In this document: positions 1 through 64,000 of the stretch, one piece after another | How positions within the stretch are numbered: position 1 is the stretch's first letter | Layout of the letters: every line of letters begins with the position of its first letter | Assembly: GCA_025174535.1 (NCBI GenBank) | Contig: JALBUN010000045.1 | Location: forward strand, 3,455,666-3,519,665 | Direction: 5' to 3' | Length of the DNA stretch: 64,000 nt | DNA from: Cantharellus purpuraceus | Lineage: Eukaryota > Basidiomycota > Agaricomycetes > Cantharellales > Hydnaceae | Translations under genes and position numbers: made by a program | Notes under the pieces: model-generated | What the model was told of the DNA's origin: nothing | What the model saw: the letters and a program-made list of their open reading frames with translations, nothing else | Databases searched by the model: none

Positions 1-1260
1 CATCCCCTTCTCAGCATTAGGATTAGGAAGAGCATTATCCAGAATTGCTTCCACAGGATTTTGAGTAACCTTCCAGAACTTGTAATGTTTATCATTGTCC
101 TTAATACCCTCTAATGTTGCTCCTATTATCTCATTCTCCTTTGAATACCATGAGCAAAACAAGTTCTTTTCCTTTACAATAATGTTATGACTATATTCAT
201 TAACGCCCAGATCACCGTCTGATCCACTCAGATCCCCACGCATATGAAATCTATACTCCATTTGGAAACTGCCACATCTCCATTTACCTGTCTGATTGTC
301 ACTGCCAATTCCACCCATCCATCTCCAGTTCCAATTGATGCTTCAGCATCACCATAGGAACCCAGACATCAATCCCTGTCGGACTCGGACATACTCATGT
401 AAGGCCATCAGCCTTGGAGACCCATCACCAGAGTAATTATTATTAGATTTCAAATATGTATTTAAGTTGCCCGACTGGGGACTTCATTCCCCAGTTCGAA
501 TATTGAATCACGCCTAGTTCCTAAGTCCAATCCTAACTCTCTAAGTTGTACTCCATCTCCAAAACCTCGGACACCAGTATTAGTGAGGGTGCAGCACATA
601 AGCTGAAGCCAAGTCTGTTCTGACCCCCATGACGTACCCGACTCCTTCTCCGACTCCAACCCAATCTCCGACCCCCAATCAGACCTAGTGCATAACAAAT
701 AACCAACTTGAACCCCATTCTGGAGTAGTTATTAATTCCTAGTGAAATACTACTACTTTCTAATGTGGGGGATTCACCTTTTGCTTTGTTAAGAGAATAG
801 CCAAGGCTTAGCAAGGAACCTACAGCTGAGGCTACATTAGCCATGGCTATTATACTGGTCAGTATGTTCATAGCTGCCATTGTTAGAATACAAGATATTA
901 AAATGTTGGATATCATTTTTAAGAAATATTTGAAAGACTATTCACTGAACTTAGTTGATATCTCCAACTTGAGGTTGGGAATAATAATGTCATAAGGAGT
1001 CATAGTGATTTTTCCATCCTTCCAGGTTACTACAACTATTCTTTCTATACCATGATAAAAAGTTGTTTCTCCTTCTATTACCACATCATAAGTACTACCC
1101 TTGACAAGCTTCCCTGTTATTTCCTGGCCACTTGCTTTGAAATAAAGGAAATTTCTGTATTCCCCCTATCTGTTGTGCTATACCTGTTGATCTTGACAAC
1201 CATCAGCCCCGGTATCTTATTCCAAAGAAAATGTAAACTAATCCCATACCCATAATTATA
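1..1260 (-). pseudogene. Degenerate ORF of unknown family, split by a solo LTR
   Basis: Read on the minus strand, coding-like sequence runs from about 1,260 to 1. It has charged and aromatic stretches (for example WKDGKIT near 1,000), then a stop TAG at about 938-940, then a strongly hydrophobic segment beginning near 916 (MISNILISCILTMAAMN) that could be a membrane helix. At 697 the frame runs into a solo LTR. If the LTR and one copy of its 5-base duplication are discounted, the frame stays open to the window edge, so the LTR landed inside an ORF. There is also a probable frameshift near 1,150 and a stop near 1,170. I do not recognise the protein; it could be a host gene or part of another mobile element. 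The 3' end lies outside the window. Confidence 0.4.
183..697. repeat. Solo LTR, family A (TGTTATGAC...TAACA), with AATAA target duplication
   Basis: The 515-base element starts TGTTATGAC and ends CATAACA. It is flanked by AATAA at 178-182 and AATAA at 698-702, the 5-base target duplication expected of an LTR-retrotransposon. No internal domain is present, so this is a solo LTR left by LTR-LTR recombination. Related copies are at 12,831 and 25,532. A stretch near 585-615 (GTGCAGCACATAAGC) resembles the minus strand at about 16,900-16,930, beside the chromovirus gag, which suggests that family A LTRs belong to that superfamily. Confidence 0.85.
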
Positions 1261-1289
1261 TACCTGAAACAATCCTGGGCATAATAGAT

Positions 1290-1500
1290 TGTAATCATAG
1301 AACTATTTCCAGTCATGTGCCCCCTTGACTACCTCCTGTGCATGTATCTGACAAACCAACACAGATCATGGCTGTTTCACACTTGTCCTACCATTATATA
1401 TACTATGTGAAGAATGATGAGAAGAACAACATATCCAAATTTCAGCCCAAGAGCATGGTTCTCACATGAAGCTTTCATGCCCTGGTATATAGAATGGGGT
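1290..1500. repeat. Dispersed repeat family B, copy 1
   Basis: This stretch contains segments (CATGTATCTGACAAACCAA..., then CCAAATTTCAGCCCAAGAGC...) that recur at 24,765-25,050 in the same orientation and, for the second segment, in reverse complement at 41,437-41,580. No coding potential or termini are visible, so the class is unknown. Confidence 0.6.
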
Positions 1501-1575
1501 GAGTCTTTATTCCAACTTCATCTCTGTTATCTTTCATAGGGTTCCACTCAGCCATTCTGGCGTCTTTCTTTTTGA

Positions 1576-1870
1576 TTAAATCACTTTTTTCCTACTTCCT
1601 TCGCCCAACGCTAATTCTCTGTTGTACCAGTGATCCTCCTTCACATCAAATGTGAATCTTCTCCAGATGGCACATGGTGCCTCGCGCACGTCGATCAGGT
1701 TCTGGTGAACACGGCGCGTATGCGCATAAGTTATAAGCCAGTGCACGAAATGCGGCATGCCACACTTGACTCACAACAGAGACACCCGTCTGTTTATCTA
1801 TAATGTCATACCCAGCGTCTGTATCCCACAATATGTTGGGAAATGATATTCTCCCAATTGCACGAGTCAT
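1576..1870 (-). pseudogene. Unidentified coding-like fragment, frameshifted
   Basis: Two overlapping minus-strand frames show protein-like composition (WRRFTFDVKEDHWYNREL in one, WDTDAGYDIIDKQTGVSVV in the other). They look like one protein crossing a frameshift near 1,740. It ends immediately before repeat family B. I do not recognise the family and see no start codon context or splice sites that would make a full gene. It may be a relic. Confidence 0.25.
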
Positions 1871-4765
1871 CTATACTCCGTTCATTGCAGCGCGGCACTG
1901 CACCGCACGACGCAACACATCATCCCCAACACCCACCATACCACGCCAGGGACTACGGTACCTGACCCACTACACACCAGGAAAGCCCGGTCACAAATAC
2001 TTGCCCCCTCCAAGCCCTCACTACCCATCCATTTTTGTCATTCATCCTACTCTGCACACACCCTATTATCGATCGCCTTGCCGCTTGACTTTCACGCACC
2101 CTTTTCTTATCATCGGCATCATTTTCATCATCATACTCTTCGCACTCATTTCACGTTCAACTCTCATTCTTCGCATGTCACTCATCTCAATGACTTCACT
2201 TTACACTCCATAATACTCTCGATATGTTTACAAAGGTGTTCAAGAATGCTGCAATTGCTATCAAATGGATGAGACGATCGCGCGTCTTCTCCTGCATCGG
2301 TTGTATTTCAAAGTCGTCCCCCCCCCCCCTGTGGCACTGCGTGTCTTGCGTGTTAGATCTTGGTTTAGGTACGGTAGGACGTCCCATGCTTCGCTACATG
2401 AGAAACCAGAGGAGGGCGACAGCGAAGGAGATGTGGGATTCTGGTGCGCACGTCTTAGTGAGCTTACCACTTCATTATCACTTTCTCGTCACTCAAACAT
2501 CGAGATATGATTCCAGGTCACGGGAACATATGTGCAAAGAGACTTTTCGTCGTGACCGGTTTCCGTAAATTCGAAAATGCAGCCTAACATTGGTAAGAAT
2601 ACGACCGCTCGCGTGCAGACCCGCTGAATCCTGGATGAATCTCAATGGAAGTGGTAGTCAAAGGGTCTCGTACATTATTACGCCCTGCAGGTGGACGGAG
2701 GATGCGGTGCTGGAAATGAAAGGTTGGAATCCTGATGAGGATGGTATGGAGGCGGGATTAGATCGATGGGACCGTGAGATCGCAGTTGTGTGATGGCTGC
2801 AAAAATGCTGACTTACAGCCTGCCTCATATCAACCTAGAAGTCACCTCTCCGACATGGAACGCACTATCGGCATCCATTTCAGCTCCCCGACCTCCAACA
2901 ACCGCCCACACGCCCACCATTGGAAACTCAACCACGCCGATGATACCAAACTCCTCGGTACTTGAGTGCGTGCGTGCGTGCGTGATTTTCATGGCATCCA
3001 TCCGGGTGAATGTATTGTTTGGAAGCAATGCAATTCACCTGAATGACCGCAAGCCACGTAGGTAGTCATAGCCATTATATCCTAACCTCTTGCACTGTAT
3101 TTGGGCATGCCCCAGTCCACTTGTGTATGTATGCCCGTGTGCAGCTGCACCTGTGGTTCGCAGTGTGAGCGTCAGAGTGTAGCTGGAGCTGACGTGGCAA
3201 CTGGAGGAGTCTTCCCTCCAATCTCAGAATCTTCGTCCTGGGATTGTCTGGTCCCTGCTCCGTCATTATCTTAGTTGGTCCTCGATTGTACAGTATCGAA
3301 CTATATCTGTCTTCGTCACATTCGGTTAGGAGTGGCTGGTATGTTGGATGTTTCAGGTGCGTGCGTGATCTAGAATGGTTCCCATGCTCTCTAGGACAAA
3401 CACAACGACTCACTCAGTCTCAACCTTCAGATATACAATGGGAAATAATGGGAATGGTAAGATTCACAATGATATGCACACAGCCAGAACGCAGAGGACT
3501 CGCCAGTTGTAACATCCAGTTCGCGGAAGCTCTCTTGCTTATTCAGCATGATGATCCGATCAATTCCGGGCGGCTACATTCACGTGGAGTTTCCGTCGAA
3601 CATTGATAGAGGTGAATTTAGGTATTGGCATGCGTGTGTCACAGTTGTCTGTGATGCTTAATGGGACACACTACGTGTGACTCGTATTCCAGCCATCCAG
3701 ACAACATGAACTAAGTTGCGCCCTCAGCTCATAATAGCTTCTGCCGCCTCCATGAATCGTTTTTCAATTCGGCAGTGCTGATATATCACAAGATTCAGAA
3801 CGTCCATACAAAGGCTAAATTTGCGACGCGAACGCCGACGACTATTACTAGGAACCAAGGGATCGCACCTGAGCTCGGCGACCCTCGCGCGTGCGCTCAT
3901 ACAGCTACTGTTGTATGTTGGTATGTCTAATGCTAGGCTCATAGACTGTGTTTTCTCTCCAGTCCGCCATGTCACTTTAGCCTCTTGCTGAGAAATTAGT
4001 GTGCCTCCAACTCTCCGTCCTTTATGGTCAAATCTCAGACATCCGGGTTGCCGATAGTCCTAATCTTTTTCAGACGCCTTAATGCATCTCTCCGTGATGC
4101 CGTTGCTATGTTCTGCGACTTTACTGGCGCCATCATCCATGAAGAGTGATCAGAGGCTAGTGGACGAGACATCATATAGGTGCACACGTGTATTCTTTTA
4201 TAGACACTGAAACTGGTGAAATATTGTATTCCACCTGTCCCAAGTTTAATCTAGCGTCCATGGCACCTCACTTCGTATGTTCCCTTATATCTGACATGCC
4301 ATGTATACTGAATCAGACTTCAATTCATAGATGCTCATGCTATTGTCAACATAGTGCCAAAGAACTTGACTACAGACAATGAATATAGTTCTGATATTTG
4401 CAACATCACTCTGTGAAATTCAGTTTACCCTCACTGCTATTGGTAAGAATGTCCTGTTTGCGAGTGTTCGACATAGTAGCCGAGATCACGCGGTGGAGAC
4501 AGTTCCCTTCACTGCGATACTTGCGTAGCACAGACTTGCTGGGTCACATGTGCTGCACACGCCCTCTGACGAATCATCATCACTATGACCATGAGGTCAA
4601 GTATTTTCAGCGTCATGGCTGTAGGCCAAGTGGTTCGTCGCTGTGGATACCAGGATGTTAGAACAAACAGTACTCCTAGAAATTCAGTATATATATGAGC
4701 CCCTTGTAGTGTTCTACCCATCGCATACTCGTATTCTAGCCCACTTGGTATACCTCTCCATCGAC
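1871..4765. other. Gene-poor stretch, nothing recognised
   Basis: ORFs on both strands are short, overlap each other and carry no motif I know. Visible items are a homopolymer C run at 2,319-2,328, a (TGCG)n run at about 2,968-2,982, and 70 bases at 2,209-2,276 that resemble 6,647-6,706, downstream of the DUF6533 gene. That last match hints at a decayed second copy of the 3' flank of that gene. Confidence 0.5.
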
Positions 4766-6459
4766 ATGGCAGCTCAGACAGAACAGGCGGCAATTCAAGC
4801 AGCGTCAGATATGTGCGTCGCCTCTCACTATATGCGTGGTACTTTTTGAGTTTATTATCTGGCATCAGTATGACCGTGAATTACACCTTGATAGGTGCCC
4901 TTGGTGAGCCTAAGGCTCATGTGCGCAACCTATCTAACAGCTTCCCTGCTTAAAAAAGCTCTCCTTTCCTACGACATCTTTCTGGGAATCTCACATGAGA
5001 TTCGATATGTCTGGAATAAACCGTTTAAACTGGGGACAGCCCTGTATTTTCTGGCGCGATACTCCATGCTATTGTTTCTCTCGCTACAAACATTTGGGCA
5101 ATATTTCAACTTTACATCACTTGAGGTCTGTTCCTGTTGATGACTTTTGTTTATGCACATAGATGACACAGGGCGTAGTAAGTTCAAGGGCAACCATTGT
5201 AACGCAGAAATTCATACAAATTAGAACATGTGATGGGTTTGTTCAATTTCTGGATGTTCTTTTCATCCCCCCACTCATTGGTATTCAAGGTGATGTGAGC
5301 TTTCCTTTGCAGCAATGGATCATTAACGACACTAATTATGCAGGGCTTCTACTGGCGCGGGCATATGCGGTTAGCAATCAGAAGAGGGCGGTATTGGTTG
5401 TTCTTGGAGTTCTCGGAGGTTGCGCCATCATATCATCACTGGTTGGTACATGCCTGCATTTATGCGGACTTGCGTGACAGACACCTATTATATGCAGTAG
5501 CAGTCTTGGATAGGTGTGACATCACCAGTGCACAACTCCACACTATCACCGGGTACGTACAGCATAGTCTCAAATGACCTGTGCTCAAAAGATTCACCAG
5601 AGGTAAGACAAGTAAAAATGATATTTACTATGACATGGTCCATTCCCTTCTTTTAGTTAATGACGTCGACTCGATCGCAGTCATTTTGTTTGACACAGTA
5701 GCAGTTGCTGTGACACTCGCTGGCACACTCGGAACGTGGAGAATTTATAAACAATCCACATGGAACAAGCTATCGCTGACACGTTTACTGGCCCAGCAAA
5801 GTAAGCTAGGACCTCAGTTACGGTAGAATTCTGACAGATAGACACAAATATTAGGTGTGATGAGATTCGGGTATTTCATCCACTACCACCGTCAACGAAT
5901 CATGGATTGATTGTTATCAGATTTGTATTGACCCTCACTCTTGCTGACACGATCTTGCGATTGGTATGTGGATGTATCATTATCTATGCCATTTCTAACC
6001 GGATGCACTAGACCTTGAGAGTACGTCACACATTGGTATCTGCTGCTGTGCCACTCCAACTTTTACTTTAGCCTACACTTTCACCTGTGCTCGGACCTAT
6101 TCAGGAGAGGTGAGTCGGAATACGGAATTTTAGACTTCTACTAAAATATATGCTGCCTGTCAGCCATCATCATCTGCCGGTTCCACCTCGACCTCCAAAG
6201 GAGACATGTGCACCCCAACAGCACCACTTCCCTGGGGATCCCTACTATCTCTCTTGGCAGTTTCCATGCGGCCACGCAAAGCATTCACGACACTGTGATG
6301 GCAGAATTTGGGGATTCACCCGTCAATGAAGGTGTTGGAACAGAAGCATCAAGGGATGCGGTCGGGTCCACAGAGTCGGATACGCCGGCAGAGACATCAG
6401 ATAATGATATTGAGCTTGAAGAGATCCAGTTCCGGCCACAGGCAGCTCAGGAGGCGTAG
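4766..6459 (+). CDS. DUF6533-domain multi-pass membrane protein
   Basis: This is a spliced gene of the Agaricomycete DUF6533 family, whose members are predicted seven-helix membrane proteins of unknown function. A short leader (MAAQTEQAAIQAASDM) starts at 4,766. The diagnostic N-terminal domain follows at about 4,950-5,115 (SYDIFLGISHEIRYVW, then LGTALYFLARY). A transmembrane exon lies near 5,335-5,475 (LLLARAYAVSNQKRAVL), another at about 5,650-5,800 (DSIAVILFDTVAVAVTL...RIYKQS), and the cytosolic tail at 6,208-6,459 contains the family's FHAATQSIHDTVMAEFG-type motif followed by an acidic end. Exact exon borders were not all resolved, and several intron phases are uncertain between 5,125 and 6,200, so a decayed gene cannot be excluded. 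Confidence 0.6.
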
Positions 6460-7128
6460 TGGCGGACTATCTGCCCGTGTTCGGCTGGCTGATAGGACGA
6501 GTATACATCGTTTCGCACTATTACCCTGTCACTTGGAGGGCCGTGTGGGGGGTGTTTGAACATCTATTCACGTTAGTCACTGGAACGGTCTCCGAAAGGC
6601 CTATATGCAGTGTAGTTATGTTAATATTGGACAAGTCGGATCGAATTCCATAATATTCTCAATATGTACTCTGAGAATGCTGAAATTGTCGTCAGATGGA
6701 TGAGACGTCCACGAAATATTGCGCGACGCGATCAAATATACCAAGTCCTACACAAAGCTTGTCCTGGAAACTAGCAGCAGCGTGCAACTTGGAAAGCAGC
6801 ATGACACTGATGCATTGATGAGTGACAGTTTTGTTAGACGACCTCGAGCGGATCTCAGGGGTGTTGTTTCGAATACTTGTGCGGCGTAACTATTTTCGAA
6901 ACCTTATTAAACAGGTCCAATCATATTTCATTATATCATGAAGTTCTTCAGTCGTTCATTCTACAATAATCAAGTTATACTCCCTTTAGAAGGTTCCTTA
7001 AGGTACAAAATATAGCTCCGACACTTCCAGGGGATTATACATATGAGCGCTTCGGGAAAGACCCCGGAGCGGTCAAAGTGCAAAAGAAACAATACGACTA
7101 CATCTACCACGTTACACCTTACTGCTAC
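6460..7128. other. 3' flank of DUF6533 gene, no gene seen
   Basis: Nothing coding was recognised. The 60 bases at 6,647-6,706 match 2,209-2,276 imperfectly. The interval ends at the stop of the minus-strand P450 relic. Confidence 0.5.
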
Positions 7129-8945
7129 TCACATCACGGAGGTCACGGTGAGCGGCAGCTGAACCCGACCAGGTTCTCCTTTGACCCTAAAATAATCAGA
7201 AAGTCGTCAGACTTGGATAGAGACCGGAGGTTCGGTAATTCATACATAGGAGTCAGGATTTCCTGGAGCAGGAGAGAACTCAAAGTGTTCGATAAATTCT
7301 GTGAGAATAGCATTTCAAGGATTCTGAAGGGACTGTCAGGCAGGACTGAGCATAACGTGGGGAACGTACGTGAAGCGCCACCTAGGGAACAGATCACAGC
7401 TTTAGTCCTTCTCATGAGACTCGGGAAATAGACACGCACCCGATGCAGCTGCGTATCCCGCTACCGAATGTCGCTCTACAATGGAAAAATACTTCCTTAG
7501 GTCGTTGATGCAAAGACCTGTCAATCCTGGACGCACAGATTGGACAATACCCCCAGACCCGTCTTCTGGTGGGTCTCTATTTTTTCTAGGAAACGCTCTG
7601 GCCGCCAGACATCCGCATCCTCTCCCCATACCGACTTCAGCCTATTTGTGACTGCTCAGCAATGACTGTAAAAAGTGAAATATTTGTATGAACCTATTGT
7701 ACGCTGCAAGGGACAGAATCACTGCCTGCCCTTTGCTGATGGGGATGTTAGTTATGACCTCTCCCATATTCGTCTTCAGAGGCGTTGAAAGGGGTAATAC
7801 AGTTTAGCGAGAGGCCACATGTTGAAGCATTGTGAGAATCAGGTGGTATCGGAGTGTTTCCTAACCCGCAAGTAATCACCCGGGGAACCTACTGGGTACA
7901 GACACATGGCAGAGAGCTCACCTTCATAACAGCAAGAAGCCATTTCATGGAGTCCAGGTTAGCAATCGTGAGCTCACCATTTCCCCGCTTTGAAGCATGC
8001 GCACTGGTTGCTCTTATCTCCTCTTAGACATGGGTCTGGATGTCCGGGTGTTTCGAAAGCTCATATAAAGCGCATGCTGAAGAAGCAGTCGTCTCTTGCC
8101 CTGTGATCATCAATGTCCTATATATCCATGCAAATGTCAAGGTCCCTGTCCACGTGTTGCAGACCAAGTACAGCAATTGTGCCATCAACTCGGCTTTGCT
8201 AAGTCTCACATTCAGATCTTCAGACATGTTGGCCTTGACTGGTAAATGGAGTGTCAGGTCCCGTTTGCTAGCACAGATTAAGTTGTAACTACCACTCGCC
8301 AAGAATGCTCATTACATCCGTTCCACTTGCATTTCCTTCTCAACAGGTTGTGAGTGTGTCTGTTGGACAATCTTCTTGGTGACACGACCTGCCACGGTCG
8401 TGTACCTTTGAAAGCTTCTCAGCTGTGGTGTCGGGAGTAGTTGGATGCTTGTCGCCAACCCAAGAGGAAGGTAACCCCAAAGAGTTTCAAAAGCGATCGA
8501 AAAGTCGGATCGTTTGAAAAATGAATCGGCACTAGAATCATGGGCGTATTCAGCAACAATGCAGAACAACGGAACGTAGTAATTACGAGAGGTTTTGATA
8601 CACGGTAGACAGTTCATTGCGTTTCTCGTCTATGGCTCCAAAGTCATGATTAAAGGTGGCTGTTATACTCAATATTCGTAAATTTCAAGAGGGCATTCAG
8701 CAAGTGGAGTTACCGTGGCCCAGGGCATCCAAAGTGGCACGAGCAAGCCACGACTGAATGTCAAGAACAAGGGATGTGCCGCCATTCTGCGCCATTGACT
8801 CTTCCCATTTAGTTACAATCAGGTGATACACAACGATCATTAGCAGTGAGACGCAAGAAGACAAAGTGAATGAACCCTTTGCGAGGTGTGCTGAAAGAGT
8901 GGTAAAAACATCCGCAAAGCGCATTTTCACCGTCGCCTTCGGGAA
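7129..8945 (-). pseudogene. Cytochrome P450, 5'-truncated and frameshifted copy
   Basis: On the minus strand, P450 blocks occur in the normal order: the helix C-D region at 8,950-8,700 (SWLARATLDALG), the I-helix oxygen-binding motif (TGQETTAS) near 8,100, the K-helix region with LRYH near 7,850, SVWGEDADVWRPERFLE near 7,600-7,550, and the haem-binding cysteine in TFGSGIRSCIG near 7,455. The C-terminus ends at 7,129. It is broken: the N-terminal membrane anchor and first substrate-recognition part are absent beyond about 8,945, the exon around 8,900 is out of frame, in-frame stops occur near 7,800, and a small deletion shifts the frame after the haem exon. It is closely related to the plus-strand P450 that starts right beside it, so this looks like an inverted duplication in which this copy decayed. 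Confidence 0.75.
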
Positions 8946-11211
8946 CATTACATCGCATATCTCCCAGGGCCTCCCCGAGGCTCATGGCTCGCTGGTAATA
9001 CTCTTTCTCTCCTTCCATCCCCCCTACCCACTCGTTAGGCAGGGAATATTCCAGCATTCGCCCGAACAAAGGAAGTCGATGATGCTGACTTTGCATGGAC
9101 ACGAGAGTTTGGGAGCGCCATGCGCATCAAGGGAATATTTGGCGTTAAGTGTATCTGAAATCTTCCCGTTGCAAGCATCATGTTGAACTCGGATGCCGAT
9201 TTCAGAGGGACCTGTTGTTCACTGCCGACCCTAAGGTCCCGACGTCACGATTCTACCGAATGAAAGGCTAACAAGACGCAGGCATTACAATATGTTCTCA
9301 ATACACCTGGTTATCAATTTCAAAAACCTTCCGTGACTCGAGCAGGCATTGCACTCACGACTGGAAAAGGGATCGTTTGGGCTGAAGGTTGCCTTTTGCT
9401 CTAGACGTAATTCACGGGTCTCACCTTCTAGCTTCCACCTTTGCAGGGATGCAACACTCGCGTCAAAGAAAAATAATGAACCCTGCTTTCTCGTACAGCG
9501 CACTGAGGGATTTTCTTCCTGTCTTTCACCACACTGCGCAAAAGGTGATCTGTGGTTTCTCCCGTGGCTAGCACAACGCTTGACCCATTTTTAGACCGTA
9601 ATTAAGCTGAAGGAGCACATAAATCAAAGTGGACACCTTTCTGCTATTGTCAATATCCCCGCTTGGCTTGCTCGAACTACTTTGGACGCTCTCGGAACCG
9701 GTGTGTGTTTTATCACACACTAGGGAATGTGTACTAGGTGCTGATCGCGTCGATTCGTAGCGGCATTTGATTATCAGTTCCAAGCAATCGACGAAGGTTC
9801 CAGCAATAAACTCTCCAGTGCCTATGAAAATCTATTGTTTATTGACATAAAATACCACGCTCCTCGTATGCTCACGTTGAATTTGCAGCGCGGATGCATT
9901 CCTGAATCGCTCAGATATGGGACTTGCCGTCGAGGCTATAATGGGAATGCTTCCTCAATGGCTGCTCGCTCTTGCGCAACGCATTCCATCTAAGCGGTTG
10001 GTGAGGCTACAGAATTATATGAAAGTGACCCGTGAAGTTGCGCAAGCCCTTCTAGATCGCCAGGTGACTTCCCATGCACAAGGTAAAGCCGGTTCCAAGG
10101 ACGTCATGAGTATCCTCAGTAAGTTGGGCTCAGTTTGTGGTCATGCACTCACCTGTTGTACTCACCGGCGTTTCAGTTAGAGCGAACCTATCCGAGGATC
10201 CAAAGACAAAGCTCGATAACGAAGAAATCCTGTCTCAGCTCACGTGATAATTTTTTCATACTTATAGTGTGAGCTTCTATTGATTTCTCTCAATCAGTAC
10301 GTTATTCCTTGCTGGACATGAAACGACCGCTTCGACACTCTGTTGGGTATTGTTAGAACTGTCCAGACACCCTGATGTTCAGAGTAAGGTCCGTGACGAG
10401 ATTCAGGCGACTCGTGCACAGGCAGCGAAACGAGGGGATGGTGAATTGAGTGTGGCAGATCTGGATTCTATGAAGTATCTTGTTGCGGTAATGAAGGTAA
10501 CATCCTCCTGTTTGTCCTCATTGGTGTCATATCAACCAGAATGTCTATCTGTTTTACAGGAAACGCTTAGATATCATCCCATTGTTCACGCAATTACACG
10601 GGAAGCCGCTCGCGATGATGCAATTCCGTTGGAAATACCGCAAAAGACAAAGACGGGGAAGACCATCACCAGCATTCCCGTGAGCAAGGGACAGCGAATC
10701 TTCCTATCCATCGCTGCGTATAACAGGTGAGTTATTGTTTTCTCGTGTTCCGATTTGATAGTCCTAAAGTGCACCGTTACAAGGCTCAAATCTGTATGGG
10801 GAGATGATGCAGATGAATGGAGACCTGAGCGCTTCCTTGAAGCGGTCGAGGCTAACCAGAAGACCAACCTGGGGGTCGTCTCGAACATGTGCGAGGATCT
10901 CTTTGTTTTGTGAGTGTGTAAAACGATACTAAAATGTAGCAGTGCAACATTTAGCAGCGGTCTACGCAATTGCATCGGGTAAGTCCCACTAAATGTCTGC
11001 TGCAAGTCCGATGCTGATTTCATGTAGATGGAGATTCGCGTGCGTGTGATCCATCATCTGCGCATGATCTCTCCTTATACCTCTATGAACCGACAGATTA
11101 ATTGAGATGCAAGCGATCCTGGTCGAGCTGCTCGAGAACCTTGAATTTTCACCAGCTCTGGGAAATATCAAGATCATCAGGGGAGCCACAGGAATCATGA
11201 CCCCCATGTGA
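8890..11211 (+). CDS. Cytochrome P450 monooxygenase
   Basis: This is a spliced haem-thiolate monooxygenase, expected to be ER-bound. Exons can be joined in frame through the proline-rich hinge (LPGPPRGSW, about 8,960), EFGSAMRIKGIFG (9,110), LLFTADP+ALQYVLNTPGYQF (9,215 and 9,280), WAEG+MQHSRQRKIMNPAFS (9,380 and 9,450), WLARTTLDALG (9,670), FDYQFQAIDEG (9,765), the I-helix GHETTAST (10,318), LRYHPIVHAITREA (10,570), VWGDDADEWRPERF (10,795), and the haem cysteine in TFSSGLRNCIG (10,950). It continues to WRFALIEMQAILVELLENLEF and the stop at 11,209-11,211. Introns with GT...AG of 45-60 bases fit at each join. Oddities are that no convincing N-terminal transmembrane segment or start codon is visible upstream of the PGPP exon, because the truncated paralogue abuts there, and that the tail is short. 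The substrate is unknown. It may be an N-terminally damaged copy. Confidence 0.7.
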
Positions 11212-11959
11212 GCCAAGATTTCATCACACCTTTGCTCAAGATTGACTTGTTTCACCTATTTGATTTCCATTGTACGCTCCGTCTAATTTCTATATCTTTT
11301 ATACACTTCAGGGGATAGTCATATGTGATGGTGGAGGTCAATACGGGTTCAGATGCCTTTGCAAAGACCATTGAGTATTGGCACGCGATCTGATAGATTA
11401 GTACACATTCACCTCGAACTCCCCTTGGTTCGGAAACTCCGTCAGATCGTCAAGTAAACAAAGTGCTGGCGGTAAACACGCTGTCTGAAGGAGCGCACGC
11501 AACTACAGCCATCTTTATGGCATCTATGTTCGCTCAAGCGGATCGAAGCAATCTGCTACTGTTTGAATGGCTTTCCTAATATCCTGTATCCCTTAAATTC
11601 TGTAGTAGTTGGGAGTGACCTGGGATACCTCGTGGTCAACAGGAGCGATGTGTGTGGCGCGCGAGAGAAGTTGACGTACAAACCAGAACATGATGACATG
11701 TTTGCTGTAGCCGATGCTCCGTCGTTTGAACACCTGCACTCTAAAATGGCTTTATCTATTACAGTACTTAATCATTACACTCCATAGTTTAGTGAGATGA
11801 AATAGACCAGGTTACAACAAGTACTATGGGGGCCAAATGCAATAGCAGCCTTCAAGTGCTGGATTTGGAATTTGAAAAGATACCTACAACAGTTACATTG
11901 TGTTTTGAAAGATCAAACCCTCAGACATGCAATCAAACTATCACCAGAATTAATCAGCA
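11212..11959. other. Intergenic, nothing recognised
   Basis: There is one 74-codon plus-strand ORF at 11,563-11,787 without known motifs. No promoter or repeat signature was identified. Confidence 0.5.
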
Positions 11960-12427
11960 AGATCCAACCCATTATACTTGGCCCACTCTCTGAAATTACT
12001 AAACAGCCAGTTCTCTGTTGTTGACCAGTCTCTTCTTTGCCATGTTTGGCCAACACAATCCATGGTCAAGTTTCACATCATGAAGTCACCCTCTTCAGGT
12101 GCCATGTCCACATTGCAGAGGAATATTTGTTGCATGCACATCAGACAATAGACAAAATGGTGATCTGGGTGTTCAAGATGGTGAGGTTTGTCAAGGGCCA
12201 ACTGCAGATTATATATGCAGTGAAGAGAGTGGTATGCTCCAGATATAAAGTGGAATTGATAGGGACCCAAGTGATCAAAGCCAATTCTGAATTGCTTCTT
12301 ATAGAGTGTCTCCCAGTTTGGATAACTGTCATTATCAGAAAGGCTGAAGTGGGATGACTCGCTGAGTGTCATTTCAATGGTAGAAATTTTGCCAAGGGGC
12401 ATCTTGATGGGATGGTCATTGAAAAGG
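11960..12427 (-). pseudogene. UstYa-like (DUF3328) protein, 5' end removed by an LTR
   Basis: The minus-strand frame from about 12,427 to 12,073 carries the two histidine-cysteine motifs characteristic of UstYa/DUF3328 proteins: YHSLHC near 12,230, and HFVYC followed by LCNVDMAPEE near 12,130, the latter a variant of the usual HxxHC. The frame continues after a stop at about 12,070 with a C-terminal-like W...RRDW segment to about 11,960. UstYa relatives act as oxidative modifying or cyclising enzymes in fungal peptide and small-molecule pathways, often next to P450s, as here. The N-terminal part, normally with a membrane anchor, is missing because LTR family C begins at 12,428. The internal stop and truncation make it a pseudogene. 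Confidence 0.6.
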
Positions 12428-12830
12428 TGTTGGGATATATGAAGTTCTAAACTACTTCAAATAAGGACTATTATTTAGTAGTTCAAAGGTATTTCAAATG
12501 TTCTAATGAATGTACTTATATTTTGCATTTTTGTGTATTTGAGCCCACAAGTATACACGATGGGTCGGTTGCTGATATAATAGGTCATGTGACCTCAAAG
12601 AGCACTCGCACGTGAGCAAATGATGTGCATATTACATAAGCAGCAGAGTTCATGCACTTCAGCCAAAAGTGGCTACAGAAGGTTCTGACACCTTCCTGGA
12701 CCTTCCACAAGGTTCTTCAGCCTTCTCTTTCCTTCTAGGGGCTTCCCTAAGCCTCAGGAATATTATCTAATTAGTTACATAAGCTAGATAGCCCATGTAT
12801 ATAAAAAGGGCTGCAACAGCAGTGCAATAA
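12428..12830 (+). repeat. LTR family C, truncated copy
   Basis: It begins TGTTGGGATATATGAAG and includes a TATA-like box (TATATAAAAAGGG) near 12,798-12,811. A reverse-complement copy is at 24,250-24,674. The copy is cut at 12,830, where LTR family A begins. Compared with the other copy, the last roughly 25 bases are missing, and the break follows GCAATAA. Confidence 0.75.
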
Positions 12831-13925
12831 TGTTATGACTATATTCATTAACACCCAGATCCCCATCCGATCTGTTGTTCCAGCTGCCAGACGTCTAGCT
12901 GCCGGACTTCTGGGGAGAAGGGAGAGGAGAGGGGGATTACAGGGGACAGGGGAGGAACAGGAGCATATAGGAGGCTCAGGAGGTTTTGAGGGACAAAGGG
13001 GGTAAAGGAGGACGGTTACAGGAATGGAATAGGGAACAGGAGAAGCCCCTGTGAGTTCCAGAACTTCCTGGACATTATTTTCACTTTTATTTTCATCATT
13101 TCATCATCATGGACACTTCCCCCCATCATCATCTCATCATCCATCTCATCATTGACTCAGGACATTTATGAATGACTTCACTCATTCATAGGACTTAGTA
13201 TCATATATAAACCACATCTGTAATGCACTTGAATATATAGAGTAATTATCTCTCACTTATTCTGTCTGTGTGTCTGAATCTATTTGTATCTGGAATATCT
13301 CCAGAACGAACGCGTATTTCTATTAGATTTTGCATATTCTATTAGAATATTGCATATCCCACTCGAATCTCGAATTACGAAGCCATACAATCACTGGCTA
13401 CTTTTTTATTAAGCATTTACTCTCATTCGAGTCATCTGCTCCTCATCCCTGCTTAAATTGTCAATATCTAGACGAAGATCACACCAAATCCCATCAAACT
13501 TCGTAGGAAGATACTACTCAAGTATATCTTCAATTCGACTACGCATACATTGTGTTCCCACCACTGCTCCACCTTCTATTTGACTTCTGCTCATCACTAC
13601 ACCCCAGCAAAGCAATTATTTACATTATTCAAATAACATGATCCACTCAGATCCCCGTGCATATGAAATCTATACTCCATTTGGAAACTGTCACATCTCC
13701 ATTTACCTGTCTGATTGTCACTGCTGATTCCACCCATCCATCTCCAGTTCCGATTGATGCTTCAGCATCACCATAGGAACCCAGACATCTGTCCCGGTCG
13801 GACTTGGACATACTCATGTAAGGCCATCAGCCTCAGAGACCCATCACCAGAGTAATTATTATTAGAATTCAAATATGTATTTAAGTTGCCCGACTGGGGA
13901 CTTCATTCCCCAGTTTGAATATTGA
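12831..13925. repeat. LTR family A, 3'-truncated copy with a nested solo LTR
   Basis: TGTTATGAC at 12,831 starts a family A LTR preceded by AATAA (12,826-12,830). It is interrupted at 12,873-13,638 by another LTR, resumes at 13,639, and stops at about 13,925 inside the sequence that in other copies continues for roughly 200 more bases. From there the sequence runs directly into minus-strand RNase H coding sequence, so the end of the LTR was deleted together with part of pol. Confidence 0.75.
12873..13638. repeat. Solo LTR, family D, inserted in LTR family A
   Basis: The 766-base element has ends TGTTGTTCC...ATAACA. It is flanked by CGATC (12,868-12,872) and TGATC (13,639-13,643), a 5-base duplication with one substitution; intact family A copies are contiguous at this point. 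A TATA-like TATATAAACC lies near 13,204-13,213. No internal coding region is present, so it is a solo LTR and younger than its host LTR. Confidence 0.8.
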
Positions 13926-16758
13926 AAGCTTCAAAGATTGCAAGTAGTTCTTTATCATGGACATTGTAGTTGAGTTCCACCAGAGTGAAAGTCCGGGAGT
14001 GGAAAGCTATTGGGTGGACCTCATTATCTGTTGGAGAGACAGTTGATAGGATGGCCGCTAGTGCATAGTCGGAGGCGTCGGTTTCTACAATGATCGGGGA
14101 TCCAGGGTTCCATTGGGATAAGACCGGAGCTGTGATGAAAGCTCTCTTTAACGTTTCAAAGGATGTCCAACAGGACTTTGCTGGAGTCCATAGTAAGTCC
14201 ATTTGGAGACAATATATATCCAAGGTACTCGACTGTGCTCTCGTGGAAAGAACATTTGTTGGCTTGAGCATACAGCTTGTGCTTCCAGAGTCGGAGAAGG
14301 ACTTCACGGACATGGTTGCTGTGTTCGTCGGAGTTGTCAGAGTATATCAGGATATTGTCCAAGTACACGAGGACACATATATCCAGGAGGTTGGAGAAGA
14401 TGTTGTTCATAAGACGCTGGAATGCTGCCGGAGCGTTGGTAAGTCCAAAGGGCATAATGCACCACTCGAACAAGCCATAGCGAGTGCGAAACATGGTCTT
14501 CCATTCGTCACCTTCATGAATCCGGACAAGGTGGTAAGCATGCCAGAGATTGATTTTGGTGAAGAATCGAGCCTTTCGAGGACTGTCGAGCAAATCGGAG
14601 ATGCGAGGAAGTGGATAATGGTCTTTTTTGGTGATTTTATTGAGACCCCTGAAATCGACGCAAAGTCGGAGGGATCTGTCTTTTTTCCAAATGAAAAGGA
14701 CTGGAGCACCGCCCAGAGATCAGGTTGGCTGGATGAAACCATAAGATAGGTGCTCATCGATGAATTCTCGAAGAGCCTGGAGTTCACTCTGGGACAAGGA
14801 GTAGATCAGACTGAAAGGAGGAGATGTTCCATCTTCCATTTCAATCTTCAAATCGTATGGCTTGTGAGCGGGTAGTGTGTCGGCATGGGTTTTGCTAAAG
14901 ACGTCCATGAATTTGTGATATTCAGTTGGAACATTTTTCATGTCAACCAGAGGGTCCTCGGAGTTCTTTGGAACTGTTGAGGAGATGAACAACTTGAATG
15001 TTTGCATGTCGGCTCAGGAAGAGTCACAGGCAAAGGCTGCTGCGTTGATGAAAGCTATTTTCGGAGCAACAGGCAGAGACAGAGTTACGGAGTTGAGTGG
15101 AGCTAATGCTACTAACTCGGGTGGTGCCAAGGATTTAGTCTCTATCAGAGTTTGGAACGAGATACTGCCCAATACCCAGTCAATCAATGGATTGTAGCGG
15201 GTGAGCCAGTTGTGTCCCAGAACTGCCAAGCAACTAACATCCAATGGAGTTACATAGAAAGTAACGGAGTGGGTTTCTCCCATAGGAAAACAGAGTGGCA
15301 ATTCGATTGTGGAATTGATAACAGAGTTAGAGGATCTGTCGAAAAGCTGTAACGGAATCGGAGTGATGTCTTTAGACTGGAGATGATGTCCGGAGACAAA
15401 CGAAGTGTTGAGGAAACAGTGAGTGGAACTGGAGTCCACTAAGGTTGGGATTGGAGTTAAGGGAATGAGATCGGAGGTAAGTTGGAGTGTCAAGGAGTTA
15501 GGATCAGAAAGAGCAGATGCATTGAGACGTAGCTCTGCAAAAACACCGATGAGTTCAATGCAACCCTTGTTCGGTGCTGGAGTCGGAGGGTTGCTTATTA
15601 TTTTTTTGGCTCCATAGCCTTGGCTTCGGAGCTCTTGTTGGACTTGTTGTCCATCGAGGCAGCATGGGCTTTCGTGGCTGCAGAGGTGGTCTTTGGACAA
15701 TCCTTGGCATCGTGACCTATTTGTCCACAGAAGAGGCAGAGATTCTGCTCGATACAACATTGTCGTTCCTGTAGAGTAAGTTTACCGTCTTTACCAAGCT
15801 TGGTAGAGAGGTCGGGGGTCTGCTTTGGAGTTCCGGAGGTAGAGGCTGTGGGGGTGGATCTGGGGTTTCCGGATTTACCGGAGTTGGGCTGCTTCTTGTT
15901 GTTGCTGCCCTGGGTGTTAGAGGATGAGGTGGACTTGCCCTTGTCGTTGGACTTGTCCTGGTTCTTGCCTGAGGCGGTCTCACGAGCTACCTCAGAGCAT
16001 CATTCCCAGTACCGAGCATTGATGGACTGTGCTAGAGTCTGGAGTTTGGCTAGGGTGATGGGTTTGCCTACTCTGGTGACCTCGTCCTTAATCCAGGACA
16101 GGAGGCCATTGTATAACTGGCGTCGGAGTGCAGCATTTCCCCATTGGACATGAGCAGCTAGTTGATTGAAATCAACTAGATACTTAGTGATCCTCTGGTT
16201 ATCACGCATTCGGAGATTCTCAAGTTCAGCCTCGGCTTCGGCCTCTGGGTCATGAGGTCCAAAGTTGGTTTTCAACTCAGACATGAACTCGGAGTAGTCG
16301 TCTAGCCAAGAGGCTTTGGAATCAGAGGTTAGGGTGGGTTTGAACCAGTCGAGTGCAGTTCCCTTCAAATAGAATAGAGCATAAGTAACTTTAGCACTAT
16401 CATTGGAGAACGCATCAGGATGGTCACAGAAATTGAGGGTACATTGTGTGAAGAAAGGCTGGAGTTTGCAGGAATTGGATCCGTCGAAGGTATCTGGTTC
16501 TCAGACCTTGGTCCGAGCAGAAGACTTCTTCGGAGATGATATGGAGTTAGCCAACATACTGAGGGCTTCTGCAAGGTTAGGGATTGGGACGGATGATGGA
16601 TTGGCTGGAGGAGTGCCTTCCTGGAAGTTAGCCTTGAGCTCCTGGTCGGATGATGGTGCTTCTCCAGGGACTTCCTCAATGTTAGTGGGTGGTACTCCCG
16701 CTTGGATGGAGGTCTGGGTGCTTCGGGGTGGCATGTCAATTTGAGGGTGTAAGTTCAT
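13926..16758 (-). mobile_element. Ty3/gypsy chromovirus-type gag-protease-RT, truncated
   Basis: On the minus strand, in order: a proline-rich gag start (16,758), the retrotransposon gag core (16,368-16,000, GTALDWFKPTL...LRMRDNQRITKYLVDFNQLA), a CCHC zinc knuckle near 15,715 (CLFCGQIGHDAKDC), an aspartic protease with LVDSSSTHCFLN near 15,410 where the usual DSG reads DSS, then reverse transcriptase (15,007-14,156) with YLDNILIYS in place of the canonical YxDD-type motif, and the start of RNase H (KELLAIFEAF) near 13,930. The RNase H is cut at 13,925 by LTR family A sequence. Several frame breaks separate the blocks. The element is defective: the protease motif is altered, RNase H and integrase are missing, and no intact paired LTRs are present. 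Confidence 0.85.
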
Positions 16759-17211
16759 ATATACTGTTAAGTGCTGAAAACTCGGAGTTTAAAGGAGTAG
16801 CTGGTGTTTGGATACTAGTGAGGAAGGGGATGGGACTTTACTGTTCCAGTTCAACCGGAGACGGATGGGGACAAATAACTATTGAGTTGGATCGAGTGGA
16901 CTTGGCTTCAACTTATGTGTTGCGCCCCCTCGAATCGTCGGTCCAATATTTCAGAGTTCGGAGCACGGAGTTGGATCAAAGATCTGGAGTTCGACTTGTC
17001 AAGAAGATACTTGTCAAGAAGCTAGTAACCCAGAAGCTGATGGGGAATCTTAGTCAATTACGAACTACTGTAACATACAAGACGTAGCCTGTATAAGTAT
17101 GTAGAGAAGTGAATGGTAAAACTAAAAGCAATAAGACAATAAGACTAATATGGAATACAACATGGAAAGGAGTTCGGAGTTCAGACTCATGTCCGAACTA
17201 ATACTAAACAA
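16759..17211. other. Untranslated leader/LTR-like stretch between two chromovirus pieces
   Basis: There is no coding sequence. On the minus strand a segment near 16,900-16,930 (GGGCGCAACACATAAG) resembles the end region of family A LTRs. Lying between a chromodomain end (upstream) and a gag start (downstream) in the same orientation, this stretch is where an LTR shared by two tandem elements would be expected. Confidence 0.4.
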
Positions 17212-19960
17212 TTAGAAAGTATAACGGTTATTGTAACCCATAAGAAGAAGACTACTAATGAGGAGAACAATGGCGGGGTCCGGAGTTGATGGAGGTGGAG
17301 TTGACAGAGGTGGAGTTGACGGAGGTGGAGATGGAATCTGGAGATTGGAACTCGGTGTTACAGGATGTAACAGGAGTTTGGGGTAGACTTGTAATTTCCT
17401 TTGTGACTTTGTAATGAAATGATCATGCAAAATAATATAATTAGCATCAGTAATGGAACTTAAAGATTCATAAGAGGGCCAGGTTTGTCTGGATAAGCAG
17501 AGTGAAAATCAGAGATGGATTTGGATGCATGATTGAGTTTGGACATGGAGATCCATGAGGACTCTTCATTGGTGCCTTTATATCCAGTCCACTTGACTAG
17601 GTACTGGAGCTTGCACTTGTATCGATGATCAATCTTCAAGTCCAGGATCTCAGATATCTCATATTCATTATCTCCTTTGATGATGATTGGAGGAGGTGGA
17701 AGTTGGGTGTGACTGGAGATCTCATTTGTAGTAGCAGGTTTGAGCATTGATATATGAAAGACCAGATGAACTGCTCAGAAGTGGTCTGGGAGGCAGAGGG
17801 TGAAGGACCTGCTGCCAGCGCGAGCGATGACCTCATAAGGACCTAAGTATTTCTTGGAGAGTTTCTTCAATGAATGGGTGGTCTGGAAGTGTTTGACCTT
17901 AATGAATACTTGGTCTCCAATCTGTAGGTCTGGAGCTGGAATGCGGCATTGGTCCGCAGAGACTTGGTATTGTTTCTGAGCATCAGAGATGGTTTCTCAG
18001 GGGTGTTGGTGTAGTTGATCGAGGCCGGTTACGAATTGGTGGGCTTTAGTGGAGGTGAGTTCCTTCTTGGAGTGGACGGAGATGTTCGGATGGTAGCCTT
18101 TATTAGCAAAGAATGGAGAGATGCTGGTAGTCATGTTTGGAGCATTGTTGTAGGCAAACTCTGCGATCAGAAGTAGATCAGCCCAGTTGTCCTGTTGATA
18201 GTTACAATAGACTTGGAGATATTGTTCCAGAGACTGATTCATTCGTTCTGTTTGTCTGTCTCTTTCAGGATGGTATCCAGAGGTGAAATGAAGCTTCATG
18301 TCAAGAGCCTTTCCTAATGTGCGGAAGAAGGAGGACACGAACTCCAAGCCCTGATCAGACATGACATGTGATGGGACTTCATGTTTAGAGAATATGTGGA
18401 GAATGAACTAGTGAGGCAGAGGTGATGGTGTCATGCATCAGAATGAATAGTGACTGTTTAGTGAACCTGTCAACAATCACGAGTATGGTGTCATATCCAA
18501 GCGATGGGGGGAGCTTCTCTATGAAATCCATGGAGATGGAGCTCTATGGTTGCTCTGAGACCAGAAGTTGCTTAAGTGTTCTGTAGGGTTTGTGCCTTTG
18601 TGATTTTGAGTGCATACATATGGTACAGGAGTTACAGTAGTGTTGAATGTATTCTCACATTTTTGGCCGTATGTAGTCTTGTTGGATTAACCCTTGTGTG
18701 GGATTTTGCCCAAAATGGCTGGAGATCGGGTGATCATGATAATACTGCAAAACTCAGAGTCAGAGACCGTTGGCATCAGGGACATATATCTGGTCATTGT
18801 GTCGGAGGTGTCCTTCAGGGTCAAGTGACCATTTTGGATTGGAAGGGTTGTCCAAGTGTTTAACTGCAACAGGATCAGATCAGAGTGATGAGTGGATGTC
18901 GGAGCGGAGTTGGTCAATGTCCATAATGGTAACAGCTCAGAGGGTGGGAGTCATGAGGGTGGATGCTCGTAGGGACAATGCCAGCTGCTTGTTAGTGAAC
19001 ACAGGACAAAAGTTGTGTGGGTTTACAGTGGCATAGTTGCTACTCCCCTCTTTAAGGTAGACGTCCCAGTGTCTAGTTAATGCATCGGGCTTTGCTCCAA
19101 GTTGACCAGGATGGAAACGGATAACGAGATTGAACTGAGACAGGTATTTGGACCATTGGACTTGTCTCTGGTGTAAGAGCAATGTAGCACCGAGTGTGTA
19201 AACATGTAAGGTCAGTTTCAAATTTGTTTTCAGTTTTCTTCTTCCTATGGTTTGGTTTTCTTACTGACGTTGTATTTGACATTTCTTTAGTTTGTGCTTT
19301 TTCCTGAGAGAGATAAGAGAGAGAGAGAGGGGGGGGGTCCTGCCTCCTTTGTTATTCACCATATACATTAGAAACAATAGGATAGCCATGTGGAATGCAT
19401 GAGGGGAGTGGTACAGAAACAACTACTCAGTTTGTGGCACCTATGGAAGCAAAATTGTGTGTTACCAAACCATTAGGCAGTATCCACCGCTCCACTCTAG
19501 GTGTGGATGCGATGTCTGCCCGGTCTATTTTATAGTGACCGTGAAGTAAAAGAGGAAAGAAATTAGAAAGTGAGAAAGAACTTAGAAAGAGGAAAGAAAC
19601 AAAAGACTGAAACCTGCGATCTTCAACTGGAGAGCAACGCTCTCTTACACTGGGTGAGTAGTTTTGTTGTGGAGAAGTATTCCAAGTTCTTGTGGTCCAT
19701 TATGACGTCCACTGGATTGGAGGGGCCTTTGAGGTAGTGTCTCTATATCCGGAAGGCTTCATATATGGCAAGGAGCTCTTTGTCATGGACATCATAGTTC
19801 AGTTTGGGGGGTGTAAATGTATGTGAGTGAAAAGCGATCAGATAGACTTGTCCATCATCTCTCCGGATGATGGACAGGATCGTGGCAAGTGCATAGTCAG
19901 AGACATTGGTCTCTAATAGGATAGAAACATCTGGAACCCAATGAGTTGGTATCGGAGCAG
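17212..19960 (-). mobile_element. Ty3/gypsy chromovirus RNase H-integrase-chromodomain piece
   Basis: The minus strand carries RNase H sequence near 19,850-19,690 (the KELLAI block and DHKNLEYFST), interrupted by a SINE-like insertion, then its C-terminal part at 19,180-19,050 (WSKYLSQFNLVIRFHPGQ). Integrase follows, including an HHCC-type region near 18,650 and the catalytic core with LVVVDRLT-like and DQGLEFVSSF motifs (18,520-18,360). The integrase C-terminal part is at 18,000-17,780. The chromodomain is at 17,700-17,500 (YEISEILDLKIDHRYKCKLQYLVKW). Chromodomains direct such elements to heterochromatin. Multiple stops and frameshifts make it non-functional. It is related to the inverted copy at 20,641-22,620. 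Confidence 0.85.
19200..19690 (-). mobile_element. Probable tRNA-derived SINE inserted in RNase H
   Basis: On the minus strand the insertion begins near 19,680 with a tRNA-like head: a box-A-like CCAGTGTAAGAGAGCG, an anticodon-region CTCTCCAGT (CCA at the anticodon position, tRNA-Trp-like), and a box-B-like CGCAGGTTTCAGTC. A body follows that includes a pyrimidine/purine run (GAGAGAGAGAGAGGGGGGG on the plus strand near 19,320-19,337). It separates two parts of one RNase H reading frame. I did not find a clean target duplication, so the limits are approximate. Confidence 0.45.
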
Positions 19961-20640
19961 AATTAAAGGCCTTTGTTTTGGAACCTGCAAAATTATGGTG
20001 TTAGGGCAAACTCTAAATCACCACAATTCCATGAATGAACAGCTGAGAAGAATATCAAACCCTGCAGCAGCACAACTCCAGAAACAATTTAACATTTGTG
20101 CTCTTGTTACAATCCTTTGTATTGGTCAATGCAGACTATATGCAGAAAAGTAATATGTTTCTTAGCAGCCAGAAATGAATAAGACTTCCAGAGTCTAGAG
20201 TTCATGGATGCTTAGGGGTCCAGATATTCCAAAAAGAGGGGAATGCACTTAGAGGCTAAAGGAAGTAGGTGGATGAATCCAACTGTCCAACCAGTGGCAC
20301 TCTGAAGTGGGTAACAGTGATGTGTGAAGTAGTCTAGCAACTGCTTCACATGAGTTCAAGATTCTAATGCTCTGCAAAGGCAGTACACACTAGTGACTTA
20401 AACAAGAGCACTAATGGCAGGACTATTGACAGACAATCTCACCCTGTAGATTTGTAGTCATGTGAGGCAGATACTACACTCACACCCAAAGCAGGAATAT
20501 CACTACTTTGAGTGCAATCAAGTACAGTTACACAACTGTAAAAGATCCTTGAACTGGTAATCAACAGTTACTGAGATAGAGGATAACACTGTATGTCACT
20601 CTAGTCACAGAAGATGGGTAGAATATACATACAAACACCA
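19961..20640. other. Repeat-rich spacer, not classified
   Basis: No domain or open frame of note was found. The composition is like neighbouring transposon sequence, and it separates the inverted chromovirus pieces. Confidence 0.4.
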
Positions 20641-22620
20641 TAACTCCAATATTGCTCCGATTATTTGATGGCACTACTAATGCTGTTATTTCACAAGCTA
20701 TAGATCTGTCTATCCATTTTTCTGTCAGAGAAATCCAAAACCTTACATTCTATGTTACTCCGCTTGACTCCAGCTGTTCTGTGGTTCTCGGACATAATTG
20801 GCTCACCCACTACAATCCATTGATTGACTGGGCATTGGGCCATATCACATTCCATTCTCCAGTGCAGGCTGTGTCAGTCCCGACATCACCAGCAACTTTG
20901 GGTGCAAAATTATCTTCTGCCTCTGCTGACTCCACGCAATAGATACTCCATCTACCCCTCTGTCTATATCAATGGTGGATGCTATGGTCTTCGTCAGACT
21001 AAGCAAACCGGATGGCTCTCACACATTCCAGGTTCACCTCTCCGATCCGATATTCCTTGCCACTTGTTCCGCCCGATCAACTCCACCGGACCTATCTATG
21101 GTTCCTAAGGAGTATCATGAGTTTGCCAATGTGTTCAGCAAGTCTAAAGCTGACTCCCTAGCAGAACACCAACCATATGATCTCAAGATTGAGTTGGATG
21201 ACAACTCCACCCCTCCACTTGGCCCTATCTACTTGCTATCCCAAAAAGAGCTACTGGCTCTCTGAACATTCATAGATGAGAACTTGGCCACGGGCTTTAT
21301 CTGCCCATCCTTATCCCCCCATGGAGCTCCAGTCCTGTTTGCAAGGGTTAATCCAATGAGACTACATATGGCCAAAAATGCGAGAATACATTCAACACTA
21401 CTGTAACTCCTGTACCATATGTATGCACTCAAAATTGCAAAGGCACAAACCCTACGGAATGCTTAAGCAACTTCCAGTCCCAGAGCAACCATAGAACTCC
21501 ATCTCCATGGATTTCATAGAGAAGCTCCCCCCATCACTTGGATATGACACCATACTTGTGGTTGTTGACAGGCTCACTCAACAGTCACTATTCATTCTGA
21601 TGCATGACACCATCACCTCCGCCTCACTAGCTAAGTTGTTCATTCTCCACATATTCTCTAAACATGGAGTCCCATCACATGTCACATCCAATCAGAGTTC
21701 ATCTCCTCCTTCTTTCACACATTAGGAAAGGCTCTTGACATGAAGCTTCATTTCACCTCTGGATACCATCCTGAAGGAGATGGACAAATGGAAAGAATGA
21801 ATCAGTCCCTGGAATGATATCTCCAAGTCTATTGTAACTATCAACAGGACAACTGGGCTGATCTACTTCCAATAGCAGAGTTTGCCTACAACAATGCTCT
21901 GAACATGACTACTGGCATCTCTCCATTTTTTGCTAATAAAGGCTACCATCTGAACATCTCTGTCCACCCCAAGAAGGAACTCGCCTCCACCAAAGCCTGC
22001 CAATTCATAACCAACCTTGATCAACTACACCAACATCTCTGAGAAACTATCTCCGATGCCCAGAAACAATACCAAGTCTCTGCGGACCAACGCCACATTC
22101 CAGCTCTGGACCTGCAAATCAGAGACAAAGTATTCGTCAAGGCCAAACACTTCCAGACCACCCATCCATCAAAGAAACTCTCTGATAAATACTTAGGTCC
22201 TTATAAGGTCATTGCTCGCACTGGCAGCAGGTCCTTCACCCTCTGCCTCTCAGACCACTTCTGAGCAGTTCACCTGGTCTTCCATATATCAATGCTTGAA
22301 CCTGCTACTACAAATGAGATCTCCAGTCGCATCCAACCTCCACCTCCTCCGATCATCATCGAAGGAGATAGCGAATATGAGATATCTGAGATCCTGGACT
22401 TGAAGATCGATCATCAGTACAAGTGCAAGCTCTAGTACCTAGTCAATATAAAGGCACCAATGAAGAGTCCTCATGGATCTCCATGTCTAAACTTGATCAT
22501 GCATCCGAATCTATCTCCGATTTTCACTCTGCTTATCCAGACAAACCTGGCCCTCTTATGAATCTTCAAGTTCCATTACTGACGCTAATTCTATTATTTC
22601 ACATGATCATTTTATTATAA
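20641..22620 (+). mobile_element. Ty3/gypsy chromovirus, inverted degenerate copy with RT deleted
   Basis: On the plus strand: an aspartic protease tail (20,652-20,942, [20 protein letters not shown]), the start of reverse transcriptase (20,972-21,265), then an abrupt jump near 21,345 into integrase zinc-binding sequence (YIWPKMREYIQHYC...CTICMHSK). The catalytic core follows (MDFIEKLPPSLGYDTILVVV at 21,507), then integrase C-terminal blocks and the chromodomain (about 22,370-22,550). Many stops are present. The RT and RNase H are deleted between 21,340 and 21,350. The piece from 21,345 to 22,620 is an inverted relative of 17,212-18,690. Confidence 0.85.
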
Positions 22621-23060
22621 AGTCACAAAGGTGACATGGACATTGCATCCCTCCTGTTCTCTGACTGCCTGTGGATGGCCCATATTCTCCCTTACTGTTT
22701 GCATGATGAAGGCCCACACCTAGATATTAACCCTCTTGTGCATGATTTTACCAACAAGTGTCTCCATGACCCAAAATCCTCCCCTGCCTCATAGCCGACT
22801 GTCTTCTATTAGCAAACTTGATGGTTGGCCTATGATCAGATTTGTGGTTTTTGGCAAGGATTGACAAGAGGTAAGGTTGGTTAAGTTAGATGCGTGTCAA
22901 CATCTTATCATTCTCCAGTGCAGCTATATGGCATCTCCAACACTTGGTGATAGACTGTATATTACATTTGCTTCTTGGAGAGGCTCCAGTCTCACAAAGA
23001 GAGTATGTCCTGAATGCTAGGAAGCTCCTTCAGCAATTAGCATACAGTAAACATGACCAA
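22621..23060. other. Transposon-flanking sequence, unclassified
   Basis: No gene is seen. It lies between the chromovirus end and repeat family E, with scattered short ORFs only. Confidence 0.4.
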
Positions 23061-23700
23061 GGTTGCGGAAACTACTGGAAGGTTGTGTAAGGTGGAAGAA
23101 AGGGGTAGAATATTCCAAGCCAATCACAGGTTCTGATCACTGCACTAACACTGATCAGGAAACAGCTAGAATGTTATGGAAAGGGGTAGAATATTCCAAG
23201 GCAATCACCTGATCTGATCATCAATCACCTGATCTGATCCCTGAACTAGGCACTGATCAGGCAAAAAGAAGGGTGTCCACCCTGTTTTCTGCACTGGTTT
23301 GTACAGCCATGGATAGATAGCCACATCTCAGGTGATGATCTCCACAGAAAATAGTGCCCTGAGAGGCTATGGTTGTTAAGTTAGAGAATATTTATTGATC
23401 AGAGACATCTGAGCTTGAATTCAGGCCAAATGCCTGGTCCAAAGGTGGAGAGCCAGCTGTGTGAAGGTTGTGGGTGCCTATGGGTCCACAGCTGTAGCAC
23501 AGCAGAAATAAATGATTCTGGGCTGAGTTCTGCATGGAATATTCCTAAAAAAAATATGGAAAAATAGAGAATATTTGAATAAGTCCATTCCAGGTACAAG
23601 CACCAAATATATGCTGATATTTAGGAATGGAAAAGCAAAGTATAGCACATTGGTGCTACATAAATAGGATTTGATAGGAAAAAGGTGGTTCCCATACACA
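23061..23700 (-). repeat. Dispersed repeat family E, copy 1
   Basis: It shares blocks in the same order with 30,850-31,720: GGAAACTACTGGAAG, then TGATCAGG/TGATCAGC segments, then the AT-rich AATATGGAAAAATAGAGAAT and ATATATGCTGATATTT blocks, and the end GGTTCCCATACA. It could be a non-autonomous LTR-type element. Orientation is assigned only by analogy and termini are not proven. A minisatellite follows directly. Confidence 0.6.
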
Positions 23701-23905
23701 GTCCATCCATCCCATCCCATTCCAGCCCAGTCCATTCCAGCCCAGTCCATCCCATCCCATCCCAGCCCAGCCCAGTCCATTCCAGCTCAGTCCATCCCAT
23801 CCCATCCCATCCCAGTCCATCCATCTAGTCCATCCCATCCAATTCCATCCCATCCCAGCCCAGCCTAGCCCAGCCCAGTCCATCCAGTCCATCCCATCCC
23901 AGCCC
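23697..23905 (+). repeat. CCCAT/CCAGC minisatellite
   Basis: About 200 bases are built from CCCATCCCATCCC, CCAGCCCAGT and CCATTCCAG variants with roughly 5-base periodicity. The adjoining non-repetitive 55 bases (CCTACCTATTTCTTTGACCG... to 23,951) recur in reverse complement next to the minisatellite at 50,173-50,335, so repeat and flank travel together. Confidence 0.8.
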
Positions 23906-24249
23906 TACCTATTTCTTTGACCGACCTAGCTGACCCTTGCACCCCTCTTTAACTGATACGTGATAATTTGACTAACCTCAGAGTCTCAATTACATGTGTA
24001 AGGTTCTTGATCAATGAATAACAATTAATACACTTCAAGTTACTGCTCTGAGTGGGCTTGTAGTGTGTTAATTACTAATCAGTTACTCTGTATTAACCTC
24101 TTCTCCAAGTTTGATTAATATTAGAGCCTGCTGTGCTTGTAACATAATAGCTTCTGGCTTCTCCAAGAGTCAATCAAAGCTAATATACCTTAAGAGTAGC
24201 TGATATAAGCATGCTGCTTATGTGATGATTACTCAATGCTTGAGTAGAC
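23906..24249. other. Conserved minisatellite flank, then AT-rich spacer
   Basis: The first 45 bases match the flank of the 50 kb minisatellite. The remainder is AT-rich with no ORF or terminus recognised. Confidence 0.5.
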
Positions 24250-24674
24250 ACTGCTGTGTGTGTGTGGTAAAAAGATATTCTTATTGCACTGCTGTTACAG
24301 CCCTTTTTATATATGGGCTATCTAGCTTATGTAACTAATTAGAGAAAATTCCTGAGGCTTAGGGAAGCCCCTAGAAGGAAAGAGAAGGCTGGAGAACCTT
24401 GTGGAAGGTCCAGGAAGGTGTCAGAACCTTCTGTGGCCGCTTTTGGCTTCGCTTGTGCGCAAGTGCTCTTCAGGGTCACACAACATATTATATCAGCAAC
24501 CAACCCATTGTGTATACTATATTATATCAGCAACCAACCCATTGTGTATACTTGTGGGCTCAAATACACAAAAATGCAAAATATAAGTACATTCATTAGA
24601 ATATTTGAAATACCTTTGAACTACTAAATAATAGTCCTTATTTGAAGTAGTTTAGAACTTCATATACCCCAACA
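24250..24674 (-). repeat. LTR family C, inverted copy
   Basis: This is the reverse complement of 12,428-12,830, ending (plus strand) CATATACCCCAACA at 24,674, which is TGTTGGGG... on the minus strand. It holds an internal direct duplication of about 33 bases (ATATTATATCAGCAACCAAC... twice, 24,487-24,552). The TATA-like box is near 24,307. No matching 5-base duplication flanks it, so it may be rearranged. Confidence 0.75.
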
Positions 24675-24764
24675 AGCCAGGCCATGATGTCTTCTTCTGT
24701 GAAGACAGTGATGCCTATGCTGGCAACCCTGCCTTTCACAAATGCATCTCTGTCACATGCCTGC

Positions 24765-25050
24765 TTGGCCACCTTCTATGCATGTGTCTGAACAACCAAG
24801 ACAGATCATGGCCATTTGACACTTGTCCTACTATTATAGATACTATGTGAAGCTGGGTGAAAAGTTTTGGAGCTCTAGGATGTCTTTAGCACAATCCCCT
24901 TCTGGCCAACTTCAGACATCATTTTCTCAAGAACCGGTCTGCCAATTTTTATGAAAATTGGCCATTCTATTCAGAAGGAAGAGTAGAACAACCCATCCAA
25001 ATTTCAGCCCGAGAGCATGGTTCTTGCATTTGAAGCTTTCATGCCCCATC
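24765..25050. repeat. Dispersed repeat family B, copy 2
   Basis: It shares CATGTGTCTGAACAACCAAG and CCAAATTTCAGCCCGAGAGC blocks with 1,290-1,500. It is longer here, with about 100 extra bases between the two blocks that partly recur near 41,540. Confidence 0.6.
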
Positions 25051-25361
25051 TATAGGATTGTACAAGGGGGGAAGGTAATAGGTTGAGCAACAAGAATAAA
25101 ATGGTGATTATATGCTGCATTTGTATTAGAGGCCATGCTGCACTATATTTGTTTCCTGTCACGATAGGTGATAAGTTAATGATTTTAAAGAAGAGTAACA
25201 GAAGAGGATGATAGTCATAGAATGTGCATGGCAGGGAGGTCATTGTCTGTTGCCCAGTGATATAGAGCATAGAAGTACTCTAGGACCTCACAGAAGTGGG
25301 CAGTCTGACAGGCATTGGACTTGGACACATCTTTAACCATGCAACAGTAAAAGAAATAACT

Positions 25362-26320
25362 AGACATGCATGCAAGAAAAAACCTGACTGCTGTCCAGAA
25401 GGAGGTAGCACAGAAGAAGAACTCCTTCAGGTGCAAGCACAGTATAATTCTCACATACATATCAAGGAAAAGAAATAAAAATAAAAATTAGACATGCACA
25501 TGAGAAAAGACCTAGCTATTGCCTAGAAGGAGTGTTATGACTATATTCATTAACACCCAGATCCCCATCCGATCCACTCAGATCCCTGCACATATGAAAT
25601 CTATACTCCATTTGGGAACTGTCACGTCTCCATTTAACTGTCCAATTGTCACCGCTGAATCTTGCCCATCCATCTCCGGTTCTGATTGATGCACCAGCAT
25701 CACCATAGGAACCTGGACATCCATCCCGGTCGGACTCGGACATACTCATGTAAGGCCATCGGCCTTGGAGACCCATCACTGGAGTAATTATTATTAGAAT
25801 TCAAATATGTATTTAAGTTGCCCGACTGGGGACTTCATTCCCAGGTTCGAATATTGAATCATGCCTAGTTCCTAAGTCTGATCCTAACTCTCTAAGTCGT
25901 ACTCCATCTCCGAAATCTTGGACACCAGTATTAGTGAGGGTGCAGCACATAAGCTGAAGCCAAGTCCATTCCAACCCCCATGACATACCCCAACTCCCTC
26001 TCCAACTCCAACCAAACCTCTGACCCAAATTCCAACCCAATCTCTGACCCTCAATTGGACCTAGTGCGTAAAAAGGAGGCAACACAGAAGCACAACCTTT
26101 ATTCTACAGAAGCAGAATTCCTTCAGGTGCAAGTCCAGTATAATTCTCACATACACAGCCAGGAAAAGAAATGATAATAATAATTAGACATGCACATGAG
26201 AAAAGACCTAGCTATTTCCCAGAAGGAGGCAGCACAGAAGTGCAACCTTCATTCCACAGAAGCAGAATTCCTTCAGGCACAAGCCCAGCATGATTCTCAC
26301 ACATACATCTAAAGAATAGA
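25362..26320. repeat. Tandem repeat of about 135 bases, three units, one split by an LTR
   Basis: Three units (about 25,362-25,490; 25,491-26,170; 26,187-26,320) share GACATGCACATGAGAAAAGA, GAAGGAGGCAACACAGAAG, CTTCAGGTGCAAG and TTCTCACATACA in order. The middle unit is interrupted by solo LTR A at 25,532-26,073. No coding sequence was recognised. Confidence 0.7.
25532..26073. repeat. Solo LTR, family A, with AGGAG target duplication
   Basis: It starts TGTTATGAC and ends GTGCGTAAAA (TAACA mutated to TAAAA). Flanks are AGGAG at 25,527-25,531 and 26,074-26,078. Length is 542 bases. The flanking tandem unit is continuous across the site once the LTR is discounted, which confirms both boundaries. 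Confidence 0.85.
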
Positions 26321-26690
26321 ATATAAGAGAAAAGAAGGCCATACCTACCTTTTCTTCCTAGGAATGTAATGGGAAAGAGAAACAAGCAACTGACCATGAA
26401 AATTTACAACCATGAAAATTTATAGTAAGTATTGCAATTCATCAGTATGCATATTAAGTCACATGCCTGAGTGCTCCATCTGTCCAGACTGTCACCCACC
26501 TCTCCAACCTGTCACACTGCTGTGTGCATCTCTATAACTGGTGTGCCAAGTCCAATCAGAGTGGCACCGCAGTTAAGCTCCACAGATGTGTTTTACTTCA
26601 GTTCACTCTGGGCTCCATGTTCATTCAAAGCAAGACGCATAGCAGTCTGAGTATAACATCATATGCATTGAACACTTGGTCAGCTAACCA
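26321..26690. other. Intergenic, nothing recognised
   Basis: There are only short ORFs and no repeat termini. Confidence 0.4.
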
Positions 26691-28030
26691 GGCCGACGCC
26701 CTGGACCTCTGGCAGAATGCCATGCTTATATTGACGTTTGTGCTGTATCTATGGGATTCTATTTGATGAGGATATGTCACATCATTTCCTACAGCTTCCA
26801 TATCTCCAGATGGCCACACCCTCCTGTGTGCAGGTGACACGCATATGCATATCTTTTCTAGATAATCCCTGGAGCGTCGCTTGCTTATCCCTCGCAAAGT
26901 GCACAATTCCATTACCTTCCCCAGTCATTATCTGACTATTCCATCCTCGAACACGATCTTCTCAACCCTTCCGCAGTCAGTCCATGTTATTTACCCTCCA
27001 TTCTGCTAATGACTTGGCCTCCGACAGCCTTCACGCCCCATCCTTAAGCTCAACTACCTTCTGACATGCTTTGCTATGGCCATCCATCCATCCAACCCAC
27101 ATGCTCTCCTTGTAGCAGCAGGCGGTATCTACTCTAACATCCATATCTCTCTTCTTGTGCTCTTGCAACCATCGCCTGTAGCTCCGCATCCACTACCCAA
27201 GACCCTTTGGTCCTATGACGCGGTTAACCGAAGCATATGTGACATTGTGAACTACATGTTTTTCTCCCCTGCAGAGCTCACTGATGGAATGTCTCTCTCA
27301 TGTGCAACACCTGCTGCATGTGGCTCCTCCAGCTCTGCCACAGCGAATTCGACAACATCGGACCTTCATCTTGTCATGTGCAGGAACAATGCATCAGTCC
27401 ATTTCTATGACATCACATTGCATACACAGACGAGGGACAATGCCCGTCTCCAGCCCTGCAGTATATTCTGTCTCAACACTTGTGTGAACCATGGTGAGCT
27501 CTCTCTCCACCTGTCATCACGTGCACACATGGTGCACTCCATGTACCCATATGTGTCCGCTTCATGTTCTGAGCTGACTGGCACATCATTTCTACAGCTT
27601 CCATCAGACGGCTGCACCCTCCTTTGTGCAGGCGACACTGCACGCATATCTTTTCTGGATAATCCCTGGAGTGTCGTTTGCTTTCGAATCCTAGCAAAGT
27701 ATATGATTCCATTACCTCCCCCAGTTGGGGCTCTTCAGAATTCTTGGACAATGACAATGCCACGCTTGCCTATTTCCTCCCTGGGATCATCTACCGCTAT
27801 GTCCACATCCCTGAGCACCCTCCTGCATCTCACACATGCACAGGAAGAACATGGGAGAAAGGAGTCGTACTCATTGAGGCTCTCGGGAGCGCTCCAGGTG
27901 GCTCAGGTCCAGGTGTCGTTACATTACTCTCATCGCCTGTCACTGTCCCACTCAACGTGCTCGTCTGCTGATCAATGGCACTCTCTGTCTCCTTGGCCCA
28001 TTCATCTGCAAGAGACCCAGATGGTATAGC
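26690..28030 (+). pseudogene. Probable WD40-like protein relic with an internal duplication
   Basis: The best frame is 27,076-28,029 (317 codons), with WD-repeat-like pieces: MAIHPSNPHALLVAAGG, DLHLVMCRNNASVHFYDI, and a strand-turn segment DGCTLLCAGD near 27,600. A related segment with the same nucleotide neighbourhood (CAGCTTCCAT...CCCTGGAGYGTCGYTTGCTT) occurs at 26,785-26,930, so about 140 bases are duplicated 800 bases apart. The second half of the ORF does not look protein-like. No catalytic or splice evidence fixes the gene, and the WD40 assignment rests on sequence style only. Confidence 0.35.
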
Positions 28031-28246
28031 ATTCGTGGGTGAGTGAGAGGTGGTAGTCATTGTTGAAAGGAGAAATTGTGGAGTTCAGCCTGTTTGTTCT
28101 TGCTTTTCTCTTGACGTTCAGGTGATGTCATAGCTGTAGGTTCTTATGAGTGCATTCTTGCATGAGCCACTACTCCTTTGCATAATACTTTCTGAAAATT
28201 ATGCCTCCTGTGCACTACCAATCAAATATTCTCTGCATGCAGAAAC

Positions 28247-28482
28247 TAACAAAGTCCATACTATTGACCCTGGGATAGTGTGTATAGCGTGAGCGATGCC
28301 TTGTAGTCAACAACGTCGACAGCAGGTTGTTGGTGGAGAGTATTGAAAAAACTTCTTATGCTTATATAATCACCCTAATCAACGTTTTATAAATAAATAT
28401 AAAATCCCCACATGCAATATTGGACACCTAGGCAATAGCTACACTCATTCATAGAAAGGATAAACTGTATCATTCTCTGTCA
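28247..28482 (-). repeat. Copia 3' LTR
   Basis: Sense orientation is minus: it starts TGACAGAGAATGAT and ends CTTTGTTA. It contains a TATA-like TTATATAA on the plus strand near 28,363. It differs from the other LTR at a modest number of positions, concentrated at 28,380-28,445 and biased to C/T and G/A changes. Confidence 0.9.
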
Positions 28483-28489
28483 CTCCCAC

Positions 28490-28878
28490 TCGAGCAAAGT
28501 CGAAGTCCCATGGTGCGTATGAACTTCCAGTGCTTTTTGTGACTCAACGCCTTGGTCAATACATTAGCAACCATGTCTTCAGTGGGCACATATCACATGA
28601 TTACCTCTCCCGTGGCCACCAAATCATCATGAAGGTAATGGTACTTGTGTTGTATGTGTTTCATTCTAGCACAGAATTGTGCATCTCGGCTCAACACTAT
28701 CACAGCTTGATTATCGCACAATAGGACAGTTGGGCCCTTCTGAGCATGTCCTAACTCCAAGAAGAAGGTGTGTAACCAGGCAATATGTTGACCAGCATTG
28801 CTGAGACCTATGTACTCAGATTCGGTGCTGGACAGTGCAACCATTGACTGGCACTTACTCGCTGACGAGCTAGGACAC
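28490..28878 (-). pseudogene. Copia RNase H C-terminal part
   Basis: The minus-strand frame has the Copia hallmark VALSSTESEYIGLS (28,845-28,800), then LLCDNQAVI and HIQHKYHYLHD, and, after a stop and frame change, VPTEDMVANVLTKALSHKKHW near 28,570. The upstream part of RNase H and all of RT are replaced by foreign sequence at about 28,878. Confidence 0.85.
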
Positions 28879-29830
28879 ATCGAGGACATATATCAAACCA
28901 CTCTGACAGTCCAACTCCGCCAGCGTCTTTTCGTATCAACTTTTAAATAGCACCACAACTCCCTCTCCACCTCAGTCTCTAATTCTAGCCATCGATCGTC
29001 ACTCATGTTTCATCACCATTGATCATTATCAGCCTTCTATTCACACCGATCCTTTCATCATCATTCACATGGCTTCCCATTCTATTCCCCTCTCCAACAT
29101 TGCTTCTAATAATACGTCACACTGGTCTCTAGACACAGAGGACTATCAAAAATATGCCGAGCTCCATGGGCATGTTAAGCCACCTCCATGTGTCAAAATA
29201 CTTCCAAAACTCTTTCAACATCCAAGATCCCCACCATGTCTCTCTTATGCCATTGGCGATCCTATATTCTTTCACAATTCTGTTGAACCATATACATTCC
29301 TCAGCATTTCGCCTCTATATCGTAACACGGATAGAAGAGTCGAATGTGAGGTAGAATTTCAGTCGCCATCGCCGACCTATCCTCCCACTTCAATCCGACT
29401 CAGGTTACATTGTGTCAGGCAAAGGGACCGAATACACTTGGAACGGGATACCATATGGAGACGGATCACTAAGACAATAAGGAGTATTTGTTGTGGATGC
29501 TGACTGAAGTCCTCATGTGACTCAGAGTTGATTTACCTTTGGAGCTGTAGGGAAGATGGTATTGGTAAATGTTTCTATTGTTCTTTTATATGACTCACCC
29601 CTGTTTCATCTTTTAATTCATTCATACATGACTTACTCATCCTTGTTCTATTTTTGGTTCTTTTATTACTCATCACCCCTATTCTTACAAAGATTACCCC
29701 TATCTGTCGCTTCATTTCTCCATGATTTCCCCATTAGTAGTTCAACTTCACATGCTTTGTCAGCTGGCTTGATCAGCATATCTTGCATCATATTGCATCA
29801 TTTGCTCCTCATATTGTGTCGTTGTGCCCT
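28878..29830 (+). other. Foreign insert in the Copia element with a promoter-like start and 144-codon ORF
   Basis: Immediately after the RNase H break the sequence changes character. A TATA-like TTTTAAATAG lies near 28,941, a CT-rich leader follows, and an ORF runs 29,069-29,503 (MASHSIPLSNIASNNTSHW...). The ORF has ordinary protein composition but matches no family I know. It could be a captured host gene 5' end or part of another element. Confidence 0.35.
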
Positions 29831-30299
29831 GGGGATTTATATATAAAAGGGCGCTAGTTTTTGCCTTTGGAATGAATCAACAAGTTTTCAGCCAACGCTC
29901 TAAAGTCAAAGTCCACGCTCTAAGTCTACGCTCTACGCTCTACATCACAATCCATCATCTCTACACTGAGGTAAAATACCTTGGTTCAATGATCAGATTT
30001 CCCTCCGCCACCAAGAGGTTGCTTCTCCTGAAACCAGCTTTCATGTACCTCCCAACTGGGCTCCGCATTGTCATCCAGTCACAGAGCATGATCAGCCATT
30101 GGGACCAACCTTTTGCTCCCATCCCCATCCAACCACAGAGCACTATTCCACTTTCCTATTACTCAGTGCCACCCCTACCCCTGATTGATCTTTGGAGTGC
30201 TGAACAACTGTGTTACACACCGTCTGTTTGCTAGGACCATTGCGCAGGCTGATAGGATCTATTCCATAAACGAACCAACACTGGACAGCGTCAGATTGT

Positions 30300-30600
30300 A
30301 GATAGCAACAGACAGCAACAGACAGCAACAGACAGCAACAGCTATCAGCAACACCAGACAGCGTCAGATTGTAGACAGCAACAGACAGCAAGAGCTAGTA
30401 CAGCGACCAACAGCAAGAGCTAGTAGACAGCAACAGAGAGCAAGAGCTACAGATAGCGAGAGCCAGGAGAGTGACAGCTATCAGCAAAAGCTAGTAGACA
30501 GCAACAGACAGCAATAGCAAGTAGACAGCGGTGAACAGCAAGAGCTAGTAGGCAGCAACAGACAGCAAGAGCTACAGACAGGGAGAGCCAGGAGAGCAAC
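30300..30600 (+). repeat. Degenerate AACAGACAGC/AGAGCTA tandem repeat
   Basis: A low-complexity array of AACAGACAGCA, AAGAGCTAGTA and CAGCTATCAGCA units of about 10-12 bases. It has no coding role evident. Confidence 0.7.
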
Positions 30601-30849
30601 AGCTATCAGCAAGAGATTGTGGATGGCGAGGGAGCTTGTGGAGGTCGGGGGTAGAAAGCAAATGAAAATTTTCAATTGGCAAGCGCGCACTGAACAGCAT
30701 GGCACAACTTGTCACCTGACCGGTGCTTATGCAATATTAAGTAAGCTTACATAAGCTTATGTCAGAAAGCACCCATGGACTCACCATGGCCTTTTTATTA
30801 TATGATTTACAGGAGCTGACTAATACTACTGGAAACTTCTACCTATTAA

Positions 30850-31720
30850 TAGATGGAAACTACTGGAAGCTAGTGGAATATGTGAGAAGGGGGTGGAAGT
30901 TTCCTAGCCAATGAGCTGCTTGGATTTGCTCTGACTCATGGCATGAGTCATGGATAGAGTCATAGTGTGACTCAGAGCAGGAGTCATAGTATGAGTAATC
31001 AGGAGTCATGGTATGAGTCATGGAAGGAGTCATAGCATGAGTCATGGAAGGAGTCATAGCATGAGTCATGGAAGGAGTCATAGCATGAGTCATGGAAGGA
31101 GTCATAGCATGAGTCATGGAAGGAGTCATAGCATGAGTCATGGAAGGAGTCATAGCATGAGTCATGGAAGGAGTCATAGCATGAGTCATGGAAGGAGTCA
31201 TAGCATGAGTCATGGCAGGAGTCATTGCATGAGTCACCATTACTCAAATAACTCAGTCAATACTTTGTTTCCCAGGCTGATCAGCACAGCTATGGGTAGG
31301 CACAGCTTCTATTGAACTCTCCACTGAAAATGGAGTCAGGAGGTGCAGTGGTTGCAAAGATATTGAGCATTTATTGGCAGTGGTGACCAGATTGAGTCGG
31401 TGATTGAAATGAGTCATGTGATTGAAAATGAGTCAGTAGTCTGGGTGACTCTGGCTGACTTTAAAGCTGCTGACATCTGCAAATGTTTGTGGGTCCATGT
31501 GGGTCCCAAAACTTCACCCAGCTGAACAATAAGTTTGTAGACTCATTTCTGCATGGAAAATTCCCAAAAAAAATATGAAAAAATAGAGAATATTTGAATG
31601 GCCTTGAATCAAGAGAAAGCAGCACATATATGCTGATATTTTGAGGCCATGAAGCGAAATTGTACAGTTTCAGGACTTTAAACAAGATCTTTTAAGAGAA
31701 AACCAGTTCCCATACAGAGC
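30850..31720 (-). repeat. Dispersed repeat family E, copy 2, expanded by a 24-base array
   Basis: It shares ordered blocks with 23,061-23,700 (see that entry), ending GTTCCCATACAGAG at about 31,720, where Copia integrase C-terminal sequence resumes. The copy differs by containing the 24-base tandem array at 31,006-31,240. Confidence 0.6.
31006..31240 (+). repeat. 24-base tandem array of ATGAGTCAT sites
   Basis: The unit GGAGTCATAGCATGAGTCATGGAA is repeated. The palindromic 9-mer ATGAGTCAT starts at 31,013, 31,037, 31,061, 31,085, 31,109, 31,133, 31,157, 31,181 and 31,205, with a variant at 31,229, an exact 24-base period. Another site is at 30,943. ATGAGTCAT is the consensus bound by Gcn4/AP-1-type bZIP factors. 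The array also makes long spurious ORFs on both strands. Confidence 0.85.
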
Positions 31721-34110
31721 TGGCACCTCTGATTGCTCCTCTTTGGTTTTTTTGGTTGAAGCATATGCTCCCACTTGTTTTCAGACCCATTTGCTTGATC
31801 TTGGAGGTTTGAGGGGATGGTGCCTTCTTCGTCAAAGATTACGTGTCAACTGTGGAACACTTTTTGGAGTCTTGACATTGAGTAGTTGTATGCTTTCTTC
31901 CCAAGTGTGTACCCAAGCATTATGCTCTTCCAGCCCCTCTTGCTGAACTTTCCGGTCCGCTTTCTTTAGGAACTAGTGCATATGATATGCAGCCAAAGGG
32001 TCGGAAGAAGGCACAGTCTACCTTCCACTTGAAAAGTTTTTCATATGGGGACTTTCCATGTAGTCCTGATGCAGGGCTTCAGCCAATCAGGTAGCATGCT
32101 GTCAGCATGGCTTCTGCCCAGAAGGACTTTGGGAGTCTCGATTCGATTAGCATGGTGGTTGCCTTACTCACGAGTGACAGGTTCATATGTTCTGCAAGCC
32201 CGTTCGACTCTGGTGTATCTGCAGCTGTGGTCTCATGGATCACACCTTCAGTGAGCAACTGTTTTTCAAAGTCATGGCTGCAGTATTCACCTCCACCATC
32301 GGTGTATAGGAAGTCAATGAAGTTTCCTGAGATGTGGATCTGACCAACCTCTTTGTTGAAGAAGGCTTGTACATTGCTTTTCCATTGGTTGTAAATGGCC
32401 TGCGCTTCTGCCTTCTTTTTCATGAAATAAATCCATGGGAAGTGGCTGTATTTGCAGATGAAGGTAATCCAGTACCGGTGTCTACTTTGGGACGCAGGTG
32501 TGACAGGGCCGCCTACATCAGAGTGAATAATTTGGAGTGGACGTTTTGCATTCCTGTGTGTTGAGGACTTGAATGATAGTTTCTTGGCCTTTCCAAGTGC
32601 ACATGGTTTGCAGAAATTGAAGTTCCCAGTGATGGCTTTTACATCTCATAGTTGTCCTTGCTGCACCATGCGCTTTAATCCTTTTATCCCAGCATGTCCC
32701 ATCCTTCTGTGTAGTGTGTTTGCATCAATTGAGAAGTTTGCGTGTTCTGGCTGGGTTACTGGTGTCACATCTAGGTGATAGAGTCCTTGCTTGTGCATTG
32801 CCTTCATGACCGTGGTTCGGCCTTGTTTTATGCAACAAGCTTGATGTTTGAATTTCACTGTGAGGCCAGCGTGTTCTAATTTGTTGACCAATACCAGTGA
32901 CAGGGAGAAGCTTGGGACTAGTAGTATGTTCGTTAGGAAAATATCATATGTGTTCCCTTGGACCTTGCTCGTGAGGTGTACTTTTCCCATTCCGATGGCC
33001 TTGGCTGATGAGTCATCACCAAAATGCACCATGTGCAGTGGTTGGATTGGTTTGTAGCTCCCCGGAACGAACCATTCTTGGTGAGGCACCATGTGTGCAG
33101 ATGCTCCTGAATCTATTAGAATGTCACATTTAGCATGTGCAGGTTCAGATGCAAAGTAAGCAAAAACACATTTCTTTTGGCTCCTAGAGGTGTGTACATT
33201 TGCCAGTTGTGCATGCTCGTCATCTGAGCTCTCCGAAGAGGATGAGGATGAACTGGAGCTGTCACTGTCATCAGTGGTCTCTTCTGCCTTGTGTGCCCTC
33301 TCGTGCTTGTTTCGCCTCTCCTTCACCTTTCCCTTCTTCTTCTCCTTTTTCTTCTCTCGGCCCTTCAAGGTCCTGCATTCACTCGTCGTGTGTGAGCAGT
33401 CACCATGTAGAGTGCAGTGCTTGCTCTTGTCAGACTTCTGAGCCTTGAGGGTGGATTTGGAGTTTGTGGATGCAGGGTTGGTACCCATATGTGTTACCTC
33501 AGCTGTGAGGCGTGATTTCACAGTAGCAAACAATAATGTTGTATTTGATGCCAGTGAGTTCAGCACAGATGATTTGAAGGTTTCCCACATTGTGTCAGAT
33601 GGGAGAGAATGCAGAAGGAGGAATGCTAGGAATTCATCGTCTATCCCCTTTTTCATTGCAAGAAGTCAGTGGTTCGCTGACTGAATGTTGGCTATGTGTG
33701 TATCTATTTGGGAAGTTCCATCCCATTGCGCGTTCATTAGCTCTACATAGGTATAGAAGGCATTTATTCCAATGTTGGTTTTTTCATGGAGTTCAGTGAT
33801 GCAATCAAGGAGCTTCTTGGATGTTTCTTGGTTGTAGACTTTGAGAAGTATTCAGTCGCAGATATGTTCGGTGATAATGCTATGTGCCTTTGCATCGTGT
33901 ACTTCCCAGCTGTTGCTTGTGTGAAACGTGACAGTGGCTGGTGCTGCTGTTGGCTTTGGCTCGGATCCATCTGCTACACCATAGACCTTTTCCTTTCTCA
34001 GTTTTGCTTTTATTTGCAGCTTCCATATTTGGTAGTTCTCCGGGCCTTGTAGGACTGGGCAGTTCGTAGTGGTGGATTCGGGCATCGCCATACTTCGTGA
34101 GGGTTGTTTT
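31720..34110 (-). pseudogene. Copia gag-protease-integrase, degenerate
   Basis: The gag starts near 34,090 (MAMPESTTTNCPVLQGPENY, then QIWKLQIKAKLR). It contains a lysine-rich stretch, a zinc-binding-like region (CTLHGDCSHTTSEC, near 33,400) and an acidic serine run. The protease motif is LIDSGASAHM near 33,110. The gag-pre-integrase HRRMGHAGIKGLKRM block is near 32,690, and the integrase core has YTDGGGEYCS and ETTAADTPESNGLAE at 32,270-32,180. Stops occur near 33,850, 32,645 and 32,078, and frame changes near 33,850. The protease DSG triad is intact. The C-terminal end is cut by the family E repeat. Confidence 0.85.
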
Positions 34111-34142
34111 CTGTCTTCTATGTGCCACCGGGGCCCATAACC

Positions 34143-34378
34143 TAACAAAGTCCGTACTATTGACCCTGGGATAGTGTGTATAGCGTGAGCGATGCCTTGT
34201 AGTCAACAACATCGACAGCAGGTTGTTGGTGGAGAGTATTGAAAAAACTTCTTATGCTTATATAATCACCCTAATCAACATTTTGTAAATAAGTATGGAG
34301 TCCCCACGCGCAGTGTTGGGCGCCTGGGCGATAGCTACGCTCGTTCATAGAAAGGATAAACTGTATCATTCTCTGTCA
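34143..34378 (-). repeat. Copia 5' LTR
   Basis: 236 bases, a direct repeat of 28,247-28,482, followed on the plus strand by GAAAC (34,379-34,383). The primer-binding site adjoins at 34,142. Confidence 0.9.
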
Positions 34379-34383
34379 GAAAC

Positions 34384-36600
34384 GCCTTCTACGCAACTCA
34401 TCGTGGCCCAATGCAGAGTAGCTCGGTCGCGCCTTGCATTTGGTAGGCCACAAAGGGCGTTCGTTTTCATAGTTTCATCTCCGCCGTACTTGCCATACCT
34501 CCCCGAAGCTCCTCCAAACACGTCATCAAAACATACCTACATTGCAGTCCAAGCATACCTCCTACATAAAAGACTCGCCCCGGCGCATGTGTTTTGGGCG
34601 GCACGTCATGTCATTTGGAAACCACACGGACGACCTAGGGACAGTGTGAATGTGCGTATGTCTGTGATATACCTCCAATGTGTCGACAGCCAGGGTCGAC
34701 TCAGCGGACAGCGCTCAAGCCTGATCCTGCCTGATCCTGCGGACTCTGTCGTACATTGCCCTCCGAATTACATACAGGTGAAGTGATTACGTGGCCTATT
34801 GGTACTCTGTTGGAATTGCACCTTGTGCGCACGGGGTGAAATAATCATTGTATAAACGGAGCGTCATAGAGTAGAGGCTACCTCCATCAAACAGCCTGAA
34901 TCCGCATAGGATTCTGCGTGTACCGCTGTAAATAGATGTGAAATTCAATCTGCTCCGTACAAAAACACCAAAGACAAGCTGGCTCCCTCATGAAGGAATA
35001 AATATTCAAATACCCACATACGCTTCGCTCAACAGTCCCGTGGGAATTGTAATGGAAGAGCCGGAAACCATACTCCCTGGAGATTCTGTCGTAAAATTAG
35101 CCGGTCTAACTGGAGATCACGAACACTTACTCTTGAAAGGTCATCTATAATCCCTGCCGCATGAGCCCCGGCCTCATGTCCCGTGAGAAGATGTGGCGTG
35201 GCATGGTGTGGAACAACAAGCTCATTACAAGACTACGCAAGGCCCACTCCCTGGGTTTGTCTCTAACGACTGCTGACATCACTTTAGTTGAGGACTCTAA
35301 TCCTTGCCTGTGTGAAAGAGGGAAGCCAGCAGGCTCATGCACAGAGGCTGCCGATCTCAAATGAGGGTCCTTGCGCACAGCCATATTTTGGCGCTGTGTT
35401 CATCACGATATTCCTATGGATGAAACTTCTGATTGAACAGCATGGGATGAGGATGGTCAAATGATGCGAAGTGAGGTGTGGCGAAGACGCCGAGGAAAAC
35501 GTTGACGATGCGAATGGAGCTTACAGGATGTACGTGGACCCAGGGCTTCCGTAGCTTCGCAGGATGGCAATGCTCCGTCTCTACCGTCCCCGCCGTCTCC
35601 GCCGTTTCTCCTCCCCTGCTGACCGCTCCCACCACTTCACCGTCTCTCCGGCGGCCATCACCATGATGCGCTTGGCCGCTACCATCACGTCCCTTCTGGT
35701 TATCACTTGTGACACGTAACACTTCCACTCCTGTCTACTTCTCTCGCTGGCTCACATCTTGCAGTAGGGTCCCCTCAGCAACCTCATGAGCACCACATCC
35801 ATGTCGCCACTGCGTGATGCGGCTCGCTGGTATGCCAGGCGAGGGACCCTATTTACATCCATCCATGGACGGATGTGGATGCCCGGCCATAGCCGTTTTT
35901 CTAATTGATGACAGTATTGAACAGTGACCATGTTGGAGGCGGTCCACAATTTTACCGTTGACTGCTATGGCACTGACTGCTTATGGAGAGATGTTGCCGA
36001 GCAGGTTTTATAAGAGAATATCTCGCACACTTGAAACATATTGCAGTTGCTCCCTCATCACTTAAATAAGCTTCCACCCTGTTATACTTCATGACAGAAC
36101 TTCTCGTTCTTTCCTATGGGACTTTATCGTCAGACGGTTCCTGAACTCATGACTTGGGACGTAGGCACACCTTGCGATAGGCGACGTTTCCCCTGACCTC
36201 TCTCTAGCGTATGACTACATTATTGTTGAAGGTTAGTACCAAGATGAACACGTGACTTGTGCGCGTATGGGTTTGAACTGTTGAAATAGCTAAGTATAGA
36301 GGAAGCTATGAAATGAGGGACTCAGTCTCGATAGTACGAAGGCTGAGGGAAAACTCTACTAAGAAAATTTTCTATCATTATATACCTGTTCGGCGCCATA
36401 TCCATAAACGGTTAGTGCAACTGCAACTAACTGTGTAAGCATGTGGACCGCCATGGACCACAGAACACGCAATCGCGTTCCTTCCAGCACGAACAAAGCT
36501 TTGTTTGGCTTCTCTAGAGAAGGCAGGTGATTCAACTATCTGTTCCACACGCGCATTCCATTTCCACATCCACGTTCCGCACGTTCCACATCCCTCAGTT
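34384..36600. other. Long gene-poor stretch, nothing recognised
   Basis: Short ORFs occur on both strands (for example 35,161-35,364 plus and 35,752-35,949 minus) without motifs. TATA-like sequences exist but no transcript unit could be supported until 36,600. Confidence 0.5.
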
Positions 36601-36752
36601 CATTAGTATATAAATGTCTCTCTTTCTCAACTCCTCACTTCTCGCGCTCGATAGTCGCGGACGCCTCAGATCACTCGTCTACTTCGCAAAAGCGCATTTT
36701 TGTTCTTTACACCATCTCCCCCATACCTTAGATTCTCTTACTCTTTCCTCTG
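36600..36752 (+). promoter_or_regulatory. TATA-type promoter and CT-rich leader of the C2H2 gene
   Basis: GTATATAAATG at about 36,606-36,616 lies some 140 bases before the start codon. It is followed by pyrimidine-rich sequence (CTCTCTTTCTCAACTCCTCAC), typical of basidiomycete core promoters. Confidence 0.5.
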
Positions 36753-37415
36753 ATGTCGAAGGAGGTTTTCGATCCCTATGCGGGGGGTCCTGACCATCGC
36801 GGCACCACCTCTCACGGACATCGCAGATTGCCACCTCTACATGAAGTCCTAGGCGATGTCCTCCACCAGACATTCACACCCCGTCTGTCACATCAAGGGT
36901 TGTCTGGTGACCGAAGGACCCAGCCAACCCCCAGTGTTCATGAGCACTCTCAAGAATCGAATCCAATGACACAATATTCAGGGCATTCCTCTCGCAGCAA
37001 CACTTACCCTTCTTTAAGTAGCAGTAGTTCATATGCACATGCCACCACTTCTCAGTCCCACCCTCCTGCGCACTCGTACCATCTCTTGAACTATTCACCG
37101 GACCAAGGCCTTGTATATCAAGCATCTTCGGCACATGACGACCTTAATCCATCAGCATCAACGCCGCGTTTGCCTCCCTCAGATCCAGCACGGAAACATA
37201 TATGCGCTGAGTGTGGGAAACGGTACTTGGACCGTCAGGCATTGAGAGTTCATTCACGCAGACACTCGAGTAAACGACCATTATCATGTACACATCCTGG
37301 CTGTGGCCGACGGTTTCTGTATGCGTGTGAGATGCAGCGCCACATGCGCACACACACTGCCAGCGCTTTTCAAGTAGTTTCGATTGACGATGGAGATCGA
37401 GGACAGGTTGGATGA
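36753..37415 (+). CDS. C2H2 zinc-finger transcription factor
   Basis: This is a single-exon gene of 220 codons. The first 145 residues are Ser/His/Pro-rich and disordered-looking. Two adjacent C2H2 fingers follow at about residues 149-203: CAECGKRYLDRQALRVHSRRH and then CTHPGCGRRFLYACEMQRHMRTH, both with intact Cys2-His2 spacing and a short linker. It should bind DNA in the nucleus; targets are unknown. A good leader and start context lie upstream. After the TGA at 37,413-37,415 the same frame continues for 33 codons of Ser/Arg/Gly-rich sequence before the next stop, so the C-terminus may have been longer or read-through may occur. Confidence 0.85.
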   Translation: MSKEVFDPYAGGPDHRGTTSHGHRRLPPLHEVLGDVLHQTFTPRLSHQGLSGDRRTQPTPSVHEHSQESNPMTQYSGHSSRSNTYPSLSSSSSYAHATTSQSHPPAHSYHLLNYSPDQGLVYQASSAHDDLNPSASTPRLPPSDPARKHICAECGKRYLDRQALRVHSRRHSSKRPLSCTHPGCGRRFLYACEMQRHMRTHTASAFQVVSIDDGDRGQVG

Positions 37416-37844
37416 CACGATCATCAAAGTCGTAGCACATCCAATCGTGGCGGGTCTAGCCGCGAAGGATCCAGTAGAGGTGGTTCTCGTGATGCTTTGT
37501 GGTCGAGCAGTAGCTGACACTTGTGAATGTCTTAATCTCGTTGCTTTTGCTTTCATGTTGCTCTCGTTCGCCTGAACTCCTAATGCTAATTAGTATTATA
37601 CTCCCATTATAATTCCTTTCGTTACCCCGGAGTATCCGTACTCGTACTAGCCCCCGTAGCCCACCAATGTAAGCCACTTGAGTGTCGGACATGGTGACGC
37701 GGACGACGGCATGCAGCGCCCTTTCTTCGATGTGGCACGCGCCCAGCCTCCCCCGGACATACCAGGCATCGAAGACATTCAACAACTTCAGATTCAGATT
37801 CAAGTTCAAAACCAGGTGGAGCAGAGCCTGCAAAACTTACAAAA
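37416..37844. other. 3' flank of the C2H2 gene
   Basis: It contains the 33-codon in-frame continuation (37,416-37,514) and then no recognisable gene up to the start of the GC-rich ORF. Confidence 0.5.
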
Positions 37845-38651
37845 TTGGCCTTTACATCAAAGAGCCAGCGCTGGATGTACTCGACGACGACGACCGTAGT
37901 CCCACGCCAACATGCACCAGCGTGCCCCCAAGGCGAGGCCATGCGTCTCCCCCTGGCAGGGACCACGCTGCCTCCATGCAAGTCGAGCATGCTTGCCCTC
38001 AGGGCCGTGGCCAGGGAGAGGAGCGACGACCAGCGTGGCGTGCGTGGCCGCCCATTGGGGGGTGCGGGTGGAATGGGTGTGGGGCCCCGGCTGGTGTCCA
38101 AGGCATTGCCCCCGCTGCCTGCCAAGTTCCGGCGTGGCCCTACGACTCCAGCGAGTGCGGTGCGATGCCCGCAGCCGCGTACGTCGTCTGGCATTCCAAA
38201 AACGGCGTCGCTATCGTCTCTTCTCTCTACCGCGTCACGCCAAGGGGGACGCGCCAGCCGCGCGTCTGTCCCCATCCTCGCGTCCCAGTCCTTGTCTATG
38301 AGCGCGTCGACCACGGTCCTGCAGCGCAAACGCGCCGCTTTGAACGCGTTGATGCAGTCGGTGCGCTCGGAGGTCCGTGGCGTCAGCGGGGGAATTACAG
38401 CCGCTAGCATTATGCAAGTCGAGCGTCAGTTATGCCTTGGACGGATCAGCCCCTGTGAAAAACAACACGTATCAGGGAGGACGTGCGAAACATGTCCAGA
38501 CCAAAAGCATATCTTGATTCAAAACGTGAGACTCAAAAACTTGTGGACTCTAATGAATCCTCGAAAACAGGTGATATCTTTCTGCACGCACAAAGCGACT
38601 TGGCGTTACATCCCGCAGAGCGATATCGCTAATGCGTTGAATATGAGCTAG
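37845..38651 (+). CDS. Hypothetical Ser/Arg/Pro-rich protein, GC-rich ORF
   Basis: 268 codons, single frame. The central part (about residues 60-185) has balanced composition and GC-rich third positions (KALPPLPAKFRRG, TASLSSLLSTASRQ, LQRKRAALNALMQSVRSEV). No domain is recognised. A 262-codon ORF on the opposite strand (37,622-38,410) and a third plus-strand frame (37,682-38,407) overlap it; the high GC content explains the lack of stops. I prefer this frame for its serine/alanine-rich, low-cysteine content, but the choice is uncertain, as is the start. The last 80 codons look less protein-like. Confidence 0.35.
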   Translation: MAFTSKSQRWMYSTTTTVVPRQHAPACPQGEAMRLPLAGTTLPPCKSSMLALRAVARERSDDQRGVRGRPLGGAGGMGVGPRLVSKALPPLPAKFRRGPTTPASAVRCPQPRTSSGIPKTASLSSLLSTASRQGGRASRASVPILASQSLSMSASTTVLQRKRAALNALMQSVRSEVRGVSGGITAASIMQVERQLCLGRISPCEKQHVSGRTCETCPDQKHILIQNVRLKNLWTLMNPRKQVISFCTHKATWRYIPQSDIANALNMS

Positions 38652-39172
38652 GCTATCAGCAAGACGACTTGGAGACACACATGTCTGGAAATCCTGTCAT
38701 TGAGGGCGTACCTGTTGGGGTCAGACGGGGCACGAATGTGTAAACAAGTATGACATGTTTTTGACCTCTGGAGCCCTCTTGCAAGCGACGAAAAACCCCC
38801 TGTGTCCACAGTAATTGCATATCGAGGCGTCAACGTGATGGGAGCAGGTGGGGGTGCCAATGAGTCTGCCAGACCGCAGTGTATCCCACGACATGTGGGG
38901 TGATGAAAAGAGGTGGCTGTGTTGCAAGTTAGGAACTAGGGTCCAACAAGATGTATTATTGGAGTGGAAAAACGAAACAGGCAGCAGATGGCTGCATGCA
39001 TGTACAAATCCGCAACGTATTACATGGATATATGTCTCAAAACATGGGGATTCCTAGCATCCGCTTCTTCATTCTGTAAGGTGGGTCGGTTCTCTATCAC
39101 TACGGTAAATGTGAATGTGTCCTTCATGAAATAGTAAGAGTTAACAGTTAGAAAAGTAAATGAATCACATAC
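38652..39172. other. Intergenic, nothing recognised
   Basis: There are short ORFs only and no repeats matching elsewhere in the window. Confidence 0.5.
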
Positions 39173-40057
39173 CTATTGGTCCTCACGATCACTACCTTTC
39201 GCCAAGGCGCGCCGTAATTCTTCGTTCTCTTGCTGCAGCTCCTGTACAGTTCTCTCTGCACACTCTGCACGTTCGTCACTCCTCTTTGCACGTTCATCAC
39301 TTCTCTCTGCATTCTGTTTGAAGTGTTGTAGATCGGCCCCCTTGGGCCCAAGAGGATCTGGATCCGCCGCCCGTTTCTCCACGTATATCGTCCGTAGGGC
39401 GTCTGTCTTGTCTACGTCAATATGGTACCTCCACACATTCCAGCTTCCCGCCTGGGATGACATGGTCCGCTCAATCCCTCCATCCCCGAATTCCAGTTTC
39501 GCGATCGACATAATAGTCGATGCAAACCAATAACACATCGTCGTGTTGATCACATAATTTGGCCTTTGTTCTGAGATCACAGCGACGAGCCGGGTAAATT
39601 CCAGCAAGGGAAAGCGCTGGAATGTATATTGATAAACCTTTTCTGCGAGACTGGACGTGAGGCGCGTGGTGAGAGAGGATCTTGAAATGCCTTGAACCGT
39701 ATCATGTGCGGAAACCGTCCTGTCTGACAGCGATGGCGATGCGGTGGAAAGTATGGCTTTCGATGCTGCGTTTCGGGCGGGTTGCCTCTCGACAAGCAAG
39801 GCACAAGAATATGAGAGCTCCGCTACGATGAACTCGTGTTTGGAATGAGATGGCTCCTTGTACCATATCAATTGCTTGACATGGTACTGAGACCTAACAT
39901 CAGGATCGATGTCGCAAATCGAGGTGAAGAAGAATGCGGCGTTGTGTTCATGACTGGAAGTGAGGATAGGGATGTATAAATGTTCTGGGGGTCTTTCGTC
40001 CATGGGCGGGTACAGTTTGAAGAATCTGTAAATGTATGTTTTGATAAAGTCGAACAT
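39173..40057 (-). CDS. Orphan protein with C-terminal coiled coil
   Basis: An intact single-exon ORF of 294 codons. The N-terminal half is globular-looking with aromatic and His-rich stretches (FFFTSICDIDPDV, KHEFIVAELSY), and the middle has SLAEKVYQYTFQRFPLLEFTRLV and RPNYVINTTMCYWFASTIM. The last 50 residues are strongly heptad-like and charged, with a repeated SDERA unit (NAERSDERAKRSDERAECAERTVQELQQ, shown here only by its key units SDERAK and SDERAE), indicating a coiled coil. There is no signal peptide or known catalytic motif. Proteins of this style are common lineage-specific families in Agaricomycetes; I do not know a function. Confidence 0.7.
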   Translation of the reverse strand: MFDFIKTYIYRFFKLYPPMDERPPEHLYIPILTSSHEHNAAFFFTSICDIDPDVRSQYHVKQLIWYKEPSHSKHEFIVAELSYSCALLVERQPARNAASKAILSTASPSLSDRTVSAHDTVQGISRSSLTTRLTSSLAEKVYQYTFQRFPLLEFTRLVAVISEQRPNYVINTTMCYWFASTIMSIAKLEFGDGGIERTMSSQAGSWNVWRYHIDVDKTDALRTIYVEKRAADPDPLGPKGADLQHFKQNAERSDERAKRSDERAECAERTVQELQQENEELRRALAKGSDREDQ

Positions 40058-40370
40058 GTTTTAAATGGTTTGGACCAAGATGATATCGATGCCTCATGGA
40101 AACTTGCACCCGACTGAGAAAGCCCATTGCCCGAGAAGCCTTTGCCCGAATGCCAGTAACTACAACATCATCGCCTCACGACCACGTGACCGCTATGAAT
40201 CCGGGATCGACAGATCTACAAGCTCGAGGTACACGCAAGTCTCTTTTAAGAACATATATCATTTTTGCAGTTACCAATTTGAGGGAATTTGCATATTTAA
40301 TCACGCCAGTCGTCGCAAGGATTGAAGACCATTCCTTCGAATAAGTCCTGCAATCTCTGATCAAACTAAA

Positions 40371-40570
40371 ACTTGGCCTCCACTTCCCTTGGATTGTGGA
40401 TTATCGACGACCCTAAAGCATAGTCGATGATGGAGCCCTTCAGCAGACCGAGGGACACGGCGTCTACTACGATAGATGCGGGTCGGTGAGTGGGATGGGT
40501 AAATAGACTGTATATGGATTAGAGACGAAACAAGCAAAGAAAGTAAAAATGACGTACTGGTCGTCTGGAG
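40371..40570 (-). pseudogene. ISA2 fragment (iron-sulfur assembly), copy 1
   Basis: On the minus strand, SQRAPDD near 40,565 is followed, after an intron-like stretch, by HPTHRPASIVVDAVSLGLLKGSIIDYALGSS near 40,490-40,400. This is the middle of the IscA/HesB-type Fe-S assembly protein ISA2. The sequence is a near reverse-complement of 42,370-42,560, including the intron-like stretch. It ends before the C-terminal cysteine motif, so it is only a fragment. It is joined in frame to the end of the upstream winged-helix-like gene. Confidence 0.7.
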
Positions 40571-41390
40571 CCCGCTGGCTCCCATTCCCAACACGATACA
40601 CCCTCTCCTCCCTCTTCAACACATCCAACGCATCCATAACCGTATACTCCCCCACATGCTCCCACTGCGCATCCACCCTGCTCAAATACCCGCGCACCTT
40701 CGCACCGGTGGGTCCCACCCCCACCGTGGCGCATCCCCCGCCGCGGTACGTCCCGGGTGCCTGCTGACCCGCAGGGCCACCCGCGTGCTTAGAGCGGTGC
40801 GGTTGCGTTCGCACTATGAGCCCCTTGGTCGCATCAATGATGGGGTCCATCAACATGGCGGGCGTCAGTGGAACATAGGAATCCTCACGTGCTGGCGGGT
40901 CAGAGAGATCGCCATCGCCGGGGTCCTAATGCAAGATGAGGCTCGTATCGGCCGTCAGGCCGGGGATGCTGCGACTGGGAGTCATGTCGGCAGCGTCCAG
41001 GGTCAGAGAATGGTGCTGCTGTTGCTGTTGGCTAGCGCGGGATGTCCTCCAAATCCCCGAGCTTACTGTATCCGGAACGGCAAGTTCCCAGACAGGTGCA
41101 TCATCCTCATGCAAGATAATACTCCCCTCTTTGTGCAACTCTCGCAACGCCCACATGTACAGCCGTTTCGCCTTTCTACCTGGTGGCTCTGCAGATATGC
41201 GCTTTGACGGGGGCAAGGCATTCCCTTCACCTCGCCTCGCCTCCTTCCTCTCCTCTCGCGCACGACGTTTCCGTTCCTGTTCGACGACGGCCATTCCAGC
41301 CAGTTTTGGGACTCGGCGCAAGGAGGAAACCGTGAACCCTTTGGCACGCGCTGGTGGCTGAATATAACCATGTGTCCTAGTCCACTGCAT
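40560..41390 (-). pseudogene. Possible STN1-like winged-helix protein, 5'-truncated, with one nonsense codon
   Basis: A single minus-strand frame runs from 41,390 to about 40,570, interrupted only by TAG at 40,926-40,928. It starts abruptly next to repeat family B. It has a basic helix (VVEQERKRRAREERKEARR), then a helix-turn-helix-like KAKRLYMWALRELHKEGSII, a Gln/Ser-rich linker, and a second one, YTVMDALDVLKREERVYRVG, after which it enters ISA2 sequence. Two winged-helix modules after a basic helix recall the C-terminal half of the telomere-capping CST subunit Stn1, but I cannot confirm this. The N-terminal OB-fold is absent, probably removed by the repeat insertion. Proline- and glycine-rich parts suggest ordinary drift. 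Confidence 0.4.
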
Positions 41391-41436
41391 GGCTCGAGGG
41401 TGACGTCCGATTCCCGCAAGAGTCGGTCCTTTGGCC

Positions 41437-41590
41437 TCAGCATTGCAGCATCCTATAGATGGGGCATGAAAGCTTCAAATGCAAAACCATGCTCTCAGGC
41501 TGAAATTTGGATATGTTGTTCTTCTCTTCCTCCCGAATAGAATGGCCAATTCTTATAAAAATCAGCAGACAGGTCAGTGCCAGGATGAAA
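41437..41590. repeat. Dispersed repeat family B, copy 3 (inverted)
   Basis: CCTATAGATGGGGCATGAAAGC and the bases after it are the reverse complement of 24,990-25,060. The copy includes the segment ATTCTTATAAAAATCAGCAGAC, matching inverted sequence near 24,940. It adjoins the truncated 5' end of the winged-helix-like gene. Confidence 0.7.
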
Positions 41591-42050
41591 ACACAACTAT
41601 GACTTCTGGATGCCTGCTCCTCACACCGCCTGCAGTAACACGGCATATGCAGCCATGGTTACAACCCTTGCCACCGTCACCGTTTCAGCCCCCTCCACAC
41701 GTCACAATGTGGCAGTCTTCACCTTGGGTGTCATCGTCATCGTCATCAATCATCCCATCCCATCCCAATCGCAATATATAGAAATGGCGATGGTGGGTCC
41801 GTGGGTGCTCTCTGACATCATATAACAACAAGGTCATGGTGGAAGTGGGAGACTACATGGCGATGATGTGAATGCAGAAATGTTCAGCTGCAACAAGTAC
41901 ACACTGTGAGAGATGCTGCTGCGGCTCACGTCCAATCCACACTCCTATTCCAAAATGTTCATGGCACTCCAGTGATAGATCGGGGGTGGATAGCCTGACG
42001 ATCGTCGCTGGAATGATCCTGTCAGGGCCTTTTGGATTCTCGGACACGAC
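41591..42050. other. Intergenic, nothing recognised
   Basis: Short ORFs only; there is a TCATCG run near 41,734. Confidence 0.4.
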
Positions 42051-42051
42051 G

Positions 42052-42640
42052 GTGACCCGCTCGACTATTTGCCACAGCAGCAGAGCTTAGTACAAGCCGG
42101 ACGCTTGGGTGGCTGGTAACAGTTCCGAAGCCCGAGGAAATCGATCCAGATGATGATGTGGAACTGATGGGTGCAGATAATGCCCAGGTACAGCTCACCG
42201 ATCGTGCAGCGGAGGTGCGAAGATGGTACACACTGGTTGATGTGCGGTGGGCTGATGGGTATATCTTTTTTGATGGAGAAACTGCGGGCTATCTCTGTGG
42301 ATGAGAATGATCCGGCGCTAGCGTTACGAATCGCTGTTGAGTGAGGCGGATGCCACGGGTATTGGTGCAAGATGGAGGTTACCTCCCAGCGTGCTCCAGA
42401 CGACTAGCACGTCATTTTTACTTTGCATGATTTTTCCGTATATAATACATATACAGTCTATTTATCCATCCCACTCACCGACCCGCATCTATCGTCGTAG
42501 ATGCTGTGTGCCTCGGTCTGCTGTAGGGCTCCACCATCGACTACGGCACGGAGCTGATTGGTAGCAGCTTTAAGGTCGTCGATCATCCGCAAGCCAAGGG
42601 GAGTGGGTGTGGTTGTGGGGTGAGCTGGGGAACGCTAGGC
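42052..42640 (+). pseudogene. ISA2-like Fe-S cluster assembly protein, decayed
   Basis: Plus-strand pieces read as a mitochondrial IscA-type scaffold. The N-terminal region is RLFATAAELSTS...VPKPEEIDPDDDVEL, then VQLTDRAAE at 42,189-42,215, an intron, KLRAISVDENDPALALRIAVE, the conserved GGCHGY (first conserved cysteine), SQRAPDD, an intron, HPTHRPASIVVDAV, STIDYGTELIGSSF, and the C-terminal SGCGCGVSW (the paired cysteines). Stops replace codons before GGCHGY (TGA near 42,340), after SQRAPDD, and within LGLL*GS near 42,525, and the 5' start is not visible. The family matures [4Fe-4S] proteins in mitochondria. A functional copy must be elsewhere. Fragment 1 lies inverted at 40.4 kb. Confidence 0.75.
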
Positions 42641-43165
42641 AGTGGCCTCAAACTCACAAAAGGGGTTGCGGAGGGAGCGCTGGACCTGAGAGGGAAAGGC
42701 GCCGCTGGAGTGGAGGGTGCCGCAGAGATAGGTGGCCTCAGCAAACCAGGGAGGGAGGGGCGGTGCAGGAGAGGCGGCGAGGAGCGCGAAGAGGATCTGG
42801 ACAGCGTCGTTGGCGAGACGGGCAAAGACGGGGTCGGAGAGGACGACGGGGCCCTCTGGGAGCGCGGCGGTGGGGGCGCCCTGCTGCTGGGTGCGGTCGA
42901 CGAGGAAGAGGACATCGGGGGTCCACAGGACGTGATCGGGGCAAGGGCGCTGCGGGAGTGCCCACTGGGCGGCCATTAGGGAATCGAGGGTGGGCAGCGG
43001 GGCGGTGAGGTCTGGGGGTCAAGACTCTTAATGGGTGGGTGGGTTAAGGTATGCTGCAGGAGGGCCGGCCTGCTGTGGGGGATACACGGCCGCAACAGGC
43101 TGCTGCGACTGGCGATAGCCCTGGGCGCTGGAGGAGCAGGGTGGGGGTGGCTGGTTGCCGCACGA
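42600..43165 (-). CDS. Unidentified gene fragment, Gln/Pro-rich then globular exon
   Basis: On the minus strand an exon around 43,160-43,040 is Gln/Pro-rich (YRQSQQPVAAVYPPQQAGPP). A second exon follows at about 43,005-42,635, beginning LTAPLPTLDSLMAAQWALP, then DHVLWTPDVLFLVDRTQQQG and LSDPVFARLANDAVQILFALL. The join is supported by an AG acceptor (CCCCCAG) at about 43,010. The end overlaps the tail of the ISA2 relic on the other strand. GC content is very high and all six frames are open. I do not recognise the protein, and the fragment may belong to a longer gene whose start is lost. Confidence 0.35.
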
Positions 43166-43180
43166 GACGTGTCTCTGTGA

Positions 43181-43633
43181 TCACGTTGTGCTCCATGCGG
43201 GAGAGTACCTGATATACATTTCTTGCAGCTGGTTGTTGAACCCTACGCCCCAGTTTTCATTGAGATAGCGTAGATAGCGTTCTCCGCCCTCGAGGTCAGA
43301 GTGTGTAACGACATTTTGTGGGAGTGTCTCTTCCCAGTGTGTAATGGCAGCCATGCCTTCATCGAGAAGGAGCGGGGATAGCGGTGGTGGTGGAGGCGGC
43401 GGTGGCGGCACCGTAGTAGTGCGGAGAAAGTCGAGAGTGAATGAGCGACGGAGGTTTGGCTGGGATGCGACTGCGTATATGGCACATATGAAAAGGAGAA
43501 GGAAGAGGGTGCGAGGGCGTGGGCGACGGAGACGGGGAGGATAGCGAAAAGGGAAACTGAGACATCGGGCTGGCGATGGGCTGGCATAGGCTAGAGGAAT
43601 TTCAGCCTGGCCGTCGCTAGCGAACATTGGCAT
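43181..43633 (-). pseudogene. Glycosyltransferase-like protein, first exon only
   Basis: On the minus strand the ORF has a cytosolic Arg/Pro-rich start, a type II membrane anchor (TLFLLLFICAIYAVA, about residues 43-57), a proline run, then GGERYLRYLNENWGVGFNNQ-type sequence with LQEM at the exon end. That last block is typical of the start of fungal O-fucosyltransferase-like glycosyltransferases of the secretory pathway. A GT donor follows, but downstream sequence belongs to a different gene and I find no catalytic exons, so the gene appears cut after its first exon. Confidence 0.55.
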
Positions 43634-44786
43634 AACAGTCTGAAGTCACCACAAAAAAAAAAAAAGGCTCCCAGTCGTTGCTGACGGCATTCTCTTGGCA
43701 TCTCTCGTCCCTGCGTGGTGAACAGCACCCGTCACCATCCTCCTGCAGTGCCAGTGCAGACACCATAGGCGACCAACGCAGCGCCGGATTTGTATGACGA
43801 CGAATACCCAGGAACCCGGCCAGTTCCGCCGCAAATTCAAGCAACATGGAGGCTTAGCAAACAAGCTCAATCATGCGCTAGAGACACATGCCGTCGACGA
43901 CCGAAATCACCATGATGGGCAAAATTCCACTCGTCCAAACAAGTCGAAAGGTCTGGATGCGGCATCCTCCATCCACGGGCGATCCAGCAACTACCTGATA
44001 TCTACCTTGTCTTCCCAGCGTCTCTTGTTCGCTCTGCAAATGTATACGTCAGAGTCTGTTCCTTCGGCCGCATCACAATGCAACCAGAGTGTAAGACTCG
44101 GCTCATCGTTTTGGCTAACATGCTTCAAGGTAAGGAACGTCCACAGCCGACGGTGCAGTTTTCCTGACCATAGTTTGTAGGGCGTGGTATCATACTTCCC
44201 TACGGAGAACCACAGCACAGGTCCAATAGCAGACACGGGCCATGCTGAAATTGCACGGTGGCCAGGTACGACAAATACCAGGCTTCAACCATTTCCCGAG
44301 TACGCTTCCCACTTTGCCTGGCGGAATCTCCCCGAATTGTCTGGCAGAAGCTTCCCGAATTGTCTGGCGAAGCTTCCGCAAAGTCCGTTCCTGGGGCTCA
44401 CTCGGTATGGGCTAAACATGGTCCTCTACGATAAATGAGTGTTTTCCGTTCAATTCAGTAGCCGAAGTCCATGGTATGGAAGAGGCTGTGCTCCGTGCTC
44501 CTCCGGAATTTCGAATGGAGTCTGTCCAGTTCTTTCGCTCTGACTTGCAATCGGCCCTTATTTCAGCTCATCGCTAGTATAACATTTTGGTAATGGAAGA
44601 AAGGGAAGCGTTATTAACTATTGCCGTCGTCCTTATAGGGTAGGTTTAAGTGTAATTCAGTTCATTTTGGCTGCACACTGATTCGTAATTTTCCGTCTGC
44701 CTCAGGCTTCAACAGTGTCGCAGTGAGATAAGACTGTCTGTCCACTTGTACTCAAGGCATCAACTTGCATCACACTACAAACCGTC
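43634..44786. other. Intergenic, no gene supported
   Basis: It has a poly-A run at 43,652-43,664, a plus-strand ORF at 43,794-44,180 without motifs, and a short direct repeat (CCCGAATTGTCTGGC twice, 44,331-44,368). Confidence 0.4.
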
Positions 44787-46710
44787 ATGTTTCCCCCTCC
44801 TATCCTCACTACAGAGAGTCAACTTGAGCCTTGGGACGATGAAACGAAGGAATCGACGGTGGCTGTAGATACGTATCCAGGGGACATTGTCAGCAACGAT
44901 TCGAAAGTGCAACGCGCCTTTGATCTGCAACCTGGTCGTTCGAACTCATCTGCCGATCCTTTTAATTGGCCAACGTGAGTTACTTGGAATGGTTTCTGCG
45001 CGGGACAAAGGCTAAAGACTCGGCAGATGGCGCAAGAACACACTAATGTTGATTGTAGCCCTGCACACGATGCAGGCCCCTTTTAGTGCCGGTATGCCCT
45101 TTTCAACGTTGATCAGAATATATAATGACGCTCCAACTTCAGCCATCGCAATCCCTGCGTTCATGGATTTGTCTGTTGAATTTGGGGTCGAGCTGAACAC
45201 CTTTGCTTATCTGACGTGCGTTTTCAGTTTCGCGATACGAGTTTTTACCTACATTCACTGTTCACATGTACAAGGTCGGTTCCATACGCATTCTTGGCCA
45301 TAATGCCAAGCGTTTGGTCACCGATATCAACTCGTATAGGCCGACGCCCGGTGTACCTAGTATCTGCGATCGTTTCGTCAGGTTGTACACTGGCTGGGAG
45401 TTTCTGCTATTCATACGCCATTACGCGGATCATCCAAGGTCTGCTGCCGTCTGCCACACGTTCACGTGTTATTTAATACAGTTACCAGCGATGTTCTTGG
45501 CTCCCGTGTTAACCGTTGGCGCATGTACCGGCAGGAAACATTTTTCGCTCATGAAAGGGGTCGAAGAATGGGCATCTGGGGTTAGCTCATCTTCCAGTTT
45601 AACAGGGCCTCCCTTGACACCTTTTCCCAATACAGCGTTGATGGCGACGATTGGCCCATCATTGGGCCCTGTGACGTATGTCTCCCCGACTCCCATCTCG
45701 TCACATGTGCTACATTGACAGGACAAGTGTGGGTTACCTTGTTCAGTCGAAGGGGTGGAGAGTAGCTTTTCGTCTGGTCGCCGCCCTCCATCTTGCGTTA
45801 TTTGTGGCCCACGTTCTTCTTGGTCCAGAGACGCTGTTCCTGGATCGCGGCACAAGTGACACAGAGCAAGAAGCGTCTCGTCCTAGGAATGGCTGGCGTC
45901 GCTACGTGTGCTTTGACATATATGACCGAACGCCGCTCCGGGCGGCCGAGTTCATACGACCCTTTCTCATGTTTTCTCGACCTGTTGTTCTCTTGCCTGC
46001 GCTGGCGTATGCATCCGTCTTTTCATACACAAACGTCCTTATGGTGGGTGGGTTGTCCCTGTTGTGCGTTTCACGTCTGAATGCACTCGCGTAGACAATA
46101 TTGGTTCCCCAGGTCAGTCTACAGGGTACATGGACTCTGACGTGCCTAAATTCTAGCAGATTTTTGGAAGAGAGTTCGGTCTCTCTCCCGGTCCTATTGG
46201 CATTCAGATGTTAGCGCAGCTCGTTGGTGCGATCCTCGGACAATCCATCTCTGGCTGGGGAAGCGACGTTTTGGTCAATCGACGCATGAAACAAACAGGA
46301 ACTCGAGTTCCAGAGTACCGCCTGAGGCTCGTATACCCTGGGTTTCTCCTCTCGGTTGCTGGTCTAATGGGTAAGGAACGCCCTCGCTCATTCTGCCTAT
46401 ACTGTGATCAGCTCAACTTTGCATAGTGTGGGGTGTTCAACTTCAAGACGCGACTCCTGGCAAATGGAATATCACACCTGTGACGCTTTGTTTGACAAGT
46501 TGCCAGTTGAAAGACCGACATTGCTTTCACAGGACATCGGCTCCGCCATCTCGATATTTGGCCAACAAGTCGTGGCCACGGTGTGCACGACGTATGCAAT
46601 CGAGTGCTACATCTCAGAGACCGCCAGCGTATCAGCGTTTTTATCATTTTGCCGGGCAATTCTGGGCCTTTGTAAGCGTTATCAGGATCTCTGGCTAAGT
46701 TGTTTTTGAA
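44787..46710 (+). CDS. MFS transporter, probably decaying
   Basis: The start at 44,787 leads an acidic cytosolic N-terminus ending in DPFNWPT. An intron at about 44,975-45,027 follows, then WRKNTLMLIVALHTMQAPFSAGM (helix 1), FMDLSVEFGVELNTFAYLT (helix 2 entry), the MFS signature loop STRIGRRPVYLVSAIV near 45,330, the FFAHERGRRMGIWG loop near 45,560, and SVGYLVQSKGWRVAFRLVAALHL near 45,740. A second half with LAYASVFSYTNVL, SGWGSDVLVNRRMKQ and FGQQVVATVCTTYAIECYIS runs to about 46,640. This is the layout of the fungal 12-helix DHA1-type drug/metabolite exporters. Problems are a stop at about 45,474 that no normal-length intron removes, a compressed FFAHERG region, and a frame break after AFLSFCRAIL near 46,665. 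I therefore suspect a recent pseudogene, though alternative splicing is not excluded. Confidence 0.6.
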
Positions 46711-48197
46711 CGAGCGGTGTACCGCCAGCTGGCAACCTTTTACTTGGGGAGGGCGGTTACAAAACTGGGAATAGTTACGGCGGTCAGTGCGTGTTCTCAA
46801 CGCGTCCCACTTTCGAAGATAGTTGGGCCTCGGGCCCTGCTAGTCCGCTTCTCGTTGGTGGATGTATTGGAGCTTGGTGTAACCATCGGTACGGATGTTA
46901 GCAGGAGTTGCTGTCATTAGAGACTAGTTCATCGTTAAGAAATACTGAAACTGGGTCTCCGCAAGTTCATAAACTATAGGCAGGGGAAGGATCAGCTTTG
47001 ACAAGGCGCCATATACGCTGGCAGAAGCCTTGGAGAGCGTGAGGTGTGATGTCAATCCTAAGCCTTGATCTTTCCAGGAATGAGGCCCTCATTCCTGTAC
47101 GGAGATGCATTTATATCAAAGTAATCAATGAAATGTGTGTAGTCAATCGCACTAGAATGGAAATAACAGCGGTTACACATGGGACCAGCCAGACAATTCT
47201 GACCTCGACTTCAGCCTCAGAGAAAGTCGATGTCGGCGTGAGTGTGAGTGCGGGCACAACCTGAAATCTGCATGAACACAAGCTGGAAAGTGTTTAACCG
47301 AGTGGAGGTGCTTGTCCATAACAAATAGCAAAACTTGTTGAAGGACTTTGTCGAACCTAGTCCTTTGACAGGGGTTCAGAGATAAACAGACCATCATGTT
47401 GGGGACAGGTGATAAAACGTTTCCTGTTTTTCAACAGAAGCCGAGAGTGAATATGCAACCCGTTATGTACACAAGGGCTTGTGGTGCAACTCGGGGATCA
47501 ATATATCATGCATGCTGAACATATTGGGGTGTGTTTCATGTTTGGAGGTTGAGGGAGCAGAGGTCAGTATATCTTCATCAGATGACATTCCGACTCACTT
47601 GTCCTGTGTAGGTCCATGAACACTATCAATCACTCGTAGGCCACTTAGAACTCTACCAAAGCGCTATCCACGAATACTATTTGCGGTGAGGCAGTTTTGA
47701 CTATACCTGATTTCCCATCGTCCGCACTGCCAGTGATGGGTCCAACGGCACCAAAAGCGTGTGGAAGCCAGGCGCGCGGGCTCTTTTCACTCATCCCTAT
47801 ACCTCAAGTGAAGACTCAGGCATGAATGTGTTCATGCGTTTGACGCCGACCAGGCACAAATGCTTCTCCTATTTGTGAATAATATGGGCACGCAGCCTGC
47901 ACCGGACACACGGATTGTATCATATATTTTTGGGTATGGCTTGTGAGTAAACTCAACGCAGGCGAATCGGGGTGGGCACATTCGAAATCGACCTCACAAC
48001 AAGAGCTTTTACTGCTAATCGTTCCTAGAAAGCCACGGCAACGACTGCCGATCGGCACGTGTACATATGCACCTACTTCCGGTCAATACCTCCATCGATG
48101 AAGCAGCTCAAATGCTAAAGCGTTTAAAGATTGGCAGCCAACTAGCCTACATCACGTTAACTTCCGCTAATCCTCCCTCTCTATCAGAGCCTGCCAC
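46711..48197. other. Intergenic with a short dispersed repeat
   Basis: No gene is supported. The 60 bases at 47,570-47,632 (TCTTCATCAGATGACATTCC...) recur with a few changes at 50,108-50,168. Confidence 0.4.
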
Positions 48198-49437
48198 TCA
48201 GAGCCTGCCACCCAAGCCTATGCGTCGCCTCGTCAGAGAGTCTCCAAACTTCCTCTTCGGAAAAGACGTCCTGGCAATTATATAGTGCAGGTGGCGTCGG
48301 AAATGCTCCATCCGAGAGAATGTTTTGAGGCAGCCTGCCGGACATGTCAGACCAACCACCGGCTTGTTTTTTGGCCTAGTGCTCTTCACGCCCTGTACTT
48401 TTTGCTCCTCACGTTGCTGCATCTTACGCGTTTCAAAAGGGGCATGGAATGATGCCCAATGTTTTTGAAAGTTGCGGGAGATGGTACGGCCGCAGACCTG
48501 GCCATTGGCGTCGACAACACCACATTGTCGGACCTTGGGAGAGCGTGGACGTCTTTTCGACGACGCTTTCCTCGATGGGCCTTTTTTCGTTACGTCGTGG
48601 GTGGGAGAGCGTGCCGCTGGTACAGCCGGTGACGGTTTCGAATTCGAGGCTACCGGCCATTGCCCCGGGGTCGGTTCATCATGCCATGAGGCCGATGATG
48701 ACGCAGCTGGGTATCCACCCTGCTGCGCATATCCAGCATTCGCTGGCTGTGGGGGTGTCTTGGAGTTCCACGTCATCCCTTGGTTGTGAACATAGTTGTA
48801 TGCGTTGATGGTGGACCTGTATGCTGCGTCAATGCCACTCTGCACTCTTGTCATGTCAAAGTCACTCACATGTTCTGTCCACCATCTGGGTTATACGGTA
48901 TGAGCTGTGGTGGCCACATTCCACACACTGAAGCTGACTGGGGGCAACCGGTGGAAGATGACCTGTTGGTGGGTATCTTCCATACGCTGCCCCCCCTCCC
49001 GCCCCCCATCCCATGTCCTGGGCCATTCTGGTCTGTCCCAGGTATGGGTCAGGTCCTTGCACCGGCGCATTAGTCCCTAATAATGCGTCCGGCGATGGAA
49101 ACTCCTCCAGGGTGGGGAGCGTGACGCTGATATCCAATGTGAGGACTCGCTACTATGTCTAGTCTTGCAACACTTACTGGGAAATCTGGTTCATGCTCGT
49201 GGAGGTCGGAGCGATATCTATAGCCTTTGTGCCGAGCAGATTCACTTGGAGGTCAGCCTGGACAAACCTAGTGAGCTCCAACATGAAGTCCTCCTGTTGT
49301 TACTTTGTGAATGCCACTTGTGAAGGCATCGCTCGAGAACTCACTGGCAGTTCTGGTAGGTCAAAGTCAGCATCGTTGACCTCGGTGCGAGCATCAAATG
49401 TAAAGGAGTATGAGGAGGATGAGTTGGCTTGAAACAT
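48198..49437 (-). CDS. C2H2-like zinc-finger protein
   Basis: Minus-strand spliced gene. Exon 1 (49,437-49,345) starts MFQANSSSSYSFTFD. Exon 2 (49,293-49,178) is EDFMLELTRFVQADLQVNLL.... Exon 3 starts at 49,126 with LPTLEEFPSPDALLG. A short piece, MWPPQLIPYNPDGGQNM, follows, and a last exon from about 48,817 runs to 48,198. Each join is in phase with GT...AG borders, except that the intron before MWPPQL would be only about 36 bases. Zinc-binding motifs are near the C-terminus: a C-x8-C...H-x4-H type (QCGVVDANGQVCGRTISRNF, then H) at about 48,520-48,435, and a finger CPAGCLKTFSRMEHFRRHLH at about 48,335-48,275. A basic stretch KKGPSRKASSKRRPRSPK precedes them. A nuclear DNA-binding role is likely. 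Confidence 0.7.
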
Positions 49438-49444
49438 GTCGAAG

Positions 49445-49840
49445 AGTGAAAGCTATTTGTTGGGAGTGTCCTTGCGGCAGGCCTTGGTGCCGTGTCACTG
49501 GCCATTCGCCGTTCCATTCAAGAACAAGTCACGGAGACCAACTGCGCTAACCTCTTGGGTTTATTCGATTTACTAAAGCCCATTCCGAGGATATGCGACA
49601 CTAACGCAGGTGACTCACAAATTTCGAATTGGACCGAATATTCGCTGGTGGGGGACGCATTGGATTTTGGAGGAGGCTCGCCATTCTGGGAAACTACAGA
49701 ACAGTTTCCCGCTGGGAAAATCGTGATTCTCCCTCAGCCGGACGCGTATCTCGGTTCGATCATGGTTGAAAGCTAGTGGGTCAAGGCGTTGGAAATGAAT
49801 GAGGAGTTACTCGCGTATGCGAATGTGTGCTAATGAATAG
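49445..49840 (+). pseudogene. C-terminal fragment of an HXXXD-type acyltransferase
   Basis: The plus-strand frame shows SLA IRRSI at 49,497, a SNWTEYSLVGDALDFGGGSPFW block where the family has its W..(F/Y)P..xxDFGxG region (here DFGGG), then GKIVILPQPDAYLG. After a TAG stop at about 49,774, a tail follows resembling ...LEMNEELLAYA. This is the C-terminal third of the transferase (PF02458-type) fold used for acyl transfer in fungal secondary metabolism. The catalytic HXXXD half is absent. The fragment starts next to the start codon of the minus-strand zinc-finger gene. Confidence 0.45.
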
Positions 49841-50172
49841 ACGAGGAGCTACAGGTGGAGCTACAGGTATTGCTTACAGTGACATCTTTCATATGCAGAT
49901 TTCTGTTTTCCCCAGGACGGAGTGCGGATTTCTTCATCAACGTGCAGGGGAGAAATGGGCATAAATTTGCATAGCACTTACCTTTCCGCCGTCTTCCTTT
50001 GTTCTTTATTCTCTACAAACACCATACAGTGCCTATGACGCCCTAGCAATTATTCCTCGCGAACAGGAGTTGACCTTATGCAACCATTATAAAAGAACAA
50101 TCAATTATTCTTCGTCAGACGACATTCCGAATTACCTGTCCTGTATAGGTCCACGAACACAATCACATTTTA
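49841..50172. other. Intergenic with a short dispersed repeat
   Basis: It ends with the second copy of the 60-base repeat (50,108-50,168), directly before the minisatellite flank. Confidence 0.5.
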
Positions 50173-50335
50173 GGGTTAAAGAGGGGTGCAAAGGTCGGCT
50201 AGGTCGGTCAAAAAAATAGGTAGGGCTGGGCTAGGCTGGGCTAGGATGGATGGGCTGGGCTGGATGGACTGGGATGGGATGGGCTGGGCTGGGTTGGATG
50301 GGCTGGGATGGGATGGGCTGGGATGGGATGGACAA
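50173..50335 (-). repeat. GGGCTGGGATGG minisatellite, inverted relative to 23.7 kb
   Basis: GGGCTGGGCTAGG and GGATGGGATGG units run over 50,220-50,332. They are preceded by 45 non-repetitive bases (GTTAAAGAGGGGTGCAAAGG...), the reverse complement of 23,906-23,951. The repeat and its unique edge have been copied together. Confidence 0.8.
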
Positions 50336-50507
50336 AGAGAAGAAGAATCGTGATGGAGGGGAAAGCGGGATCAGCAAATTTAACACGAGTATGAGGGCGG
50401 AAGCGATAGGAAAGAGGACAAGAAAGCGATACAGTTTTCGAACTTTGACGGGTGAGTATATTTCTGTGAAGGCAGACACTTTAAATCTTGAATCTAAAAA
50501 TGTACAG

Positions 50508-51575
50508 TCAGTCGATAGGATATTTCTGAAACATATTTAACTGCTTGCCCTTGATCCCAACGACTGCGAGAGTTTTAAGCAAAGACTCCATACCCCTGCG
50601 TGCATGGTCGTCTGGGACGATAGCTTCCGGGTCATTGAGACTGTCATTGAATATCTCAAGACACCAAGGTCCGTTGTATCCTGTGTCGCGAACGGCCTCT
50701 GCAAACTCCTTGACTGGTAAATATGCCCCCCTCGTGGTCTCAAGAGGGAATAGCCGATACGAACGCGACCATGGACGCAATAGAGGAACTGCAGGATCCT
50801 CGGGAGGCGTCAAAGGCGTCGACATGCGCTGCCCATCGGCAAGCTGAAAGTAAAATATCTTGCTGGCAGGGACCATTACAACGAGATCGCCAAGACTGGT
50901 ATGGAGTACGTCATTTACCGAAGGGTGGAGTATTCCGGAGGAACTATATGGATCGGCCCATTCACGCGCGGCAGTGTTAAAGGAATCAAGACATAGACCG
51001 AGATTGGGACGATCGGCAAGCTCGACGACTTCCCAGGCGGCTTTCCAAGTATTGACGTGAGTACCCCAGGAGAGAGCCTCATAGCAAATGCGCAAGGGAG
51101 GTGAGAAAGTGGCAGCATAATCCGCCAGTGTGGCCAGATCTGCCGCCATGCGAGTTGGGCTTGAGTCGACTCGAGAGGATGGGAGAGTAGTCGAAGGGAT
51201 GAGAAGCATGGATGTTCCGAGAACGGGAAGAATTGAAAGAGTACCACGAGCGTGACGCATACGCTCTGCGGCTTCCTCCAGATTCCTTCGACCCTCAAAC
51301 TCGCGAAATGGCTGAAGGCACAACAGGCGGAGGTTGAGGGAGGCACACATGCTGTTAATGGCATGCGCAGCGCGAATGGAGGTGTCGTCTCCATCGATAG
51401 TAGAAAGTGGGAGGTTGTTCAACTTTGCGTACTGACATTTAAAATGCTCCCAATCAGTATCAAAGAGATCAACGGCGGTAAAACCTGCGCGTGCAGCAGC
51501 TTGGAGTTTTGAAAGAAGAGAGTGGTGTTCGCAGGAGCCAAGGGAGAGTGTAGAGATGCCGAGTTGAGGAAGCAT
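50508..51575 (-). CDS. 3-dehydroshikimate dehydratase (TIM-barrel, quinate catabolism)
   Basis: An intact single-exon ORF of 355 codons with the xylose-isomerase/AP-endonuclease-2-like TIM-barrel layout of fungal 3-dehydroshikimate dehydratase (EC 4.2.1.118), which converts 3-dehydroshikimate to protocatechuate. The four expected metal ligands are visible: Glu166 (ICYEALSWG), Asp197 (LGLCLDSFN), Gln244 (FYFQLADG) and Glu307 (WCLEIFN). The N-terminal LGISTLSLGSCEHHSLLSKL and the conserved ALSWGTHVNTWKAAWEVV also fit. It is expected to be cytosolic. No other quinate-pathway gene is nearby. The start at 51,575 gives the family's usual N-terminus. Confidence 0.85.
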   Translation of the reverse strand: MLPQLGISTLSLGSCEHHSLLSKLQAAARAGFTAVDLFDTDWEHFKCQYAKLNNLPLSTIDGDDTSIRAAHAINSMCASLNLRLLCLQPFREFEGRRNLEEAAERMRHARGTLSILPVLGTSMLLIPSTTLPSSRVDSSPTRMAADLATLADYAATFSPPLRICYEALSWGTHVNTWKAAWEVVELADRPNLGLCLDSFNTAAREWADPYSSSGILHPSVNDVLHTSLGDLVVMVPASKIFYFQLADGQRMSTPLTPPEDPAVPLLRPWSRSYRLFPLETTRGAYLPVKEFAEAVRDTGYNGPWCLEIFNDSLNDPEAIVPDDHARRGMESLLKTLAVVGIKGKQLNMFQKYPID

Positions 51576-52745
51576 GGCTGAAAATACAGAAAATGGCTAC
51601 AGTCTGGAAGGAGGGCGAGTTGCAGGGACTGAAAGCACAGAAGATGGCTACAGTTTGGAAGGGAGGGCGAGTCACAGCAGCTTGAAAGTAATAAGGAAAA
51701 TGTCAAGACATGATCCGACCCGAATATGCCAGAGGGAGAGGAAAGGAGCATGTCCAAGCCAAAGACAACTGCAGTAAAAATTTCTCTGTAGACAGTGTGG
51801 GCGTCAAACGCCGAAGCAGCAGGCGCAGGGCTGATCTCTACTGCAAAACGGGCGGTAAGACTTACCTTTTCATTTCCCATACCTGTTTTGGGTTTGTATA
51901 ATATACCCTTGTCTTTACCCCACTTCGAGTTTTGCATATGATGCACTTCGACACCTAGCATAACATGGCCATCGTCCTCCCTTCATCAGCTCACCTCCAC
52001 CAAAGACCGTTGGCCAAAAATACAGTACAGGCACTTGACCACATATGGCGCACATCAATCAGTTTGGGTGACATACAACCCGTACAGTGTTTACCCACAG
52101 CTGAGCCACCATGATCAACGAACGTTCGGGCTGTATCTATCGTGAGAACCGTCACAGTTTGATAAAGCCGATGGCACCGCCCACCATGACTGTAGAGTGT
52201 TCCCCTCAAGGCATCGTGCATCAGAGGCCATCTCTGCACTCTCTTCTGGTACTCCCGATGTCTGGCGCATCCACAGAAAGACTGTCTCGATCCGTCCCTG
52301 GCCATTCGCCTGCCTGTGGCGATGTTGCCAATCTGTCACGCTATGAACCTATCCCTGTGTCCTTCCCTCCAAATCCCTGTTACCCACATATGTGGACAAT
52401 CAGTGCCAAAATACTCACGTCTTTTTTTGCGACTCTATTCAATAAACTGAGGCAGGCTCAGATCACCTCGAATCGAGATCTCAAGACGTCGATCTAAACA
52501 GGATTGGCATTCCAACCTACGTAAATCACCAACGCCTTTGTGACTCTGTCAGATAGGCGGCCTTATCCAAACGGCTCGTACTCCATCAATCAAACCAGGC
52601 CAAGCTGTAACTACATCATTTACTCCTACGCAAGCAAATTAATCAAATATGCACAGAACAAACCTGGCACCCCCGGGATACCGCAGTTTGTGTGCGACAC
52701 ATCAGCGTACTCTTGAGTCCAACTACCGCACGACTCATCCTCCTC
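51576..52745. other. Upstream/intergenic region
   Basis: It contains two imperfect copies of a roughly 50-base direct repeat (ATGGCTACAGT.TGGAAGG.GGGCGAGT at 51,591-51,622 and 51,642-51,673), just upstream of the dehydratase start. No gene was recognised in 51,700-52,745. Confidence 0.5.
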
Positions 52746-53656
52746 TCAACGCCGTCTGTCTGTCCTGAATTTGGGATATGTCAGCACCAAACGTCGACCA
52801 TCCATTGATGCTTTGACATTCTCAACCTGCAGTAGAACCTGTGTTAGCAGCAAGTTGAGATGGGTTTTGAGATTTGAACCGGCCTTTGTCCCTTCTGGTA
52901 ACGGTAGGGTCCTGACGTACTGCTTCTCCTTCCGCTCACGAACGAGTCGGTCGCCCTCCATCCTCTCATCAGTGGTGACGCTCTCCCACGAAATAACTAT
53001 TTTGTCGCTTTGAAAACTGACATGCACATCGGATTTCTTGATTCCGGGCAATTCAAATGTTGCCGTCACCACTTTCCCATCGGACGAATCTCGAAAGGTG
53101 ACTCTGTTCCTAAATCGTCAGCATCTATCAACGTTATCACAACTCTCAAGTCACAATACACGTACTTCGACTTATTTTTCTTCGCTCTTGGTGATTTTGT
53201 CGACTCGAGTGGTGAGAGCGGGGGTGGAGAAGAAGCGGACGGTCCTGAACTCGAGGCATCATTGGACGTCGATGTCGAATTCGATCCAGATCCCTCAAGT
53301 ACGCGATTCGGCCGCTTCATCGTCCGGGACTTGGTCACCGTACTTCTCCTGGTACTATGCAGGCCCTCATTCCATATTCTATCAAAAGGATCATCGATAT
53401 CTTGGTCATCCGGTCCAGAAAAGCCAAGACTCTCGTTCGAGTACCGGAAAGCGGGAGTGTTAGAGGCATATGGCGTAGCCCCTGCGTGTGCGTATGGATG
53501 AGGTTCAGCATAGCGCGGCGGTAAAGGATACTGGATGTCGGGGGACAAAGGGCGCGTTTTACTTCGGGAGAACGCCTCGTTGAATAATCGATCCAAAGCG
53601 TCCCAAGCACGAAAGGGAGAACCTCTCATATTATCAGAGATTTTGGTGTTGCTCAT
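52746..53656 (-). CDS. Small heat-shock protein (Hsp20/alpha-crystallin)
   Basis: Minus-strand gene. Exon 1 (53,656-53,166) starts MSNTKISDNMRG and has an amphipathic AWDALDRLFNEAFSRS stretch and a disordered Ser/Pro middle. An intron (53,165-53,110, GT...AG) joins in phase to exon 2, which holds the alpha-crystallin domain: VTFRDSSDGKVVTATFELPG, KKSDVHVSFQSDKIVISW, then the conserved ...QYVRTLPLPEGTK and, after a 57-base in-frame stretch at 52,883-52,827, VENVKASMDGRRLVLTYPK. The N-terminal part is long for the family. An ATG 26 codons upstream (53,734) is in frame, but the 53,656 start fits better. Chaperone of misfolded proteins; cytosolic. Confidence 0.85.
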
Positions 53657-53744
53657 TAGGTCACAAGGAAGTGATGGCAAGACAGTGAAGGATGAGACAA
53701 GATAGAAACGGGCGAGAAAGCAAAGCTGGGTCAAGGGTCCGCAT

Positions 53745-53765
53745 GGGGGCCTTTATATAGCATAG
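53745..53765 (-). promoter_or_regulatory. TATA box of the Hsp20 gene
   Basis: GCTATATAAAGGC on the minus strand about 100 bases upstream of the start codon at 53,656. Heat-shock elements were looked for, but only weak TTCnnGAn-like matches are present. Confidence 0.5.
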
Positions 53766-54969
53766 TTTCTGGAGATCCAGATCATAAGGTTTACCTGAGG
53801 ATTAAGACCGAGTGAGGGGTAAGTCCATGATGTGTAGCCGCAGCTCAGACGCGACAGGGCCTTGTACGCATGGAACATGCACTTTCTTGTCCTCAGAATT
53901 CGCTGGAAAGTCACCCGACTCTTCTAGAGGCTGCGGGGATCAAAAATTCCTCAGATCGGCTTCCTCATCTTACCTATCTACTGGGAGAAAACCACTAAAC
54001 TACAGGGCGGAAGCCATGAGGCTAGGGGGAGGCCACCCTTGCAGTGCTTCTGTGAGTACAGTATTGGGCACAATGGGTCAATGTTTCGCAATCGTATGCA
54101 TCGAGAGGGTCGGAAATGACTCTAAAGTTAGCAAGTAGAGCTCTGGGTGTTCACATGAAGGTCGACCGTACAGCGGAGCTGCAAGTGTGTTCGCGCCTAT
54201 TCAGACAAGTTTTCGTTCTGTGTTTCCATTTACATGTCGCGAGCCAGATCGATATCCATCCGACCTTCTCTTCCTACAATCTATCCCCGGGTCTTCACGC
54301 TGAAAGCGCAAAGTCTGCTCATGTCAACGGTGTGGGTGAGTCGTCTACTCGTGCCTGCTTTGTTCCATGATGCGCCCATAGTATGGGCCATCCATTAAGC
54401 ATGTTAGACTGCCAATGACTCTCCAGTCTTTGCGGATATTCCCTTTTGGATCTGAGAGACATCATTTTACTCCCCTTCTATGCTTTGTATGCTAAAGACA
54501 TTCCTCACCCAGAGATGTCACTCATCCCGATCTTTCCCCCGCACCATTCCAGATTACCATTATATGGATCACAGATGATACTCATTTCCCCGTATCGTTC
54601 GAGAAGACCCCCCTGCAGAGGATGGATTTTGTTCATTCATATCACAATCTCGTCACAATCTCGAATTACAAAGCATTCCAGGTATCTAATTAATCTCAAG
54701 CATGTAGGTTCACTGTTGTCCAACCCTCGATAACCTATCTAGTTAAGAGCCGTTTTTATCTCTACCAGTTGCGTACTCAATTACATTTTAAGGTCTTGCC
54801 AACGATACCACTGTGATTCCGTCGTGTAAACTTTGCAGTAGTACATAACTGAACAAAAGAGCAAGGGCATGTATATATTTTACCAAGATATAGCAACACA
54901 AAAATAATACAATCTTAGCAAGGCAGGGGCTCTTGGGAAATGACCGGACTGGCGTCCACATATCCCATT
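53766..54969. other. Intergenic, nothing recognised
   Basis: Short ORFs on both strands without motifs, up to the stop of the carboxypeptidase gene. Confidence 0.5.
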
Positions 54970-57098
54970 TTACATCTCTTCCTTGGCTAACCAACGCTTC
55001 AGAAGCACCAGAGCCTCCGCCGGCTTATCATGCGGAACCATATGTCCTGCTCCTTCGACCGAGGCAAAAGTCAATCCCTCCGCAGCCCGAGTGAGACCGA
55101 CTCTCTTGCCATCGATACTCCATTCGCGGAGCTCCTGTGAGGCGAACTTGCTTTGTCCCGACCATTCCATGGCAAGCGTAAAGCGTTCGTTGGCGACCTG
55201 AAGTATATTCTCTATCAGTGTCCCACCAGCATTTGGGTGTACAAGGGACCCACCCAGTTGCAAATCCAGTCATACGTCCCAGCGTAGACAAGCACGCGGA
55301 CTCCACGCTCTAGCAATTCGGCGACGTAGATTTGGGTCTGGTGGGTATATTCGTCCATGTTCTGGTTGAATAAGAATGAAACCTTGGAAGAGCAAGCCGT
55401 AAAGTTTCCAACGGAAGGATCAACGCCGAGTATCGCGCGCGTCGCTGGGGTGTTCATGTAATTGACAATGTCGCTATAGACGTGTGGATAGGTTAGCTAG
55501 GGCAGGAAATGAGATAAAAGAGATTCACGCCACGGCGGGATAGCAGAGCGACTGCTGAAGTTCACCCAGACAGTCTTTCGAAACATCATACGGATTTTTG
55601 CCTGATAGATGTGAACATCAATACATAACCAAACGAAAGCATTCTCACCAGACGTCAGGAATGGAATCGAAATCTCAGAGTCACAGAATAACAGGGCACC
55701 ATTGCAATTCATTGCATCAAATTCGTCGACGCAAGACTCTTGCATCATACGTTGGCATCGAGGGAGCTAGTAATTGGAAAATCGTAGGCGGTCGTCAAAG
55801 TCATGTGTGCACCGCTCTTACCGCTTTTTTCATCCGAACACATGTCGAAATGTCTTGGAATGGTGCTATGCTAGCACCTGTGCACTGCACATCGTAGTAT
55901 GAGAGGAGTGTACTGCGCGCAGGGGTTAGATGGGTATCCCAGACCAACTGCATCTGCAAGTGCACTAACCGAGCGAAATCCGTGATCCCATTTCCTACCC
56001 CGAAGTCTCAAAATTTTCCAAATTTGAATAGAGGAAACGCACCAATCATGATCGAAACCAGATTGATAGGGGTAGCTCCGGCTGCGACTGCCTCCTTATT
56101 TTCATCATATACTTGTGCAGCGAAGACAGGGACATAGCGACCCTAGAAGTATGTCAGTAATACCTTCTGGTGAGTTCGAACCTAACCCACCCCATAGGAC
56201 TCGCCAGCGATATGGAATGCCCGACCTTTGAACTCGGTGAAGGTATCGAAAAAGATCCTAACGAATGCAGCGATATCCTTGGCTGCGTCTTCTGTAGTTC
56301 CCTGAATTTGCGCAGTGTTGGGACGTGGTAAATTTGTACGTATGAAAACACCTACAACACTTTGCCCATACTCAGCGTAACTCCAGCCAACACCAACTGG
56401 TTGATCGATGAGGATGATATTTGCGTTTGTATTCCAGGAGTAAGGATTAAATGTTGTGCTGTTGGCATCCTTAATTGTACAGGGACCTGCATACGTCATG
56501 ATGAGGAGGATGCAGGCTGCTAGCATTCCAGGCTCAAGATCATACCGAGTTCCATTAGGAGACCAAGGGATGAGGAACAGCCAGGACCTGATCACATCAT
56601 ATACCCGCAAAATCAAGTTGAGTCTCTGGGCTCATACCTCCATTAGTCCATAGTAATAAATCATCAGTCTTTGGATCATTCCTGCTTTCAAAGAAATAAA
56701 AGAACTATCCATGCCATTAGCTCAGGGATGGATACCCATGCTAGAACCAGATAATACCAAATGACGGGCTTGGAAATTCACGTAGCCTGTGTATGATCTG
56801 TGCGAAATCAGGAAATGGGAACATTTGGTGCTGGGCATACGACACACCTGACAGTGTCATCGCAAAAACCGGCAGTGTTCTGCTTGATGCGAACGCTATG
56901 GTGTGGGTAGGCTGGATGGACAAGTGTGGTATATTCAGCCGCAGAGAGAGCAGCCAGATCCTCGATGGGAGAGATCAATCCAGAATCATACCCAGCGAAC
57001 TTGGAGATATAGGCATTTGAATTGGAAAGAAAGGGCTGCTGAACAGCAGCAACTTGCAGCAGACGTGCGGCAAGAAAGACGCTACTCGACACCAACAT
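54970..57098 (-). CDS. Serine carboxypeptidase (S10, carboxypeptidase Y type)
   Basis: Minus-strand gene with about ten exons. A signal peptide (MLVSSSVFLAARLLQVAAV) starts at 57,098; an in-frame ATG ten codons upstream is less typical. It continues through NAYISKFAGYDSGLISPIED, TGYVNFQARHL, FFYFFESRNDPKTDDLLLW, NGGPGCSS (joined across an intron near 56,600), LIDQPVGVGWSY, and the catalytic serine in GESYG near 56,195. Then come RYVPVFAAQVYDENK near 56,120, MNTPATRAILGV near 55,455, the catalytic aspartate in VYAGTYDWICNWVG near 55,285, and the catalytic histidine in GAGHMVPHDKP near 55,030. It ends at 54,970. All three catalytic residues and the oxyanion NGGPG motif are present. The enzyme removes C-terminal residues from peptides in vacuole or secreted fluid. 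Every junction I checked is in phase. Confidence 0.85.
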
Positions 57099-58252
57099 GG
57101 CTTGTGAAATGCGAGTAGCCAATAGCAAACTCTATGAACTTTATTCTCACGTTCGGCACTGGTAAGCGGCCCAGCAACATAGAGTAACTAGTATTTAGAC
57201 AGTCACAATCAAGTTCGTATTCTTTAAATGGCCCTGCATCAAAAACTAACCAGACGTCGTCGAAACCCAACGACAACGGAGCCATACATGACTCCACTAC
57301 CCTTTACGGGGCACGCACACTTCCCCATCCCCCCATGCCTATACACGTCACACAAAATATAAATACTTAACCACATATGTACATATACATGGGTAGTCCG
57401 ACATAGGCCATAAATGGCCTAGAGCGACTATAATGGAACTTATCTATCTAATGGCCCTGCATACGTTGATATTACTACTTCTACGATCCTAAGTACTCAT
57501 CTCGAATTTCATCTAGTACCGGAGTTGTGGTTGTTCAGGAATTACTGCAACTTACAGTTGTTCGGATGTAAACACAGATCGGAATAATTGTGTGGAGAAC
57601 CTGTTGGACGTGGGGGATATGGTGATCAAGCGTCTTCGACTTGTGGCTGAGATGCTATCACGTGACTGAAAATACTTAGTTGTCTATGCATCCAACCTAA
57701 ATTGGCCTATTCTCCTCTATCATCCCAACTTCGTTATGAAGGGTGTTTTGATCAAAGAGATGCACGTGGTCTTTTATGACAGAACGGTACGCTGAAACCA
57801 GGTGAGTTTACGGGCTCTATACTACCCCACGTACTGACTTTATGTTCTCAGGCTTGCTGCCACGAACGTGTATGGCTGCCCTTGGTATTATGTTATATTA
57901 TGTTATGCTGGAGCCAGAGCTCTCGACGGCTGGAGCTCGACGCACATCTTACAGCTTGATCTCGTGTCCTTCGTGGAAGATTCTATGAGCAAGAGTTTGC
58001 GTTAGGTAGTGCCGGTCGCGGGTATCTGTATGTGGCCGGATATGTAATTTCCGCCAGCCCTGTAGACTGTACACTACCCACTACCTGGACTGATGCTGCA
58101 CATATTAACACGTGCATGCGAACCCAATAGACTTTCGCTTCGCCATTGCCGGGTGGCGCATGTGACGACTGGTATTTATGTAAGAGTATAGTGGCGGGCC
58201 GCCACTGTAGCTGAAGCCTGAGAATATACTGTAGATATCGATAACTTAGACG
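57099..58252. other. Intergenic between divergent genes
   Basis: No gene recognised. A TATTATGTTATATTATGTTATG direct repeat is near 57,890-57,907. The region should hold the promoters of the carboxypeptidase (minus) and the fusion gene (plus). Confidence 0.5.
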
Positions 58253-60664
58253 ATGCCCTCCTCCTCCGACACGACGTCTGCTTTCTTCTATGGGACCCTC
58301 CTTCACCCAGAAGTCATTAAAAGGGTCATTGGCAATACTGGTGACCATTTGCAAGTCGCACCTGCTATTCTTCTAGATTTCACTCGACACCATGTCAAAG
58401 TATGCCTATCCCATTCGACTGCTCTGGAAGTTGAGCTTGAGCTGTTTACTTGTTGTGACAGGGATGTGACTATCCAGCTATTGTCCCATATGAATCCGCA
58501 AAGTCTTTCTTCAAGCGTGAGTTGACACAGGACGAAAGGTCCGTAAGAGGTACCATCGTCGCCGGTCTCACCACCGAAGATGTCAGGCTCGTTGATGTTT
58601 TCGAAGGCGATGTACCGCTCTTTCCATTTGTCACGTCAATATAAGCCTTATTCATCACAACTTGTAGGAATATTCACGCCAAACAGTTTCGGCCTCGCCA
58701 CTGGCATCATTCACGCCCCTATTAGATTCGGCGGTTCAAACCATTATATCCCCAGAGACATCTTTACCTCAGTTGAAGGACTTTACCCAGGTTCAGACAT
58801 ATGTTTGGAGCGACCGCCTGGAACGTCTTACCCCCGAGATATGGTCGTTCGATGTCTTCGTTCGGGAGAAGCTTTGGCGGTGGGTCGGACGAGGCAGCAC
58901 CGACAATTCCGACTATGCCCTTGTTGATGAACGTAGAGCCTTGGATGGGAATGTCAAAGATTCACGTTCGACTTTCTCCCATGAGGTCAACCAACCGCCA
59001 GAGTTTGGTCGTGCTCTTTTATCCCAGTTTGCGTTTCATGCGGACTATATCAACTTGAATCACGGTATGCACGTCTAACAGTGTCGTGTGAGGTGTCCGT
59101 TTAGTATCGATCATAGGTTCTTACGGATCTCTACCTCGACCAGTCTCTGGAGTAGTAGAAGCACTATCGGCCGAGGTCGAGTCTCGTCCAGACAAGTTTA
59201 TCCGCAGGGTGTACGCTAATCGTTTAGCGGCTGCACGAGAACGTCTGGCGCACCTCGTCGGCGCAGAAACAGACGAGATTGTTATGGTCCCGAATGCCAC
59301 TCACGGTATAAACACCGTTTTACGGAACCTCGTTTGGAATCCAGATGATGTCATCGTTGGCGGTGGGTTTGTTTCCAGATGGCTAGTTCATTCGATCTCA
59401 TTTAGAGGTCAGCGACTACTACGTATGGCGCCATCCTGCGCACACAGCAGTACATTCACGACCTTCTACCTCACCCCAAGATCTCCAACATGATACTCAC
59501 GTTCCCTACAACCCATGCTGTCATTCTCGACGATTTTAGAGCACATCTCCAAGCTATAACTCGCAAGCCACATCAAAAAGTAGTAGCTATCATTGATGCC
59601 ATCGTTAGCAACCCAGGATGTGTACTGCCATGGGAGAAGATGGTTCAAATTTGCCGGGAGGAAAATGTACTGAGTCTTGTCGATGCCGCTCACAGCATTG
59701 GGCAGCAAGTTGGCGTCAATCTGAGCAAAACCTCTCCTGATTTCTGGGTTTCGGTTAGTCACCATTGTCGGTTACACCAGCTGGATGTTAATGCATGTTA
59801 CATCCAGAACTGTCACAAATGGTTGTATGCAAAACGCGGCTGCGCGGTTCTATATGTACCGTGTCGGTATGGTCACATTTGTTTCTTGTGACCCGTTGTT
59901 CTGAGTTTCTATTGAAGGAATCAACACTTTATTCGTTCGTCAATCCCGACCTCATTTCAATATGTATCCCCAGAGGATCCCGAATCACCGCATACCCCCA
60001 AAGCACCGAATTTCGTCGCTCAATTTAATTGTGCTCCATTTATCACATATGTTGACATCCAATTAACAATCTGTCCCAGGGTCGGGAACGATCGATTGCG
60101 TCCCGTTCCTCAGTGTGATGGCAGGTAAGTTTAGTCACAATGTTGACGGTCACTCTGGCCTTGCTGATTCGTGACAGCTCTTGACTTCAGAGCGAAACTT
60201 GGAGGCGAGGCGCATATCAATGAGTATTGCCACGCTCTCGCCATGAGAGGCGGGAAGCGTTTGGCGCAACTACTTCAGACAAATATGATGCCTGAGGAGC
60301 TCACGGCAAACATGGTTGGTGCATCGTTGTGACTTGATCATCGCAGTTTGACCACAGCGAGAACAGACCAATGTCGTCCTTCCTCTTCCTATCCCAGCCT
60401 CGTTTCCTGCTCACAAGCTCGCAGAGATGCGTACCATGATGGAAACGAAACTATTGGAAGAGTGGGACTGCTTCGCAGCAGTATTTGTTCACGACGGCAA
60501 ATGGTGGACGCGCTGCAGCGCACAAGTGTTCAACCAAGTGAGTTTGCACAAAAGATTGGTGGTATATTGGACGGGTAACACTGTGACAGTTGTCGGATTT
60601 CGACCATGTTGCAAAGGCGCTGAGTGCCATTTGTGCTGAAATGAAAAGAGAATTTGATGTTTAA
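58253..60664 (+). CDS. Gamma-glutamylcyclotransferase fused to a class V PLP-dependent enzyme
   Basis: Eleven exons (58,253-58,399; 58,462-58,611; 58,668-59,064; 59,117-59,362; 59,413-59,753; 59,808-59,860; 59,918-60,030; 60,080-60,124; 60,178-60,314; 60,367-60,537; 60,590-60,664) join in consistent phase to 624 codons. Residues 1-185 are an AIG2/GGCT fold: FFYGTLLHPEVI (residues 11-22), GCDYPAIVPY, and VDVFEGDEY with the candidate catalytic Glu97. GGCTs release 5-oxoproline from gamma-glutamyl compounds. From about residue 225 a class V aminotransferase-like domain begins: YINLNHGSYGSLPRP, NATHGIN, VSLVDAAHSIG-type (Asp404, His407) and the PLP lysine in NCHKWLYAKRG (Lys431), to FDV at the stop. 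It is closest in style to isopenicillin-N-epimerase/cysteine-desulfurase-like fungal enzymes. Exon 3 alone spans the end of GGCT and the start of the PLP domain. No stop was found in either half. Confidence 0.85.
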
Positions 60665-60770
60665 AGGACAACCAATGTAGTCTGATACTTACAGATCTGA
60701 TCTGCAATTCACGCCTACAGTAGCACATATGTACGCACACCCGTTACTCTCTTCAAACTCCGATCACACG

Positions 60771-61657
60771 ATGGAGAATGCAAATGCTGCTGCCGTCGAG
60801 GTTGATGTGCTACCAACGTCAAATTCTCAGCCTCATGAAATGCGAGTTACAGACCATGGAAAGATCAATTCCTTTGTCACTTTCGCCCTTAAGTTTCTGC
60901 AGGTGAGCCCTATTGCTTGATTATCATCTTTCAACTTCAGTTTCAAAGGACACATGAAGGAAAACCCTCAACGTCCCCTAGTACTTCATACACTCCCCCG
61001 ATCCAAGGACCAACCTGTTCCAAAGCAAAACGCGAGTGTACAACCGCAGGACGCGCCTCAACCCGAGCGTGACACAAACGCCGTGGAAGACGCGTCGGTT
61101 GACGAACCTGCCAAAAAGAAGCCAAAAACTGCCAGATCGACTGCCACCATCCCAAGGCTCGTCAGTGTTGTCGAGATCATCAAACGAGAGTATGCCAAAG
61201 AAGTAGCTACGCGACAAGCTACAAACGGCGGACCACTCAATGCCTCTGCGAGACTAGGGTTGCACCAGTACAACGAGCTTTCCACGTTGGAAGACTTGGG
61301 TACCGCGGAAGAGCAGGAGAACGCGCTAGGCGACGCGGAACAACTGCGGCAAGCTTTGGAAGGAAAGAGCTTGTGCGCCTCTCAAATCATATTCCTGGAC
61401 ATACACTAATTCTGGTACACAGCTTGAAGCAGAAACATACACCACATCTCAAGGTGACCCTGAGTGTGAGCGTTCAACCGATGCTAGAAGAAAGAGGAGC
61501 AACGTAGGTGTCTTTATATTACTGCTGTCCAAATCTTATGCTGTTGTTGTTCTACAGTCACCAACCTCCACCACTTATTAAGAAGTCCAAGTCTGCTAAA
61601 ACTAGGGAAAGGAAGCGACAGAAAAGAAAGGAGGCTGGGAAAGTAGTGGCGGCGTAA
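60771..61657 (+). CDS. Alba-like nucleic-acid-binding protein
   Basis: Exon 1 (60,771-60,902) is MENANAAAVEVDVLP...ending DHGKINSFVTFALKFLQ. An intron to 60,959 leads to ENPQRPLVLHTLPRSK, then a Lys/Pro-rich insert, TIPRLVSVVEIIKREYAKE and GLHQYNELSTLED. A further intron leads to KQKHTPHLKVTLSVSVQP, and a last exon carries a highly basic tail (KKSKSAKTRERKRQKRKEAG) ending TAA at 61,655-61,657. The order helix (KINSFVTFALKFL), strand, helix (VVEIIKREY), strand and final strand pair matches the Alba fold of small RNA/DNA-binding proteins, including RNase P/MRP-type subunits. The insert is long for the family. Phases fit at all introns. Only about 105 bases separate it from the fusion gene in the same orientation. 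Confidence 0.6.
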
Positions 61658-64000
61658 TCAATTGTAACTCAGATAGACGCCTTTTCCTGCATTGGTTTAC
61701 ACGACCTTGAGCTCATTGTCCACAACAGCGAGTATAACGCCCTCATCGCCATCTTCGTCCTATCCTTCGTCTCTGAGCGTCGACGCCGTGACTGAGGTCA
61801 ACATAGATTAATTTACGTGGAGCACTGCGGAGCCGACGACTTGTCATCTATAGATCCGTATCCAGTTGCCCAAAGCGATGCGTATGAATCGCAACCTGCC
61901 CGCCTGTAAGCCCTCCTCGCCCTTTCCGTCTCCCGTGCCTAGTCTAGTCCTTCACTTATATTCACCTCATAGCCCCGCCACAGCCTGCTGCCTCATCAGC
62001 AGAAATCCTTGCTCTCCGAACGAATTGGAAATGGGCATATTTAAGTCACTTTCTCTTTACCTACAACCCTGTTCTTCACCTTGAAGACATCCAGCTTTCT
62101 GTGAGTTTTCTACTGTCATGTTTCTGCGCGTGAAAACGCGCACAAGCACGCCACAATCGCGTCAGATATTATCCTAACACATGCCGCAGGAGCTCGAGGC
62201 CGATCTAGCTTCCGGGACATTCGATGTGATCCCCACCGTCATACAACGTCTCCTCATGAGTCTTACGCCACACGACAAGCGGATGATGTTGGTTCACTTC
62301 ATGTTCATGTTCAGTGGCAGCATTTGACGCCTTCGGTTCTTAGTCTTGAGAATTGGCAGCAACAGCTTCGCAAACAGTCTCTCAAGCGTGATCCAGATCA
62401 CAATCTTATGGGTTCGGAGGACAACCCGGCTGATTTTGCATCCTTAATAATGAGCGACAAACTTGATCTCTTCCACGCTCTTTGTGAGTGGCAATTTCAT
62501 AACCCCAACAACTTGAGAGCTAGGATGAGAGATGACGACGAGTATGCCAACTGGGTACATAAATCTCTCCTTTGATAACATGCTACGTTTTCACTCGCCA
62601 TTCAGCGTATGGAGCCCATTGCATACGATGCTAAGAGTAATGCTTACTGGTTAATGGGCGGTGAGCAATTGGAGTCGCACGTTTGTGTCTCATTCCACAT
62701 ACTCATGGCTTGCAGGCAATCGTCTTTGGATACAGCACGCCCCTCCCCGTAAGCAAACCGCAAAGTCGCATAAACGTAAACAACCGGCCACGGCCTCCAC
62801 GAACGGCCGTAAGTCAGCGAAGCGGAGGCAGCCCGCAACCATCTCTTCCTCTACAGCCGTCGCTGCAGCCTCTGCCACAAATGCTAAACCTAAAGCCCCG
62901 GCCTTGAGCACCACCGGGAGACCAATCCGTGAAACCCGTTCACGCACCCAGCAGACTGGATCCTCGACAGAGAGAAAGTCGAGGGCAATGGGAACAAGGG
63001 TGAGTTCACGGCTCAGGGGCCGGGTAGAGGAAGACATTTGGCAACCTATTCCAGAGGAGTGGTTGAAGGAGGGAAAGCCTGACGGTGACGACGAAAACCA
63101 AGCGGATTGCATGGGTACTGTCATGCAAGCCGAGATGGAGAACACACTAAAATCTTTGGATGATGTATCCGAGCTCACCAGTCTTAGCGATCTGTCTGAG
63201 CTGCCGGAGGTTCACGAGGAGACCAATGACGAAGAGGATACTTCCGATCCTACGCCGTCGCCTGCACCTGAGCTTTCCTCATCGAGTGATGACGTTTGGG
63301 AAACGGTAGGCTATGTGGCGTAGTACATAATAGGTATGCGTCACTCTGGCGGAATGGGAGCAATTCCCACAGCGGTTTGAGAAGTCCACACACCGCGCTG
63401 AGAAGGCATTTTACAAACTCCTCGTCAATGAACTTGTTCCCGCGATCACAGAGGTCCTTCGGGTAACTATTCAATTATTTCATCATCAAAACACACTTTA
63501 AATACAAACCGTTCGATGCTCAGGTTGATGTGCGTAAGAAGGTTATGGAAGAGGCAGTAGTCCATCGCAAGCGATCTTCGCGTATTGCGGTGAAGGAGAG
63601 CGTACGGGAGGCGGAGCGCGCAGAGGCCAGGCGACGGGCCGAAGAAGAGAAGGAAATGGAACGACATAGACGTTGGGAAGCCCGTGCACGTAAAGAGGAG
63701 GAGGAGCGCGTGAGAAGAGAGAATCTGCGGTCTACGCGCCTCAGGGAGAGAGGCAGAACGGGGAGCGAAAGGTTAGTCTGTAACCCTAAATTCCAGGGAA
63801 TCTTGGGACTGACGCCATTTGCGCTATATTACCAGTGTGGACGTCGATATCATAGGAGGCGAATCTGAGAGCAAACCTGCTGTCATGAATGGAGTCGGAT
63901 CTGGAGGACACGAGCCCATCAACACAACGCCCGTCAAATTTGTCGTTAATGTCTCAAAGAGTGGGACACAAACACCCAAAGACGACGAAGTTTGGGAACT
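61658..64000 (+). CDS. DDT/WHIM-type chromatin factor (CECR2/RSF1-like), partial at window end
   Basis: Plus-strand spliced gene. A proline-rich start near 61,840 leads to LRTNWKWAYLSHFLFTYNP (about 62,010-62,070), ELEADLASGTFDVIPTVIQRLL near 62,190-62,250, and NWQQQLRKQSLKRDPDHNLM at 62,348. Next is a DDT-like block SDKLDLFHALCEWQFHNPNNLRARM (62,450-62,525), then WRMEPIAYDAKSNAYWLMGGNRLWIQ (split by an intron), which matches the WHIM-style R.EP.G.D..GN.YW...NRL motif of CECR2/RSF1-class remodeller subunits. A Lys/Ser/Thr-rich region, an AT-hook-like RETRSR stretch, an acidic tail and a long basic coiled coil (VHRKRSSRIAVKESVREAER..., 63,565-63,760) follow. The gene continues past 64,000. No in-frame ATG was found in the best 5' frame before 61,870, so the start is uncertain. 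Confidence 0.6.

Follow-up and report, generated by a model that had tools for sequence, protein, structure and literature searches.

A gene of Cantharellus purpuraceus that joins a gamma-glutamylcyclotransferase-like domain to an Egt2-type PLP domain

Described routes to ergothioneine

In mycobacteria, EgtB joins hercynine to gamma-glutamylcysteine (gamma-Glu-Cys), EgtC removes the glutamate and EgtE cuts the resulting compound (PMC9103826, PMC10805701), whereas in passages of PMC11089744 and PMC11993508 the fungal synthesis is described as Egt1 plus an Egt2-type lyase, without a glutamyl step. For Neurospora Egt1, PMC9103826 gives a 62-fold preference for cysteine, apparently relative to gamma-Glu-Cys (the paper's numbering of the compound is garbled), so that some gamma-glutamyl product of Egt1 is conceivable; one sentence of the same paper has the Neurospora enzyme using gamma-glutamylcysteine and not cysteine, and is contradicted by its later text. 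In yeast, Grifola Gfegt2 (477 aa) expressed with Gfegt1 raised ergothioneine 57% above Gfegt1 alone, which itself yielded some (PMC7437059), and shiitake Egt1 with Lecsl2 produced a little ergothioneine in vitro from cysteine (PMC11677154). Because Egt1 and an Egt2-type lyase suffice in yeast or in vitro, a gamma-glutamylcyclotransferase (GGCT) is not needed in Grifola or shiitake; yeast's own deglutamylation may have stood in for it in the Grifola experiment. These crown-mushroom Egt2 or C-S lyases, here likened by their description, have no GGCT domain, and the GGCT homologue is a separate gene.

The locus reported here has a GGCT-like and an Egt2-type domain in one protein. The window is a 64,000-nucleotide stretch of the Cantharellus purpuraceus assembly GCA_025174535.1 (contig JALBUN010000045.1, C45 below), and the fused gene lies at 58,253-60,664 on its forward strand. 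The mycobacterial counterparts EgtC and EgtE are two proteins, and EgtC is an Ntn-type amidohydrolase and not a GGCT (PMC9103826). The initial annotation knew of no account of this domain pair, and no published description of a GGCT joined to an Egt2-type PLP domain was found in the openly licensed PMC literature, a scope outside which most subscription papers fall; databases nevertheless contain many fused proteins, labelled generically, for example as 'PLP-dependent transferase'. Both domain families are known, while the pairing, its spread, the identity as an Egt2 orthologue and the later splitting were not found in print within that literature.

The fused gene and its two domains

Splicing of the eleven exons in frame gives a protein of 626 residues followed by a single stop, and the introns are all GT-AG and 49-62 nt long. 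The initial annotation had the eleven in-phase exons right and the length slightly wrong (624 codons), and its residue numbers Glu97, Asp404, His407 and Lys431 are correct in the 626-residue model. Exon 1 (58253..58399) starts the GGCT domain with the YGTL motif (Tyr13, codon 58289-58291), which exon 2 (58462..58611) continues with the candidate catalytic Glu97 (codon 58603-58605) in FEGDEY. Exon 3 (58668..59064) carries the GGCT C-terminus, a linker (about residues 174-209) and the first PLP-domain segment in a single open frame. The Egt2-type PLP domain goes on through exon 4 (59117..59362) and exon 5 (59413..59753), the latter with Tyr318, Asp404 (codon 59682-59684) and His407, to exon 6 (59808..59866), where the SNCHKW motif holds the PLP-binding Lys431 (codon 59817-59819). 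It then fills exons 7 (59918..60030), 8 (60080..60124), 9 (60178..60314) and 10 (60367..60537), the last with Arg594 in WWTRCSAQ; exon 10 has an in-frame alternative start at 60358, and the Ramaria homologue supports 60367. Exon 11 (60590..60664) encodes the C-terminus and a TAA stop. The 3' end of exon 4, and with it intron 4 (59,363-59,412), was placed by comparison with the Ramaria rubella homologue (P0001) and two Gautieria models. A 629-residue version with 9 nt more at this intron was rejected, its three surplus residues being absent from both genera; this version was the query in the Pfam, NCBIfam, solved-structure, homologue and genome-wide protein searches.

The first domain corresponds to Pfam GGACT (PF06094, GGCT/AIG2-like; residues 11-108 of the 629-residue model, 34.8 bits against a cut-off of 22.8). 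Conservation was counted over 38 of 44 GGCT-bearing rows, not all from different species, after exclusion of five truncated models and one protein that lacks the PLP domain (P0121). Glu97 is kept in all 38 aligned fused rows, the window protein included, as are Gly, Thr and Leu of the YGTL motif, and Tyr13 is kept in 36 and replaced by Phe in two. Among solved structures, the plant AIG2-like protein 2jqv has a weak similarity to residues 6-108 of the 629-residue model (E 1.7e-6), and it aligns with the YG motif and the FEG glutamate of separate GGCT homologues. The model of a separate Rickenella GGCT (pLDDT 88.2, pTM 0.85) matches the folds of plant AIG2-like proteins (2jqv, 2g0q; E 5e-8 to 7e-7), the yeast glutathione-specific cyclotransferase 5hwi (7e-6) and human GGACT (6e-4), all weakly (TM 0.4-0.65) and at a distance from which the substrate class is not readable. 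With a PF06094 domain here and a separate homologue of GGCT fold, the fold differs from that of the Ntn amidohydrolase EgtC.

The second domain matches Pfam Aminotran_5 (PF00266, class V PLP; residues 267-552 of the 629-residue model, 64.4 bits against a cut-off of 21.5), and its nearest solved relative by sequence is Neurospora crassa Egt2 (5uts; 254 bits, E 2.6e-74), a hercynylcysteine sulfoxide lyase with further structures 5v12 and 5v1x. The alignment with Egt2 spans residues 203-623 of the same model and leaves the GGCT domain without counterpart; the two proteins have in common the PLP lysine, the Tyr of TxYGA and SNCHKW. Tyr318 aligns with the Egt2 tyrosine that reads Phe in 5v12 (Y134F in the title) and is kept in 37 of 38 fused rows. 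Among the fused rows with a letter at the position, Lys431 is kept in 36 of 36, Asp404 in 37 of 37, His407 in 35 of 37 and Arg594 in 35 of 35. Both active sites, with candidate Glu97 and with Lys431, Asp404 and His407, are thus present and conserved in the fused homologues, as first noted. The NCBIfam score for bacterial EgtE (TIGR04343) stayed at 42.5 bits against a cut-off of 400, and those of the desulfurase models at 51.2 against 475.1 for SufS and lower for NifS and IscS. In a Foldseek search with the model of the Ramaria homologue, Egt2 chains were matched down to E 5e-42, LolT at 2.6e-40 and SufS at about 6e-20. The Mannich cyclase LolT (8dl5) has the same fold and PLP core, but its sequence match is weaker (207 against 254 bits for Egt2) and it reads NAPS where the window protein reads NHGS. 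The class of the PLP domain, at first left open between desulfurase, lyase and epimerase, is now placed by sequence and by the fold of the Ramaria homologue: the domain belongs with fungal Egt2 and not with generic desulfurases.

The fusion of the two domains in one protein is confirmed. Exon 3 is free of stops in the coding frame across the junction, as had been claimed, and at the window's own stop frequency the chance of 132 open codons is about 0.003, which by itself is modest evidence. The fusion is accepted because homologues align through the linker and not because of this open frame alone: the Ramaria homologue is 72% identical over 99% of the fused protein with the linker included, and the linker is also aligned through in Hysterangium, Sphaerobolus and others. 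In the AF2 model of the Ramaria homologue (mean pLDDT 92.7, pTM 0.73) both domains are high, and linker residues 191-197 fall below pLDDT 50. Two adjacent genes wrongly joined by annotation or assembly are extremely unlikely: the two genes are separate in crown species, where they at times share a contig, but here the junction lies within a single exon, the linker is aligned, and 37 fused proteins from many assemblies stand among the matches listed. Two of the fused sequences, P0010 (644 aa) and P0035 (604 aa), come from source contigs of 1,983 and 1,923 nt, in which 48 and 108 nt remain beyond the coding length; ten introns would not fit there, and so the two are presumably cDNA. Three further rows of that source, with 521 to 2,449 nt left over, are uninformative on introns. 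The reverse error is seen in Gautieria and Botryobasidium, where one gene is annotated as two models sharing five residues. It had been considered that homologues might always be two separate genes, or that exon 3 might hold an assembly error; fused homologues occur in many genera, and the junction is conserved in other genera.

Distribution and splitting of the fusion among basidiomycetes

The search for the domain pair across basidiomycetes suggested in the initial annotation found that the fusion recurs in many genera, with both domains in 37 of the 120 matches listed, of 990. These include Ramaria, Hysterangium, Sphaerobolus, Clathrus, Rhizoctonia, Ceratobasidium, Tulasnella, Auricularia and another member of the Auriculariales, and Serendipita, as well as Tremella, Kwoniella, Naematelia, Naganishia, Vanrija, Leucosporidium, Rhodosporidiobolus, another Microbotryomycete and Atractiella. 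With the GGCT part of the Ramaria protein as query, 14 of 15 matches were fused. RHTO_04309, described as the Egt2 of Rhodotorula (PMC11089744), might be a fused protein too; if it is, the rise in ergothioneine that the same paper reports from extra RtEGT1 and RtEGT2 would bear on the role of the fusion. Since the GGCT is separate in Tilletia, where the GGCT side was seen, the fusion is not phylum-wide. PLP-only relatives among the matches listed are mostly 49-56% identical to the PLP domain of the window, and the sampled ones cluster on the tree. Some gene models hold other domains: in Bondarzewia mesenterica (P0121) a GGCT stands in one model with a calcineurin-like phosphoesterase, which may be a second GGCT fusion or a prediction error, and the fused pair is accompanied by PF13481 in a Tulasnella protein (P0007) and by PF06201, named PITH in the source, in a Rhizoctonia protein (P0015), both probably run-on predictions.

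A tree of the PLP domain was built by a quick method from 46 rows of the matches listed and rooted with Egt2 and LolT, both without GGCT; P0034, P0042 and P0044 were dropped for want of an anchor, its forks are weak, and 8dl5 and Atractiella have long branches. The first branches comprise the sampled Pucciniomycotina, Tremellomycetes and early Agaricomycetes. The basal branches are nearly all fused, with the separate crown-mushroom genes nested among them. As annotated, the tree has four changes between the fused and separate states, and two after relabelling of Gautieria and Botryobasidium. In Gautieria the GGCT model ends with the MDGRV that starts its PLP model, and in Botryobasidium the two models likewise share MNGVI, so these 'separate' rows look like annotation splits of one fused gene. 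That all separate pairs are mis-split fused genes was rejected: Jaapia, Hydnomerulius, Vararia, Amylostereum and Artomyces have no such overlap. For Gloeophyllum, the GGCT model consists of a fragment of 108 residues. A single gain near the base of the phylum with one or two losses fits the tree, and the number of changes alone is silent on gain against loss. The GGCT tree (52 rows) is broadly compatible and poorly resolved inside the Agaricomycetes; with the annotation taken as given it has six changes, and it places the ascomycete Phyllosticta next to Atractiella. One 'separate' Tulasnella row continues into the PLP domain, and the two such rows may represent fused genes whose models are cut short.

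Among the matches listed (120 of 990 with the fused-protein query, 120 of 322 with the GGCT query), the GGCT and PLP proteins lie on contigs of equal size in 8 of the 27 species with a separate pair, or in 6 of 25 without the two annotation splits, and the same comparison across species gave 0 coincidences in 5,723. The comparison rests on equal sizes and on species-named rows picked by hand, with truncated models and some second copies excluded, and three of the six shared contigs, being 0.77 to 1.56 Mb long, could be shared by chance and carry less weight. In Jaapia the two separate genes bear consecutive gene numbers, and in Hydnomerulius both lie on a contig of 5,166 bases. The history is read as fused, then neighbouring, then dispersed. 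The VDRRR motif of the linker was considered as a scar of fission and rejected, as separate GGCTs, that of Tilletia included, have a similar tail; by a loose pattern it occurs in 49 of the 120 GGCT matches listed.

Possible function of the fused protein

The C. purpuraceus genome also contains the Egt1 parts, methyltransferase and sulfoxide synthase, on contig C49. Exon-by-exon protein searches with window and crown-mushroom queries found no second intact Egt2-like or GGCT gene, within a reach that a very diverged gene could escape, and the fused gene is thus the sole intact Egt2-like gene found beside Egt1. Whole-genome profile searches returned no match for PF06094 and seven places for PF00266; both missed the window gene because its exons are too short, although the protein queries did find it, and Egt2-type protein queries matched at none of the seven places.

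It is proposed here, with a probability of about 0.5, that the fused protein is the basidiomycete Egt2 orthologue with a deblocking domain, which would free the cysteine amine of a presumed gamma-glutamyl substrate for C-S cleavage by the PLP domain. For its aldimine a PLP lyase needs an alpha-amine that is free, and a gamma-glutamyl amide blocks that amine, so by established chemistry the GGCT would have to act before the lyase; the serial logic of the initial annotation, in which the GGCT product may be the substrate of the PLP domain, seems reasonable. The order proposed here (gamma-Glu off, then PLP-dependent C-S cleavage) is that of mycobacterial EgtC and EgtE. Acting on a gamma-Glu-cysteine S-conjugate or the corresponding sulfoxide, the GGCT domain would release the gamma-glutamyl group as 5-oxoproline, the freed amine would form an aldimine with PLP on Lys431, and cleavage of the C-S bond would give pyruvate and ammonia together with a sulfenic acid or thiol. 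Among such substrates the likeliest would be gamma-Glu-hercynylcysteine sulfoxide, made when Egt1 takes gamma-Glu-Cys instead of Cys, with the GGCT in the role of the unrelated EgtC, either in a regular branch or in the clean-up of a side product. As for Egt1, EgtB of M. thermoresistibile has Trp415 and takes gamma-Glu-Cys, and Chloracidobacterium EgtB, with Phe415, also has Egt1-type activity (PMC9103826). The Cantharellus Egt1, its exons joined by eye, has CNFY at the site of RNFF in 8qf6 (named EgtB) and 6qki, which leans towards cysteine use and against a gamma-glutamyl substrate.

The sulfur volatiles of mushrooms, invoked in the initial annotation, remain a possible but not the leading explanation. 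Here gamma-glutamyl precursors like lentinic acid would be deglutamylated by the GGCT domain to S-alk(en)yl-cysteine sulfoxides, which the PLP domain would cleave to sulfenic acids for odour or defence, with ergothioneine made otherwise or as a second job. Lentinic acid is such a precursor and shiitake Lecsl cleaves S-methyl-cysteine sulfoxide (PMC4460571); moreover, Asp404, His407, Asn428, His430 and Lys431 are spaced nearly as the PLP-site residues of Lecsl (Asp225, His228, Asn248, His250 and Lys251; PMC11677154). The odour and ergothioneine ideas overlap, since a resemblance to Egt2 is reported for Lecsl1 and Lecsl2, C-S lyases of shiitake (PMC11677154). However, deglutamylation in shiitake is assigned to GGT, and the exon-by-exon protein searches found no second Egt2-like gene to serve Egt1 instead. 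The fusion also occurs in Tremella, Kwoniella, Naganishia, Rhodosporidiobolus and Rhizoctonia, genera known for yeasts or for an association with plants and not for odorous mushrooms, and a role in odour or defence is on balance unlikely.

Rather unlikely, too, is a supply of cysteine, in which the GGCT would provide Egt1 with cysteine made from gamma-Glu-Cys and the lyase would take the normal product of Egt1, the fusion coupling expression and not substrate. PDB entries with the GGCT fold carry titles that name, among others, gamma-glutamyl, gamma-glutamylamine and glutathione-specific cyclotransferases, and fungal Egt1 is described as using cysteine in passages of PMC11089744 and PMC11993508; the partner expected for such a supply is nevertheless Egt1 and not Egt2, and Egt1 lies on another contig. 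Processing of glutathione conjugates for detoxification or secondary metabolism has a model in gliotoxin, where the GliK cyclotransferase, the GliJ dipeptidase and the GliI C-S lyase act in the same order of reactions, but Pfam finds no dipeptidase domain in the fusion, and its presence in many orders, mostly with one orthologue per listed species, differs from a patchy cluster gene, which makes this role improbable.

The widespread fusion, the one intact locus found and the split pair that sometimes shares a contig are together a Rosetta-stone sign of a missing step, and the fusion hints at a glutamyl step absent from the accepted fungal ergothioneine pathway. More tentatively, early Basidiomycota may have made ergothioneine partly through a gamma-glutamyl branch, in which Egt1 would use gamma-Glu-Cys at a real rate and the fused GGCT enzyme would deglutamylate and cleave the adduct, the fusion being later split and dispersed in crown mushrooms. 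If this branch is true, the textbook contrast between bacteria using gamma-Glu-Cys and fungi using Cys would be wrong for much of a phylum. The fusion also suggests a testable substrate, provides a natural bifunctional catalyst for engineering and may account for transpeptidase-free deglutamylation of mushroom sulfur precursors.

Further copies of parts of the locus were found in the assembly. The window from 50334 to 64000 equals C34:494612-508305 on the opposite strand, with 0 mismatches and one 26-bp gap, and the window's end is the end of contig C45. Since the identity extends over 13.7 kb and runs to the end of C45, a true second gene copy on C34 was rejected, and the two stretches are probably one locus assembled twice. 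Its left edge is a GGGATGG/GGGCTGG tandem array (window 50173-50333), which has relatives on several other contigs, among them some near contig starts (C45:360, C26:22-24 kb, C32:25 kb and C18:26 kb), and is perhaps subtelomeric. On C1, a PLP part (L031, C1:3023142-3023629) and a GGCT part (L032, C1:3822247-3822637) lie about 0.8 Mb apart; they were considered as separate genes and rejected as such, both being decayed pieces of the fused gene. The PLP piece is followed by a stretch that, by eye, seems to resemble the next gene downstream in the window.
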